Assembly (NCBI GenBank): GCA_028704435.1
Contig: JAQWFL010000009.1
Coordinates: 1-64,000, forward strand
Source: Anaerostipes sp.
GTDB taxonomy: Bacteria; Bacillota; Clostridia; Lachnospirales; Lachnospiraceae
DNA length: 64,000 bases
Reading direction: 5' to 3'
Below the pieces are notes generated by a model. That model was not told the DNA's origin. It made no database searches and saw only the letters and a program-made list of their open reading frames with translations. Made by a program: the position numbers and the translations under genes. Positions within the stretch are counted from its first letter, which is position 1. Each line of letters starts with the position of its first letter. Positions 1 through 64,000 of the stretch are shown piece by piece.

Positions 1-95
1 TACCTGCACTTTTGAAATCGAAGCTGCAAGCTGCATAACCTGCTGAACATTGACAACTGAATAACTGCCAGATATTGAATTTTCAAGGTGCATAG

Positions 96-539
96 CTAAA
101 ATCTATGTGCGAAGTTTGAGTTAATAATATTAAAATCTTTTATCTCAATATTTACAGTTAATACATTGGCGGCACAAATAATATTTCCTTCTCCCATGCT
201 AATATGATTAGACATAATCACAGATGGATCAATTAAATTAGGAAAAGATAGTTTAGCGTTTTTTTTGCATGCTTTTACTATTTTCTTTCGAACTGATGCA
301 GAACCAATTGCCACAGCTACACCTATCTCATCGTGCTGTTCCAATAAATATCCCATTCCCCCTAGTACAGGATAGTTATTTATCATAATTCCTTGCTTTA
401 TATTATCATCAACATAACCTAGAATTTCATATTCATCTTTCAATTCATTTATTCTTTCGATTAGCCACTGAACTTCTCTTCCGAATCCGCCTGCTCCAAC
501 TATCACTAATCTTTTCTTTTCTTTACTCATACATTCCAT
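96..539 (-). pseudogene. PglD/NeuD-like sugar O/N-acetyltransferase, truncated before most of the left-handed beta-helix
   Basis: N-terminal Rossmann motif VIVGAGGFGREVQWLIE and start of hexapeptide region (ISMGEGNIICAANVLTVNIEIKDFNIIN), then stops after NSNFAHRF. Confidence 0.7.
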
Positions 540-2775
540 CCTTATTTTCTTTCCAAAAACATTCTACGCCTAAATCTTGCGGTGCTACAAATTCTAACTT
601 CTTATCATCACCCACAAATGCCATATTTCTACATGTGGTTTGGAATCTCTTCTTCATAATTAGTAAAGGAATATCATTAGGTGCACGGAATTCTGTTACA
701 TCTCCATTATCTCCTGCTAGTTCATCAGTATAGATAATCTCGTCCGCCATGGACTCTAATCCTAGACTCTCCACCTTGGCTCTTTGTACAATAGGATCTC
801 CATCGGTAATAATTCCAATACTCTTTTTTTGTTTGTGTAACTCAAAGAATAACTCCTTAACGCCATCATAAAGTTCAATATTAGGCTTATGAAATCTTAC
901 CGTTTCTTCACAAAGTTCCATCATTTCCTCTGAATAAACTCCTACTTCCTTTAATACGGTTTCAAATGGCGTCATTCCCTTTTCTAATGCAACACATAAT
1001 TTATTAAATACTTGAGGAATTTTCCTAAGCTTCGTCTTTCTTGCAACTTCATGATATCCACTTCTTAAGTAATCACGCTCTGAATACAGCGTATCATCTA
1101 AATCAAATATCACAGTGTCAATGGATGAATTCATTTCATACAAGTCAGTAAATGATGTAATTTCATAGATTGGTTGTTCTGCCTGATTCAGACAGACGCT
1201 TTTTTCAAACTGTCCAAAAACAATGTTATGATCTGCTGCATTGGGACGATATCCAATTGTCATTCCTAACATCATCTGGTACAGTGCTGCTGGTGCATCT
1301 GCGCCTGCCTTAATGGCAATGGTTGCATTATCTCCAAACCTTGGTTCCACTCTAATGTAGTAATTTCTTCCTGTTTTCTTCTGTTTCGTCATCTTAATGG
1401 TAAGAGGACCAACTGGGTGAAATGTCTGTATAATTCGCTTAACTTCAGTCTCAATTTGTTCATCGTTTACCACACGAAATCTGGATGTTTCCTGACCTCT
1501 CGTATTCTCACTCACTTTTGGAGTAATATAAATAGGTTTTCCTGAATAATCACAGAACACATCAATTTCATATAAGGTTCCTTCAATAAATGGTCGTACT
1601 AAAATTCGCTTATACTTTTCTGCTATATAGTACAAGTCCTTTCGATTATCAATCTTGATTGAATCAACAATGTTATCTCTTTCATCTAATATCTCCAACA
1701 GGCATGGATAATCCTCTTTATAATCTTGAATATAATGTACCTCCTGGGGGCTTAATACTCCACTGACACGGAAAAAATGTGCTGTCCAAATCTTATTGCT
1801 GCAAAATGTCACATGTTCCTCTTTTGATAAAAGAACCCTTGTTCCAACAGCTGCAAAATCATCCATTCGCTGTGATAGAAGAAAAATTTCCTGTTCATGA
1901 AAGGGAATCAATACTTCAATCTTCTCTTTTCTACAAATGGATAACAATTTTGTTATGTATCCATTTTCCCCTACCTTTGGTACCTCATATCTTTGGTGAC
2001 ATTTCAAAAGTGCCGGATCCTTCTCGTTTCTGCTGGCACCAACCAAGTATACGTCGGCTCCCATAACACCTGCTGCATATAGAAATGTTTCCATCAATTC
2101 AAGTCTATTTTCTGGTGATATAAATAAAATTCTTAGTTGTTTATCATGTTTGTATTTTGAAAATCTACGACGATTGGTGCCTCGAAATGCATCTGCAGTC
2201 ACAGACTCATAGGCATTAATTCCTGCTCTTGATATTACTTTTAAAAATGTATTTGCAATAATTTGAATATCCAGGAGAAAGGATACCTTTTCCACATATT
2301 GAATATCAAACTCAAATTTTTCTTCCCAGCTAATTGCATTTCGTCCATTGACTTGGGCAAGTCCTGTAAGTCCCGGTCTTACCTCATGTCGTCTCATTTG
2401 ACGGTGATTATAGACATCAATATATTGATTCAAAAGTGGCCTTGGACCTACAAAACTCATGTGTCCAAATAAAATATTAAAAAATTCTGGCAGTTCATCT
2501 AGACTTGTGGAACGAAGCATTTGACCAAATCTTGTCAATCGAATACTGTCTGGCAATAGTTCTCCATCTTCCCCTCTCTCATCTGACATGGTTCGGAATT
2601 TATACAAAGTAAATATTTTATTATGAAATCCAGGACGTTCCTGTTTAAAAATAACAGGTGTTCCTAATTTGAATCGAACCAAGATTGCAATCAACAGCAA
2701 AAATGGACTTGATACTATAATACAAATCAAGGAAAGTAAAATATCAAAAATTCTTTTTATAATATGCTGATACAT
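523..2775 (-). CDS. Fusion: bacterial sugar-1-phosphate transferase (PglC/WcaJ-like) + ATP-grasp-like domain + HAD-family hydrolase
   Basis: FKQERPGFHNKIFTLYKFRTM / DELPEFFNILFGHMSFVGPRPL / RPGLTGLAQVNGR; middle region with ATP-grasp features (YYIRVEPRFGDNATIAIKAGAD); C-terminal HAD motif IDTVIFDLDDTLYSERDYL and AFVGDDKKLEF. Confidence 0.85.
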   Translation of the reverse strand: MYQHIIKRIFDILLSLICIIVSSPFLLLIAILVRFKLGTPVIFKQERPGFHNKIFTLYKFRTMSDERGEDGELLPDSIRLTRFGQMLRSTSLDELPEFFNILFGHMSFVGPRPLLNQYIDVYNHRQMRRHEVRPGLTGLAQVNGRNAISWEEKFEFDIQYVEKVSFLLDIQIIANTFLKVISRAGINAYESVTADAFRGTNRRRFSKYKHDKQLRILFISPENRLELMETFLYAAGVMGADVYLVGASRNEKDPALLKCHQRYEVPKVGENGYITKLLSICRKEKIEVLIPFHEQEIFLLSQRMDDFAAVGTRVLLSKEEHVTFCSNKIWTAHFFRVSGVLSPQEVHYIQDYKEDYPCLLEILDERDNIVDSIKIDNRKDLYYIAEKYKRILVRPFIEGTLYEIDVFCDYSGKPIYITPKVSENTRGQETSRFRVVNDEQIETEVKRIIQTFHPVGPLTIKMTKQKKTGRNYYIRVEPRFGDNATIAIKAGADAPAALYQMMLGMTIGYRPNAADHNIVFGQFEKSVCLNQAEQPIYEITSFTDLYEMNSSIDTVIFDLDDTLYSERDYLRSGYHEVARKTKLRKIPQVFNKLCVALEKGMTPFETVLKEVGVYSEEMMELCEETVRFHKPNIELYDGVKELFFELHKQKKSIGIITDGDPIVQRAKVESLGLESMADEIIYTDELAGDNGDVTEFRAPNDIPLLIMKKRFQTTCRNMAFVGDDKKLEFVAPQDLGVECFWKENKDGMYE

Positions 2776-2787
2776 AATCGCTCCATT

Positions 2788-3921
2788 CTACTTTACCATC
2801 TTCTGAATAATCTCTATAATATGTTTCATGTCCTCTGGTGTATTCTTAATGTCACTTGGAAGACAAATACCCTTAGAAAATATTTCTTCACATACAGGCA
2901 CTTCTCCCTCGCTTCTATGAGAGAAAAACTCACAGTCTTTAAACACAGGCTGCATGTGTAATGGTTTCCATACAGGTCTGCTCTCAATATTTTCTTTTTC
3001 CAAAGCATCCATAATATCATTTACTGTAACCTTTATTTCTGGTTCTATGGTTATGCATGACAACCAAAAGTTAGGCTGGGCTTTCTCCCGTTCATAGGGA
3101 TTCATATTAATTCCATTAATATCTGAAAAGGCTTTTTCATAGGTTTCATATATTGCTTTTTTCTTTTGAATATGCTCTCCAATGTGCATGAGTTGACCTC
3201 TTCCAATTCCTGCAACAATATTAGACATACGGTGATTGTATCCAATCTCCTTATGTTCATAATGTCTCTCAGGTTCTCTTGCCTGTGTTGCCAAAAATAA
3301 CGCCTTCTTTGCATATGCTTCCTTCTTAGACGCTAACATTCCACCTCCAGAAGTTGTAATAATCTTATTCCCATTAAAAGAAAATGCTGCAAGTTCTCCA
3401 AAATTTCCAGTCTGCTTTCCCTCATAAAAAGCACCTAGACTTTCTGCTGCATCTTCTATGAGTGGCACCTTATACTCTTCACATATCTGCTGAATTTCTT
3501 CTATCTTCGCCGGCGTTCCATACAAGTGAACTAGAATCACTGCTTTGGCTTCTGGATGTGCTTGCAATGCTCTTTTTAAGGCTTCTGGTGACATATTCCA
3601 CGTTTCTGGTTCGCTGTCAACATATACAATCTTTCCTTTTTCGTATACAACTGGATTGGCCGTTGCTGAAAATGTAAAAGATGAACAGATGACTGTATCA
3701 CCCTGTTGAATATGAAGTAACTTTAATGCCAAATGAATGGCCGCTGTCCCTGCACTTAATGCTGTACAATATGGAATTCCTGTATAAGTTTCCATCTCCT
3801 TCTCAAATTCATTGACATTAGGTCCAAGGGGTGCAATCCAGTTGGTGTCAAAAGCTTCCTTTATAAATTTTTGCTCATCACCGTGCATTGTTGGCGATGC
3901 CATATAAATTCTTTTACTCAT
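2788..3921 (-). CDS. DegT/DnrJ/EryC1/StrS family PLP aminotransferase (PglE-like)
   Basis: LSAGTAAIHLALKLL, VPLIEDAAESLGAFYEGKQTGNFGELAAFSFNGNKIITTSGGGML. Confidence 0.92.
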   Translation of the reverse strand: MSKRIYMASPTMHGDEQKFIKEAFDTNWIAPLGPNVNEFEKEMETYTGIPYCTALSAGTAAIHLALKLLHIQQGDTVICSSFTFSATANPVVYEKGKIVYVDSEPETWNMSPEALKRALQAHPEAKAVILVHLYGTPAKIEEIQQICEEYKVPLIEDAAESLGAFYEGKQTGNFGELAAFSFNGNKIITTSGGGMLASKKEAYAKKALFLATQAREPERHYEHKEIGYNHRMSNIVAGIGRGQLMHIGEHIQKKKAIYETYEKAFSDINGINMNPYEREKAQPNFWLSCITIEPEIKVTVNDIMDALEKENIESRPVWKPLHMQPVFKDCEFFSHRSEGEVPVCEEIFSKGICLPSDIKNTPEDMKHIIEIIQKMVK

Positions 3922-3923
3922 AT

Positions 3924-5786
3924 CTATCTCCTAGCTTTTATTGTATACTCGGGAACAATCTTCTTTACAATACGACGAATATCATCCGATTCACTAAATG
4001 CTGCTTCTCTTAACTCTTCTAACATTTCATTCAATTCATCTTCATTAAGTTTCATTGGATGCCCAATAAAGATTCTCTGATTTTCTGTTTTATCTTGATT
4101 ACTTTCGTCAATCAAAAGTTCTTCGTATAGCTTTTCTCCCGGACGCAGTCCTGTATATTCAATCTGAATATCTTCTCCTAAAATAAGTCCTGACAAACGA
4201 ATCATATTCTTTGCAAGATCAAGAATCTTCACTGGCTCTCCCATATCAAGAATAAATATCTCTCCACCCTTTGCATATGCTCCTGCCTGTAGAACAAGGC
4301 TTACAGCCTCTGGAATCGTCATAAAATATCGGATAATATCTGGATGAGTCACTGTTACCGGACCACCCTCTTCAATTTGCTTACGAAATAACGGAACTAC
4401 ACTTCCATTACTTCCAAGTACATTTCCAAAACGAACCGCTACAAACTCTGTATTTGAATGCTCATTATAACTTTGAATTATCATTTCACAAATTCTTTTC
4501 GATGCACCCATAATATTAGTTGGTCTTACTGCCTTATCTGTGGATATCATAACCATCTTCTTTACCCCTAAAAGATCAGCTTCCTTCACCACATTTAAAG
4601 TACCAAATACATTATTTCGAATGGCATCACACGGGCTATCTTCCATTAATGGCACATGCTTATGGGCAGCTGCATGAAATACAATATCTGGCTTATACTT
4701 TTCAAATATGCTATGTATCCGTACTTGGTTCTGCACTGTTGCTATCAATATCTTTATATCAATGTTTGAATGATTCCTCTGTAATTCCATCTGAAGGTTA
4801 TACACATTATTCTCGTAATTATCAAGAATAATCAACTGTTTCGGCTTATTGTCCACAATCTGCCTGCAAAGCTCACTTCCAATGGACCCTCCTCCTCCAG
4901 TAACTAAAACGCATCTGTCTTTTACATAATCCATAATCAGATTCATGTTGGTTCGAACTACGTCTCGTCCAAGGAGGTCTTCAATCTTTACCTTACGAAT
5001 TTTAGATACGGTGACTTCACTGTTAATTAGCTGATAAATTCCAGGAAGTGTACTCATCTTACATTGGGTTTCTTTACAAATTTCGAGAATCTTTTTTCGA
5101 TTTTGTGTATCCATTGATGGAATTGCAAATATAATTTCCTCAATCTCATATCGAAGTGCTGCACGAACAATTTGCTCTCTTCCCCCTACTACTGGAATTC
5201 CAGCAAGCAAGGTTCCCTTTTTATTGGCATCATCATCAATAATACACAGCACTTTCTTATGTAAATAGCCACTTTCCTGAATCTCCCTTGCCATTAGATT
5301 TCCTGCTTCTCCTGCTCCGATAATCATCACTGGAATCTCACGTCTGTAAAGAGTTTTCTCAATTCCACTGTTCTTTGGTTTCGTCATACGAAGAACAAAG
5401 CGGGTTAAAAAAGACAGGATAATAAAAAAGATTCCGTAGATAACAGGGAAGCTTCTTGGAATATACCAATTCAGCAGATTTATTCCAATAAATTGGAACA
5501 TTACTGCTAAGAACGCCGCCTTAATCAAATCAACGAAATCATTAACTCCAGACAATCTCCAAAGCCTTGAGTATAAGCGATATGCCATAAACAATACCAG
5601 TGTACAAAATAAATTAAGAGGCAAATAACATACGACTGCTTTTAGCATCTCAGGGTCAATTCGACTGGGGAAAAATTCAAAACGCGCCAACAATGCCATA
5701 TACGATGACAAAATAACAATCACTACATCCGCTATAAATAATATAATAGCTCCCCGTTTTCTTTTTATATATCCAATCATTTTCAA
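3924..5786 (-). CDS. Membrane nucleoside-diphosphate sugar 4,6-dehydratase (PglF/CapD/WbpM-like)
   Basis: N-terminal TM segments; VLVTGGGGSIGSELCRQI; VFHAAAHKHVPLMEDSP; VMISTDKAVRPTNIMGASKR. Confidence 0.93.
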   Translation of the reverse strand: MKMIGYIKRKRGAIILFIADVVIVILSSYMALLARFEFFPSRIDPEMLKAVVCYLPLNLFCTLVLFMAYRLYSRLWRLSGVNDFVDLIKAAFLAVMFQFIGINLLNWYIPRSFPVIYGIFFIILSFLTRFVLRMTKPKNSGIEKTLYRREIPVMIIGAGEAGNLMAREIQESGYLHKKVLCIIDDDANKKGTLLAGIPVVGGREQIVRAALRYEIEEIIFAIPSMDTQNRKKILEICKETQCKMSTLPGIYQLINSEVTVSKIRKVKIEDLLGRDVVRTNMNLIMDYVKDRCVLVTGGGGSIGSELCRQIVDNKPKQLIILDNYENNVYNLQMELQRNHSNIDIKILIATVQNQVRIHSIFEKYKPDIVFHAAAHKHVPLMEDSPCDAIRNNVFGTLNVVKEADLLGVKKMVMISTDKAVRPTNIMGASKRICEMIIQSYNEHSNTEFVAVRFGNVLGSNGSVVPLFRKQIEEGGPVTVTHPDIIRYFMTIPEAVSLVLQAGAYAKGGEIFILDMGEPVKILDLAKNMIRLSGLILGEDIQIEYTGLRPGEKLYEELLIDESNQDKTENQRIFIGHPMKLNEDELNEMLEELREAAFSESDDIRRIVKKIVPEYTIKARR

Positions 5787-5962
5787 TTCTCCTTATATTT
5801 TATTATACCACATCTAGCCTGCTCTCTATATTATTTCTAGAAAATATATTCCCCACAATTCAACTACTATTTTACTGTATGACTTTTTTTATGTCAATCA
5901 TGCAGTAAATACCATAAACGGCTTTCACAAGAAAAATTTTTAATAAAATTTCATATAACTGT

Positions 5963-6005
5963 AAAAAATCTACCGAAGAACATCTTTGTTCTCCGATAGA
6001 TTTTA
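5963..6005 (-). terminator. Intrinsic terminator downstream of purB
   Basis: AAAAATCTACCGAAGAACatcttTGTTCTCCGATAGATTTT inverted repeat. Confidence 0.7.
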
Positions 6006-6057
6006 TATCAGATGACATATTGCACATCAAGTTCACCATAACTCACTTGATTCAAAA

Positions 6058-7488
6058 TTATACGTTGATTTCTGCTGTCATTCCTAAACAGTCTTTATTC
6101 TCATCTAAAATTGGCTGAATAATCTCTGCCACAAACTCTTCTGTCTGCTGTGGTGCACGACCAACAAAGTTCTTAGGTTCCATAATAGACTCTAATTGTT
6201 CCATTGTCATTCCAAATGCAGGATCATTTGCAATTCTTTCTAATAAGTCATTATCCTTTCCTTCTTCTTTGACAACTTTTCCAGCAGCCATAGAATGGGT
6301 ACGAATTAATTCGTGTAATTCCTGACGATCTCCTCCTGCTTTTACAGCATCCATCATAATATTCTCTGTTGCCATAAATGGTAACTCTTTCATCAAACGG
6401 CTTTCAATTACCTTAGGATATACTACAAGTCCATCTACAACATTTAAATACAAGTCTAAGATTCCATCGATTGCCAAGAATCCTTCTGGTACAGAAAGAC
6501 GCTTATTGGCCGAATCATCCAATGTTCTTTCAAACCACTGTGTTGATGCAACTAGAGCTGGATTCATAGCATCTGCCATCACATAATCCGCTAAAGACGC
6601 AATACGCTCACTACGCATTGGATTTCTCTTATATGCCATTGCTGAAGATCCAATCTGATTCTTTTCAAACGGTTCTTCCACTTCCTTTAAGTGCTGCAAC
6701 AAACGAATATCATTGGAAAACTTGTGTGCAGACTGTGCAATTCCACTTAATACATTAACAACTCTAGAATCAACTTTTCTTGAGTATGTTTGTCCTGAAA
6801 CAGGCTGACATCTGGTAAATCCCATCTTTTGAGCAATCATTCCATCAATCTTTTTGATCGTCTCATGATCTCCTTCAAATAATTCCAAAAAGCTTGCTTG
6901 AGTTCCTGTGGTTCCCTTAGATCCAAGTAATTGCATATTATCAATTGCGTGATCTAAATCTTCTAAATCATATACCAAATCCATTAACCATAGTGATGCA
7001 CGTTTCCCAACAGTTGTTGGCTGTGCTGGCTGAAAATGTGTAAACCCAAGGGTTGGCATGTCCTTATATTCCATAGCAAACTTTGCTAATTCATTGATTA
7101 CATTGATAAGTTTTTTCTTCACTAATTTTAATGCTTCTGTCATAATAATGACATCTGTATTATCTCCAACGTAACATGAAGTTGCACCTAAGTGAATAAT
7201 TCCTTTTGCCTTTGGACACTGTACTCCATAAGCATATACATGAGACATAACGTCATGACGAACTAACTTTTCACGTTCCTTTGCAACATCATAATTAATA
7301 TCATCTGCGTTTGCTTTTAACTCATCAATCTGTTCTTGTGTAATGTTAAGTCCTAATTCCTTTTCTGTTTCTGCCAATGCAATCCAAAGCTTTCTCCATG
7401 TCTTAAACTTCTTATCTGGAGAAAAGATATACTGCATCTCTTTACTTGCATAACGCTCTGATAATGGACTTTGATATTTGTTATTCAT
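6058..7488 (-). CDS. purB: Adenylosuccinate lyase
   Basis: GSSAMAYKRNPMRSERI signature; lyase-1 family architecture; adjacent to purF and purC. Confidence 0.96.
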   Translation of the reverse strand: MNNKYQSPLSERYASKEMQYIFSPDKKFKTWRKLWIALAETEKELGLNITQEQIDELKANADDINYDVAKEREKLVRHDVMSHVYAYGVQCPKAKGIIHLGATSCYVGDNTDVIIMTEALKLVKKKLINVINELAKFAMEYKDMPTLGFTHFQPAQPTTVGKRASLWLMDLVYDLEDLDHAIDNMQLLGSKGTTGTQASFLELFEGDHETIKKIDGMIAQKMGFTRCQPVSGQTYSRKVDSRVVNVLSGIAQSAHKFSNDIRLLQHLKEVEEPFEKNQIGSSAMAYKRNPMRSERIASLADYVMADAMNPALVASTQWFERTLDDSANKRLSVPEGFLAIDGILDLYLNVVDGLVVYPKVIESRLMKELPFMATENIMMDAVKAGGDRQELHELIRTHSMAAGKVVKEEGKDNDLLERIANDPAFGMTMEQLESIMEPKNFVGRAPQQTEEFVAEIIQPILDENKDCLGMTAEINV

Positions 7489-7498
7489 AAGATTCTCC

Positions 7499-8926
7499 TT
7501 ATTTTTCGTAATTTCCTCGAATATCTTCTTTTGGTGGTTCCAATGGATATTTTCCTGTGAAGCATCCCTTACAAATAGGCAATCCTTCTACGATTTCAGA
7601 CAAACGTTCTTCTCTTAAATATCCCAAACTGTCTGCCCCTATCATTTGACAAATTTCATTGACGGAACGATTATAAGCAATTAACTGTTCTCTTGCCGGA
7701 ATGTCAGTTCCAAAATAGCATGGCCATAAAAATGGCGGAGAACTAATACGCACATGAACCTGTGCCGCTCCTGCATCCCGAAGCATAGATACAATACGAT
7801 CACTAGTTGTTCCACGTACAATGGAATCATCAATCATGATGACTCTTTTGCCTTTCACTGCTTCTGCTAACACATTAAGTTTCACCTTCACACTTGACTC
7901 TCGACTTCCCTGTCCTGGCTTAATGAAGGTTCTTCCCACGTAACTGTTCTTTACAAAAGCGGTTCCATATGGAATTCCTGATTCCAAAGAATATCCAAGT
8001 GCTGCTGCATTCCCCGATTCTGGAACACCTACTACAATATCTGCCTCTACTGGTGAATCCTGTGCTAGATATCTTCCTGATTGAATTCTGGAATGGTATA
8101 CACTTACTCCATCAATCTCGCTGTCTGGTCTTGCAAAATAAATATATTCAAATACACACCTTGCTGACTTTTCTTGTGGAAGGCACAAATCACAATCAGA
8201 CTTAATTCCATCCTTTGTAATTGTTACAATCTCACCTGGTAATACATCACGAATAAACTCTGCTCCAACAGTATCTAGTGCACAGCTTTCTGATGCCAAG
8301 ATATATGCATTGTCACGCTTTCCAATGCAAAGTGGTTTAAATCCATAAGGATCTCTTGCCCCTATTAACTTTCTTGGTGACATAACAATGAGAGAATAAG
8401 CACCTTTTATCTTCTTCATTGCCTTGGCAACAGCCTTCTCTACACTATGGGTATTGACACGTTCTCTGGCAATATGATACGCAATTGTCTCTGAATCAAT
8501 GGTTGTTTGAAAGATAGCCCCTGAATATTCAAGTTCTCCTCTTAATTCTTTTGCATTGATAAGATTCCCGTTATGGGCAAGGGCTAATGTTCCCTTGATG
8601 TAATTTAAAACCAACGGCTGTGCATTCTCAATGGTACTTTCACCTGCAGTAGAATATCGAACATGTCCAACCCCAATATCTCCACTTAATTCACTTAAAG
8701 AATCTGGCGTAAATACTTCATTACAAAGTCCCATTCCCTTTTTAGAATTTACAACTCCCTTAGGTCCATTGGTATCAGAGACTGCGATTCCACAGCTTTC
8801 CTGCCCTCTGTGCTGAAGCGCAAACAATCCATAATAAATGGTAGATGCTACGTCATTCCCGTCGAAATCGTACATACCAAATACGCCACATTCTTCTCCT
8901 AGTTTATCAAAATGTTCTCTACTCAT
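7499..8926 (-). CDS. purF: Amidophosphoribosyltransferase
   Basis: Internal CGVFG after propeptide (EECGVFGMYDFDG), GHVRYSTAG, PRPP motif VIMIDDSIVRGTTS. Confidence 0.97.
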   Translation of the reverse strand: MSREHFDKLGEECGVFGMYDFDGNDVASTIYYGLFALQHRGQESCGIAVSDTNGPKGVVNSKKGMGLCNEVFTPDSLSELSGDIGVGHVRYSTAGESTIENAQPLVLNYIKGTLALAHNGNLINAKELRGELEYSGAIFQTTIDSETIAYHIARERVNTHSVEKAVAKAMKKIKGAYSLIVMSPRKLIGARDPYGFKPLCIGKRDNAYILASESCALDTVGAEFIRDVLPGEIVTITKDGIKSDCDLCLPQEKSARCVFEYIYFARPDSEIDGVSVYHSRIQSGRYLAQDSPVEADIVVGVPESGNAAALGYSLESGIPYGTAFVKNSYVGRTFIKPGQGSRESSVKVKLNVLAEAVKGKRVIMIDDSIVRGTTSDRIVSMLRDAGAAQVHVRISSPPFLWPCYFGTDIPAREQLIAYNRSVNEICQMIGADSLGYLREERLSEIVEGLPICKGCFTGKYPLEPPKEDIRGNYEK

Positions 8927-8940
8927 TCTTTTGGACCTTT

Positions 8941-9645
8941 CTATAATCCTAATCTTCTGTATACTTCATCGTAAGCTTCTTCAACGTCACCCATGTCACG
9001 ACGGAAACGGTCTTTGTCTAGTTTTGCATTTGTCTCAGCATCCCATAATCTACATGTATCTGGTGAAATTTCATCTGCAAGAATTATTTCGCCTTTATAT
9101 CGTCCAAATTCAATCTTAAAATCAACTAATTTGATTCCAATCTTTAAAAATTCTTCTTTTAATACTTCATTTACTTTAAATGTATATTCTGTAATTGCAT
9201 CAATCTCTTCTCTCGTAGCTTTTCCTAACGCCAATGCATAATAATCATTGATAAATGGATCTCCAAGTTCATCATCTTTGTAACTAAATTCTAATGTAGG
9301 TTGAAGTAATTCAAATCCTTCTTCAATTCCTAATTTTTTAGAAAAGCTTCCTGCTGCAATATTACGAACAATAACTTCTAAAGGTACAATCTCAACCTTC
9401 TTTACAACAGTTTCTCTATCGCTTAGTTCTTGTACATAATGTGTTGGCACACCTTTTGTTTCGAGAATCTTAAACATATGGTTTGTCATACGATTATTAA
9501 CAACACCTTTTCCAACAATTGTTCCCTTCTTTTCTCCATTAAATGCTGTTGCATCATCTTTATAATCAACGATTAATAAGTCGGGATCTTCTGTTTTAAA
9601 TACTTTTTTTGCTTTTCCTTCATATAATAATTCTTGTTTTTCCAT
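8941..9645 (-). CDS. purC: Phosphoribosylaminoimidazole-succinocarboxamide synthase
   Basis: [43 protein letters not shown]; start placed at internal Met ([14 protein letters not shown]) of ORF 8941..9708. Confidence 0.96.
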
Positions 9646-9715
9646 GTCTAAACTCCTTTTTTTGCAAATACAGTTCCATTGAAATACTATCATATTTAAT
9701 TTATCCATGCAACGA

Positions 9716-9756
9716 TAAATGTCATGTAAATGCTAACAAAAATTAACATCTACATG
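9716..9756 (-). terminator. Hairpin between purC start and the GH3 gene end
   Basis: AATGTCATGTA-aATG ... CAT-cTACATGACATT inverted repeat. Confidence 0.55.
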
Positions 9757-9763
9757 ACATTGT

Positions 9764-10969
9764 TTAATTATTTTTTATCAGAGTAGTATCTGGCGGTATC
9801 TCTCCCCGCTTAATCTTGGTATAAATAATTCTTCTTACAGACTCATCAATTCTTGATTCTTTTATCTTGCCCTTCTTCACCGCCTGATATACTGCACTGT
9901 ATGCTTTCTTCAAATCCTCTGGCATCAATACAATATCGACTCCTGCCTGAACCGCTTTTACTGCGGCCTCTGAAGAAGTATACTTATCTGTAATTGCATT
10001 CATATTAAATGCATCCGTTATAATCATTCCATCATATTCTAATTCTTCTCTTAGAATCTCAGTTACAACTCGCTTATTGACACTTGCTGGTTCCTTTATA
10101 TCACATACATTAGACAGTACAATATGAGAAACCATAATCCCATCCACTTTAGTCTCAATTCCACTTTTAAATGGTAAAAATTCCGTTTTCCTTAATTGCT
10201 GTATTGTATCTTTGGATTCTACCATTCCACGATGTGTATTGCCGACAACTCCACCACTTCCTGGGAAATGTTTTAATGTGGCCGATATCTGCTGGTTTTG
10301 CATACTCTTTACTAAAGTGCCTATGATACTGGCAACCTCACTTGCCTTGGTTCCAAAAGAACGATTCCCAATCTCAGTATTCTCTTTATTTGTCTTTACA
10401 TCTGCAACTGGTGCAAGATTCATATTAAATCCTAACGCCTTAAGTTCCTTGGTTTGGGTAGTTCCCATGTTCTTGATTTGTTCTTCGGAATATGAACTTC
10501 CAATCTCCTCCGCTGTTGGATAAGAAGTCATGTTCATATTTGCATTATTGGAAACTCTCGCAATATCTCCACCTTCCTCATCGGCAGAAATAAATAATGG
10601 TATGTGGGACGCCTTCTGCAAATCATCAATCAAAGTCTTTGTTTGTTCTCTAGTTTTTATATTCTTTGAGAAAAGAACAACTCCTCCTACTGAATACTTC
10701 TTTAATGATTCTTTCATTGTGTCAGATACCTTTGTAGGACTCTTCTCATCAAGAATTGAAACATCAACCATAAACAACTGACCAATCTTGTCCTTTAATG
10801 ACATATCCGCTGTAATATCTTTCGCCATTCCTGTTAATGTGGCCTCATCTAAGTCTTCTGTCTTCGTTGTGTTAGTCTGTTCCTCATTACCATCAATGTT
10901 GCAGCCAACTAGTCCAAAGAGACATAGTATAACTATAGCACTCAGAATTCCTTTTTTCATAGAACTCAT
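9764..10969 (-). CDS. Glycoside hydrolase family 3 lipoprotein (beta-N-acetylhexosaminidase, NagZ-like)
   Basis: Lipobox FGLVGC; ISADEEGGDIARV; LKHFPGSGGVVGNTHRG; GMIITDAFNMNAI. Confidence 0.9.
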   Translation of the reverse strand: MSSMKKGILSAIVILCLFGLVGCNIDGNEEQTNTTKTEDLDEATLTGMAKDITADMSLKDKIGQLFMVDVSILDEKSPTKVSDTMKESLKKYSVGGVVLFSKNIKTREQTKTLIDDLQKASHIPLFISADEEGGDIARVSNNANMNMTSYPTAEEIGSSYSEEQIKNMGTTQTKELKALGFNMNLAPVADVKTNKENTEIGNRSFGTKASEVASIIGTLVKSMQNQQISATLKHFPGSGGVVGNTHRGMVESKDTIQQLRKTEFLPFKSGIETKVDGIMVSHIVLSNVCDIKEPASVNKRVVTEILREELEYDGMIITDAFNMNAITDKYTSSEAAVKAVQAGVDIVLMPEDLKKAYSAVYQAVKKGKIKESRIDESVRRIIYTKIKRGEIPPDTTLIKNN

Positions 10970-10990
10970 CCCTCTTTCTTTTTTGCTTTA

Positions 10991-13132
10991 TTATACCATA
11001 TCTGTATCATCCATCAAAGCCAAAAACCTTATGATTACCTTAAATTGATCTCCATCAATTTCTACATCCATTTTCCCATTACAATTCTTTGTAAAACTGT
11101 CTGCAATGGACAATCCTAGCCCCGTTCCGTCATTGCTCCTTGCCTTGTCCCCTCGTGCAAATCGTTCCATAATTTCTTCCTTGGTAAAATTCATTTCATA
11201 GCTTGCAGTATTCTTTACTTCTAGAACAATTTCTTTATCTATATTTCTAATATTAATAAATATTCTAGTACCTTCCAGAGAATACTTTAATGCATTTTCC
11301 AAAATATTTTGTACAACTCTGTACATTCGGTTTACATCTCCCAAGAACAAAGAATGTTTGCTATAATCCTCAAATACAATTCTGCATTTAGATTCCTCGA
11401 TTCGATTTGATAATTCCACGATAACCTGTTCCACAAGTTTTCTCAAATTCATCATTGCAAAATCAACCTTCACATCTCCACTACTTGCTTTTGCGAGCTC
11501 AAACAAATCCAAAATCAACTGCTGCAAACGTGCTGTCTTATTGCTAAGAATCATAACATAATCTCTTGCCTGAGGAGACAATGTTTCATCTTTTAATAAT
11601 AAATCGGTATACCCTACAATAGAAGTCAAGGGAGTTTTTAAGTCATGAGATACATTAGTAATCAAATCAATCTTCATTCGTTCATCCTGCATCTGCTTTT
11701 CCAATGCCTCTTCCAAACCATTTCCGATTCTAGAAAGCTGCCCACTTGCTGATTTATAAACGGAATCATTGGACACCCCTGACTCAAAATCAAAATTGCC
11801 TTCTGCAATTTTGTCAATTTGCTCTACAAGCTTTTCTGCCTCCAAGGCATCATGAATTTCCATACGATACTGTTGATTTAGATAATGATTCATAATAAGA
11901 CCAAGTATTGCAATTCCAAAAATGGTCCAAAGAGGATAGTTTTCATCAAATGAACTAACTGCCACAATCACTCCACCAACCACACTAATAAACAAACATT
12001 TACGAATTAAGTTAAAACTTTCTTTTCTTTGCCTCATTTGTTTTTCTTGAAACTCCATTCCTTGTAATTCAAGTTCTTTTCTTTGTTTTTTAGAAAGGAC
12101 AAAATACTTTGTTATTCTGGCAACAAATGTACTTTCTAAAAGCACTCCTTTTTTCATTCTCCATACTAAATCCTGAAGGCAAAGTGCCAATGCCAGAATA
12201 CAAATAAAAGCTCCAAGCCCTGTTACTGTATAGACAAGCATTCCTTCACTTTCATCGACTTCACATACTGTATTTACCGCGTAAACACAGCCTAATATAC
12301 CAAATGCAAAAAGACCGACTGATATTGCAAATACAGCCTCATACCAAACTCTAATTGTTCGTCGGATTATGTCTGGCATTGTCTTTTCTGATGTAAACAA
12401 ACATATTAATAATAAAATTCCTATAAATTCCGCCATTACAAGACCAGAAAATTTCTTTGCAAACCCCTTTCGGCTTAAAATATAATTGTTGTATATCTTT
12501 TCATATGACAAAAATTTATTCTTTGGCAGTCCAACAATAATCGTTGCTTTTTGAATCCTTGTCTGTTGTGCTTTATTAATATAAAAAGATTCTGGCAAAG
12601 CCACATAGAAACCACCTTCCGAATAAAGTGCATAATAATCTGAAGGCACTGATTTTTCTTCATTGTAATCTAAATTGTTATATTCATAATCACCAACAAT
12701 ACTTCCATCAGCCTTTAATTTTACATTTCGATTTAACACGATTTGAAATATTTTCTTACCCTTCACTTGCTGGCTAATGGACTTCTTGGAATTAGAATTG
12801 GTCAAGATTTTCTTTTCCTCCTCTTTCCCAATTGATTGGTATCTAAGAATCATTTTTACAAGAATATCTGTCTTTCCAACACTATAGCCTGTAATTGTTT
12901 CATCCGCGTCATCACAAAGGTTTTGATTCACAATCCAGCGTTGCAACTGTTCATTTAAAATAGACTCGTAATACTCTGAATCCTCAAATTTTGCGTTTAT
13001 ATTAGAGACATAATTTAATTTAGGGTCTTTGACATGAAATAGGTATACGCCATATACGATTCCAAAACTCAGCATAATGCATATAACAAATGCAGCTACG
13101 TATCTAATTTGTCGTTTCAATCTTATATCCAA
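10991..13132 (-). CDS. Membrane sensor histidine kinase
   Basis: TM helices; ITNVSHDLKTPLTSIVGY H-box; ENALKYS N-box; GTGLGLSIAD G-box. Confidence 0.93.
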   Translation of the reverse strand: MDIRLKRQIRYVAAFVICIMLSFGIVYGVYLFHVKDPKLNYVSNINAKFEDSEYYESILNEQLQRWIVNQNLCDDADETITGYSVGKTDILVKMILRYQSIGKEEEKKILTNSNSKKSISQQVKGKKIFQIVLNRNVKLKADGSIVGDYEYNNLDYNEEKSVPSDYYALYSEGGFYVALPESFYINKAQQTRIQKATIIVGLPKNKFLSYEKIYNNYILSRKGFAKKFSGLVMAEFIGILLLICLFTSEKTMPDIIRRTIRVWYEAVFAISVGLFAFGILGCVYAVNTVCEVDESEGMLVYTVTGLGAFICILALALCLQDLVWRMKKGVLLESTFVARITKYFVLSKKQRKELELQGMEFQEKQMRQRKESFNLIRKCLFISVVGGVIVAVSSFDENYPLWTIFGIAILGLIMNHYLNQQYRMEIHDALEAEKLVEQIDKIAEGNFDFESGVSNDSVYKSASGQLSRIGNGLEEALEKQMQDERMKIDLITNVSHDLKTPLTSIVGYTDLLLKDETLSPQARDYVMILSNKTARLQQLILDLFELAKASSGDVKVDFAMMNLRKLVEQVIVELSNRIEESKCRIVFEDYSKHSLFLGDVNRMYRVVQNILENALKYSLEGTRIFINIRNIDKEIVLEVKNTASYEMNFTKEEIMERFARGDKARSNDGTGLGLSIADSFTKNCNGKMDVEIDGDQFKVIIRFLALMDDTDMV

Positions 13133-13802
13133 TCCCCCACACCACCTTTAAATATCTAGGATTCTTTGTATCTATCTCTATCTTCTCTCGAATTCTTCGA
13201 ATATGTACCATTACGGTATTCTCTGTTGCGTAAGCCGCCTCGTTCCATACTCGTTCATATATCTCATCTGCTGAAAATACTCTTCCAGCAGATTTCATTA
13301 ATAATTCCAAAATTCGGTACTCTGTTGCCGTAAGCTTTACAGGTTCCTGGTCCACGTATAACCTTTTTTCATCTAAATCTAAAATCAATCCACCAACCAC
13401 AATTTGATGTTCATCTGCCTGGTTTTTAATTCCAAACTGCAAGTAACGCCGTAATTGAGACTGTACTCTTGCTACAAGTTCATCTGGACGAAAGGGTTTA
13501 CTCACATAATCATCTGCTCCCATAGCAAGCCCAATGATCTTATCACTCTCTTCTGTTTTTGCAGACAAAATAATAATTGGAATATTCTTTGTCTCTCTAA
13601 TCTTCATCACAGCAAACAATCCATCTAATTTAGGCATCATAACATCAATAATCAACAAGTCAATACTCTCATCCATTAACTTATCCATTGCCTCCATCCC
13701 ATCATAGGCTGTCACAACCTCAAAATCTTCATATTCCAAACGTCTCTTTATCAAAGTTACAATTTCTTTATCATCATCTACAACTAAAATTTTCTCACTC
13801 AC
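13104..13802 (-). CDS. OmpR-family response regulator
   Basis: KILVVDDDKEIV, DLLIIDVMMPKLDG; winged-helix C-terminus NTVMVHIRRIREKI; overlaps kinase start. Confidence 0.95.
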   Translation of the reverse strand: MSEKILVVDDDKEIVTLIKRRLEYEDFEVVTAYDGMEAMDKLMDESIDLLIIDVMMPKLDGLFAVMKIRETKNIPIIILSAKTEESDKIIGLAMGADDYVSKPFRPDELVARVQSQLRRYLQFGIKNQADEHQIVVGGLILDLDEKRLYVDQEPVKLTATEYRILELLMKSAGRVFSADEIYERVWNEAAYATENTVMVHIRRIREKIEIDTKNPRYLKVVWGIGYKIETTN

Positions 13803-13890
13803 TTTACCTACCTCCTAATCACCCTTTTCATTTTACCCTTTTCTACTGCAAACTGCCATTACATCTTTCTAACAATTTTCTTAAGACCAT

Positions 13891-13934
13891 AAAAAATAGA
13901 ACTAGAATGTTAAATCCTAGTTCCATTTTATGTA
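13891..13934 (-). terminator. Hairpin downstream of icd
   Basis: GAACTAGaatgttaaatCCTAGTTC inverted repeat with A-rich flank (T-rich on minus strand). Confidence 0.55.
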
Positions 13935-13954
13935 CAGTGTGAAAAATGAGAGGT

Positions 13955-15157
13955 CTATGCTTCCATCGTCTTGCGAATTGCTTTGATAAAGTTTTCGCTA
14001 TTTACTGAATTCACATTCTCTAATGTTGTAATCAATGCTAAATCTTTTGTCATAGTTCCACTTTCAATGGTATCAATGGTTGCTTTTTCCAGTTTGTCAG
14101 CAAATTCCATCAAATCTTTATTTCCATCTAACTCGCCACGCTTTCTAAGTGCTCCTGTCCATGCAAAAATAGTTGCAACTGAGTTTGTAGATGTCTCTTC
14201 ACCCTTTAAGTGTTTGTAGTAATGACGTTGTACAGTTCCATGAGCTGCTTCATACTCGTAGTTTCCATCTGGAGAAACTAACACGGAAGTCATCATAGCA
14301 AGAGAACCAAATGCAGAAGATACCATATCACTCATAACATCTCCATCATAGTTCTTACATGCCCAGATATATCCTCCTTCAGATTTCATAACACGTGCTA
14401 CTGCATCATCAATTAAGGTATAGAAATATTCAATTCCAGCTGCATCAAACTTCTCTGCATAGTCTGCATCGTAAATCTCTTGAAAAATATCCTTAAATGT
14501 ATGGTCATACTTTTTAGAAATTGTATCTTTTGTAGCAAACCATAAATCTTGCTTTGTGTCCAGTGCATAATTAAAACAACTTCTTGCAAAACTTGCAATG
14601 GACTTGTCAACATTATGCATTCCCTGAAGTACTCCAGCACCATCAAATTCATGAATAGTTTCTTTTATTATTGTTCCGTCTTCCCCTGTAAATACAAGTT
14701 CAGCCTTTCCTGCTCCCGGTGCCTTAATCTCTACACTTTTGTATACATCACCATAAGCGTGTCTTGCAATAGTAATTGGCTTCTTCCATGTACGAACAGT
14801 TGGCTCGATTCCTTTTACTGTAATTGGTGCTCTGAATACAGTTCCATCTAACATGGCACGAATTGTTCCATTAGGACTCTTCCACATCTCTTTTAGATCA
14901 TATTCATCCATACGTGCTGCATTTGGTGTAATTGTGGCACACTTTACAGCAACACCATATTTCTTTGTTGCTTCAGCGGAATCAATGGTTACTTGATCAT
15001 TTGTCTTATTTCTATATTCAAGACCTAAATCATAATACTCTGTTTTTAAATCAATAAATGGTACTAACAGCTCATCCTTTATCATCTTCCAAAGGATACG
15101 AGTCATCTCATCTCCATCCATCTCAACTAATGGTGTCGTCATTGTAATCTTGCTCAT
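13955..15157 (-). CDS. icd: NADP-dependent isocitrate dehydrogenase
   Basis: [53 protein letters not shown]. Confidence 0.96.
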
Positions 15158-15475
15158 GTGGGTTCTCCTTTTCGTATACTAACTTTAATACATTAAATTG
15201 TTACTATTATACAGTAAAACACTGTTTCTCACAAGAAAATATTTCTATGTATAAAAAAAGGAGCAGAAAACTTTTCAAAAGCTTCCTTGCTCCTTTTCTT
15301 GTATTTTACAATAACTGCATACATCATGCAAGACATATTCATTTGTTTCCTTGGCTTTACTTTATACAACCGCTCTTCTCAAAAATATTATCTAGTTATA
15401 GAATAAGCCAAATTCTCTTTGGTTCTTTTCTTATTTATTAATTTCTTTAGCTTTATTAGGTGAAAAGGAATTTAA

Positions 15476-15502
15476 AAAGAAGCCATCCTTTGATGACTTC
15501 TT
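15476..15502 (-). terminator. Hairpin downstream of hydA
   Basis: AAGAAGcCATCctttGATGaCTTCTT. Confidence 0.5.
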
Positions 15503-15515
15503 AGTTTTCTCATTT

Positions 15516-17231
15516 CTATTTATGTTTTGTATGCAATAACATATGTGATTTATGAGAAAGAGGTGCTTCAAAATATTCCTCATATAATCTTGTAATATCT
15601 GGATTCTCATGTGAAAATCTAAAATCAGCTTCTTTGTCTAAGAAGTATAGATTCTGACCTCTTTGGGCCGCCAGTTCAATTCCATCATGAATTGGCTGAC
15701 CACCTCCACCAGAACATCCACCAGGACATGCCATTACTTCTACAAACTCGTATTTTACATCGCCTGATCGAATAGCCTCCATCAAGGCTCTTGTGTTAGA
15801 AAGTCCACTGACAACTGCAATATGTATCTCATTTCCAGCAATATCAAAAACAGCTTCTGTCCATCCTTCTCGAACCACTCCACGAATCTCTTTAAATGCA
15901 TCTGCATCTGGATTCTCTCCAGTTACGAGAAAATATGCGGAACGAAGTGCTGCTTCCATAACTCCGCCTGTAGCCCCAAAAATCACTCCTGCACCAGTTC
16001 CAATTTCAAAAGGATTATCAAACTTTGATTCTTCGATATATTTTGGATCAATTTGTTCCTGGCGAATCAAGCGGTCTAACTCTCTTGTTGTTAATACGCA
16101 ATCTACATCATGTCCTGCATATTCTTCATAGAACAAGTCCATTTCTCTTTCATCCTTCTTTGCAAGACATGGCATAATTGACAAGGTAAACATATTGTCA
16201 GGATTAATATCCATTTTCTTTGCAAAATAAGATTTCATAACTGCTCCAAACATCTGTTGTGGAGACTTGGCACTGGAAAGTCGTCCTACCATATCTGGAT
16301 ATTGAGATTTTAGAAAGCGAACCCATCCTGGACAACATGAAGTAAACATTGGATATTGTTCTAAATCCCCATCCTGAAGACGTTTTAGAAATTCACTTCC
16401 TTCTTCCATAATTGTTAAATCTGCAGAAAATGTAGTATCGAATACATAATCTACTCCCATTTCCTTTAAAACCGTAACAATCTTCTCCACTGTTGCTTCT
16501 TCTTGGCTAAGCCCTAGTGCTTCTCCCCATGCGGCACGAACTGCTGGTGCAATCTGTGCCACCACAACTACATCTGGGTTTTCAATTGCATTTAATAACT
16601 GTTTTGTATCATCTCGTTCTCTTAACGCACCCACTGGACAGTGTGTAATACATTGTCCACAGAGTGAACAGTCTGCTGTTTGAATTTCTCTGCCATGTGA
16701 CACATCAACGGTTGTTCGTGCACCAGTTCCAGAAACATCCCATACATTTAATCCTTGTACCTTGTCACAAATTTGAACACAACGCATACATTTGATACAT
16801 TTTTTCGTATCACGAATCAATGGGAATGTTTGATCCCAGTGCTTATCTTCAATCTCTCTTTTATAAGGAATTTCAAGAATATTCAAATCATTTGCAATGG
16901 TCTGCAGGGTACAGTTTCTACTTCTGCTGCATGTGACACAGTGATCATCATGCTGGGATAACAACATTTCAACAATCTCTTTTCGATTTCTTCGAACCTT
17001 TGGACTGTTGGTGTAAATAACCATACCATCTTCTACTACATTATTACATGATGTAATCAGACGGTCTTTTCCCTCAAGTTCCACAACACACACACGACAT
17101 GCACTAATTTCATTAATACCTTTCAAATAACACAGTTTAGGAATTGGGATATGTATGGTTGCTGCTGCCTCCATAATTGTAGTTCCCTCTGGAACACAAA
17201 CTGGTTTTCGATTAATTGTTAAATTTACCAT
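15516..17231 (-). CDS. hydA: [FeFe]-hydrogenase catalytic subunit
   Basis: H-cluster motifs FTSCCPGWVRF, MPCLAKKDERE, EVMACPGGCSGGGGQP; N-terminal 2Fe-2S plus two 4Fe-4S motifs (CIKCMRCVQICDKVQ, CSLCGQCITHCPVGAL). Confidence 0.94.
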   Translation of the reverse strand: MVNLTINRKPVCVPEGTTIMEAAATIHIPIPKLCYLKGINEISACRVCVVELEGKDRLITSCNNVVEDGMVIYTNSPKVRRNRKEIVEMLLSQHDDHCVTCSRSRNCTLQTIANDLNILEIPYKREIEDKHWDQTFPLIRDTKKCIKCMRCVQICDKVQGLNVWDVSGTGARTTVDVSHGREIQTADCSLCGQCITHCPVGALRERDDTKQLLNAIENPDVVVVAQIAPAVRAAWGEALGLSQEEATVEKIVTVLKEMGVDYVFDTTFSADLTIMEEGSEFLKRLQDGDLEQYPMFTSCCPGWVRFLKSQYPDMVGRLSSAKSPQQMFGAVMKSYFAKKMDINPDNMFTLSIMPCLAKKDEREMDLFYEEYAGHDVDCVLTTRELDRLIRQEQIDPKYIEESKFDNPFEIGTGAGVIFGATGGVMEAALRSAYFLVTGENPDADAFKEIRGVVREGWTEAVFDIAGNEIHIAVVSGLSNTRALMEAIRSGDVKYEFVEVMACPGGCSGGGGQPIHDGIELAAQRGQNLYFLDKEADFRFSHENPDITRLYEEYFEAPLSHKSHMLLHTKHK

Positions 17232-19078
17232 TTGACATCCCTCCCTCCTTTAAAGATTCCATATCCAAAGTGATCACAGCGAAGGCAACGACCTGCCTCC
17301 TGACATGATTCCTTTTCTGACATGCACATTTCAACACCATCAAAATCATTTACTCGTTCACTTGCTTCTCTTTCTATCATATTGACACGTCCACATGGTG
17401 TACGGTCTTCTAGACTTGGATCTGGAATATCAACATCCACTGTAATTTCATGGCGATATCCTAAATATTCATCAATATTTGCCGCAATTACCTTTCCTGC
17501 TGCAATGGCAGAAATAACCGTAGATGGCCCTGTTGCACAGTCACCACCTGCAAATACGCCTGGAATCTCATCAAATCCACCATAGTTTTCTGTTTTAATT
17601 CTTCCTCGAAGAACTGGTACCCCTGATTTTTCAAAGTGATGGTACTCAATATCTTGCCCAATGGCTACAATCAAGTATTCACAAGGAATTAAGATATCTT
17701 TTTCTCCTGTTGGAACTACACTGGCTCTCTCGTCTTTCATCTTACTAATCATCTGTGGTGTTACCCAGATTCCTTTGACATACCCATTCTCATCCACTTC
17801 TATTTTGCTAGGTGCACGAAGAGTCTGTACTTCAATCCCCTCAGCTATAGCCCCTTCAATTTCTGCTGGAAGAGCTGTCATGTCGGCAACACGGCGACGA
17901 TATACAATACTAACCTTTTTTGCCCCTAGCCTTTTTGCAGTACGCACTGCATCCATGGATACATTTCCTCCTCCAATGACTGCAACTTCTTTTCCATTTA
18001 AGTCTGGATATTGATTATGTCCCACACCACGTAAGAAGGAAACTGCGGAAATCACACCTTGAGCATCCTCTCCCTCCAGACCAAGCTTTTTATCTGTACT
18101 TGCTCCTATGGTAATTAAAACTGCATCATATTCTGCCCTTAAATCTTCTACTGAAAAATCTTTTCCTATTCTCTTTCCATGCTCAACCTTAACACCTGTA
18201 TCTAAAATTGCCTGAATATCATCATCCAGACGATTTTTTGGAAGACGATAGTTTGGAATTCCATAACGAAGCATTCCACCAAGTTTTGACAACATTTCAA
18301 ATACGGTTACTTCATGTCCCATTAGCTGAAGATAGTAGGCTGCACTTAACCCTCCTGGTCCTCCTCCTACAATGGCAATCTTTTTACCTGTAGCCTCTTG
18401 ACATGCTGGGGGTGCAACATAACCCGCTTTATCTGCTGCCATTCGTTTTAATCCACGAATATTCACAGCATCATCCATCATATTTCTTCTGCATCTCGCC
18501 TCACATGGATGTTCACAGATAAATCCACAAGTTGTTGGAAATGGGTTGTCTTTTCGAATCAAACGAATGGCATCCTCATAGCGGCCTTCTCTTACCAATG
18601 CAATATACCCAGGAATATCAACTCTTGCTGGGCATAAAGATACACATGGTACTGGAAGATCAAGGGTGCTTAGACACCGATGGTACATAATATGTTCTAA
18701 GTAATCATCTCGAAAACCTTCCACACCCTTATAGACCATTCTTGCTGCTTCATAACCAATGGCACAGTTTGCTGACTCCATGATTGTCTGAGATGTACTG
18801 CGAATTAATCCAAGTGTCTGGATTGTTGCTTTCCCATCTAACACATCTGTTAATAGATTCTTTAATTGTCCCAAACCAACTCGGCATGGTACACACTTTC
18901 CACAAGTCTGTGCGTGACACAACTCTAAAAATGCCCTAGACATATCTACTGGACATAGTCCTGGGGGACTTGCTTCAATTCGTCTTTCTAAATCCTTATA
19001 AAGACCCTCCACCACAAGCTGAGACTTGTTTGGTGCATTTAACTCTAATCGACTCATTTCTTCACCTTTCCTTTTCAT
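17225..19078 (-). CDS. NuoF C-terminal Fe-S-like domain fused to GltD-like (glutamate synthase small subunit) FAD/NAD(P) oxidoreductase
   Basis: N-term CGKCVPCRVGLGQLKNLL; then CPARVDIPGYIALVREGRYEDAI, CEHPCEARCRR, IAIVGGGPGGLSAAYYLQLMGHEVTVFE, VIGGGNVSMDAVRTAKRLGA. Confidence 0.9.
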   Translation of the reverse strand: MKRKGEEMSRLELNAPNKSQLVVEGLYKDLERRIEASPPGLCPVDMSRAFLELCHAQTCGKCVPCRVGLGQLKNLLTDVLDGKATIQTLGLIRSTSQTIMESANCAIGYEAARMVYKGVEGFRDDYLEHIMYHRCLSTLDLPVPCVSLCPARVDIPGYIALVREGRYEDAIRLIRKDNPFPTTCGFICEHPCEARCRRNMMDDAVNIRGLKRMAADKAGYVAPPACQEATGKKIAIVGGGPGGLSAAYYLQLMGHEVTVFEMLSKLGGMLRYGIPNYRLPKNRLDDDIQAILDTGVKVEHGKRIGKDFSVEDLRAEYDAVLITIGASTDKKLGLEGEDAQGVISAVSFLRGVGHNQYPDLNGKEVAVIGGGNVSMDAVRTAKRLGAKKVSIVYRRRVADMTALPAEIEGAIAEGIEVQTLRAPSKIEVDENGYVKGIWVTPQMISKMKDERASVVPTGEKDILIPCEYLIVAIGQDIEYHHFEKSGVPVLRGRIKTENYGGFDEIPGVFAGGDCATGPSTVISAIAAGKVIAANIDEYLGYRHEITVDVDIPDPSLEDRTPCGRVNMIEREASERVNDFDGVEMCMSEKESCQEAGRCLRCDHFGYGIFKGGRDVKW

Positions 19079-19180
19079 ATTTTGTACTCAATTATATACA
19101 ATATGTGTCTATGAAACAATAGGAAACAAGTAAATTCATCGTTTGTTTAATAACTAACAATAATAAGGTTTTTTGTAATA

Positions 19181-19212
19181 AAAAAAAGAAAGAAGAACAC
19201 TTCTGCTCTTCT
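19181..19212 (-). terminator. Hairpin downstream of degV
   Basis: AAAAAAAGAAAGAAGAacacttctgcTCTTCT. Confidence 0.5.
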
Positions 19213-19228
19213 CCCATCTTCCCATTTT

Positions 19229-20071
19229 TTAATAGGAAACAATAATTCCACCATCACATGCATATAAACTGCTAACGCCCTTTGTATCTATAATAATAAT
19301 CTCTTTTGCCTTTATTTTCTTTTCTAACATATCCTTAAACGCCTCTGCACGCTGCTTACAATTGCAGTGTGCAACTGCAAGAATTCGGTCTGATAAATCC
19401 CTTGCTGCATAGTCTTCTGCAATGGCATCTACAAGCTTTGATAATGCTTTCTTCGTTCCTCTTGCCTGACCAAGTTTCTCAATAGTACCCTCTCTTGTCC
19501 CTTCCATCACTGGTTTAATATTAAGGGCGCTGGCTAAGGTTGCACTCACTTTAGAAAGGCGGCCATTCCTCTTTAGTACATCTAATGTTTCAAGAACAAA
19601 ATATGTTCTTTGCCCACTAATATACTCTTCCACCTTTTCAACAACCTCTTCAAAACCCATTCCTGTAGAAGCATACTCATAAATCTTTCTTGCAATCAAA
19701 ATCTGCGTCGTCGAAGCACCTCTGGAGTTAAATACATAAATATTCTTCTTCCCGTTCTCTTCCTCATATAAATTCTTTGCTAAAACTGCACTATTATAAG
19801 AACCACTTAGCTCTGCAGACAATGTGATGACATAAATATCATCTGCCTTATCATAATTCATCTTATAACTTTCCGGCGCAGGACACGCTGACTTTACTTC
19901 ACCTTTGCTCCGTGCTACTTTATCTAAAAAATCTAACTGATTAAATGTCTCATCATCAATAATCTCATATTCCTCCACCAATAAGGTCAATGGAACCCAT
20001 GAATAACACCCTTTTTCAAAATCTTCCTTTGTTAAATCCGTACAACTATCACAGACAATATTAAAACTCAT
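19229..20071 (-). CDS. DegV family (fatty-acid-binding) protein
   Basis: NIVCDSCTDLTKEDFE; SAELSGSYNSA; LKRNGRLSKVSATLASALNIKPVM. Confidence 0.93.
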   Translation of the reverse strand: MSFNIVCDSCTDLTKEDFEKGCYSWVPLTLLVEEYEIIDDETFNQLDFLDKVARSKGEVKSACPAPESYKMNYDKADDIYVITLSAELSGSYNSAVLAKNLYEEENGKKNIYVFNSRGASTTQILIARKIYEYASTGMGFEEVVEKVEEYISGQRTYFVLETLDVLKRNGRLSKVSATLASALNIKPVMEGTREGTIEKLGQARGTKKALSKLVDAIAEDYAARDLSDRILAVAHCNCKQRAEAFKDMLEKKIKAKEIIIIDTKGVSSLYACDGGIIVSY

Positions 20072-20158
20072 CCTATGTCTCCTTTATATATTTATTTATC
20101 TCCATCAGATATAGTATTCGTTACTACATATATTATCATATCCATTTACAAAAGAAAA

Positions 20159-20187
20159 GACAAATGCCATAATTCGTAGCATTTGTC
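20159..20187 (-). terminator. Hairpin downstream of the DUF368 gene
   Basis: GACAAATGCcataattcgtaGCATTTGTC. Confidence 0.65.
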
Positions 20188-20201
20188 TTAACATTCCCTT
20201 G

Positions 20202-21071
20202 TTACGCTTCTTTTGATTCATCTCCACCTAGGAAATATGCAACCACACAACCAACAATCAATGCAATCACACTTGTTATAATTGTAATTGCAGAAAAATC
20301 TGTAAACTTTGCTTCAAATAAAATTGCAATAGGAGACCCAACAATAAGACCAATAATACCGCAATAGGTAATGGTAGGATAATTCTCAAATAAGAACTCA
20401 ATAATCTTGGCAATTCCAATAATTCCAATAAGGATTCCAATTGCCATTGGAATTAGAATATACATCCCTCTCATAATTCCAGTGATATCCATCTTGCTTA
20501 AGCTCACAGTAAACTCTGTAATGGTGTTTAATACTGGCTGATAAAATCCTAGAATTAAAAGAACCATAGAACCACTTACACCTGGAATTACCATAGTTGC
20601 TGCCGCAATCACGCCAACAAAAAACATTTGAATCACCATGACTGGATTCATATGAAGAACTACAGAACTTCCACCACTACTTCCAAGAATAGGCATCAAT
20701 ACAACAACGCCAAAGAAAATCAAAAATACGATTCCCTCTTTTATTCTAATGGATGTACCCTTCAAATTCTTAGTGATAATTGGAAGACTTCCAACGATTA
20801 ATCCGATAAACAGTAAATTCGTCTGCATTGGATAATTGGAAAATAACCACTTAATTACAAAAGATAATCCCACAAGACCAAGCAAAGCTCCAATAAGAAT
20901 TGGAATCAAAATTTCCATACTTTTCTTAAAATCACTCTTTATGTGTGTCACTGCATAGATAATCTTGTCGTAAATCCCCATAGAAACTGCCATAGTTCCA
21001 CCACTAACACCAGGAATAATATTGGCAACTCCAATTAAAACGCCTCGAAATATTGACTTTAATAATTTCAT
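20202..21071 (-). CDS. DUF368 membrane protein (polyprenyl-phosphate transporter family)
   Basis: GVLIGVANIIPGVSGGTMAVSMGIYDKII and repeated MVIPGVSGSMVLLILGFY. Confidence 0.9.
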   Translation of the reverse strand: MKLLKSIFRGVLIGVANIIPGVSGGTMAVSMGIYDKIIYAVTHIKSDFKKSMEILIPILIGALLGLVGLSFVIKWLFSNYPMQTNLLFIGLIVGSLPIITKNLKGTSIRIKEGIVFLIFFGVVVLMPILGSSGGSSVVLHMNPVMVIQMFFVGVIAAATMVIPGVSGSMVLLILGFYQPVLNTITEFTVSLSKMDITGIMRGMYILIPMAIGILIGIIGIAKIIEFLFENYPTITYCGIIGLIVGSPIAILFEAKFTDFSAITIITSVIALIVGCVVAYFLGGDESKEA

Positions 21072-21073
21072 TT

Positions 21074-21553
21074 TTACATAAACTCCTTTAAATACTGCTT
21101 CATTTCTTCATCCCACATCTGTTCTAATGTATGATCTGCCACAAAAGTTCTCCTTGATACCCCAGGGGTACATGTAAGGACTCCTCTTTGGAAATAAACA
21201 TTAATAAACAATCCTGTAATGTCATCTGCATCTACTGGTATGTTATACCGCATTACAAACTCTTCAACTTTCTTTCTTGTTAACATTAAAACAAATCGAA
21301 ATGATAATGGTGTTTTTTTTCCTTTAATCAAGGAAAATATTCTAGTTTTCTCACTTTTCCAGGATATATATTGATATTCTTTTATCAATTCCCATTGATC
21401 ACTATCATAAAATTCTTCCTGTAACGTTCCATCAAATTCATAGGAGATGGACATAGTCAACTTTCCTTCTCGCATCAAGAACTGATCAAATAAATCTCCA
21501 ACTAAAAGATTTGACATAAATGATTTAACTTGCTCGATTTCAATTGCTACCAT
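21074..21553 (-). CDS. Conserved hypothetical protein (DUF5721-like)
   Basis: MVAIEIEQVKSFMSNLLVGDLFDQFLMREGKLTMSISYEFDG; start reassigned to internal Met of ORF 21074..21727; family name from recall. Confidence 0.6.
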   Translation of the reverse strand: MVAIEIEQVKSFMSNLLVGDLFDQFLMREGKLTMSISYEFDGTLQEEFYDSDQWELIKEYQYISWKSEKTRIFSLIKGKKTPLSFRFVLMLTRKKVEEFVMRYNIPVDADDITGLFINVYFQRGVLTCTPGVSRRTFVADHTLEQMWDEEMKQYLKEFM

Positions 21554-21608
21554 TCCTTTTTCCTCCCCCTTGATAGACGTACAATCTATTGTACATTTAA
21601 TAAGAAGA

Positions 21609-21640
21609 AAGTGCAAGTAAAGATTTTTACCTGCACTCTT
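21609..21640 (-). terminator. Hairpin downstream of htrA
   Basis: AGTGCAaGTAAAgattTTTACcTGCACT. Confidence 0.55.
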
Positions 21641-21650
21641 GTGTCTTTTC

Positions 21651-23030
21651 TTAGTAATTATTTGAATTGTCTGTTCCGTATGAGTTGCCATATGAATTGT
21701 CATATGAACTGCCACTTGAGCTTCCACTTGAGTTATTATTAGAGTTACTGCTTGAATTACTATTTGACTCTGTATTTGAACTCGAAGTATCCTCTGACTT
21801 TTTACCCAAGGTTACAGTTAGCTTCTTTGTCTGGTAAGTTCCCTCTTGATTCTTTCGCTTTACTGTAATAGTGACCTTTGTTCCTGCTTTCTTCTTAGAA
21901 ATCTTATTTTGTAATCCTTCAATACTTGAAACTGTATCTCCATTAAACTTCGTAATAATGTCTTCTGCTGCAATACCACCAGTTTTTGCAGGTGAAGCTG
22001 AAACAACTGTATTTACATAAACACCTGCAGGCATATTGTACTGACTTGCAACATCTGTAGAAACCGTTCGCCCAGTAATTCCGAGGTACGCCTGTTGGCT
22101 CTCACTAATTGCTTCTTCCTTAATTAGTTCATTAATAATCTTCTTAGCACTATTAACCGGAATTGCATATCCCATTCCTTCTACATCTTCCGATGCATAT
22201 TTAACTGTGTTAATTCCAATAAGTTCTCCCTTACTATTTAGCAATGCACCACCACTGTTTCCTGGATTAATTGCTGCATCTGTCTGTAATAAAGTCATTG
22301 TACTGTCTGTCAATTGAACTTTACGATCAACAGCACTAATATATCCACCTGTTACTGACTGTCCATATCCTAAAGCATTTCCAATGGCAATTGCTCGTTC
22401 TCCAACTTTAAGTTTGCTGGAATTTCCCATAGTAATTACTTTAATCTTATTCAATGTTGATGATTTCATACTTGATAATTTCACTTGAACTACCGCTAAA
22501 TCAGCATCTGTATCTGTTCCCTTTGTAGTTGCGGCAACTGTTTTTCCATCTACAAACCCAACAGAAATTGCTTTTGCTCCAGATACTACATGATTATTTG
22601 TTGCAATATAAAGATATCCACCCTTCTTTCCAACAATAATTCCTGATCCTGCACCTTCTGATTCACTACTCTGGGTCTGTCCAAAGATACCTTGTGTTGT
22701 TGATTCAAAAGTACATGTAATAGAAACAATGGCTGGCATAACATTGGATGATACACCTGTTAAATCACTAGAAGAATTGCTAGACCCACCTGTTGATGTT
22801 GTCGTTGTTGCAAGTTGAGTTCCATTGGTTCCTACCCCTGCTTTTGAAAATCCATAAAAGACTCCCTGCATAGTAAGACCTGCAATTAACCCAAATGCAA
22901 CTGCACTGACTCCAATCTGCACCACCTTCCTTATAGAAAAGAGCTTCTTTTTTGGTTCCTTTCCTGAACCTCCTTGAGATTCCTCCTGTGTTTGCGTATA
23001 TGTTTCGAAATCATTATTAAATTCATCCAT
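21651..23030 (-). CDS. HtrA/DegP-like membrane-anchored serine protease with PDZ domain and low-complexity C-terminal tail
   Basis: NNHVV, DTDADLAVVQVK, TDAAINPGNSGGALLNSKGELIGINT; PDZ; S/N/G/Y-rich C-terminus. Confidence 0.94.
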   Translation of the reverse strand: MDEFNNDFETYTQTQEESQGGSGKEPKKKLFSIRKVVQIGVSAVAFGLIAGLTMQGVFYGFSKAGVGTNGTQLATTTTSTGGSSNSSSDLTGVSSNVMPAIVSITCTFESTTQGIFGQTQSSESEGAGSGIIVGKKGGYLYIATNNHVVSGAKAISVGFVDGKTVAATTKGTDTDADLAVVQVKLSSMKSSTLNKIKVITMGNSSKLKVGERAIAIGNALGYGQSVTGGYISAVDRKVQLTDSTMTLLQTDAAINPGNSGGALLNSKGELIGINTVKYASEDVEGMGYAIPVNSAKKIINELIKEEAISESQQAYLGITGRTVSTDVASQYNMPAGVYVNTVVSASPAKTGGIAAEDIITKFNGDTVSSIEGLQNKISKKKAGTKVTITVKRKNQEGTYQTKKLTVTLGKKSEDTSSSNTESNSNSSSNSNNNSSGSSSGSSYDNSYGNSYGTDNSNNY

Positions 23031-23136
23031 AACTGATTCCCCTTTCTCCTGTTGTTTTTTTTTATGTTTTCATACTACCGAATATTTGTGTAAAAAATGT
23101 GTCTAAGTTGTCACAAAATTAAGAATTAAAATGTCA

Positions 23137-23190
23137 TTGTACCTTTTCATATTTTACCTTATAATAAATAGAAAAAGAATACTCAAGGAG
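23137..23190 (+). promoter_or_regulatory. SigA-type promoter and RBS of the sugar transferase gene
   Basis: TTGTAC (23137-23142), 17-nt spacer, TATAAT (23160-23165); AAGGAG at 23185-23190. Confidence 0.75.
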
Positions 23191-23197
23191 ATTTCAC

Positions 23198-24625
23198 ATG
23201 ATTAAGAAAAATCAAACTTATTTAAATCGATTGCATATCTTAATTGACGCAATTTGTATATATTTGTCAGCGTTTATTACTTATGAATTCCGTTTTGACT
23301 TAGGACAAGGTGCACGTATATCACGTATCTTTTTCTTTGTAAGCAAATACGAACAAGACTGGTCATATTATCAGCGCTTTACCCCCAGTGTTATTATTAT
23401 CCTTATTTTAATATATGGTTTTTTCAGACTTTATAGTCCAAAAAGATATCAACGTGGAAGTCAGGAATTAGTAAGCTTATTCAAATCTAACTTATTAGGT
23501 CTTGGTATTTGTACATTTATTATTCTGTTTTTACAAATCCAAAACTTTCCTCGTTCCTTACTACTATTATTTTTTGCCGTCAATTTTTTTGTTGGAGAAC
23601 TTTCACGATATATGATTCGTAAAATTTTGCGCTATACAAGAAAGCACGGAAAAAATTTAAAGCATGTTATCTTTGTTGGATTTAGTACCTCAGCTGCTGC
23701 TTACTTAGATCGTATCCTTTCTAATCCTCATTGGGGACTTACTGTTCATGGGATTTTTGACAATGCAGTAAGTGATGACTTTGAATATAGAGGTGTCCAC
23801 AAGATTGGATCCCTTGAAGATTTGGATGACTATTTAGAAAAAACAGTATTAGATGAAGTTGCCATTACCTTAAATCTAGATGAATATGACAAATTAGAGC
23901 AGATTGTTGCCACTTGTGAAAAATCAGGAGTTCATACAAAGTTTGTCCCTGATTATTATAACTTTATTTCTACAAACCCATACACAGAAGATTTAGATGG
24001 TCTTCCTGTTATCAATATCCGTAATGTTCCACTAAGTAATTCCTTGAATCGAATTGTAAAACGTGCCATGGATATTGTTGGCTCACTTATTTTACTAATT
24101 ATATTTTCACCAGTGATGCTTATCTCTGCTATTTTAGTTAAAAAAAGCTCTCCTGGACCTATTATATTTTCCCAAGAGAGAATTGGTTTATCCAATCAGC
24201 CTTTTCAAATGTATAAGTTTCGCTCCATGGGAGTGCAAGATCCAAAGAAAGAAGCCCAGGGCTGGACAACGAGCAATGATCCTCGTGTAACACCCATTGG
24301 GAAGATACTGCGAAAAACAAGTATTGATGAGCTTCCACAATTCTGGAATGTATTAAAAGGAGATATGAGTCTTGTTGGTCCACGTCCAGAAAGACCACAG
24401 TTTGTTGAAAAGTTTAAAGAAGAGATTCCACGCTACATGATTAAACATCAAGTTCGTCCTGGAATTACAGGCTGGGCACAGGTAAATGGCTTCCGTGGAG
24501 ACACTTCCATTCGAGGTCGTATTGAACATGATTTATATTATATTGAAAACTGGACTCTGAGTCTTGATATTAAAATACTATTTTTAACTATTTTCAAAGG
24601 ATTTATCAATAAGAATGCTTATTAG
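23198..24625 (+). CDS. Undecaprenyl-phosphate sugar (glucose) phosphotransferase, WcaJ-like
   Basis: N-terminal TM region, CoA-binding-like domain, C-terminal [22 protein letters not shown] / [26 protein letters not shown] / [17 protein letters not shown]. Confidence 0.94.
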
Positions 24626-24636
24626 GAGGTGATTTC

Positions 24637-25656
24637 ATGAGTCGTGAAATCAAAAAAAAGAAACCTGTATATACAAGAGTCTTAAAATTATTTAGTTTTT
24701 TATTTCTGATTTTTGCTCTGGTGCTTGTTCTCGCCTATATTGAGCTTGGCAAGATTAACACCTCACCTACAAACAGCAATAAGGTTGTAACTGTAAATGA
24801 TGATTCTAATATGAAGAATTATACTAACATCGCACTTTTTGGAATTGATTCACAGTCTGGTAGCATGTCAGATCGAGGCAATCGTTCCGATTCTATTATT
24901 GTTGTAAGTATCAACAACAAGACCAAAAAAATCAAAATGTTATCCGTATATCGAGATACCTATTTAAGTATTAACGGACATTACTCAAAAGTAAATGCTG
25001 CTTATTCCTGGGGCGGTCCAGAATTGGCTATGAGTACATTGAATCGAAATTTAGATTTAAACATTACCCAATATGCCACAGTAAATTTTAAGATTTTTGC
25101 AAATATTGTAGATTCTCTTGGTGGTGTGAAACTGAATGTAAGAAGCGAGGTAATTAAAAACCTAAACGCCTACATTAAAAATATGAATCATTTAAATGGT
25201 GGTAATTCACCGAAAATCACCAATGCAGGGGTGCAGACTTTAGATGGAAATCAGGCTGTTGCTTACTCCCGGATTCGTTATACCTCTGGCGGTGACTTAA
25301 TGCGTGCCAGCCGTCAAAGAGAAGTGCTTCAGGCAATCTTTTCCAAGGCAAAGACACATCCTATTAAGTTAATATCTGCTATGAACACTGTGCTTCCACA
25401 GATTAAGACAAATATGAAGCGAAACGAATTGTTTACTATGATGCTATCTGTATTCCGCTATAATATTTCGGAACAACAAGCATTTCCTTACAAACAAAGG
25501 GAAGCCAAATTATATGGAGCTGACTATGGTTTTCCAACAACTCTAAAATCAAACACAATCAAAGTTCACAAATATTTATTTGGAACTGAGAATTATCAAG
25601 TTAGCACAGAGTTGTCAAAAATCAATCAAAAAATTATAAATATTATAGGTTATTAG
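24637..25656 (+). CDS. LytR-CpsA-Psr (LCP) family cell-wall polymer ligase
   Basis: ALFGIDSQSG...RSDSIIVVSINNKTKKIKMLSVYRDTYL; AVAYSRIRYTSGGDLMRASRQREVL. Confidence 0.94.
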   Translation: MSREIKKKKPVYTRVLKLFSFLFLIFALVLVLAYIELGKINTSPTNSNKVVTVNDDSNMKNYTNIALFGIDSQSGSMSDRGNRSDSIIVVSINNKTKKIKMLSVYRDTYLSINGHYSKVNAAYSWGGPELAMSTLNRNLDLNITQYATVNFKIFANIVDSLGGVKLNVRSEVIKNLNAYIKNMNHLNGGNSPKITNAGVQTLDGNQAVAYSRIRYTSGGDLMRASRQREVLQAIFSKAKTHPIKLISAMNTVLPQIKTNMKRNELFTMMLSVFRYNISEQQAFPYKQREAKLYGADYGFPTTLKSNTIKVHKYLFGTENYQVSTELSKINQKIINIIGY

Positions 25657-25799
25657 CAAAGGAAGAAATATTTTGGTTCTCTTGCATCATTTAAATGGCA
25701 GTAACTTGATGTAATTTGGCCTTGTCCTCCTGCGTCGGTAAAATGTATTCGTACCGATTTGTACCATATTACAAGAGATTTTTTCGAAAGGAGTATTTT

Positions 25800-27806
25800 A
25801 TGGATGATATATTTCTATCCTGTTTAACAGCAGACACTCTCTCCTCTAAACAGGATATTCTGCTTGACCTCTTAAAACAGAGCTATGCTAGAGTTGCACT
25901 TGTCAATATTAAGGAGGAGACATTCACAGCCCTCTATGATGTGACCGGAATGATGAAAGAAGGCGTAGCATTATCGTATAATCAAGCTTTGGAGGAATTT
26001 CTAATTCAAAATATCATGGTAGAAGATCGAAATCCCGCTGAAACATCACTTTCATTAGATGCATTGAGAGAATTTTATGGCAGTGGTGCGGATAGAAAAT
26101 GTTTGGAATTCCGTTCTCTCGTCAAAGAATTTGTCTATGAATGGCAGGAAATGATTTTGACCACCGCATCGACAAAACAACCTGACACCATCTACATTTT
26201 ACTAAAAAACATTAATAAGAAAAAACTAATGAGCGGAATTATTGACCGCTTTATTTACCATGATTGCGATTATTTTATTTACCTTGATATAAAAAAGGAC
26301 AGTTATACCATGTTTAGCCACAGTGACAGCGGCACCCCTTTGCCTCCTGTTATCTGTGATTCATACTCCACCGAAATCGTAACGTATGCCAATGACTTTG
26401 TCGTCCCTGAGGATAGAGATTACACCATATACCAAATGAGCCTAGAACAAGTATCCGCACAGCTAAACGCCCATGAAGAACATGTCTTTTATGTTGGCGT
26501 AATCGACCCGGTTCGCGGCTATACCCGTAAGTGTCTGAAGTATGTTTACTATGACAAGGAAAACCAGATGGTACTGCTGATACGTACAGATGTTACGGAT
26601 CTCTATATGGAAGAGCGAGAAAAACAAAAGAGCATCTCCAATGCCTTAAGAATGGCAAAAGAAGCAAGCCATTCTAAATCTGAATTTCTTGCACAAATGA
26701 GCCATGAACTCCGTACACCTATGAATGCTATTCTTGGACTAAACGAGATTATGAAGACGAATCTCAATGATCAGGCATTCCTCTCTGACTGTATCCAGAA
26801 ATCCAAGTCTGCTTCCGAGTATCTGCTCTCTCTTCTTAACGATGTACTTGATATGTCAAGTATAGAAGCCGGCAAGTTAAGCCTTGTAAAGCAGCACTTT
26901 TCGCTTTCCAAATTGATTGATGATATCAATACCCTAATACTGCCTGAAGCCGAGAAAAATGATATCACATTCAGCTTTAAAAGCCTTGGGAATCTTGATA
27001 CGGAATACTATGGCGATAAAATCAGAGTGCAGCAGATATTGGTTAATTTGCTCAATAACGCAATCAAATTTACTCCAAGTTCAGGGACAGTTGAGTTGGA
27101 AGCAAATATTTCTCCCACACCTGAACAAGATTTGCTGACTTTTATAGTAAGAGACAACGGGATTGGGATTTCACCCGCCTTTATCCCTCATCTTTTTGAC
27201 GCTTTTGAGCAAGAGCACAGCTCTACTACCTCTCACTACGCAGGCAGTGGTCTAGGTCTGAGCATCTCCCATCAGCTTGTCACAATGATGGGCGGCACGA
27301 TCAAGGTAGAGAGTCAGCTTGATAAAGGCAGTACCTTTACTGTAAGCTTTTCTTTGCCACGCTATAACGCACAGCCGGTAAAGGCGGCATCTTCAAAGAC
27401 ATCCTGTACCACCACATCCCTGGCTGGCCGCAGAATACTTCTGGTGGAGGATCACCCAATGAATGCCATGATTGCCTGCACACTTCTTGAACAAAAAGGA
27501 ATGCTTGTAGAAAATGCACAAAATGGAAAAGAAGGACTGGATTTCTTTAGGAACTCAGAACCAAACTACTTTGATGCCATTTTGATGGATATCCGTATGC
27601 CGGTCATGGATGGTCTGACCGCAACAAAAGAAATCAGGGCCTCACAGCATCCCCAGGCAAAAAGCATTCCGATTATCGCCATGACTGCAAATGCTTTTGC
27701 CGAAGATTTGGAGAAATCGAAGGACGCAGGTATGCAGGCCCATCTCGCCAAACCCATTCGCCCAGAACGCCTGTATGCTGCTCTGGCAAACAATATTTGT
27801 TCCTAG
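25800..27806 (+). CDS. Hybrid sensor histidine kinase/response regulator
   Basis: FLAQMSHELRTPMNAILGLNEIM; SGLGLSISHQLV; receiver ILLVEDHPMNAMIA...DAILMDIRMPVMDGL; start at ATG 25800 with AAAGGAG upstream. Confidence 0.93.
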   Translation: MDDIFLSCLTADTLSSKQDILLDLLKQSYARVALVNIKEETFTALYDVTGMMKEGVALSYNQALEEFLIQNIMVEDRNPAETSLSLDALREFYGSGADRKCLEFRSLVKEFVYEWQEMILTTASTKQPDTIYILLKNINKKKLMSGIIDRFIYHDCDYFIYLDIKKDSYTMFSHSDSGTPLPPVICDSYSTEIVTYANDFVVPEDRDYTIYQMSLEQVSAQLNAHEEHVFYVGVIDPVRGYTRKCLKYVYYDKENQMVLLIRTDVTDLYMEEREKQKSISNALRMAKEASHSKSEFLAQMSHELRTPMNAILGLNEIMKTNLNDQAFLSDCIQKSKSASEYLLSLLNDVLDMSSIEAGKLSLVKQHFSLSKLIDDINTLILPEAEKNDITFSFKSLGNLDTEYYGDKIRVQQILVNLLNNAIKFTPSSGTVELEANISPTPEQDLLTFIVRDNGIGISPAFIPHLFDAFEQEHSSTTSHYAGSGLGLSISHQLVTMMGGTIKVESQLDKGSTFTVSFSLPRYNAQPVKAASSKTSCTTTSLAGRRILLVEDHPMNAMIACTLLEQKGMLVENAQNGKEGLDFFRNSEPNYFDAILMDIRMPVMDGLTATKEIRASQHPQAKSIPIIAMTANAFAEDLEKSKDAGMQAHLAKPIRPERLYAALANNICS

Positions 27807-27912
27807 TACAGCGTCCTCAAAATAACTCCAGTAAGAGCGGCAGTCCTCCTACAATACCAGATAAGTCAAAGAGGAAGGCTCCATGGAATTTGAAAAATGT
27901 ACAAAAAAATAA

Positions 27913-28824
27913 TTAATTCAGTTCCCATCGTTCCTCTACTACAGGAACTCCCCAAGTTTCATTTTTTCTGGTTTCAGTTAGTCTGAAGCCAGCATTTTTG
28001 TATAAATTTCTTGCTGATTCCTGTGCACTTACTGTCCATAGAAAAACATGGGAATATTTTTTCTCTCTGCAGAATTCTAATGCCTGATTTACTAATTTCC
28101 TCCCAGCTCCCAATCCTCTTAATTCTGGTTCTACAAAGAAATATCTTAATTGTGCTGTATCATCTTGTGTATGGGTCACAGCAATACAGCCAGATGCGTT
28201 TCCATCACATTCTAAAATAAACATACAGTCCTTTTTGGGATTGAACTTTTCTACAAGTGAAATCACCCCTTGTGTAAGATAGTTTTTCCATATTTCCGTT
28301 GTAAATTTTCGCTCGGATTCATACAGTGATAACTGCCTGTCAATAACATATGCAATATCTCGTTCTTCGTATGGACGAATTTTAATTTCCATCCCTGCCT
28401 TGGAAATATATTTTTTCACAGTTCGTATCCCGTCCATCAATTTCTCACGTTCTTTCATTTCTAGCCTAAAAATCAAATCTTCTATTTGTTGATTGGAACG
28501 GTTATTAAGCTCATGAAATACATCCATCCCTTTTTTAGTCATATGTATTTCAATGGTTCGATTATCTGCATTACATATACTCCTTTGAATCAACTCCTTC
28601 TTCTCAAATTTATTGATTATCTTACTCATATAACTTCGGTCAATATCTAAAATAGAACATAGTTGATTTGCTGTACAAATATCTGTCTTACTAATCTCAA
28701 ATAAAATCCTCGCTTCAGTGAGAGAATAGCCAGAATCAACAATATGTTGATCCAATATTCCTAAGATTTTTGTGTAAAAACGATTAAATCCCCTTATTTC
28801 TGTTACTATATCAATTTCTTTCAC
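27913..28824 (-). CDS. MarR-family regulator fused to GNAT acetyltransferase
   Basis: N-term winged-helix (TANQLCSILDIDRSYMSKIINKFEKKELIQR); C-term GNAT (FFVEPELRGLGAGRKLVNQALEFCREKKYSHVFLWTVSAQESARNLYKNAGFRL). Confidence 0.92.
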   Translation of the reverse strand: MKEIDIVTEIRGFNRFYTKILGILDQHIVDSGYSLTEARILFEISKTDICTANQLCSILDIDRSYMSKIINKFEKKELIQRSICNADNRTIEIHMTKKGMDVFHELNNRSNQQIEDLIFRLEMKEREKLMDGIRTVKKYISKAGMEIKIRPYEERDIAYVIDRQLSLYESERKFTTEIWKNYLTQGVISLVEKFNPKKDCMFILECDGNASGCIAVTHTQDDTAQLRYFFVEPELRGLGAGRKLVNQALEFCREKKYSHVFLWTVSAQESARNLYKNAGFRLTETRKNETWGVPVVEERWELN

Positions 28825-28913
28825 GCAATCTATTTCCTTTTTCTTCCAAGTTTTGTTTCCTTATTCAACTATTATATTTTTATTAGTGGATTTTGTCAAC
28901 TAATAAAAATCTT

Positions 28914-28957
28914 AAAAAAATACGAACAAGAAATTTGTCTTCTTGCTCGTATTTTTA
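28914..28957. terminator. Bidirectional intrinsic terminator between the kinase operon and the MarR-GNAT gene
   Basis: AAAAAAATACGAACAAGAAatttgtcTTCTTGCTCGTATTTTTAA. Confidence 0.7.
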
Positions 28958-28959
28958 AT

Positions 28960-31767
28960 TTATATCATTTCAGAATTTTCACAAATAAAATGATACAGAA
29001 TTTGAAACATTTTCTTTGGTTCAATTGGCTTTGCAAGATGTGCATTCATACCAGCATCTAAGCTCTTTTTCACGTCCTCATCAAAAGCATTTGCCGTTAT
29101 TGCAATGATTGGCACAGTTTTTGCATCTTCACGATCAGTTTCTCGAATTACTTTTGTTGCTGTAATCCCATCCATAACCGGCATACGAATGTCCATAAGA
29201 ATAGCATCGTAATAATTAGGTTTCACCTTTCTAAATAAATCTACCGCCGCTTGTCCATTTTCCGCATGTTCCACAACTATACCTTTCTTTTCTAGTAACT
29301 TAGTTGCAATCTGCGTATTAAGCGGATGATCCTCACAGAGCAAAATACGTTTCCCTACAAGACAATCCTCCGTAATTTCAATTTTTAGTTCAGGAACTAT
29401 CTGTTCATTTGCTATATCAAATACAAGTTCTACTATAAATTCTGAACCAATCCCTTTTTCACTTTTAACAGAAATAGTCCCGCCCATAAGCTCCACGAGA
29501 TTTTTTACAATTGCGAGTCCTAACCCGGTTCCTCCGTAATTTGCAATTGTGGAATCATTTTCCTGCTCAAATGGTTCAAAAATTCGAGGTATAAATTCCT
29601 TGTCTATGCCTACGCCTGTATCCTTAATGACCAGCTTTGTTTTAACCTTGGTTTCGTCCAAAAATATGCATTCACCTCTAACTTCAACCGTACCATTTTC
29701 TGGTGTGAACTTAATGGCGTTGGAAACAAGGTTAAAAAATATTTGCTGCACCCGCACCTTATCTATGTACACCACAGCAGGTATCCTTGTACTTGGTACA
29801 GAAACCAGTTTTACACGTTTTTGCTCTGCATTCACTCTAACAACCTCAATAAGTTGATTGAAAAAGGTGTCAAGATTGGTTGGTTCTGGGTTCAACACAA
29901 TTCTATTGCTTTCAATTTTATTCATATCTAGCGTATCATTAATAAGACTCAATAGATAATGTGCTGATTCATCAATCTTAGTTAAATTATCTGCAGCTTC
30001 AGGCAATAAGTTCTCAAAATCCAAAGTTAACTCCGTTAACCCGATGATTCCATTCATAGGAGTACGCATATCATGGCTCATTCTGGAAAGAAAATCACTT
30101 TTTGCAGTATATGCCAGCTGCAATTTTACATTCCTTTTTTTATTGCTATTACTGTAAATCGCCATCATAACCGTCAACATAACCAGTGATAAGAAGGCTA
30201 CCGCCACAACAATTATAAGCATTGGATTATTGTTAATGATTTCCTTCAATCCACCGTAGTCCTTTTGAGACAGTGCTAACGATAAATGGCTATGAATATC
30301 TTTTTGAGAAGTACTTCGCACATATTTGTTAATGATAGACAACAGTTCACATTCTTCAGTATTCGGTACATAAAATCCTACTTCCCGATTATATCCAGAT
30401 AAATCTAGATAAACAAGATTTCTGTGACTATTTTCTGAAGTATAATAGTCCAGAGCATATCTTGTAGCATACCCATAATCGACCTTCCCCCTATTTACTG
30501 CATCGAGGCATTCTTCTATGGTATCAAAATAACGAATTTCTTTATATTTATAGCCCACAGGATCTGGCACACCCTTTACAAGACCCAAAACACGTTGCGC
30601 TTTAGGCTTGGATTCTGCAGACTTATTAAGAAACATGGTTAAGTTTGCCTCTAGGTAAGGATCTGATAATACAAGCCCATTATCCTCGGCAAAAGTATTA
30701 CTATGAGGTGGCCCCAATATAATATCATACTTGCCTGCAGAAACTTGTTTATTAATATCTTGATTTTCATCTGCCACATGATACTCAAACTTCAGACCAG
30801 ACTTTTTCCCAATATCATTTAATATGGAAACTGACATTCCGCACAACTTACCATTTTTATTTACAAATGAAAATGGTGCATATTCAGGAGACAAAAGGAC
30901 CTGAATCTTAGGGTTTTTAGCTACATACGCAGCCTCTGTTTCCGATAAGGAAAAATTTCCAATTGTATTAATAAAATACTTTGAACGCAGTCTGCTCTCA
31001 AAGTAAGGATCTGTAACATGGATTTTTTTAATCGCATCATCCAGTTCTTTAATTAACTCTTGGTTTTTCTTACCCGCAGCAAAGTAAAATGGACGAGGTG
31101 CAAACTGTGCAATTTGCTTTAAATCGGGAAGAAATTCTAGCGAAACCTTAAGTATAGCATCCGCACTACCATCTTTTAAAGCTTTCATCTGGTCATCTGT
31201 GGTATTACAACTAACATATTTATAGTTGAGTTTCATTTCCTTTGCATATTTATCAAACTCTGAAATGCGAGTATTGGCAGTTTTAATAACCGCAATTTTT
31301 AATGGCTTCTTCTGCATAAAGTTTGTTTCTGTTATGTCAAGATTCGTGTCTAAAACTTCCAACGTTGTATACACCATTCCATAATTATTCTTAGGATAAA
31401 GAAACATCTGTTCCAGCATTTCATTTTTCAGCATAGTGCCTATCAAATCCACTTTACCTGTCTGGATTGCTTCTAAACCCTTTAGCAATTGATCGTTTAG
31501 ACTCATATTGGGATAGGTTATGTACTCAAGCTTCCAGTTTGCAAATTCCGCGACTTTGCTTAAATAATCATAAGAATAGCCGTTGAAGTTTCCGTTTTCA
31601 TCTATTTCAGTCAGATATTTTTGTTCTGGATATGCTACTTTGACAACACGCTGTTTATTCCCTTTTTTCGTCTCTGCTGCAAGAGCAGGAACAGCCAGCA
31701 AGGGAAGACCTATTACAATGACCAGAAAAACAGCGACGATTCTTTTTATTTTAGTCATCGGTTTCAT
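28960..31767 (-). CDS. Hybrid histidine kinase with two tandem solute-binding-protein (SBP_bac_3-like) sensor domains, DHp/CA and receiver
   Basis: Signal peptide, two periplasmic SBP-like blocks (VKVAYPEQKYLTEIDENGNFNGYSYDYLSKV; IQVLLSPEYAPFSFVNKNGKLCGMSVSILNDI), SRMSHDMRTPMNGIIGL, GTGLGLAIVKN, DAILMDIRMPVMDGI; start at internal MKPMTK. Confidence 0.92.
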   Translation of the reverse strand: MKPMTKIKRIVAVFLVIVIGLPLLAVPALAAETKKGNKQRVVKVAYPEQKYLTEIDENGNFNGYSYDYLSKVAEFANWKLEYITYPNMSLNDQLLKGLEAIQTGKVDLIGTMLKNEMLEQMFLYPKNNYGMVYTTLEVLDTNLDITETNFMQKKPLKIAVIKTANTRISEFDKYAKEMKLNYKYVSCNTTDDQMKALKDGSADAILKVSLEFLPDLKQIAQFAPRPFYFAAGKKNQELIKELDDAIKKIHVTDPYFESRLRSKYFINTIGNFSLSETEAAYVAKNPKIQVLLSPEYAPFSFVNKNGKLCGMSVSILNDIGKKSGLKFEYHVADENQDINKQVSAGKYDIILGPPHSNTFAEDNGLVLSDPYLEANLTMFLNKSAESKPKAQRVLGLVKGVPDPVGYKYKEIRYFDTIEECLDAVNRGKVDYGYATRYALDYYTSENSHRNLVYLDLSGYNREVGFYVPNTEECELLSIINKYVRSTSQKDIHSHLSLALSQKDYGGLKEIINNNPMLIIVVAVAFLSLVMLTVMMAIYSNSNKKRNVKLQLAYTAKSDFLSRMSHDMRTPMNGIIGLTELTLDFENLLPEAADNLTKIDESAHYLLSLINDTLDMNKIESNRIVLNPEPTNLDTFFNQLIEVVRVNAEQKRVKLVSVPSTRIPAVVYIDKVRVQQIFFNLVSNAIKFTPENGTVEVRGECIFLDETKVKTKLVIKDTGVGIDKEFIPRIFEPFEQENDSTIANYGGTGLGLAIVKNLVELMGGTISVKSEKGIGSEFIVELVFDIANEQIVPELKIEITEDCLVGKRILLCEDHPLNTQIATKLLEKKGIVVEHAENGQAAVDLFRKVKPNYYDAILMDIRMPVMDGITATKVIRETDREDAKTVPIIAITANAFDEDVKKSLDAGMNAHLAKPIEPKKMFQILYHFICENSEMI

Positions 31768-34700
31768 CCTTTCTCCTAAAAATAAAATCATACAGTGTCT
31801 GAAACATTTGCTTTGGTTCAATTGGCTTTGCAAGGTGGGCATCCATCCCTGCTGCTTTCGATTTTTGAATGTCATCATCAAATGCATTGGCGGTCATCGC
31901 AATAATTGGTATGCTTTTAGACGTTTCTTTGCTCATATGGCGAATAGCATTTGTAGCCTGTAAACCATCCATTTGAGGCATACGAATATCCATTAAAATG
32001 GCATCATAATATCCAGAAGGAGTTTTTGCATACATTTCAACTGCACGCACTCCATTTTCTGCATGCTCAACCATAAAGCCCTTACGCTCTAGAAGTCTTT
32101 TGGCAACCTCTACATTGAGAGGGTGATCTTCTACTAAGAGAACTCTCTTCCCTTCAAAGTTGAAGTCCTCCTTTATTTCCGTTTCTGTTTCTTCTTGTCT
32201 TTCATCAAATGCTTTTTCAAAAGCAGAGATAAGAGACGATTTGAACATAGGCTTGCTCATCATAAGATTTACACCTGCCAATTTTGCTTCATGTTCAATG
32301 GAGGCCCAATCATAGGCAGTCATAATAATAATGGTAACCTCTGGACCGACAATTTCACGAATACGTCTTGCAGTTTCAATACCATCCATCTCAGGCATTT
32401 TCCAGTCTATTAGAACAAGATCGAAATATTCCTTATTCTCCCATTTCTCCCTTACCATATCCACTGCTTTTCTACCGCTGTCTACCCATTCCGATTTAAC
32501 ACCGATTTCCTTTAAAGTAATTATCGCCTGCTGGCAAACAATAACATCATCATCAACTACAAGTGCCTTCAATTCTGCAAAATTGTAGTGATGTTTCTTG
32601 GCATACCTTGTCTTTGTTTCTTCTGTAATGCCAAGCTTGACATCCACGGTAAACTCAGAACCAGCATTTCTAATGCTGCGCACTCCAATTGTTCCATCCA
32701 TCATAGCAACCAGATTTTTGCATATTGCAAGTCCTAATCCTGTCCCGCCATACATAGCAGTGGTTCCTGAATGTTCCTGCGAAAACGGTTCAAACAAATG
32801 AGGAATATATTCCTCCGCAATACCACAGCCCGTATCGTTAATAACAAATCGTATTACCGCATCGTTCTTTGTTTTTTTTATCTGGCGAACACTAATGGAC
32901 ACTCTCCCTTGCTCGGGTGTAAACTTAATTGCATTGGACAGTATGTTAATAATTATTTGCTGGAGCTTGATGGCGTCTCCAATATAATAATCTTCAACGC
33001 TGGAGTCTACAATATTTTCATAATCAATATTTTTTGCACCGGCTTGAGTGTAACAGATACAATTAATTCCATTTAAAAATTCATCAAATGGAATTTTTTC
33101 TTTTTTCAGAAGCACCTTCCCGCTTTCAATTCTACTCATATCCAATATATCGTTAATCAGTGAAAGCAAAAATCGAGAGGATATCCCAATTTTACTAATA
33201 CAGTCCATAACTTGATCATCATCTCCAATGGATTGTGCTGCAATGGTTGACATACCAATAATCGCATTCATTGGGGTACGAATTTCATGACTCATACGTG
33301 AAAGGAAGTCGCTCTTTGCACTATTTGCCTGCTCTGCTGCAAGAAGTGCTGTTTGTAACATATTGTGTTGCTGCTTTTGCTGATTAAACAAATCTGTGAC
33401 ATCACTGCGTGTAATGACAACCTGCTGGCTTAGCTTATCTAGATAAGCGTACTGTAGTCTTTTTTGACGTACACTGCCATCAGAGTTTAAAATTCCACAG
33501 GTTGTAGAAAAAATGCTTTTCTCTTCAAGATTTTTTTGAATGGTTTCCGGCATCATTTCATGGTTGATACGCTCTACATCCTCCGGGATTACAATTTTAT
33601 GATTGTTCCGTACAAGAGATTTCACGTAATCATCACTACTCTCCTCAGGTAATGGTCCATTCTCTGTATTTCCAAGGTACATTTTGTATCGGTTGTTTTT
33701 TAAATCCACATATGCAACATAGTTATGCTCAATTTTAGAAACGACTTGGATGATACCCTCTTTAATTTTTTCCTCATTAATGTCATAGGTATACATAAAA
33801 GACATAATGTCTTTATTTTGCTGATTTTGATATGACTTTACAGTGGTTTTGACCCAAATAATACTTCCGTCCTGTGCCCTACGCTGATACTGAAAAGAGA
33901 ATTGTGTCTGACCATTTTTAAATGCTTCTAACACGCGATTACGATTGAGCATATGACGCATCTTTTCCTTTTGATCTTTTGTAAGAGCAGTTTCAGCCAT
34001 GGTATCTGTTCCGCTGGTATAGGGTGATCCGTCATCTAAAACACCCACATTATCTTTTGCACTATAGGATTCAACAATATTCTGTGTTATATTGGAACGC
34101 GCCTTCGCAAGAAGGTTTTCGTGTTGAATTGCTTTGGAATATTCCAATTCTTCATTGCATCGTTGTTCTGACAACTTTACTGACGTTACATCCTTCCCCA
34201 CTGCATAGGCATAAACAGGCTTTCCGTTTTTGTCAAAAACACTTGTATAATCAATGTGTTCACACCACCATCCCTTTGCATCAATGGTACGAAACCAAAT
34301 ATCAGCAGAACAAGTTTTAACTCCCTGCTCTAGCTTCTTGTACATTTCTTTAAAATCCTTCACAGAATCTTGACGAACAAAGCCTGATTCAATAATAGAA
34401 TTAGGGATATCCGGAACTACTTCCTCATGTCCATGGCGCATTTTGGAAGCAGCCGTCTGAATGATTTCTTTCTTTTTAAGGTCGTAAGCCCAAAAAGATA
34501 CATCCGAGTTCTCAGTGGCAATACGGAATTTTTCTTCACTGAGTCGTAGAGACTCTTCCATTTTTTTCTGCTTTGTAATATCCATAACCACTCCATCCAT
34601 AATGGTTCTCCCGGAGTCTGTTGCAAAAATTCCACTACAAAGAATATAACGAATGTTACCTTTACCAGTAATCACGCGCATCACCCATTCTGCATAGTTT

Positions 34701-34986
34701 TCACCTGCAGTCAGAGTATTATTGACTGTCTCCTCCACCATGGGAAGATCATCAGGATGCACATATTCACTACAATGATTATGAATGCGGTCAGCCATGC
34801 TCTCCCTAGTATATTCATGAATATTAAATATTGGTCGTTTCCATAAAGTAAGGTGAAATATTCATCTACTACAACAGTAAAAACACCACCAAGACGTGAA
34901 GCACGATACAACTCTAACTCATGCTTGCATTCATCTTCATTCAATTGATCTGCATCTTTTAATTTATTGTCTATCATTTCGCTCAT
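31751..34986 (-). CDS. PAS-containing hybrid histidine kinase with two receiver domains; frameshifted near 34826
   Basis: ORF 31751..34798 (SRMSHEIRTPMNAIIGMS, receivers LVLIDWKMPEMDG and DAILMDIRMPQMDG); N-terminus MSEMIDNKLKDADQLNED... lies in ORF 34711..35076 in another frame. Confidence 0.85.
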
Positions 34987-37900
34987 TCTCTTTCTTCCCC
35001 CCCTTATTCTCATAAATAAATGAATAAAGTGTACGGTATAGCAACTCTGGATCAATAGGTTTCGACAAATGTGCATTCATACCTACTTTTTTCGTTTTGT
35101 CCTTATCTTCTACGAAGGCATCCGCTGTCATCGCAATAATAGGAATTGATTTTGCATCAGCTTTTTCCATATTTCGAATTTGCTTTGTTGCCTCAAGACC
35201 ACCCATAATAGGCATTCTTACATCCATAAGTATTGCATCATAGAAGAACGGAGTATTTTGCGAAAACTTTTGTATAGCCTCCTCACCATGAGAAGCCACT
35301 TCTACAATACATCCCTTTCGCTCAAGAAGGCGCTTTGCAACTACCACATTCATTTTATTATCTTCAACCAAAAGGAGATGTGCTCCAGATAAATCCGTAC
35401 CAAAATAGCTAGATTTCTTTTCTTTCTCTGTATCCAATTTGGTAATTGGAACATAAAGGTCTACCACAAATTCCGTCCCTCTTCCAATAGCACTGCGTAC
35501 ACTAATAGACCCTTTCATAGCTTCAACTAGATTTTTAACGATTGTAAGTCCCAATCCTGTACCCTGCTGAATAAAATTTGTATCTCGATTCTCTTGATAA
35601 AATGGCTCGAAAAGATACTTTTGAAACTTCCTGCTCATACCTATCCCATTGTCACGAACTGTAAGTCGCATTCCGTATTTTCCATCACGATCTGGAATAT
35701 GATCACACAAAAATCTAATTTTTCCGCCTTCTGGTGTAAATTTGACCGCATTGGATAACAAATTGAAAAAAATCTGGGTAAAACGCAGCTTATCCGTAAG
35801 AATACATTTAACTCTACAAGTTGACTTTATTAAAAAATCAATATGTTTTGCCTCTATCAATGGAAGAATAACCGTTTCTATATTTTTCTTAAACTCCTTC
35901 AATGTAAACGGTTCTTCATATAATTTGATTTTTCCGCTCTCGATTTTACTCAAATCAAGGATATCGTTAATAAGTCCTAATAAAAAATGGCTAGAAGAAT
36001 CAATATTGCTTAGATACTCAGCAGTCTTAGGGGGATTGTTTTCATCCCTGGCAAGTTCAGTCATACCAATAATTGCATTCATTGGTGTGCGGATATCATG
36101 ACTCATACGTGCTAAAAAGTCTGATTTTGCAAGATTTGCTTGTTTTGCGGAGATCAAGGCCTTCTCTAGTTCTTTTTGATGCCGTATTTGCTCGTTGTAT
36201 ACACTGGTTACATCAATTCTAGTCATAAGATATACACTTCTATCCTTGTTAATTAAAGTAAGCTGCAACTGTTTCCGACGAATGTGACCATATTTATCCC
36301 GCATATTAAAATCAAACTTATGTACTTTTCCATTGGCAATATTTTTAAGAACATTAGAGATTCGGCACTCTTCAACAACCCGTTCAACATCTTCTTCACA
36401 GACAACCTGCCTAATTAACATTTCGTTTCGTTTTTCAAATACATGATTTTCTGTAAAAAGCCTTTCCCCTGAGTTAACTGTATAATCAACTGCCTTATCA
36501 CGTGCGCCATCCACTACAACAAAAAAATCATAATCCGTTTTAGCAATGGTTTTCATAATGGATTTCAGTACATTTTCATCCGTAGTATCATTAGCTACAA
36601 CAAACGCATAGATATCTTTTGTTTCTGGATTTTTCATCAGATGGACATTATATTCAATCCAATAAACTTTACTCGTATCAAAAACACGAGTAAATTCCAT
36701 GGAAACACAATAATCCCCACGATTAAAATAATTAAGTAGAGACTGGCGATTAAACATAGATTTGTATTCTTCTTTGTTTCTTTCACCGAGAATATAATCC
36801 ACAGTTTTAGAGAAATACAAATCTGCATCATTACTATCTATCAATTCAGTTAACACACGAAACTGACTTTCTCCCTCAACAATCTTATTTTGCGTCAAAT
36901 TAATTTTCAAGGAGTCAATAATGGTTCGCTGTAAAGTGGAATGGTAAGACATTTCCTCATCAAACTTTCGGACCGCCTCTTTTTCACGGGTCACATCTCT
37001 GCCAGCCCCAAATGCCTTGACAGGCATACCGTTTTCATCAAATACTGTTGTATAAATAACACGCTCACACCACCAGCCTGCTTCGTCTGTTGTTTTATAC
37101 CAGATATCTTCAATTACTTCCTTTTCACCTTTTTGTAGTCGTTCAAAGATACTATAAAATGTTTGAAGACTATCCTCCCTAACATATCCATTTTCTACTG
37201 TTGATTGAATATAGTTTTCAATGGCAAAACAATTCTGCTTAATTCTTGCAGAATTCGATATAACTGTAAGCACATCCCTTTGAATGTCGTATTCCCATAC
37301 GTTAATTCCTGAACTTTTGATTGCCACCTGATAACGCAATTGCTGTTCTTTCTGATCTTCTTCGATATTTTTCATTTTATCAATATCGGTATATACAGCA
37401 TAGAAACTAGGCTTTCCACATTCACTGCTTAAATAGGTGCCGCGAAGATTAATCCAGCGAGGCTTTCCGCTTTTTGTGTTAATACGATATGTTAAATCTA
37501 AATTGGAATGATTTTTTATCGCATTTTTCAAGGTTTCTTCCAGCAAAGAAACATCCTCTTTATACGTAAGAGCACTGGCATTATTACGGCAAATTCGTTC
37601 ACGTTCTTCTCTTGAATGACCTGACAATTCACATAATCCATCACTGTAAAACATGGTCTTTATCTGATCATCATCAATTTCATACAATGCAATACCACCA
37701 GGTACCGTATTGACTAAGGTACGATAACTGTTGAGAGCCTCTTCTTCACTTTTCATCAACTGCTGCATTTCATTTTTCGCTTGAATCAGCTGCTCTTGCA
37801 CTTTTCGCTCTTTGGTAACATCAGTATAACTAACATAACAAAGCTTTGTACCATCTGGCTGGTCTATGACAATCCCGTTGAGATAAATCCAGATATATTC

Positions 37901-39310
37901 CTTTTTGTAGTCATTCATCACACGATATGTATGGCTTATCGGTGTGGATGTTTGAATTGCAACGTTTATCTTCGCCTGAAGCTCGTCAACATCGTCTGGA
38001 TGTACATTTAGGTAGCTCGTTTTTCGCTTTACAGATGCTATATTTTCATAGGAATATCCAAATATTTCGTAGAAAGCTTGATTATGAACAAGAGGACGGA
38101 TTCCCTTTTGATTCACAACATACAAACACATACCACCCGGCACATGCTCAATTACAGAGGAAAGCTGCGTCATTAATTCCTTGTTTTTCTTCTCTACTTT
38201 CCTGCGTTGTGTCACATCTTTAATGTATTCAACATGGGCTTCAATTCCATTCCAGTCAGTTAATTTTCCCCTTAGCTGATAAGTTCTTCCATTCAAAGGA
38301 TATGGAAAGTCTCTATCAATAAATTCATCATAATGCATGGAATGGATTTTGCAGAATTTACAAGGAGCTGTGCGATTAAACATAAATTCATAGCACTTCT
38401 CCCCAGGGATAATTTGACGTTCTCTCCCCATCAACTGGACACCCTTTTGGTTAATATACAAGAGTTCATAATTGGTGATATCACTAACGTAGATTGCACT
38501 TTCAGATTCATTCACCAGATTAGCATACAGCTGTGTCATTTTAGAAGATCTTTGATAAACAGCATGAACAAGGAATCCTTCATCATCTGCCTCCATTATA
38601 ATAGCATTCAAATTAACCCAGACAAGTCCGCCATTTTTAAGGCAAATGCGATAGGCTATATCAATAGGCTTGCCGTTTTTTATAGCGTCTGTTGCCATTG
38701 CAAGTACACGATCGCGATCTTCTCCATATATAATTTTTGACACATCCTCATTGGTATATGCTGCATATTCCTCTCTCGTGTATCCACTTAAGGCGGCCAC
38801 ACCATCTGAAAAATACAAAGTCTCAAAACGATTGGTCCAGCGATAAATTGCAATACCACCAGGAATACTGTTAATTAGATTATCCGCTTCCATCTTAGCT
38901 TTTTGAAGTGCTTCATTTAACTTTTGCTCTTTTTCCAGTGCAAAACGACCTAGCACATTTTCGATACGTGCTTTGATTACTCGGTTATCAGTTGGCTTTG
39001 AAATAAAATCTGCTGCTCCGTTTTCCAAAGCTTCTAGCTGGTAGCTTTCCTCAGCAGTTACCGCAATAATTGGGATAGAACTATACGCACTATCTTTCAT
39101 CCATTTAAGCACCTCAATCCCATCCATTACTGGCATAATAATATCCAGTAAAATCACTGAAATATCCTTGCTGTGCTTGTGGACGATATCTATCGTTTCT
39201 TTTCCATTCTTAGCATACAAAATATTGTATTCATCTGAAAAAGCAGCGGTCATCGCTGCTCTGTTTACATCAATGTCATCGACAATAAGCATGGTTAATT
39301 TAGTATCCAT
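34964..39310 (-). CDS. Large multi-PAS hybrid histidine kinase (REC - multiple PAS - DHp/CA - REC), 1448 aa
   Basis: N-terminal receiver LTMLIVDDIDVNRA / VILLDIIMPVMDGIEVL; repeated PAS blocks (TVPGGIALYEIDDDQ, HVPGGMCLYVV, SIPGGIAIYRWTN); SRMSHDIRTPMNAIIGM-type H-box; C-terminal receiver. Confidence 0.94.
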   Translation of the reverse strand: MDTKLTMLIVDDIDVNRAAMTAAFSDEYNILYAKNGKETIDIVHKHSKDISVILLDIIMPVMDGIEVLKWMKDSAYSSIPIIAVTAEESYQLEALENGAADFISKPTDNRVIKARIENVLGRFALEKEQKLNEALQKAKMEADNLINSIPGGIAIYRWTNRFETLYFSDGVAALSGYTREEYAAYTNEDVSKIIYGEDRDRVLAMATDAIKNGKPIDIAYRICLKNGGLVWVNLNAIIMEADDEGFLVHAVYQRSSKMTQLYANLVNESESAIYVSDITNYELLYINQKGVQLMGRERQIIPGEKCYEFMFNRTAPCKFCKIHSMHYDEFIDRDFPYPLNGRTYQLRGKLTDWNGIEAHVEYIKDVTQRRKVEKKNKELMTQLSSVIEHVPGGMCLYVVNQKGIRPLVHNQAFYEIFGYSYENIASVKRKTSYLNVHPDDVDELQAKINVAIQTSTPISHTYRVMNDYKKEYIWIYLNGIVIDQPDGTKLCYVSYTDVTKERKVQEQLIQAKNEMQQLMKSEEEALNSYRTLVNTVPGGIALYEIDDDQIKTMFYSDGLCELSGHSREERERICRNNASALTYKEDVSLLEETLKNAIKNHSNLDLTYRINTKSGKPRWINLRGTYLSSECGKPSFYAVYTDIDKMKNIEEDQKEQQLRYQVAIKSSGINVWEYDIQRDVLTVISNSARIKQNCFAIENYIQSTVENGYVREDSLQTFYSIFERLQKGEKEVIEDIWYKTTDEAGWWCERVIYTTVFDENGMPVKAFGAGRDVTREKEAVRKFDEEMSYHSTLQRTIIDSLKINLTQNKIVEGESQFRVLTELIDSNDADLYFSKTVDYILGERNKEEYKSMFNRQSLLNYFNRGDYCVSMEFTRVFDTSKVYWIEYNVHLMKNPETKDIYAFVVANDTTDENVLKSIMKTIAKTDYDFFVVVDGARDKAVDYTVNSGERLFTENHVFEKRNEMLIRQVVCEEDVERVVEECRISNVLKNIANGKVHKFDFNMRDKYGHIRRKQLQLTLINKDRSVYLMTRIDVTSVYNEQIRHQKELEKALISAKQANLAKSDFLARMSHDIRTPMNAIIGMTELARDENNPPKTAEYLSNIDSSSHFLLGLINDILDLSKIESGKIKLYEEPFTLKEFKKNIETVILPLIEAKHIDFLIKSTCRVKCILTDKLRFTQIFFNLLSNAVKFTPEGGKIRFLCDHIPDRDGKYGMRLTVRDNGIGMSRKFQKYLFEPFYQENRDTNFIQQGTGLGLTIVKNLVEAMKGSISVRSAIGRGTEFVVDLYVPITKLDTEKEKKSSYFGTDLSGAHLLLVEDNKMNVVVAKRLLERKGCIVEVASHGEEAIQKFSQNTPFFYDAILMDVRMPIMGGLEATKQIRNMEKADAKSIPIIAMTADAFVEDKDKTKKVGMNAHLSKPIDPELLYRTLYSFIYENKGGKKENERNDRQ

Positions 39311-39473
39311 ATAACTACCCCTTATCTTTAGTTACTTTGATAATCTGTTCGACCCCTTAAGCTAATATTTCTTCTTAAAATTATATAACTATACATCATT
39401 TATAATATGTGTTTTTTTGACAAAAGTCAATTTATTTCACCCTTTTCCTTCTTTAATAAATTCATAAAAAAAT

Positions 39474-39506
39474 TAATGCAGAGCTTTGAAAGACTCTGCA
39501 TTAATT
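39474..39506 (-). terminator. Hairpin downstream of the oxidoreductase gene
   Basis: ATTAATGCAGAGctttgaaagaCTCTGCATTAAT. Confidence 0.65.
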
Positions 39507-39526
39507 TTAAGAATATTTATAATAAT

Positions 39527-40891
39527 TTATAAGCTAAACAAATCATTGAATGCCTCGCTCATTGTGGGATGCGTAAATATTTGGTCTCTAAGGACAGTGT
39601 AATCTCCATCCATATCCATTGCCAATTTTATGATGTTAATCATCTCATAGGATTCCTCACAAAGAAGCATGGCTCCCAATATTTTATTTGTTTTTTGATC
39701 TACAACTGTCTTTAATAATCCCTTTGTATTTTGCAGCACTTGAGCCTTAGGAATCATTGCAGCTGGCATCTTCATAATTTTCACCTCATAGCCTGCTTTT
39801 CTTGCCTCTGTTTCATTTAAACCAACGCGTGCATATGCAGGTGTAAGAAATACGCTATAAGGAACATTCCTTCGTTTCTCTAGTGTATAGTTTCCTCCCT
39901 GTAACTGTGACCAAATAATTCGATAATCATCCAATGAAGTATAAGTGAATTGAAGTCCACCAGTTACATCTCCCATAGCAAAAATATGAGGAATATTTGT
40001 CTGCATCTTTTCATTAATCTGAATTGCTCCTCGCTTAGTCAATTCAATTCCTGCCTTTTCAACATGAAGTCCTTCCGTATTTGCCTTTCTTCCAGTGGCA
40101 ATCAGCACTGCTTCTGCCTGTTGATGATATACTTTTCCTTGCTTGCTATATTGAACAACTGCCTGATTCTCTTCTGCAATAACTTTTTCTATGGAAACAC
40201 CTAGTATGAACTGTACTCCTTTTGCTTCTAATATCTCTTTGATTGCCTCTGCAATATCTCTGTCTTCTCTGCCAACAAACGTTTCTCCATCCTGAAAAAC
40301 GGTTACTTTTGCTCCGAATTCTGCATACATAGATGCAAATTCAAGTCCAATATAGCCACCGCCTATAATTGATAGATGCTCTGGAAGTTCTTCTAAACTC
40401 ATCAACGTTTCGCTGTTGTATACAAAAGGATTTTCTTGTATTCCTTCTATTTTGGGTTGTATCTGTGTCCCACCTGTATTTATATAAATCGTGTCACCTT
40501 CCAGTATCTTCTTACCTGTTATGCTTAAAACTTCGATTTGATGTTCTGATAAAAAGCTTGCCTTTCCATTTATAATCGTGACTTCTGGTAATTGATTTAA
40601 TTTTGCATAATTCTTTTCTCTTAAACCTTCTACCAATTGTTTCTTTTCCTGAACTGCCTTTTTATACCACTCATATTTCTCTTGAAATGTTTGCAAATTC
40701 TTTGCTTTTCCTATAATTCCATGATGTACAAGTGATTTCGAAGGGATACATCCCACATTTATACATGTCCCTCCATACATCTTATCTGATTTCTCTATGA
40801 GTGCTACCTTTTTTCCTACAGATGCCAGTTTTCCTGCCAGTGTTTTTCCACCTTTTCCAAATCCTATAATGATTGCATCGTATTTTTCCAT
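39527..40891 (-). CDS. Pyridine nucleotide-disulfide oxidoreductase family (RclA/mercuric reductase-like)
   Basis: FGKGGKTLAGKLASVGKKVALIEKSDKMYGGTCINVGCIPSKSLVHHG; GDVTGG; FTHPTMSEAFNDLF. Confidence 0.93.
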   Translation of the reverse strand: MEKYDAIIIGFGKGGKTLAGKLASVGKKVALIEKSDKMYGGTCINVGCIPSKSLVHHGIIGKAKNLQTFQEKYEWYKKAVQEKKQLVEGLREKNYAKLNQLPEVTIINGKASFLSEHQIEVLSITGKKILEGDTIYINTGGTQIQPKIEGIQENPFVYNSETLMSLEELPEHLSIIGGGYIGLEFASMYAEFGAKVTVFQDGETFVGREDRDIAEAIKEILEAKGVQFILGVSIEKVIAEENQAVVQYSKQGKVYHQQAEAVLIATGRKANTEGLHVEKAGIELTKRGAIQINEKMQTNIPHIFAMGDVTGGLQFTYTSLDDYRIIWSQLQGGNYTLEKRRNVPYSVFLTPAYARVGLNETEARKAGYEVKIMKMPAAMIPKAQVLQNTKGLLKTVVDQKTNKILGAMLLCEESYEMINIIKLAMDMDGDYTVLRDQIFTHPTMSEAFNDLFSL

Positions 40892-40905
40892 TTCATTGTC
40901 CTCCT

Positions 40906-41325
40906 TTATCCAAATATCCGTTGATCAATATCCTTAATCTTAGTTTGTTTCAGTTGCTCCTTACACGCTAGATTCATTTGTTCGTAGATGTCATCCATAA
41001 TTGCTGCCATTCCAGAAGCCACTTGACACTCCATATCAATACTTCCAGATTTCCAGTTCACAGATACGGGTGGTTCCCTAAGAGCCTCTAATATCTGACA
41101 TAATGTTGTTTCCTCTGCCTGTTGGGGTAAATAATATCCACCCTCTAGTCCTTCTTTGGTCAATACCAAATCCGCTTTTTTTAACTTTGCAAGTACCTTG
41201 CGGATTCTTGCTGCATTGGTACATACATTAGCAGCAATCTCCTCACTGGACAGCATAGACTGCTTATGATTCAGATACACCACTGCATGCACTGCAATTG
41301 TAAATTCTCCCGTCATGGTTCCCAT
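40906..41325 (-). CDS. Rrf2 family transcriptional regulator
   Basis: GEFTIAVHAVVYLN...SSEEIAANVCTNAARIRKVLAKLKKADLV...GLEGGYYL. Confidence 0.9.
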   Translation of the reverse strand: MGTMTGEFTIAVHAVVYLNHKQSMLSSEEIAANVCTNAARIRKVLAKLKKADLVLTKEGLEGGYYLPQQAEETTLCQILEALREPPVSVNWKSGSIDMECQVASGMAAIMDDIYEQMNLACKEQLKQTKIKDIDQRIFG

Positions 41326-41513
41326 TTCCTTTCTTTTCTAATTCTTTAGCGTATTTGTTTCTGCCACGTTGTAGTAACTTTACATCTGTATATCTATTTG
41401 TTACAGTTATTACTGTAACTATATCGTGTACAGTTGTATTTGTCAATCTTTTTTATTAGTTAATTTAATTATCAAAATATGGTGGTAAATATCTGAAACA
41501 AAATTCAAAAAAA

Positions 41514-41545
41514 ATAAAGAGCTATGAAACTGCTCTTTATTCTTT
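41514..41545 (-). terminator. Hairpin downstream of the GGDEF gene
   Basis: AATAAAGAGCtatgaaactGCTCTTTATT. Confidence 0.6.
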
Positions 41546-41554
41546 GATTATATT

Positions 41555-42664
41555 TTAAATTTCTTTTGATCTTATTTTATCCATATACATCTTTAAATCA
41601 ACATCCTTTAAACAATCTGTTATATTCTCATGGATACTTGAGTTACAATCCACATAAGCATTTGCAATGTAGCAATGTACAGGATACTCTCCTTTTATCT
41701 TTGTTAATTCTTCCAGCATTTCATTTCTAGCCTGCTCCAGCCTCTCACATGTACAATCCTGTACAATGACTACAAACTCGTCACCACCAATACGATAGGT
41801 CCTTCCATACTTCCCATATGTATTTTGGATAATATTTGCACAGTCTTTTAAATATTTATCGCCTATTGAATGCCCTAAGGTATCATTTACCTTCTTCAAA
41901 TCATTCACATCACACTCAACCAAATATAAGCCTTTCCTTGGTTGAATCCTTGTCAAATCCAACTCAAAAATTGTTCGGTTCCATACTCCTGTAACTGCAT
42001 CGTATTTAAATTGTAATTCTCGTAAGAACACATAATAAAGCAATTCCATAGATGCTACCCCTGCCCAGATAATTAGTATTTTGGGAATCAATATCTGTAT
42101 TCCTATCGTTGCCATGGTAACTATAAGCATGGCTCTTAAATATCTCCGCTCATGATTATCATACTCTTTTGCAAGTTCTGTATGTGCATATAACAATATT
42201 CCAAGTCCATATATACTAATCAATGTATTTGCCAGAAAATAATTTCCTCTATGATAAAACCCTTGTGCATCAATGTAAAATATCCAACCTGTCCAAATGC
42301 TGCAAATACACAATAACACTCCTATTCCAACGGGAATCAATATCCATTTTTTATTACGTTCTACCTTGTCACTGTACAAAATTCCTGCTGCTACTGGCAA
42401 TAAAAAAGTAATGGAAAACCCAAAGATATTTACAATATAAGAAAGGATTCTAGTTTCAGGCACCCCATAGGTGTGCAACACTACTGATCCTATTTCCAAT
42501 AGAATAACAAACAATGTAAGATACGCTACCATCAAATATTGCTTTGTCTTTTTCGTTGATAATATTTCATTTTGTTTTAAAAGAAATATTATAAAGCACA
42601 ATTCAATAATGCCTAATAAATCTCCACTAATAGATATCAAAATCTGATTCATACAGTTCCCCAC
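41555..42664 (-). CDS. Membrane diguanylate cyclase (GGDEF)
   Basis: Multiple TM helices; DVNDLKKVNDTLGHSIGDKYLK and RIGGDEFVVIV. Confidence 0.93.
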   Translation of the reverse strand: MGNCMNQILISISGDLLGIIELCFIIFLLKQNEILSTKKTKQYLMVAYLTLFVILLEIGSVVLHTYGVPETRILSYIVNIFGFSITFLLPVAAGILYSDKVERNKKWILIPVGIGVLLCICSIWTGWIFYIDAQGFYHRGNYFLANTLISIYGLGILLYAHTELAKEYDNHERRYLRAMLIVTMATIGIQILIPKILIIWAGVASMELLYYVFLRELQFKYDAVTGVWNRTIFELDLTRIQPRKGLYLVECDVNDLKKVNDTLGHSIGDKYLKDCANIIQNTYGKYGRTYRIGGDEFVVIVQDCTCERLEQARNEMLEELTKIKGEYPVHCYIANAYVDCNSSIHENITDCLKDVDLKMYMDKIRSKEI

Positions 42665-42669
42665 ACATC

Positions 42670-42888
42670 TTAATTTTCTGTCGTATTTTTTAACATTATA
42701 TCAAAGTCAATCACACGTTGTCTATCAATTTTCATTATTTCTTCACCAGAAATCATATTTGAATTAAACACCAAATCAAAGTCTTGGTTTTTAGGTTTAT
42801 ATTGATTAACACCATATGCAACACTATTTTCTGGAATATCAATGGTAATAATTGCACCTGCTCCTATAACTGTATTTTTACCAATCAC
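42670..42888 (-). pseudogene. C-terminal fragment of a hexapeptide-repeat acetyltransferase
   Basis: IGKNTVIGAGAIITIDIPENSVAYGVNQYKPK; no N-terminal catalytic portion. Confidence 0.7.
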
Positions 42889-42956
42889 AACAGTAATTCT
42901 TCAAAAGTTCTATTCTCCATAATTCTCCTTATCATTCATAGTTATCTAATATTGGC

Positions 42957-43505
42957 TCACTGTTCAATTTTATAATGCTTACCCATCATTATCTGTTCAA
43001 TAATATCCGTTAATTCTTCTACTGAAATTCGATTTTCATCATATATCCAGAATATAATAATCTGTGTCAATGCACCACTTAAAAAAGCTGCACCATATGG
43101 ATTCTTATATGTTTTTGCATGTAAACTTGCCACCTCATTGATTTCATTTGCAATTGCCTGATGCAACAAGAATTCCATATGATTCTCGGCAATAATTCGA
43201 AGCAAATTCTCATGTGTATCTATATAATTTGAGAAACTTTCCACGAAATTGTGCACTTTGATTTCTCCACAAAAATTTGTTTCGTCAAAGTATTCCTTTG
43301 CTGAACTCTCGAGATAATATAAAAGAACTTCATCTTTATCTTTGAACAAATTATAAAATGTGTGTCTGGATAAGTCTGCTTCCTTACAAAGCATACGCAC
43401 AATAATATCCTTATACCCCATTGTTTTCATAAGACGAAGCAGCGCTTGGGCAAACCAGTTCATAGATTCGATTGCTATTGGGTTTTCTCCTTTGTACATT
43501 GACAT
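42957..43505 (-). CDS. TetR/AcrR family regulator
   Basis: N-terminal HTH ALLRLMKTMGYKDIIVRMLCKEADLSRHTFYNLFKDKDEVLLYYLES. Confidence 0.85.
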   Translation of the reverse strand: MSMYKGENPIAIESMNWFAQALLRLMKTMGYKDIIVRMLCKEADLSRHTFYNLFKDKDEVLLYYLESSAKEYFDETNFCGEIKVHNFVESFSNYIDTHENLLRIIAENHMEFLLHQAIANEINEVASLHAKTYKNPYGAAFLSGALTQIIIFWIYDENRISVEELTDIIEQIMMGKHYKIEQ

Positions 43506-43577
43506 TTACCTCCAGTTTGTACATGTTCCCTTCAAAACATTGACGTATGTATAGGTTTCAAACAAAAAACTTATGGA

Positions 43578-44012
43578 ATGCCACTTTTTGCATTAGGTCT
43601 TAACATTGCCTGGGAGGTCATTTATACAGTACAGGGACTTGCAAACCCTAGCATACAGACTCCTGTGAACTTTATCTGGGCTGGATGTGACCTGGTGATT
43701 GTTTGCACCTACTTCAAATATGGGAGAAAACATTTCCCTGAAAATGCAAAAGCATATTTTGCACAAAATGTTACCATGTCTATTTTGTTTCTTGTTATGC
43801 TTTATAGAAGGAATTCTTCAGAAGGACAGTCTATGATTATCGCAGTGGCAAAATGGCTAGGAACTTTAGCACCTACGCTTCTTATGGGTATCTATCGTGA
43901 ATTCAATGTCTATATTGTAATGACTGGTATCATTTGCAGTGTGTGGGATTTACTTTATATCTACTTATTGAATAAGAAAATACAGGAAGAAAAAAACGTC
44001 GCTCTTAAATAA
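43578..44012 (+). pseudogene. N-terminally truncated polytopic membrane protein, resembling Pyr4/PaxB-type transmembrane terpene cyclase homologues
   Basis: YGMPLFALGLNIAWEVIYTVQG and several TM helices; reading frame open upstream to 43503 with no good start/RBS; family assignment from recall. Confidence 0.45.
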
Positions 44013-44301
44013 AGCCACGTTTTTTCTGATTATTTTCTTGTGTCTCCTTCATCAGTTTTAAAATATTCCTTATGAAGCATATGCGCTGAATAAACATTTG
44101 TCTGGTAATTCGGTCACTGCCATTCGAGCAGCAAGCGTAGAAAAAGTTCTGGAAAGTCTATATAGGCATTCTGCACAGATTTTACAAAGTCAATTACATC
44201 CATTCAATGATATCCTCTCATATGTCCATATATGACTGTAACAGTGGGGTATTTTGTGTTAGCTTCCATAAGCAATTTAATGCCGTCTGAATATTCTTAT
44301 C

Positions 44302-45231
44302 TCATAAGCTTTTTGCATACGCCAACAAACGCTCGTACTGCTTTTCATTCTGCTTTGCAATACCTTCTAGGACAATCGTATCAACTTCATCATTTAAGAC
44401 GTGTATTTTCCTATGACAATTGGGACATATTGCGACAACATTATCCATAGCATCTTTCCCACCATCGGCCAACCGCTTTACGTGGTGTTCCTCTAAATAT
44501 GGTTTATTACTGGCCTCATAAAACGGCGCATCTTCACCACACATCTGACATTTCCCATCTGCTATTTGCTTAACCATCTCTTTTATATATGGACTTCGAT
44601 AATAGACTACAGACTCTGTCTTTTGTGAACCTTTAGGTTTACTATCTGCAACCTGTTTTGCTAATTTTTCAGGAGACATTTGTTTTGCAGCAATTTCCTC
44701 TATATCCATTTCAACTTCCAGTTCTGTTTTCTTTGAATTCTCGCCGAAATTAAGCAATTCTATTACTCTTTGTTTATCCAAAACATTATTCTGTGCCAAC
44801 GCTGTTTGCTGAATGATATACTGATACATTTCCTTATTTGCTTCAAATAAATAACCAGTATTACCTCTACCAATTCTATTAAATGGTGCATCTGTTTTTG
44901 GTTGTAATTCCAACAGTTTATCCATTATATCTGATGTAATAATTTGCTCTAAAAACGGAATATATTGTGTATCCACACGCCAACCCTCATGCTGCCATTC
45001 TTCTGATAATTCTGTTGGTTTGTTTGCAGCATATACATCCTTTTGAGCAATACTCACTGCCATTATCTTTTTTTGAAAACTATGAATAATGATATCTCCA
45101 CGCTTCACTGATTTCATTTTCTCCCAATGTGAAACTCTCTTTCCACCTCTTCCAGACTGTGGTGCCCACAGGTATCCACCTCTGTATTCTTCATCATAAC
45201 TTTTATTTTGAAACACAAAAAAGTAATTCAT
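44302..45231 (-). CDS. EVE-like N-terminal domain fused to HNH endonuclease (predicted modification-dependent restriction nuclease)
   Basis: N-term MNYFFVFQNKSYDEEYRGGYLWAPQ...VKRGDIIIHSFQKKIMAVSIAQ; C-term GKCQMCGEDAPF...YLEEHHVKRLADGGKDAMDNVVAICPNCHRKIH; start at internal Met. Confidence 0.85.
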   Translation of the reverse strand: MNYFFVFQNKSYDEEYRGGYLWAPQSGRGGKRVSHWEKMKSVKRGDIIIHSFQKKIMAVSIAQKDVYAANKPTELSEEWQHEGWRVDTQYIPFLEQIITSDIMDKLLELQPKTDAPFNRIGRGNTGYLFEANKEMYQYIIQQTALAQNNVLDKQRVIELLNFGENSKKTELEVEMDIEEIAAKQMSPEKLAKQVADSKPKGSQKTESVVYYRSPYIKEMVKQIADGKCQMCGEDAPFYEASNKPYLEEHHVKRLADGGKDAMDNVVAICPNCHRKIHVLNDEVDTIVLEGIAKQNEKQYERLLAYAKSL

Positions 45232-45474
45232 AATTTTTTCACTCCTTCCATTTAAACAGTAATCTCCCATTAATATTACCCAGTTTCTAAACAAAAGCTA
45301 TTATTACTTTGTTTCATCAATATATCTTTTAATTACTGCAAAATCTCTATTTGTAGGCATGACTCTCGCGCTTGTCTGTGAAAACAAAATTTCCAGCAAA
45401 CTGTTCCCTAATTGCCTACGGGAATCTATCCAAAAATGCACGCCCATTTTCCGGGATTGTTAAGTCTTGGGGCC

Positions 45475-45605
45475 GAGCAAACACACGGTCTCAACATGGC
45501 ACGAGAACCTCAGATGAATGTCAGATTATCTGGTTTTCACTTTTTGGATCTGTCCGATTGCGGAAACATATCTACCGGTTTTTACGTTACAGGAAACATA
45601 TCCAT
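45475..45605 (-). pseudogene. Degenerate rlmD-like 3' end remnant (HVETVCLL plus VDMFP)
   Basis: Reverse-strand CATGTTGAGACCGTGTGTTTGCTC (HVETVCLL) and GTAGATATGTTTCCG (VDMFP), frame broken between them. Confidence 0.5.
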
Positions 45606-45680
45606 TGCTGATATTGTGTGAACGGGGAGAATGGTACATTCTCACTGCTTCCTATATAATACCGTCTGTTGCGACCTTAC

Positions 45681-45701
45681 CCACTCAAAAGAGTTGAGTG
45701 G
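45681..45701. repeat. Perfect 8-bp-stem hairpin in unexplained intergenic DNA
   Basis: CCACTCAA-AAGAG-TTGAGTGG. Confidence 0.7.
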
Positions 45702-45842
45702 TGATAGCGAATATTAGCCTTACTGCTTCAGCCCAGAAGATTACCGCCTCAACCCTCTATACCGAGTGGTTATTGCAAAAGCTACTCCACTGATTTCATC
45801 AGCATCAATTGTCAAGTATTTCTTTATAACTGAAACTTCCAT

Positions 45843-46786
45843 TTATTCTTCGTGGACTTCCCAATATCCATATCGCTTGCCGCCTTTGCGTTCTATAACA
45901 CCCTTTTCACGCAAGTTTTTAACTATACGTTCAATAGTACGCTTCGTAACATTCAGCGTCTCTGCGATTTCTGCCATCGTATGTTTAGGATTTTCTGAAA
46001 TCATTCTTATGATTTCTTTTTCCAAACCGACATCTAAACCGACATCATGTCGGTTTGGCATTTTGGAATCTGGTACTTTGGCACTTTGGAGTGCAGAGAA
46101 TTTCACCATGATATCTTCGCCATGAACGATGTACTCCGGGTCTTCGCTGCCAAGATTCTTACAGGCATCTCTAATCTTCTGAATACCACGTCCCCAGCTT
46201 TCAATATATCCGGCACGATAGAACACTCGTGCAATATCCGGATTGTACGGTTTCGATGCATGAGAGCCAAGAAGAGTCTCTGCAGTCCACCCAAACGGCA
46301 GCATACTGCAGTTACTGACGAACATGGCATCGTCCTCAATACGAATCTGCACAGGAACATTGTCTGCCCAATTGCAATGAATCAATGAATTAAAAACGGC
46401 TTCTCTCACAGCATCACGTGCAAACGGATAAGTTTCCACTCGTGTTTCCTTATGGTACGTAATGGCTGCTTTCAGATACTTCAAGTATATCAAATCAATC
46501 ACTCGGTCTGCCATAATAAGCAAAGAACCATGTACTTCATCCTGATACAATAATTCACTGCCTTCAAATTTTCCAATTTTTACATAGCAGCCACCAATAA
46601 CTTGTTCTGGATTTTATTAGGGATGTCCTCCAGTAGTTTCTTGGAATTTTTCACTCCAACAATCGTTCCGTCATCCCGTGTTCCAATATATATTTTTCCG
46701 CCCTGTGCGTTTGCAAAGCCACATATCCATTTCAGATATTCATCACGCCAAGACTCTTTCCATTCTATATTTTGACTTTCTGCCAT
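45843..46786 (-). pseudogene. AlbA_2/Schlafen-like ATP-binding transcriptional regulator (COG2865-type) with large internal deletion
   Basis: N-term piece MAESQNIEWKESWRDEYLKWICGFANAQGGKIYIGTRDDGTIVGV...EDIPNKIQ; C-term piece starts GGCYVKIGKFEGSELLYQDEVHGSL... in another frame; C-terminal HTH. Confidence 0.85.
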
Positions 46787-46921
46787 GTCAGAGCCTCCTT
46801 TCCCTCCGCAATGCGAAGTGCCTTATTTACTTAAAACGAACGCACTGCGCACGTTTTTTATATTATAATATTATCTACCCTGTGGCTAATTTTACTCAAC
46901 TGAATTACTATTCTGTTTTCC

Positions 46922-47206
46922 TTAATCAGAGATATTTAATAGCTGTATCATTCTATCTATTATCGGCTGTACCTGCCCAGCTCGGCATCTTTTCTCGAAG
47001 GAACCATTGGAAAATTGGTCTTCCCGGAGCAACATAGTAAGCAATGCAGTGTAAAGTTCGTAGTCTGCTTCTGGTAGTCGCTTCAATTCCTTCTCACTAT
47101 CTATCAGGTGCGTGACCATATAATCACTATAATTTTCTCTTAAGTCGTGTAGTTCTTCCAGTGCTTTGTAGTAAATTTCTTCCTGAAAATTGTGGCTTGT
47201 ATCCAA
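46922..47206 (-). CDS. DUF6508-like small protein or fragment
   Basis: YSDYMVTHLIDSEKELKRLPEADYELYTALLTMLLREDQFSNGSFEKRCRAGQVQPIIDRM. Confidence 0.5.
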   Translation of the reverse strand: MDTSHNFQEEIYYKALEELHDLRENYSDYMVTHLIDSEKELKRLPEADYELYTALLTMLLREDQFSNGSFEKRCRAGQVQPIIDRMIQLLNISD

Positions 47207-47237
47207 CTGCTGGAGAATCTTTTCTTTTAACTATTTA

Positions 47238-47530
47238 TCATAATTTTTCACTTAGCTCATCGTAATATTTCAAAATCAAGTCTACCAGCTCCGTACCGTT
47301 GATGCCACGGATGATTGGTGTGTTGTCTAAGTATTTTTGAGCATTCTTCGTATAATTAGAAAGCGACACAAACAGACCATAATCGCCCTCACGCATAGCA
47401 CCCTGAATGGTGGTTTCCTTAATATCGCCATCCTGACTCTTCACCTGAACAAGAATACGAGGAGGCAGCTCATCCTTATATGCTGTGATGTCAATTCCAC
47501 TGTCGCCTTTTCTTTCTCATATAGACACAC
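47238..47530 (-). pseudogene. Mrr-like PD-(D/E)XK restriction endonuclease C-terminal remnant
   Basis: DSGIDITAYKDELPPRILVQVKSQDGDIKETTIQGAMREGDYGLFVSLSNYTKNAQKYLDNTPIIRGINGTELVDLILKYYDEL. Confidence 0.7.
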
Positions 47531-47589
47531 TGAATATTCCCTCTTCGGCACATCCACTTTATTCGATGCTTCATGCATAGGCGATCCAT

Positions 47590-47786
47590 GTTTCCGCTTC
47601 TCTTTCACATAGTCCTTAATTTTCTGATAAGTGGCTTTCTCTATCACATCTGCCATACCCACATTCATTTCAATGTCGATTCTCTCAACACCTTTTTCAC
47701 GGGTTAAGAGCACAACTGTCTCGACATGGCTCTAGAGGACCAGAAGTACGTCATAGCCCCTCGTCCATATGCGAGAACATATCCAC
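47590..47786 (-). pseudogene. rlmD-like 3' end remnant with the extended clostridial C-terminal tail
   Basis: HVETVVLLTREKGVERIDIEMNVGMADVIEKATYQKIKDYVKEK; upstream VVDMFS in another frame. Confidence 0.65.
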
Positions 47787-47817
47787 TACATTATAGCTGA
47801 AAAGTCGCGGTTTCTCA

Positions 47818-47869
47818 ATAATCAAATAAGCACATGACACGTTTAAATGTCATGCGCTTATTTGATTAT
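47818..47869 (-). terminator. Long hairpin downstream of the flavodoxin-AKR gene
   Basis: ATAATCAAATAAGCaCATGACAcgtttaaaTGTCATGcGCTTATTTGATTAT. Confidence 0.8.
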
Positions 47870-47897
47870 ATTATTTATTGGCACAATTCTGTTTGAA

Positions 47898-49291
47898 TCA
47901 ATACCAATCATGTTTTTCATTTCGGTCAAGTGCTTTGATTTGCAGCATTTCCTCATCGGTCAACTCAAAATTATATAATTCCATATTCTCTTGAATGTGT
48001 TCAGGGTTGCTCGAACCCGGAATAACTACCACACTCTTTTGCAGATTCCAACGCAGAATCACCTGTGCAGGAGATACTTCATGTGCCTGTGCAATGGCAG
48101 AAATCACTTTATTACCAAGGAGTTCAGCCGTATGCCCTCTGCCACCCAGTGGATACCAGCCCTGTACAACAATTCCCAACTCCTGAATATATGGGATTAC
48201 ATCATTCTCTTGATAGTAAGGATGTATTTCATTTTGCACTAACGCAGGAGTAATTGTAACCTGCGGTAAAAATTCTTTCAACTCTTTCACATACCAATTG
48301 GAAAGACCTATGGAACGAATTTGTCCTTCCTCCACAAATTTTTCCATTGCTTTATATGCTTTTACATCGTTTGTATCGGGGTGGTGAAGCAGAATCATAT
48401 CTACATAGCCAATATTCAGCCTATCTATACAAGCCTGAATGGACTTCTCTGGATTTTTCATTTCATTCCCTGGATAGGTTTTGGTAATCACAAATATTTC
48501 TTCCCGCTTGATTCCAAGTTCATCTATTGCTTCCCGAATTGCTTTACCAACTTCTTTTTCATTTCCATAAGCAGACGCAGTATCAATTAGGCGGACACCT
48601 CTTCGCAATGCCTTCTTTACAGAATTAATGCACTCATCTCCATGCAGACTGTATGTGCCAAGTCCATTAATAGGCATTTCATAACCACTGTTCAGTGTAA
48701 CCGTATGGGTTTCAAAATTAAATTTTCTTATTTTCTCTGCACTTGTCGGTGTAATCTTCATTTCATTAAGCCACACTTCCACATCCTCCTTCGTATAATC
48801 AGCACTAAATCGTCTGCCCTCCATCCACTCTGCATCTTTCTCCAGTAGATGGAGATTATCAGCACTGGAACCTATTCCGCTGCTGTGAGAAGTACAAAAT
48901 GGTAAAATGGTCTTTCCTGTGAAATCATAACTTTCTAAGAATGTGCTGATAATTCTAGGTGCTTGTCCATGCCAAATGGGATATCCAACCAACACGGTAT
49001 CATACTGAGTCATATCCAAGGCATCTCCTGCAATAGCGGGTCGTGCATCAGGGTTATCCTGCTCCTGATCAGCTCGTCCATTTGTATAGTATGCTAAATC
49101 AGCTTCTGTATATGGGTCTTCCGGTACGATTTCATAAACATCCGCCTTTAAAATATCAGCAGCTTTTTCTGCTACGCTTTTTGTTGTTCCAGTATTGGAA
49201 AAGTACGCAACTAAAATTTTTCCTTTTGCTGTTTCTGTATTCACTGATGCATCCTCACTTAAAGAAGTGCCTGCTCTACATCCGGACAGCA
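47898..49291 (-). CDS. Flavodoxin + aldo/keto reductase fusion lipoprotein, signal peptide disrupted
   Basis: Lipobox CLLSGCRAG; ILVAYFSNTGTTKSVAEKAADIL (flavodoxin); C-term AKR LIDTASAYGNEKEVGKAIREAI, VDMILLHHPD, SIGLSNW; ORF 47898..49388 runs back into DUF262 DNA. Confidence 0.85.
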
Positions 49292-50825
49292 AACAAACTA
49301 TACGTCGCGTAGTCATCTGGAAGAATATGCTCGATGTCATATGAGGTCTTCGGATTTCTATCAATGTAGGCACTAAACTGAGATGCATATCCCATTTCCA
49401 GATTTACAAAATCAGTCAGGCGTGCCAACATGTGAAGCATGTATCTTCCTGTGAACTGGTTGAGTTCAAAGTCCTTTATGGAATCCAGTTTCTCGTTCAT
49501 TCTCTCCAGATGTGCCGTCAGCGTGATACCGACAGTCTTTACATCCTGGTTTCTGATTTGGCACATCACTTTGAAGAGCATCTGCTTGTTTGTATTCCAG
49601 TTGATCTTCTTGTAATTGAAAATACGTGTAGAAGCAAAAATATCAATGAACGTAGAAATGAGCTTGATTTTCTGGTCTATAACCGCAGGAGCATCATCCA
49701 CTCGAACCGCCGACATAATCACATAGTTCTGGTATGTGATGTCCCTATGCGCATTGTAGAAAACAGCTTCATAACCGCTTGTTACTGTCTCGGAGTATTT
49801 CTTAATTCGGAGATAAAGCTTTGTCATCAATGACATTTCTACTGTAACCAAGTCCTTATACTGCAACGGACTAACCAGTTGCATTTCACTCTTTGCATTC
49901 TGACGGACCCAGGTGTGGAACTTCTCACCAAGACGTTCAAAGTCACGATCCTCAGCGCCCTTCTTCGTTTCACGAATAGACTGAGCGTACTTTGCACGAA
50001 ACCATGCAGATATAAAATCCACATCCTCTGCTTTTACTGTTCCGCTACTTGATGCGCCAAAGGCTGTTTTTATATCATTGATGTTTCGTTGCCACTCTTT
50101 ATTTACCAGGTCTCGTTCTCTCTCATCCACCTGCTGAATAATAAAAACTTTCAGCATTTCAGCACTATTCAGGCTTAGACCACGGTCGTTCATGGTAAGG
50201 AAAATAGTATGTGCTTCATCTTCTGACGGAGTATCAATCTCCAATAGCAGCACTTTTCTAATGAGCCAATAGATGAAATACGGAAGCGCTTCACCTTTCA
50301 GTTCATCTGGGAACAGGTCCTCAATATCCACATATCGGACAACGAGGTTCTGGGTGCTTTCATTTGCAGCAACATGTGCAGTGTTTTCATTCCATAGCGC
50401 GCGCATGCAATCGTTTCGTTCAGGCACATCCAGATTAAATGACATCGTTCCAAAATCATCCTTATAAACAAGGTTGTCAAAGGAAACCGGCAGGAAAGGA
50501 ACCCCCGTTGTATGCTGCTGAAGATTTCTTAAATAAATCAACAGCAGAGTAAGGGATGTGATTCGCTGCTGACCGTCAATAACCTGACGAGGCGCAGTCC
50601 CGGTGCAAATGATGCTTCCCATATAATAGTAGCCATAATTCTGAACCTCTGAAGGCGAGTTATGGTTATCCGGGTCATAGTATTCCCGGAAGGTATCATA
50701 GAAATCAGAAATCATCTGATCAATCTGAGTGCGCCCCAGCGGTATTCTCTTTGATAATAATCCACTTCGAAGCGGCCCCTGGTAAGGATCGTTTCAAGTG
50801 TGTCAGTTTTATCTATCTTCTGCAT
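49292..50825 (-). pseudogene. DUF262/DUF1524 (GmrSD-like) protein, frameshifted near its N-terminus and 3'-truncated
   Basis: MQKIDKTDTLETILTRGRFEVDYYQREYRWG | frameshift | QIDQMISDF...APRQVIDGQQRITSLTLLLIYL; ends TSYDIEHILPDDYATY then SLFAVRM. Confidence 0.88.
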
Positions 50826-50948
50826 ATGTGTCACCTCTGGTTTTCAGCGTCAGTCTGGCATTTAACCGCCGACACCGATTTTCTAAATTATTCGTCCACC
50901 TTTGTAAAACTCACTAAAATTGTAATTCTGTTCATTATTGTTTTTTAT

Positions 50949-53900
50949 TTACAACGGAGGTCGGTGAATCAAATGATCCTTTGACTGTTCCTTCAATTCA
51001 TCATAAATATCACCGTAATCAGTAGTCCACTTCAAATGAAGAAGCATATCATAAACTTCATTATCATCACTAACCTTACTCTTTGATTCCAGTTTCAGAG
51101 AAAGATCCGCTAGACCGAGCATGTGATTACTTACTCTGAATGGAATATGTATTCCTAAACATGCCGATATAACATTTGACTTGGTGAGATTTTCACCCTT
51201 CTTCATATTACTTATGGTTCTGTTATCTAAACCTGTCATACTTCTCAACAGCCTTGCTGAATAATTACAGATATGTTTATCCATTAAAATATCTAGCGCC
51301 AGTCCAAATTCCTCACCATCGATTGCATTCAACATTTCCTTAGACATTTCATTTACTAGACCATATTGTGAAAGCAAGTCCTCCGTAATGAAATCATTAT
51401 AATTAAAAGCTTCATCAGCCTTTGATTTTGGAAGCTTTATATAATGAAGTGTTTGATCATTTTCATCCACAATAAATTGTAAGAAACATTCCTCTTCATG
51501 GGCCTTTGCAAATTCAGTCAATCTAATTTTTCCGTCATCAGTACGTTCCATACATTCTGATGTAGCAACGCAAAGTTTATCTTCCACATACGCAAAGCAT
51601 TCTGAATCAATGACACTTTTTACAGCCTTGCTTTCTGAATACCAATTTTCTAAAGTCTTATAGCTGACAGAAGTTTTCACCTCTCTTCCGGCATAGTCTT
51701 CATCTGTAAGCTTGACCACCACAACCTTTGGTTTATCATTCTTACTAACATTATCTGCAGTACTGCTGACAGATTGTTCTATCTCAATCACATATAAATA
51801 TGGATCTTGTCCACCAGAAAAAATAAAATCACGTAGATAATTTTCGCTATAGATTGGCAAACGTAACGGAACATACTCATCTTTAAATACATGTTTAAAG
51901 AAGCTTTCTGCCTGTGTTTTGTTTACTGATTTTTTTAATTCAGTAAATGTACCTCTGTCGTCAATATTACTTGGAGTAGCATGACGATCCAATAATTCTT
52001 TAAGCAATTCATAATAACAACCAAGGCGTCTAACAACTCGATTTATCCTTGCACGCTCATCAGCTTTCATATAATCGGTAATGTAGTCTCTAAAAGTTTT
52101 CCCTGGAACTAATTTAGCTTGGCCACTTTCTACCGCATGTATAAACCTTTCAGCATATCGCTGTTCTTCTTGTGAAAGCATTGAAAATGATCTATGCAGC
52201 TCTTTTAATGAAGCATCAACGACTCCAGGATCACTGTCGCCCTGAATCAACTTGACATACTTATCAAAATTAGAGTTCATGTAATTTGCATCAATTTTAC
52301 CAGTATCATATTCCGTAATATGAACATCAATTTCATAAGGAGCCTCTCCACCGGCTCCACCTCCGCCACCACGAGATATTTCTTTATATCTTGCTAACAA
52401 GGTCAGATATGTCTGTTCATCCAGCAACATTTTAATAGCATTTTCGTTTTGATCTTCATCTGGATATGAATTCTTATTCCAGGTAAATCCTTGAATAACA
52501 GCTGCTTCTAGATGATCAACAAACTTATTAAATTCTTTTGCAAATTTTCCAATTGCTGCTGTATCAGTAGGTAGTTTTTCAAAGTTAGCAATTCCTGAAT
52601 TTTTGAATATTTGCTCAATACTTTGAAAAAGCGTATTCATGTTTCTTAGATTGTTTGGTAATTTATCCACAAACAGTCCTGTAGGAACATCTCCTGAATA
52701 TGCCTTAACCGCTGCCTCAATATTCTTCTCCATCGTATTTGGTCTACGATAGTATTTGATGATTCCAAAAGGCTTCTCTGCCATGTTGTAAAGTCTATTT
52801 GTACGTGAAAAAGCCTGGATAAGATTCTCATACTCCATCATCTTATCTAGATACAGCGTATTTACATACTTGGAATCGAATCCTGTTAGCATCTGATTAA
52901 CCACGATAAGGATATCAATCTGTTCGTCTTTACCAATACTGTCGAATGGTTTTTTATGACCCAATCTCAGACTGACTTCTTTACGGAATTTATCATACGT
53001 AGGAATGGTATACTTCTGATTAAAATGTTTATAGTAAGCCTCTAGGATTTCGACAATTCCATCTTCCTTCTCTAAACTGCCTCCACCTTCATTATCTATA
53101 GTTGGATCGAACATAGCCGTGATAAAAAGGTCAGGAAACGCCTTAACCATCAATCTATAATAGTTAACTGCTTCCGGAATACTACTGGTTGCAAAAATAG
53201 CATGAAATTTCCTATCTCTACTATATAAAGTCCATTTCTTTTCTATATCTTCAATTACGCCATCTACATACTCATCCGTCTGATATTGTTCATTAGGAAT
53301 AAAATCTTCTATTCCTTTAGCATATTTTCCGTTTACCAGTTCGCCATACATCTTAACCTGAGATGAATCCATGTATTTAAGATACACTTTTTCTTTTTTA
53401 GGATCACTGAAAGCATCCTTCTGGTCTTTTGCTTTAGCTTTACTAAGTGCAACTTTCTCTCTCAAATCAGAGTCATCATAAATACGAACCATATACGGAT
53501 CGAAACCCAGTACGTTTTTATCCCTAATTCCATCACCTAACGTGTATCTGTGAATTTCATCACCAAATATTATTGGAGTTGTACTATCTTTTTTTGCATT
53601 TAAGTCTTGAATAGGAGTTCCCGTAAATCCGAAAATCAGAGCATTTTTAAAGGTGTTCTTTATATCAACAAGCATATCGCCAAATGTAGAACGATGGCAT
53701 TCATCTATGATAATGACCATTCTTTTACGCTGAACAATCTTTAAATCCGCTTCTATATTAGCGACGTCTTCTCTTGCGATATTACTTAACTTCTGAATAG
53801 ATGTGACAATCAAAGTATTATCAGAATCCGGACTTTTTAATTTTGACATTAGAATGTCAGTATTTTCAGTTGCCTGAACAGATTCTGCTCCAGTAGCAAA

Positions 53901-54935
53901 CGAACGATATTCTTTAAGTGACTGTATTCCTAATTCTTTTCTATCGACAAGGAAAATCACTTTTTCTGCATCGTGATTGGCTGCTACCAACTGAGCAGCC
54001 TTAAAACTAGTCATAGTTTTTCCGCTACCAGTCGTATGCCATACATGACCCCCAAGTTGCTTTTTGTCATCCCAATGACTCTTTTTTTCTGCAACAATAT
54101 TAGCAATTCCAACCGCTGCGTAGTACTGATAACTTCTCATTACTTTTAACTGGCCTTCGTCGGTATCTGCGATTGTATAGAAGCCAATTAGCATGTGTGC
54201 CATTGGAATAGATAAAAATTTCTTGATAAATGTATACCAATCATTTATAGGATTGTTATTAAAATCTGCCCAGTGGAAATAAAACGCTTTATTAAATACG
54301 CCCTTTTCCCCAGGATTTGCAAAATATACGGACTCCCTAGGCTGCATCGCCACGAAGATCTGTACTAGAGAAAAAATCCCTCTAAACACACCCTCATGTG
54401 AATATTTTTCTATTTGATTGTATGCTTCACTAACAGGAATACCGCTGCGTTTTAATTCCATGTGAATGACCGGCATACCATTAATCAGCAACATCAAGTC
54501 ACCCCTTCTACTATTTAGAATAGGTGACTTTGTTTTAAACTTGGGCTGTTGAACAATCTGATATCTGCTCTGCCCTAATGCAATTTCCTGGCGATCATAA
54601 ATCTTTAAAGAAATCTCTTTACCAAGATGAATTGGATCATTAGGGTTATCACGGGTAATAGATATACTGCGACCATTAATAAATTCATTTAAAGCCATTG
54701 GTGACTGCAGATTTCGAATTTGATCTAAAATCTGTGCCATTTCACCAGAAGTTAAAGGCTGGTCGTTTAAACGCGTTCCTTGCTTATTATTATTGAATAA
54801 TATGTTGGCCCAATTCTGAATCAAATCTTCTTCAGACGGATATCTAATAACATCAGATTCCCATCCATGTTCAATAAGTGCCTTTATCACAGTTTCTTCG
54901 AAATCTTTTTCTTCATTAAAAACAATATCTGACAA
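50949..54935 (-). CDS. hsdR: Type I restriction enzyme R subunit with C-terminal extension
   Basis: DLMLLINGMPVIHMELKRSG nuclease region; HTTGSGKTMTSFKAAQL; IIIDECHRS; FGFTGTPI; VVNQMLTGFDSKYVNTLYLDK. Confidence 0.95.
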   Translation of the reverse strand: MSDIVFNEEKDFEETVIKALIEHGWESDVIRYPSEEDLIQNWANILFNNNKQGTRLNDQPLTSGEMAQILDQIRNLQSPMALNEFINGRSISITRDNPNDPIHLGKEISLKIYDRQEIALGQSRYQIVQQPKFKTKSPILNSRRGDLMLLINGMPVIHMELKRSGIPVSEAYNQIEKYSHEGVFRGIFSLVQIFVAMQPRESVYFANPGEKGVFNKAFYFHWADFNNNPINDWYTFIKKFLSIPMAHMLIGFYTIADTDEGQLKVMRSYQYYAAVGIANIVAEKKSHWDDKKQLGGHVWHTTGSGKTMTSFKAAQLVAANHDAEKVIFLVDRKELGIQSLKEYRSFATGAESVQATENTDILMSKLKSPDSDNTLIVTSIQKLSNIAREDVANIEADLKIVQRKRMVIIIDECHRSTFGDMLVDIKNTFKNALIFGFTGTPIQDLNAKKDSTTPIIFGDEIHRYTLGDGIRDKNVLGFDPYMVRIYDDSDLREKVALSKAKAKDQKDAFSDPKKEKVYLKYMDSSQVKMYGELVNGKYAKGIEDFIPNEQYQTDEYVDGVIEDIEKKWTLYSRDRKFHAIFATSSIPEAVNYYRLMVKAFPDLFITAMFDPTIDNEGGGSLEKEDGIVEILEAYYKHFNQKYTIPTYDKFRKEVSLRLGHKKPFDSIGKDEQIDILIVVNQMLTGFDSKYVNTLYLDKMMEYENLIQAFSRTNRLYNMAEKPFGIIKYYRRPNTMEKNIEAAVKAYSGDVPTGLFVDKLPNNLRNMNTLFQSIEQIFKNSGIANFEKLPTDTAAIGKFAKEFNKFVDHLEAAVIQGFTWNKNSYPDEDQNENAIKMLLDEQTYLTLLARYKEISRGGGGGAGGEAPYEIDVHITEYDTGKIDANYMNSNFDKYVKLIQGDSDPGVVDASLKELHRSFSMLSQEEQRYAERFIHAVESGQAKLVPGKTFRDYITDYMKADERARINRVVRRLGCYYELLKELLDRHATPSNIDDRGTFTELKKSVNKTQAESFFKHVFKDEYVPLRLPIYSENYLRDFIFSGGQDPYLYVIEIEQSVSSTADNVSKNDKPKVVVVKLTDEDYAGREVKTSVSYKTLENWYSESKAVKSVIDSECFAYVEDKLCVATSECMERTDDGKIRLTEFAKAHEEECFLQFIVDENDQTLHYIKLPKSKADEAFNYNDFITEDLLSQYGLVNEMSKEMLNAIDGEEFGLALDILMDKHICNYSARLLRSMTGLDNRTISNMKKGENLTKSNVISACLGIHIPFRVSNHMLGLADLSLKLESKSKVSDDNEVYDMLLHLKWTTDYGDIYDELKEQSKDHLIHRPPL

Positions 54936-54947
54936 GTATATCCCCCC

Positions 54948-56051
54948 TTACACGAACATCTTTTGAAGACATCCTTTTTTCATTCTTTTTGTTAATTCTA
55001 ATTCTTGTCCTGCATACACCATCATCTCGTCAAGCTTTTGTAAAAATTCAGCTATTTTCTTTTGCTCTCTAATATCATCTGGTACTCGAACAACTATTTT
55101 GCTAAATGAAGGATATTTTAAATTCCAAGTATCAGAAGTCAGTCCTTGTGAATTAACCTCGAAAACATGTGTTATATCTTTTTTCTTAAACATATATGCA
55201 AAAAATTGAGAATCAATTCCTTCTTTAGGTTTTACTACGGTATATGCAGGGCTCACAATACCTTCATAAGTGGAACATCCACTTGCTCCTTGCCACATTC
55301 TCATAGAATTATAAGCGATATCACCTACACACACTTTTTTGTACTTTGATTTATCACTATTAGAATTGTCATGTCGGTCCAAGTCAGAAAACTTCTTTAT
55401 TCCAGATCCAATTGTTACAGATAACAATTCTCCACCTGGCATGTTTTCCACTCTTTCATCAAAACATGATCCTAGTGTTCTTTTTTTCCATTCCGATAAA
55501 AATCCTTCAAACCTTATTTCTGGAACTTTCTCATCATTTTGAGGAAACATCTTCTGAAGGCACGATTTTTTCATATCTTGTAATTTTTCCAACTTTAACT
55601 GGTGAAGGGTGATAAGGCCAGTTGTTTCATCCAAATAGGTTGCTATTCTTGTCTGTTCGTCCTTTTTGGGATATAGGAAACTCATAGTTAAAAACTCATT
55701 GTAACTGATGCTTCTGCCGTCACGAATGCCATAAGTCACTGTTTCCAAACGACGAATAAACTCCTCTGAAGAAAAGACATATTTCCAATAATTATCGTCG
55801 TGCTTTTCCTGCTCTTGAAAGCCAAAAACCGTGTAAGCAGGCGAGGTTATGCCCTCTATTGCCGAGTGAGCAAAACCACCTTGAAAAGAACGAAGATGAA
55901 TAACAAACTGTCCCGGAACAACTCTTTTATAGCCTTCTTCATTTTTCTTGTCGTGAAAAATATTGATGCCGTTATCATCTCTTTTTATCATTCCACGGTC
56001 TTGTGTTGCAGACAAAACAGGAAGTTCAGGAGTTTTATCATTTTTACTCAT
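54948..56051 (-). CDS. hsdS: Type I restriction specificity subunit, apparently shortened first TRD
   Basis: Two TRD-like halves separated by LKLEKLQDMKKSCLQKMFPQNDEKVPEIRFEGFLSEWKKRTLG; ends LELTKRMKKGCLQKMFV. Confidence 0.93.
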   Translation of the reverse strand: MSKNDKTPELPVLSATQDRGMIKRDDNGINIFHDKKNEEGYKRVVPGQFVIHLRSFQGGFAHSAIEGITSPAYTVFGFQEQEKHDDNYWKYVFSSEEFIRRLETVTYGIRDGRSISYNEFLTMSFLYPKKDEQTRIATYLDETTGLITLHQLKLEKLQDMKKSCLQKMFPQNDEKVPEIRFEGFLSEWKKRTLGSCFDERVENMPGGELLSVTIGSGIKKFSDLDRHDNSNSDKSKYKKVCVGDIAYNSMRMWQGASGCSTYEGIVSPAYTVVKPKEGIDSQFFAYMFKKKDITHVFEVNSQGLTSDTWNLKYPSFSKIVVRVPDDIREQKKIAEFLQKLDEMMVYAGQELELTKRMKKGCLQKMFV

Positions 56052-56054
56052 TTC

Positions 56055-58811
56055 TTATACCTCCATGTACTTCTTAAATTCTGCAAGACCCTCCAAATCA
56101 TTATTTTGACCAGATAATTCATCAATCATCTCAATAATAGATTTAGCAGTCTTTGCTTTCTTTGATTCAATGTCTTTGTATGTTGTTGCATACTTAGCTT
56201 TTAATTCTTCAATGTCAAAAATCAATAAAGATACAACATCGCCTGGTATGGTCTTAAGACCTAATGTGATAGGCTTTATCCATTTCAACTCAAGAAGATG
56301 CAATGCATCCTCCTCTTCTAAATTTTTAATTGTTGCTATAGTTGCCGCTTCTAGATCTGACTTTTGAGTTTTTACCATTTTCTTTAACTCGCTCTCTTCA
56401 TCCATAAGAAGCATCACTTTTTTCATTTTTGCTTCAAACGATTCCTCCTGAAATTCGGACTCCATTTGTAACTGTAATATTCGAGAATTTACAGCAGGTT
56501 TTCCGAAAGTACCATCTTTATTTGCAGTCATAGCGTTCCATTTAACAAAAGAATTAGCTTCAATAAAAGCTGTCTTGTCCTTCTTCGCTGAAAAAGCGAG
56601 ATAGTCCTTTAATGCGTTTATCTCCGGGTTTTCCACATCTGCTAACGCTTCAGCAACATATGCCTTTACTTCTTTTCCAACAAACGCATTCTTATCATCA
56701 TTTGTAATTGATTGTTCAAGCTCATCCTCTTCAAGTGACTCTAATATCTCAGTATACAAATTATTAATTTCAATCAATCTAGATTCGCCAGACTGAATTT
56801 CAGACAATTTGTCATAATGAAATTCTTCTTGTACAAGCTCAAATGGTAAAATGTGACCTTCCCAACCTTCCTGTACCTCAGTTACTTCATCCTCGTCTTC
56901 CTTCTTTTTCTTTACTACCATATTGGGATCAACCTGGAATATTGCATCAAATCCTTCACCCTGAATCATTTCTAAGTCAGAAGTAATTGTTTCCCAGTTT
57001 TCAGAAAGAATCTGAAACGTCTTATATTGATCCATTAATTTTACATTTGCAATTCTACTAAAAACATCAGCACAGACATCTTCTTTAAGGCTCTGCACGT
57101 TGACATCAAGAATATCTTCAATCAAACAATTTCTTAATTTTTCTTCAAAGCCTTCAAATCCTAAATTGTATTTCGCAATATAATCGGAAACAGATGTGAA
57201 ATCAGACACTGAGCTTTCTATATTGTCAGCCACAACTTTAACATAATCACTTGAAAGTTTACCAAAAATCTCCTCACGCAAACCTGGAAATGCATCCCAG
57301 TATTTCTGAAGCGTTTCTACTTCTGTCTTCGGAATTCCCCCAAACATAATAGAATGAATATCCCACGGCTCCTCATCATCGGATGTATCTACATATCTAG
57401 GTATATTTAAATTGTATTCATTTCCTCGTATATCGTCCTTTGAGACTAATTTTGCGAATTTCTCTACAGATTTCCTTGCCTTCATTGTATCAACGATTTC
57501 TCTGATATCTCTTGCTCTTAATTTATTGTTTTTACCTACTTTCTCAAATCTTTTAGAGGCATCTATAACCAAGACATCAGAATCAGGTCTTGTTCTTTTC
57601 AACACCATAATAATTGTTGGAATACCCGTTCCAAAGAAAATGTTCGCAGGTAAACCTATAATAGTCTCTATGTGATTTCGTTCAATCAGAGTTTTTCTAA
57701 TTGTTTCTTCTTCTCCACCTCTAAATAAAACACCATGAGGCAAGACAATAGTCATAATTCCATCGTCCTCTAAATGATAAAGTTCATGAAGTAAAAAAGC
57801 ATAGTCTGCTTTCGCCTTTGGAGCAACTCCAAACTCCTTAAAGCGTGGATCATATTCTTTATTTTTGGGATCCCATTTTTGTGAGTATGGTGGGTTAGAA
57901 ACAACTGCATCCACTTTAACAAGCGAATATGTCTCATCCTTGTTTTCATCCGTCTCAAAAAATGGCCAGTCATCTTCAAGCGTATCTCCGTTTCTAACAT
58001 TAATATTTGATGGATTTATGCCACGCATAACCAGATTCATACGAGTTAAGTTATATGTATTCTCCTTCAATTCCTGTGCATAGTAATCAATCTTATTCTC
58101 ACCTTCAATATATTGAGCCATCGATGCACCAATATTAATCAATAAGGAACCGGAACCAGATGTAGGATCATATATTTTAATATGTTCTCTATCTTTAAGA
58201 TGGCTAGCAACTATTTCAGACATCAAAACAGATACTTCATGTGGAGTATAGAATTCTCCTGCTTTCTTTCCGGCATTAGCAGCAAACATACTTATGAGAT
58301 ACTCATAAATAAATCCCAAAATATCGTAGCCTTGTTTTCCATCCATCGGAATTCTCTTAATCAACTTAAGTAGGGCTTTTATTGATTTTGTCTGCTTTGT
58401 GGATGTCTCTCCAAGCTTTGAGAGACCACTTTGTAATGTCTTAAAAATATTTTCAAATAGTTTCTTATAGGTTGGCTCAATATTTGTATCAAAATTGCTC
58501 AATGCATCCCTTACATCAGATACGTCAAAATCGTCACCCTTAGAAAGCCACGTTGAAAATAAATCCTCGTAAGCGATAAAGTATCCAATATTCTCGCTGA
58601 TGTGTTTCACAAGTTTTTCGTCATCTGCTGTCACTTTCCTAATATCATCATCTGTATACTTCTCATCTTTCAGAAACGAAACTTCACGATCCGAAAGATA
58701 CTTATAAAACATAAATCCAAGTATATAGTCCTTATATTCGTTTGCTTCTATCTTTGATCTCATCTGATTGGCGGACTGCCAAATAGTAGATGCTAATTGT
58801 TGTTTATTCAT
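56055..58811 (-). CDS. hsdM: Type I restriction-modification methyltransferase subunit
   Basis: AGEFYTPHEVSVLM, IYDPTSGSGSLLINIG, VDAVVSNPPYSQKW. Confidence 0.96.
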   Translation of the reverse strand: MNKQQLASTIWQSANQMRSKIEANEYKDYILGFMFYKYLSDREVSFLKDEKYTDDDIRKVTADDEKLVKHISENIGYFIAYEDLFSTWLSKGDDFDVSDVRDALSNFDTNIEPTYKKLFENIFKTLQSGLSKLGETSTKQTKSIKALLKLIKRIPMDGKQGYDILGFIYEYLISMFAANAGKKAGEFYTPHEVSVLMSEIVASHLKDREHIKIYDPTSGSGSLLINIGASMAQYIEGENKIDYYAQELKENTYNLTRMNLVMRGINPSNINVRNGDTLEDDWPFFETDENKDETYSLVKVDAVVSNPPYSQKWDPKNKEYDPRFKEFGVAPKAKADYAFLLHELYHLEDDGIMTIVLPHGVLFRGGEEETIRKTLIERNHIETIIGLPANIFFGTGIPTIIMVLKRTRPDSDVLVIDASKRFEKVGKNNKLRARDIREIVDTMKARKSVEKFAKLVSKDDIRGNEYNLNIPRYVDTSDDEEPWDIHSIMFGGIPKTEVETLQKYWDAFPGLREEIFGKLSSDYVKVVADNIESSVSDFTSVSDYIAKYNLGFEGFEEKLRNCLIEDILDVNVQSLKEDVCADVFSRIANVKLMDQYKTFQILSENWETITSDLEMIQGEGFDAIFQVDPNMVVKKKKEDEDEVTEVQEGWEGHILPFELVQEEFHYDKLSEIQSGESRLIEINNLYTEILESLEEDELEQSITNDDKNAFVGKEVKAYVAEALADVENPEINALKDYLAFSAKKDKTAFIEANSFVKWNAMTANKDGTFGKPAVNSRILQLQMESEFQEESFEAKMKKVMLLMDEESELKKMVKTQKSDLEAATIATIKNLEEEDALHLLELKWIKPITLGLKTIPGDVVSLLIFDIEELKAKYATTYKDIESKKAKTAKSIIEMIDELSGQNNDLEGLAEFKKYMEV

Positions 58812-58848
58812 CTAGTTTTACCTCCTGCCGCTAATGTTGCGGGGTTAT

Positions 58849-59046
58849 TTAATTATTTGCAGCTTTGCCACTTCGAGCCCATTCCTCAAGTTCAGAATAT
58901 TTGAACTTCCAAGCCTTACCAATTCTTCTTCTTGGAATATTCTTACCCTTGCGAATCCAATCACGAATTGTTGCTGGCTTTACTCCTAAGAATTCTGCCG
59001 CTTCATTTGTCCCAATCCATTTTTCTTCATTATTGGTAGTACTCAT
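58849..59046 (-). CDS. Helix-turn-helix (excisionase/MerR-like) DNA-binding protein
   Basis: WIGTNEAAEFLGVKPATIRDWIRKGKNIPRRRIGKAWKFKYSELEEWARS. Confidence 0.9.
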   Translation of the reverse strand: MSTTNNEEKWIGTNEAAEFLGVKPATIRDWIRKGKNIPRRRIGKAWKFKYSELEEWARSGKAANN

Positions 59047-59255
59047 AGGTTCTCCTTTTCTAAATATACTAAGCTAATTTTTATTATACATCTTTTTCTG
59101 TCAAACTTCAATCATTTGTCTCCGTTTATATATGTTTGCGTGGTGGCAATTATAAAAGAAAATTTTTTTGTTGAACTTTCTTCAACATTTATACTGCTTT
59201 CCATATGCAATTACACATGTCTATTTTTAATAAAGTCCTTAATTTCAAGTATGTA

Positions 59256-59287
59256 GCCCGTTGAAGAATATTCAACGGGCATTTTTT
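59256..59287 (+). terminator. Plus-strand intrinsic terminator with no annotated upstream gene
   Basis: GCCCGTTGAA-gaata-TTCAACGGGC followed by ATTTTTT. Confidence 0.8.
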
Positions 59288-59312
59288 ACGTTTACTGTAT
59301 GATGCAATCAAG

Positions 59313-59416
59313 AGTTGTGAAACCCCTCATCGGATGATGCGTTCCCCGATCAAGAACGGTCCTATCTGACTCTGATGAACAACTAAATATTAACCCAGCC
59401 TAATAGGACGAGCTGG
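59313..59416 (+). ncRNA. Candidate pseudoknotted structured RNA/leader upstream of the sigma-like gene
   Basis: Complementary segments AGTTGT/ACAACT, ATCGG/CCGAT, CGTTC/GAACG, GTCCTAT/ATAGGAC, CCAGC/GCTGG, several mutually crossing. Confidence 0.45.
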
Positions 59417-59440
59417 CCAAACCACGAGGAGGAAACTCTT

Positions 59441-59599
59441 ATGGCAAAGGCCGACGAAATTAGGATAGCAGGTCATTGGATTTCCTCCATGTCAATCACA
59501 GGAGGAAAAAACAATGACAAAAAAAGTAACGAACAACCAGCAGTTGATCGATGTGTATATGCCTATCAGCCGCGAAGACGCAAAGGCGATGGGATATAA
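59441..59599 (+). CDS. Small ORF (52 aa) with strong RBS, 3' part overlapping the sigma-like gene in another frame
   Basis: AGGAGG at about 59427-59432, ATG at 59441; MAKADEIRIAGHWISSMSITGGKNNDKKSNEQPAVDRCVYAYQPRRRKGDGI. Confidence 0.4.
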   Translation: MAKADEIRIAGHWISSMSITGGKNNDKKSNEQPAVDRCVYAYQPRRRKGDGI

Positions 59600-60131
59600 G
59601 AGCACCGATATTGTCGTTCGCCACATTGGTGTGAAGAACGTAACCTGCATCAGAACCCAGGCTACATCAGAGTTTGCGGAGAAGTACAACCGCATGCTTG
59701 AGAATGAGCAACGAGCAGAATTCCGTGAGAAACGCTGTCTTGTATCTGACGGAAAAGGTGGATTTATCCGCTGCCCAGAATGCAATCACTGTGACAAGTG
59801 CGAAAAACACCTGGAGTTCAACTTCACAACAAACAAGCCTGTATCACTTGAAAAGCTGACCCAGGGCGATACGGAAGATGACAAAACCATCGATATTGAG
59901 GGCCGCTACGAATCGCAGACAGATATACTGAGCCATATCATTCTTGAAGACCTGATTCAATATTTAGGCACCTTCGAAGGCAAACAATATGACCGCATCT
60001 TCCAGATGCTGTACAACCAGCATGGCACAAAGGAAATTGCAGACGAGCTTGGTTTGGCATGGAGCACCGCAAAGGATGCCATCACAAAAGTTCGTAAGCT
60101 CGCGCAGGAGTACACAAATCTGACTAAATAA
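59514..60131 (+). CDS. Sigma-70-like/sigma factor region 4-containing protein with internal Cys-rich insert (mobile-element type)
   Basis: C-term HTH QHGTKEIADELGLAWSTAKDAITKVRKLAQEY; CPECNHCDKCEKH Cys cluster; RBS AGGAGG just upstream. Confidence 0.75.
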   Translation: MTKKVTNNQQLIDVYMPISREDAKAMGYKSTDIVVRHIGVKNVTCIRTQATSEFAEKYNRMLENEQRAEFREKRCLVSDGKGGFIRCPECNHCDKCEKHLEFNFTTNKPVSLEKLTQGDTEDDKTIDIEGRYESQTDILSHIILEDLIQYLGTFEGKQYDRIFQMLYNQHGTKEIADELGLAWSTAKDAITKVRKLAQEYTNLTK

Positions 60132-60135
60132 CACA

Positions 60136-60179
60136 AAGGAGCCTTGCACCGTCATTTGATTGATGATGCTTGGCTCCTT
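60136..60179 (+). terminator. Hairpin downstream of the sigma-like gene
   Basis: AAAGGAGCC...GGCTCCTT followed by CTTTAT. Confidence 0.6.
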
Positions 60180-60290
60180 CTTTATGCTTATATTCACCCA
60201 AAAAATGCAGTTCAATCAAGCTGTCAACTCAGCACCCCATTTAGCCATTCTGTCATCTCGACCTATGCTCGTCGATATGTTTCCGCGAAG

Positions 60291-60350
60291 CAAAAAGAAA
60301 AGAGCCTTCTGCCGGTCGTTCCTACTGCAATAGCAGGTAACCGGGCAGAA
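60291..60350 (-). terminator. Likely rlmD intrinsic terminator (long hairpin plus T-rich tract on minus strand)
   Basis: TTCTGCCGGT ... ACCgGGCAGAA with AAAAAGAAAAGAG on its left. Confidence 0.65.
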
Positions 60351-60379
60351 AGTCCTTGTTTCAAGCCTCTTCAACACTA

Positions 60380-61741
60380 TTACTTCTGTACTTTAGTCAA
60401 AAGAACGATGCTCTCACAATGAGGAGTTTGAGGAAATAAATCTACAGCCCCAGCCCTTACTACTTTATATCCCGCCTCTTCAAACACTTCCAAATCTCTT
60501 GCAAGACTGGTAGGTTTACAGCTAATATACACCATTTTCTCCACACCAAAATCTATAATCTTGCCAATGGCCTTTGGATGAATTCCGTCTCTGGGCGGAT
60601 CTAACACAATAAAGTCTGGCTTATCTTCTATATCATCCACAACTTTTAGCACATCCCCTGCTATGAATTCACAATTATTAAGTCCATTTAGCTTGGCATT
60701 TTCTTTTGCCGCTTCCACCGCTTCTTCTACAATCTCAACTCCCACTACCTTTTTAGCCACTGGTGCCAGCATTTGGGCGATGGTACCTGTTCCACTATAC
60801 AAATCAAAGATAACTTTGTCCTTTGTCTCTCCTACAAAATCTCTTGCCACTTCATATAGAACTTCGGCTCCAAGGGAGTTTGTCTGGAAAAATGAAAATG
60901 GTGAAACTTTAAATTTCAGCCCTAAAATTTCTTCATAAAAATATTCTTGCCCATACAATAAATTCATTGAATCTGCCTGAACCACATCCGATAAACTGTC
61001 ATTTAGCGTATGTAGAATTCCAACAATCTGTCCATTTAACTTTAATCCACAAAGACGTTCTACAAGAGGCATCATATCCACAGGTTCCTGAGTAGTTGTC
61101 ACAAGATTAACCAATAAATCCCCAGAACATTCTCCACGACGAATGACCAAATGGCGTACATATCCAGTATGCTGCATTTTCTTATAGAAGCTGCACTTTT
61201 TTTCTGTAAAATATGCCAGAACTTCTTGCAAAATTACATTATAATCGTCATTTACAATCTTGCAGTTTGTCACATTTACAATATCATGAAAAGAATTCTT
61301 TTTATGCATTCCAAGAGCAAGCGGTCCATCTTTTATTTCATCTCCAAAAGAAAACTCCATTTTATTTCGATATTCCCAAGACTTTGGGCTTCCTTTGATT
61401 CCTTCCCAAATATGGTCATCCACATAATTTTCATATAATTCCCGTACTTGCTTTTCTTTTATTTTTAATTGATTTTCATAAGAAACGGTCTGATAAAAAC
61501 AACCTCCACACAATCCAAAATGTGGGCACGAAGGTACTGCATCTTCCAGAGAAGAAGGTTCTAGTACCTCAAGTAGTCGAAGTGCTCCCCCACTCTTACG
61601 AAGCTTTGTTACTTGACCCTTAATAAGTTGTCCTTCCACACAGCCTTTGACTGTCATATTTCTATCTTCTATACAAACAATTCCCTTATGAGGAAAGCTT
61701 ACATGGTTGACTCTTCCTTCCACAATGTCTTTCTTTTTCAT
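60380..61741 (-). CDS. rlmD: 23S rRNA (uracil-C5)-methyltransferase (RlmD/RumA family)
   Basis: TRAM-like N-term; CPHFGLCGGCFYQ; FSFFQTNSLGAEVLY; FDLYSGTGTIAQML; VLDPPRDGIHPKAI; YISCKPTSLARDL. Confidence 0.93.
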   Translation of the reverse strand: MKKKDIVEGRVNHVSFPHKGIVCIEDRNMTVKGCVEGQLIKGQVTKLRKSGGALRLLEVLEPSSLEDAVPSCPHFGLCGGCFYQTVSYENQLKIKEKQVRELYENYVDDHIWEGIKGSPKSWEYRNKMEFSFGDEIKDGPLALGMHKKNSFHDIVNVTNCKIVNDDYNVILQEVLAYFTEKKCSFYKKMQHTGYVRHLVIRRGECSGDLLVNLVTTTQEPVDMMPLVERLCGLKLNGQIVGILHTLNDSLSDVVQADSMNLLYGQEYFYEEILGLKFKVSPFSFFQTNSLGAEVLYEVARDFVGETKDKVIFDLYSGTGTIAQMLAPVAKKVVGVEIVEEAVEAAKENAKLNGLNNCEFIAGDVLKVVDDIEDKPDFIVLDPPRDGIHPKAIGKIIDFGVEKMVYISCKPTSLARDLEVFEEAGYKVVRAGAVDLFPQTPHCESIVLLTKVQK

Positions 61742-61812
61742 TTACAATTCCTTTCATTAAAATAGCCAAGAATACCGTATGCCGATGTCCTTGGCTTTGT
61801 GTTATATTTGAT

Positions 61813-62319
61813 TTAAATATCTAATTCTCTAAAATGTTCTCTATAATATCCATGTGCATAATGAGCCTGACCTTCTTGGTCAATCTCCATAATCAAAAAT
61901 GTTGGCTTTCTTCCTTGCTGTCTTGGATAAGATATACTTCCAGGATTCAAGATTGTCATGTCATTACCAATATCAATAAATGGTACATGAGTGTGTCCGT
62001 ACATGGCCACATTACATCCTTCTTGCCTTGCATATTCTTCTAGATAATCCACACCTGAATTCACATAATATGTGTGTCCATGGGTTACGAGAATTCGATA
62101 CCCTTCCACTTCAACAATCTCCTGAGATGGTAAATCCAAATAATAATCATTGTTCCCTGCAACCATAACAACAGGACATCCTGCCCACTCTCTTATGTAA
62201 TTATCTCCACGTTCAACGTCTCCACAATGAATTAACATATCAATATCACCGACTTGTTCGAGAACACCTTTTACATCATCATTGCGTCCATGTGAGTCGC
62301 TAATCACTAATATTCTCAC
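61813..62319 (-). CDS. YfcE/MJ0936-family metallophosphodiesterase
   Basis: ILVISDSHGRNDD, LIHCGDVERGDN, VAGNNDY, VTHGHTYYV, YGHTHVPF. Confidence 0.94.
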   Translation of the reverse strand: MRILVISDSHGRNDDVKGVLEQVGDIDMLIHCGDVERGDNYIREWAGCPVVMVAGNNDYYLDLPSQEIVEVEGYRILVTHGHTYYVNSGVDYLEEYARQEGCNVAMYGHTHVPFIDIGNDMTILNPGSISYPRQQGRKPTFLIMEIDQEGQAHYAHGYYREHFRELDI

Positions 62320-62330
62320 AATTCTTCCTC

Positions 62331-62915
62331 CTAAATCAGTCCTTTTATCTGACGAAGTGCTGCCCCCCTATGACTTAAAGCATTCTTCTCATCGCTGCTA
62401 AGCTCTGCACTGTATTTCTCAATCTTTGGCAAATAAAATATAGGATCATATCCAAAACCATTCTCTCCCTTGATTTCGTATCCTATAATCCCCTCCATAA
62501 TACCACGAGTTGTTCTTATTTGTCCATTAGGAAATGCGGCTGCAATGGCACATACAAACCTTGCTCCTCTTTTTTCTTCTGGTACATCTTTCAGTCGATC
62601 TAAGATTGTCTGGTTCTTAATATCGTAAGAAGTATTCTCCCCAAGATATCTGGCAGAATAAATTCCTGGTTCCCCATTTAAGGCATCAATCTCAAGTCCA
62701 GAATCATCTGCAAGGGTTAATTTCCCTGTCATCTCCATAATTGTCTTTGCTTTGATTGTCGCATTTTCCTCAAAAGTAGTTCCATCTTCTACAATATCTA
62801 CATCAATTCCAGCTTCCTTCATAGATACAATCTCATATTCTGAATCACCTAGAATCTCTCTAATCTCTCGCATTTTATTTGCATTGCCTGTAGCAAAAAT
62901 CAATTGTTTCTTCAT
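62331..62915 (-). CDS. rdgB: XTP/dITP diphosphatase (RdgB/HAM1 family)
   Basis: IFATGNANKMREIREIL; LADDSGLEIDALNGEPGIYSARYLGE; GENGFGYDPIFYLP. Confidence 0.95.
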   Translation of the reverse strand: MKKQLIFATGNANKMREIREILGDSEYEIVSMKEAGIDVDIVEDGTTFEENATIKAKTIMEMTGKLTLADDSGLEIDALNGEPGIYSARYLGENTSYDIKNQTILDRLKDVPEEKRGARFVCAIAAAFPNGQIRTTRGIMEGIIGYEIKGENGFGYDPIFYLPKIEKYSAELSSDEKNALSHRGAALRQIKGLI

Positions 62916-62918
62916 AGC

Positions 62919-64000
62919 TTACTTTCTCCTTGGTGGTCTTGGTCCAATGTATTGATAATACTCTGCACGAATCATACCATTGTATACTTTACGCTTTTTC
63001 GTTGCTTTTCCAACATATTTTTCTGTACCTTCATAAGAAGTAATCATATATTTTGACCATGTATGTAGCTTTTTAAATGATTCTCCAATCTGAGTATATA
63101 AAGCTGGTAAATCTTCAACCTCTTCTAATCTCTCACCATATGGTGGATTGGTAATTATAAATCCGTATGGCTTTGGATGACTTAAATCTTTTACTTCCCT
63201 TTGCTGAAAATGAATCAAATGATCTACTTCTGCATCTGCCGCATTCTCTCTGGCAATCTTTAGTACCTTTCCATCAATATCATATCCTTGTAAATCCATC
63301 TCCACATCAAGATTCATCTTCTCTGAAGCCTCATCAATGGCATCGTACCAAGTTTTCTTTGGCAAGAAGTTTGTCCAGTTCTCTGCCTGAAAAGAACGAT
63401 TCATCCCAGGTGCAATATTAGCTCCCAGCATGGCAGCTTCAATTAAAAATGTTCCGCTTCCGCAAAATGGGTCTACCAATATACGGTCTTTATTCCATGG
63501 AGTCAACATAATCAATGCTGCCGCTAAAGTCTCTCGAATAGGTGCTTCACTTGTAAGTTTACGATACCCTCTCTTGTGAAGAGGTGTCCCTGATGTATCT
63601 AGACTAATGGTTATCTGATCCTTTAAACTGAACACTCGAATAGGATATTCATTTCCATCTTCTTGAAACCATGAAACATTGTAAATTCCCTTTAAACGAT
63701 CTACAATTGCTTTCTTTACAAGAGACTGGATATCTGGTGCACTATAAAGCTTACTCTTTGCAGTGGACGCTTTCTTCACCCAGAACTTCCCATTCTCTGG
63801 AATAAATTCTTCCCATGGCAGTTTTTTTGTCTGTTCAAACAATTCTTCAAAGGTTGTTGCACGAAAAGAACCTATCTTTAACAGGATTCTTTCTGCAGTT
63901 CTAAGGAAAATGTTTGATCTTGCAATTCCCAATTCATCTGTTACAAATGTAATTCTTCCGTCTTCCACCTGTTTTATCTCATATCCTAAATCTTGTATTT
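62919..64000 (-). CDS. Class I SAM-dependent RNA methyltransferase (RlmL/YpsC-like), 5' end cut by the window
   Basis: DPFCGSGTFLIEAAMLGANIAPG; FIITNPPYGERL; reading frame open to the window end. Confidence 0.9.
   Translation of the reverse strand, partial: IQDLGYEIKQVEDGRITFVTDELGIARSNIFLRTAERILLKIGSFRATTFEELFEQTKKLPWEEFIPENGKFWVKKASTAKSKLYSAPDIQSLVKKAIVDRLKGIYNVSWFQEDGNEYPIRVFSLKDQITISLDTSGTPLHKRGYRKLTSEAPIRETLAAALIMLTPWNKDRILVDPFCGSGTFLIEAAMLGANIAPGMNRSFQAENWTNFLPKKTWYDAIDEASEKMNLDVEMDLQGYDIDGKVLKIARENAADAEVDHLIHFQQREVKDLSHPKPYGFIITNPPYGERLEEVEDLPALYTQIGESFKKLHTWSKYMITSYEGTEKYVGKATKKRKVYNGMIRAEYYQYIGPRPPRRK

Follow-up and report, generated by a model that had tools for sequence, protein, structure and literature searches.

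A predicted pseudoknotted leader RNA related to Rfam family RF02960 ahead of a sigma-like gene near rlmD in Anaerostipes sp.

Introduction

In a 64,000-nucleotide stretch of DNA from Anaerostipes sp. (contig JAQWFL010000009.1 of assembly GCA_028704435.1; the whole stretch is called the window here), a gene encoding a sigma-like protein is preceded by a short region crowded with complementary segments. A first-pass annotation, made from the letters alone, described five exact and mutually crossing pairs in this region, followed by a strong Shine-Dalgarno (SD) sequence and a mini-ORF, and took it for a folded RNA that controls a mobile-element regulator, perhaps an undescribed cis-element of conjugative or defence islands. 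The questions raised by the locus are whether such an RNA is real, whether it is new and how it might control the gene behind it.

All five pairs were found exactly where they had been placed, and the SD and the mini-ORF are present as well. The dense packing is mildly unusual: 104 nt hold seven maximal exact helices of at least 5 bp against 3.1 ± 1.75 in shuffled sequences, 3.8% of which reach seven. A helix of 7 bp, taken by itself, turns up in 15% of shuffled sequences, and the minimum free energy (MFE) of the leader (z -0.13) is no better than that of shuffles and is uninformative. Because the window alone makes a weak case, the decision rests on relatives.

Collection and comparison of leaders

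Relatives were sought with RF02960 in 299 genomes of the family and, with the sigma-like protein or a profile of it as query, in further genomes and in phages. Forty cores were collected from Clostridia genomes, Heliusvirales phages and Streptococcus phages (individual loci carry L numbers), and 30 representatives are less than 80% similar. The leaders were read visually and also scored with a descriptor blind to the sequence of the P2 loop. Most real leaders scored 60-79 and shuffled leaders mostly 0 (maximum 57.5); shuffled whole loci reach 65, so the score alone is no proof for a single case. Alignment of the cores with MAFFT lost the helix register, and the pairing of own and mismatched strands was therefore compared instead of using a covariance model or pair counts. 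RF02960 matches in L010 and from L016 on were judged by eye to be chance. A DNA similarity search in 145 relatives returned short chance matches only, a related-locus search in genome contigs returned no relative, and a plasmid search gave no match.

Relation to RF02960

An Rfam search of 541 nt with permissive thresholds matched positions 59327-59485 (+) to RF02960, the "DUF2800 RNA", with 42.9 bits (E 3.2e-6) over the complete model (positions 1-158 of 158). The Rfam search proposed by the first-pass annotation thus gave a significant match that stays under the curated gathering score of 60.2 bits, which is why a default Rfam scan is empty. When the model was run against the organism's own genome, the window copy (E 4.0e-6) was the sole good match, the second-best match (15.5 bits) lying 27 bits lower.

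The P1 and P2 helices of RF02960, P2 with its 9-nt loop CUGAUCAcc and conserved GAUCA, the linker ACAAgUaAAUA (ACAAnUAAAUA) and the next hairpin are common to the model and the window leader. The long-range helix between model positions 68-74 and the 3' end is poor in the window, where the alignment marks two non-standard pairs. The printed consensus structure of RF02960 lacks the pseudoknot and P5, both of which belong to the fold proposed for the window. The settings also differ. RF02960 precedes an early gene cluster of phages that encodes a DUF2800 protein, and a DUF2800 gene is present at L005 and L116, whereas the window leader is followed by the sigma-like gene and then rlmD, with no DUF2800 gene.

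Judged by sequence and predicted structure, the window leader is a divergent relative of RF02960 and no family member by Rfam's rule. The region is best read as a real folded RNA, a cis-acting leader that Rfam already lists in a narrower form; the description of the element as undescribed is not retained. RF02960 is a catalogued RNA that is functionally unexplained, and a literature search by name found no hits on it.

A type II hammerhead ribozyme (AGUUGU-GAAAC...CUGAUGA-ACAACU) was considered for the same segment and rejected: stem I is missing, there is no Rfam ribozyme match, and CUGAUGA is the P1 3' strand.

Core fold

The 40 cores have a common architecture (Table 1), which in most of them lies upstream of the same gene family. 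P1 encloses the P2 hairpin and, directly 3' of it, the 5' strand of the pseudoknot (PK5). The linker follows P1, and P5 then carries the 3' strand of the pseudoknot (PK3) in its loop. The linker fits the strict pattern ACAAnnAAAUA in 20 of the 40 cores and a relaxed pattern in 29.

Table 1. Features of the sigma-like gene locus in the window
Feature	Position	Strand	Remarks
Terminator-like hairpin upstream of leader	59256-59280	+	GCCCGTTGAAGAATATTCAACGGGC followed by ATTTTTT; -17.9 kcal/mol, z -6.65
P1, 5' strand	59327-59334	+	TCATCGGA; pairs with 59371-59378; descriptor
P2 hairpin	59340-59358 (stem 59340-59344/59354-59358)	+	CGTTC-CCCGATCAA-GAACG; also in RF02960 consensus
PK5, pseudoknot 5' strand	59359-59365	+	GTCCTAT; 7 bp with 59403-59409
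P1, 3' strand	59371-59378	+	TCTGATGA; descriptor
Single-stranded linker	59379-59394	+	ACAACTAAATATTAAC; consensus ACAAnnAAAUA (RF02960 consensus ACAAgUaAAUA)
P5, 5' strand	59395-59399	+	CCAGC; descriptor and comparison
PK3, pseudoknot 3' strand	59403-59409	+	ATAGGAC, within P5 loop; descriptor and comparison
P5, 3' strand	59412-59416	+	GCTGG; in relatives overlaps 5' arm of competing P6/terminator helix
P6/P7 hairpin	59422-59444	+	AGGAG-GAAA-CUCUU over mini-ORF SD and part of AUG (CCA/UGG); -8.0 kcal/mol, z -0.72
Mini-ORF	59441-59599	+	52 aa; similarly placed overlapping mini-ORFs in relatives
P8 hairpin	59474-59516	+	-16.4 kcal/mol, z -4.34
Sigma-like gene	59514-60131	+	205 aa; CxxC-type cysteines, C-terminal sigma region 4-like HTH; phrog_13787-like
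rlmD/rumA	60383-61741	-	Convergent with sigma-like gene; TIGR00479 302.8 bits, cut-off 183.55

A pseudoknot helix of at least 5 bp is formed by the own strands in 30 of the 30 representatives (100%) and by 12% of mismatched strand pairs, although 26 distinct 5' strands are involved. Own strands likewise pair in P1 (93% vs 15% mismatched; 30 distinct 5' strands), P5 (77% vs 34%; 19 distinct) and P2 (57% vs 3%; 27 distinct), figures to be read with helices assigned partly by hand after the pattern had been seen and with many leaders related by descent. Strands that vary while own strands still pair amount to covariation in plain form, with the helices partly hand-assigned. Covariation in homologous leaders, whose absence had been named as grounds for dropping the idea, is thus found, and the core fold of P1, P2, pseudoknot and P5 is a prediction supported by comparison. 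In the nearest relative, L074, the core is almost identical: the pseudoknot is the same, a G.U pair of P1 is A-U (TCATCAGA), and the loop CGAUCA has become UGAUCA.

Chance complementarity in an ordinary 5' UTR would agree with the near-chance helix density and with the MFE of the window. It hardly deserves further credence in view of the RF02960 match and of helices that are conserved while varying in sequence across 30 dissimilar leaders, and by this comparison it is refuted for P2, the pseudoknot, P5 and P1.

The third, fourth and fifth of the pairs first described correspond to P2, the pseudoknot and P5, respectively, and appear with changed sequences in dozens of leaders. Chance is the likely account of the other two. 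AGTTGT/ACAACT is most likely accidental: ACAACT is part of the conserved single-stranded linker ACAACUAAAUA, and AGTTGT does not occur within 60 nt upstream in L074. ATCGG/CCGAT is unsupported outside L074, lies partly in the P2 loop and would compete with the P1 stem. L074 retains it as ATCAG/CTGAT, where P1 or the palindrome of the loop also accounts for each change, and it was not seen in the other cores read. The outer stem P1 and the SD-burying hairpin P8 had been missed. The general reading of the region as a folded, pseudoknotted cis-regulatory RNA ahead of a mobile-element regulator is borne out by the relatives.

Self-complementarity of the P2 loop

The P2 loop of the window has the 4-nt palindrome GAUC at its centre. 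Watson-Crick palindromes of at least 4 nt occur in 29 of 33 distinct P2 loops (shuffles: mean 12.9, maximum 24) and those of at least 6 nt in 23 of 33 (mean 2.9, maximum 10; 20,000 shuffles each). When the representatives are taken together with the known exceptions, the counts are 28/34 and 23/34. The centres include GAUC, GGCC, AGCU, GCGC, UGCA, CGCG, CAUG and AAUU. Of the 19 loops that were read after this rule had been formulated, 14 are Watson-Crick palindromes, two are GACG, one is AAUGUU with a G.U pair (L153) and two are not self-complementary (L152 and L155). GACG is the main exception (L015, L039, L081 and L136), and the loop of L043 is ambiguous in this respect.

Both GUGCAC and GACG, which occur among the P2 loops, are retroviral dimer initiation loops. 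GUGCAC forms a kissing homodimer in HIV-1, and GACG, self-complementary through two G-C pairs, does so in MoMuSV (PMC7357161; PMC516450); in MoMuLV, too, GACG is a self-complementary kissing loop (PMC7357161). The likeness lies in self-complementary apical loops, often with a following A. The loops described here belong to phage and bacterial leaders ahead of a regulator, and their dimer is predicted by analogy only.

A palindrome may also act in DNA, as an operator, a recombination site or a methylation site that happens to lie within a hairpin loop. Each of the tetramers could be a target of restriction or methylation, and restriction-modification (R-M) genes are carried by several of the islands; this reading is nevertheless quite improbable, since the palindrome is centred in the P2 loop in nearly every leader, and the GACG loops and AAUGUU fit RNA kissing and are not DNA palindromes. 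Kissing homodimerization is implied as the best reading of the P2 loop, as a prediction, because pairing within one molecule leaves the innermost dinucleotide unexplained and DNA palindromy cannot explain GACG or the G.U loop. The pattern suggests that the loop has been kept self-complementary by evolution and that two RNA copies may pair with each other. In the window such a dimer would be weak because the palindrome is only GAUC.

Putative expression platform

The terminator-like hairpin ahead of the leader is the only such site in 59050-59520 (shuffles: mean 0.2), and it is a putative insulator of the leader or end of an upstream transcript. Behind the core, the P6/P7 hairpin is weak by itself, and an analogous hairpin is present in relatives. 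The mini-ORF starts 73 nt before the start of the sigma-like gene and ends 86 nt inside it, out of frame. P8 pairs TTTCCTCC (59481-59488) with the SD of the sigma-like gene, GGAGGAAA (59501-59508), and CATTG with CAATG, which covers the start codon.

This arrangement recurs. The SD of the sigma-like gene is buried in a local hairpin (at least four of its five bases paired) in 35 of 37 leaders, often with z < -3. Leaders of the translational type contain a mini-ORF whose start lies some 50-90 nt before the sigma-like gene and whose end, in most cases, falls within that gene but out of frame with it, an overlap that would correspond to the standard geometry of translational coupling. In L074 the gene starts right after the core, and the mini-ORF/P8 arrangement is absent.

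A second set of leaders has an intrinsic terminator, the 5' arm of which starts within PK3 or adjoining P5/PK strands (L009, -39.0 kcal/mol; L011, -33.1 kcal/mol; L075, -30.7 kcal/mol; also L015 and L066). Since the arm is built from these strands, pseudoknot and terminator are mutually exclusive in these sister leaders. No such terminator was found in the window leader, which has SD hairpins only.

Attenuators and translational riboswitches likewise set an aptamer-like fold against a mutually exclusive terminator or SD-burying hairpin. They differ from the present leader in that it combines the SD hairpin with an overlapping mini-ORF, and no ligand is known. An ordinary leader that senses a ligand or protein, riboswitch-like or autoregulated by the sigma-like protein or a phage protein, in which the palindromic P2 loop does not dimerize and instead docks a dimeric protein or makes a tertiary contact within the molecule, is a serious alternative, to which we give somewhat less than an even chance. 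Some input is needed by helices as mutually exclusive as pseudoknot/P5 and P6/terminator, the conserved single-stranded linker looks like a binding site, and most known riboswitches are monomers (PMC7357161). A site for a protein or receptor should, however, keep its sequence, and in the P2 loop the centre changes while self-complementarity stays.

Sigma-like gene and genomic setting

The gene is labelled sigma-like because its region-4-like match is weak (Sigma70_r4_2 E 0.16; TIGR02937 17.1 bits against a cut-off of 42.9) and curated cut-offs are not reached; the protein, whose likeness to sigma factors is confined to the C-terminal helix-turn-helix, matches neither sigma-70 region 2 nor region 4 above them. 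An AlphaFold model of the protein alone (mean pLDDT 42.9) was too poor for a structure search.

The leader and the sigma-like gene lie near rlmD/rumA in the window (59256-60423) and in eight relatives, mostly with defence genes on the opposite side. The stretches fetched from the further genomes L158, L160, L161, L163, L164, L165, L170 and L172 each include an RlmD homologue, which in the cases read converges on the sigma-like gene. On the leader side, type I R-M genes occur in the window, L158, L160 and L163, a Hachiman HamB helicase in L160, Lamassu LmuB-type ATPases in L172 (strong) and in L161, L163 and L170 (weak), and a helicase that PADLOC assigns to type II R-M in L165. The proposed association of the regulator with defence islands holds for the window, L158, L160, L161, L163, L170 and L172, and the regulator occurs in phages too.

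In the Heliusvirales phages L116, L120, L121 and L123, leader and gene stand just ahead of replication genes (exonuclease DUF2800, DNA polymerase). Phages use rlmD orthologues as the attachment site called 'rum', and the Streptococcus phages with the sigma-like gene include records named '_rum'. The 3' end of rum is where phage phi-m46.1 inserts (PMC4288039). This phage shares with the window the sigma-like gene and the leader (pseudoknot AACCUCA/UGAGGUU, loop CUGAUCA); the window element differs in having a type I R-M system with no phage genes recognized alongside. The same layout was seen in the Streptococcus phage leaders L154 (phi-m46.1, mef(A)/tet(O)), L153, L155, L156 and L157. No second copy of the rlmD 3' end was found as an att repeat in the window.

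RF02960-like leaders are thus spread more widely, over Clostridia, Heliusvirales and Streptococcus phages (phi-m46.1 included) and rlmD-site islands, and the islands that carry the leader hold R-M, Hachiman- and Lamassu-type genes. These occurrences suggest that the rlmD site may be a hot spot for defence islands that has a conserved module at its edge; the leader and its gene look like that module of rlmD-site elements.

The window copy might also be a phage-leader fossil beside rlmD with no present function, as its score below the Rfam cut-off, its short palindrome, its lack of a terminator and the absence of recognized phage replication genes beside it would allow. Such decay is unlikely: all core helices are intact at 5-8 bp, P8 is strongly folded, the 205-aa gene is intact, the module lies near rlmD in eight other genomes, and the core of L074 is almost identical.

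Proposed mechanism

The reading that we favour, and hold to be somewhat probable, is that a leader of an RF02960 superfamily gates a sigma-like regulator of mobile elements through its core fold, an SD or terminator switch and a dimer trigger. The parts of the platform are seen in the sequence, and from them we infer their function. PK5 would pair with PK3 in the P5 loop to form the pseudoknot, while P1 encloses P2 and PK5. P8 would bury the SD of the sigma-like gene, which could then be translated only when a ribosome on the overlapping mini-ORF opens P8, and access to the mini-ORF may be set by P5 and the pseudoknot against the competing P6/P7 hairpin. In the sister leaders the same competition would run between the pseudoknot and the intrinsic terminator built from the PK3 strand, which makes the core fold the presumed 'on' (anti-terminator, open) state.

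The trigger is the least certain step. Self-complementary P2 loops may allow two leader RNAs to kiss; dimerization, driven by leader concentration as copy number rises, perhaps together with a ligand or protein, would stabilize one state. That such leaders form a widespread class whose P2 loop evolves solely under the demand of self-pairing, kiss their own transcripts, read copy number or an identical element, and switch the sigma-like regulator on or off through the terminator or the SD in this way is a tentative proposal, and we regard it as rather doubtful. Several points count against the favoured explanation: the window has no terminator, only a 4-nt palindrome, a weak P7 and an MFE no better than shuffles; L074 lacks the mini-ORF and P8; and L152 and L155 have loops that lack self-complementarity.

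The comparison gives RF02960 a pseudoknot and a proposed switch mechanism, and the loop rule predicts kissing dimers through the apical P2 loop. Few functional RNA homodimers occur in nature (PMC7357161). Two points appear to be new, namely the self-complementary but variable P2 loop and the module near the rlmD phage attachment site. If true, a regulator on the border of defence islands would sense copy number through RNA, which would tie the control of the islands to self-recognition by an RNA.

Other leaders and neighbouring elements

A conserved small element, GTCCTGAGCAnGACATTAAACTGCTC, lies just upstream of P1 in L005, L011, L012, L014, L015, L036, L037, L039, L116, L120 and L123, and is absent from the window. 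It is a short hairpin whose loop, GAGCA, is often able to pair with a downstream UGCUC, giving an H-type pseudoknot in some cases. A different recurrent leader precedes the same gene family in L060, L061, L064, L115, L118, L124 and L133. It consists of CGATTGGATAGCTCTTGTGAG..CACAAGGGC plus a AATCACAGGAGG hairpin and is unrelated to RF02960 by eye. The leaders of L117, L119, L122, L096, L128, L129 and L149 have long hairpins and U-runs before the gene without an RF02960-like core, and are possibly a third type.

In L006 (1684-2322) the gene after the leader encodes a sigma-like N-terminus followed by a DUF2971-like domain, an apparent case of recombination behind a conserved leader. In the phage-type loci L116 (4400-4750), L123 (1480-1720), L036, L063 and L075, the leader is immediately preceded by the end of a small, conserved ORF (..YGAH..DLnPSdlpEVFsELYsIe.D).
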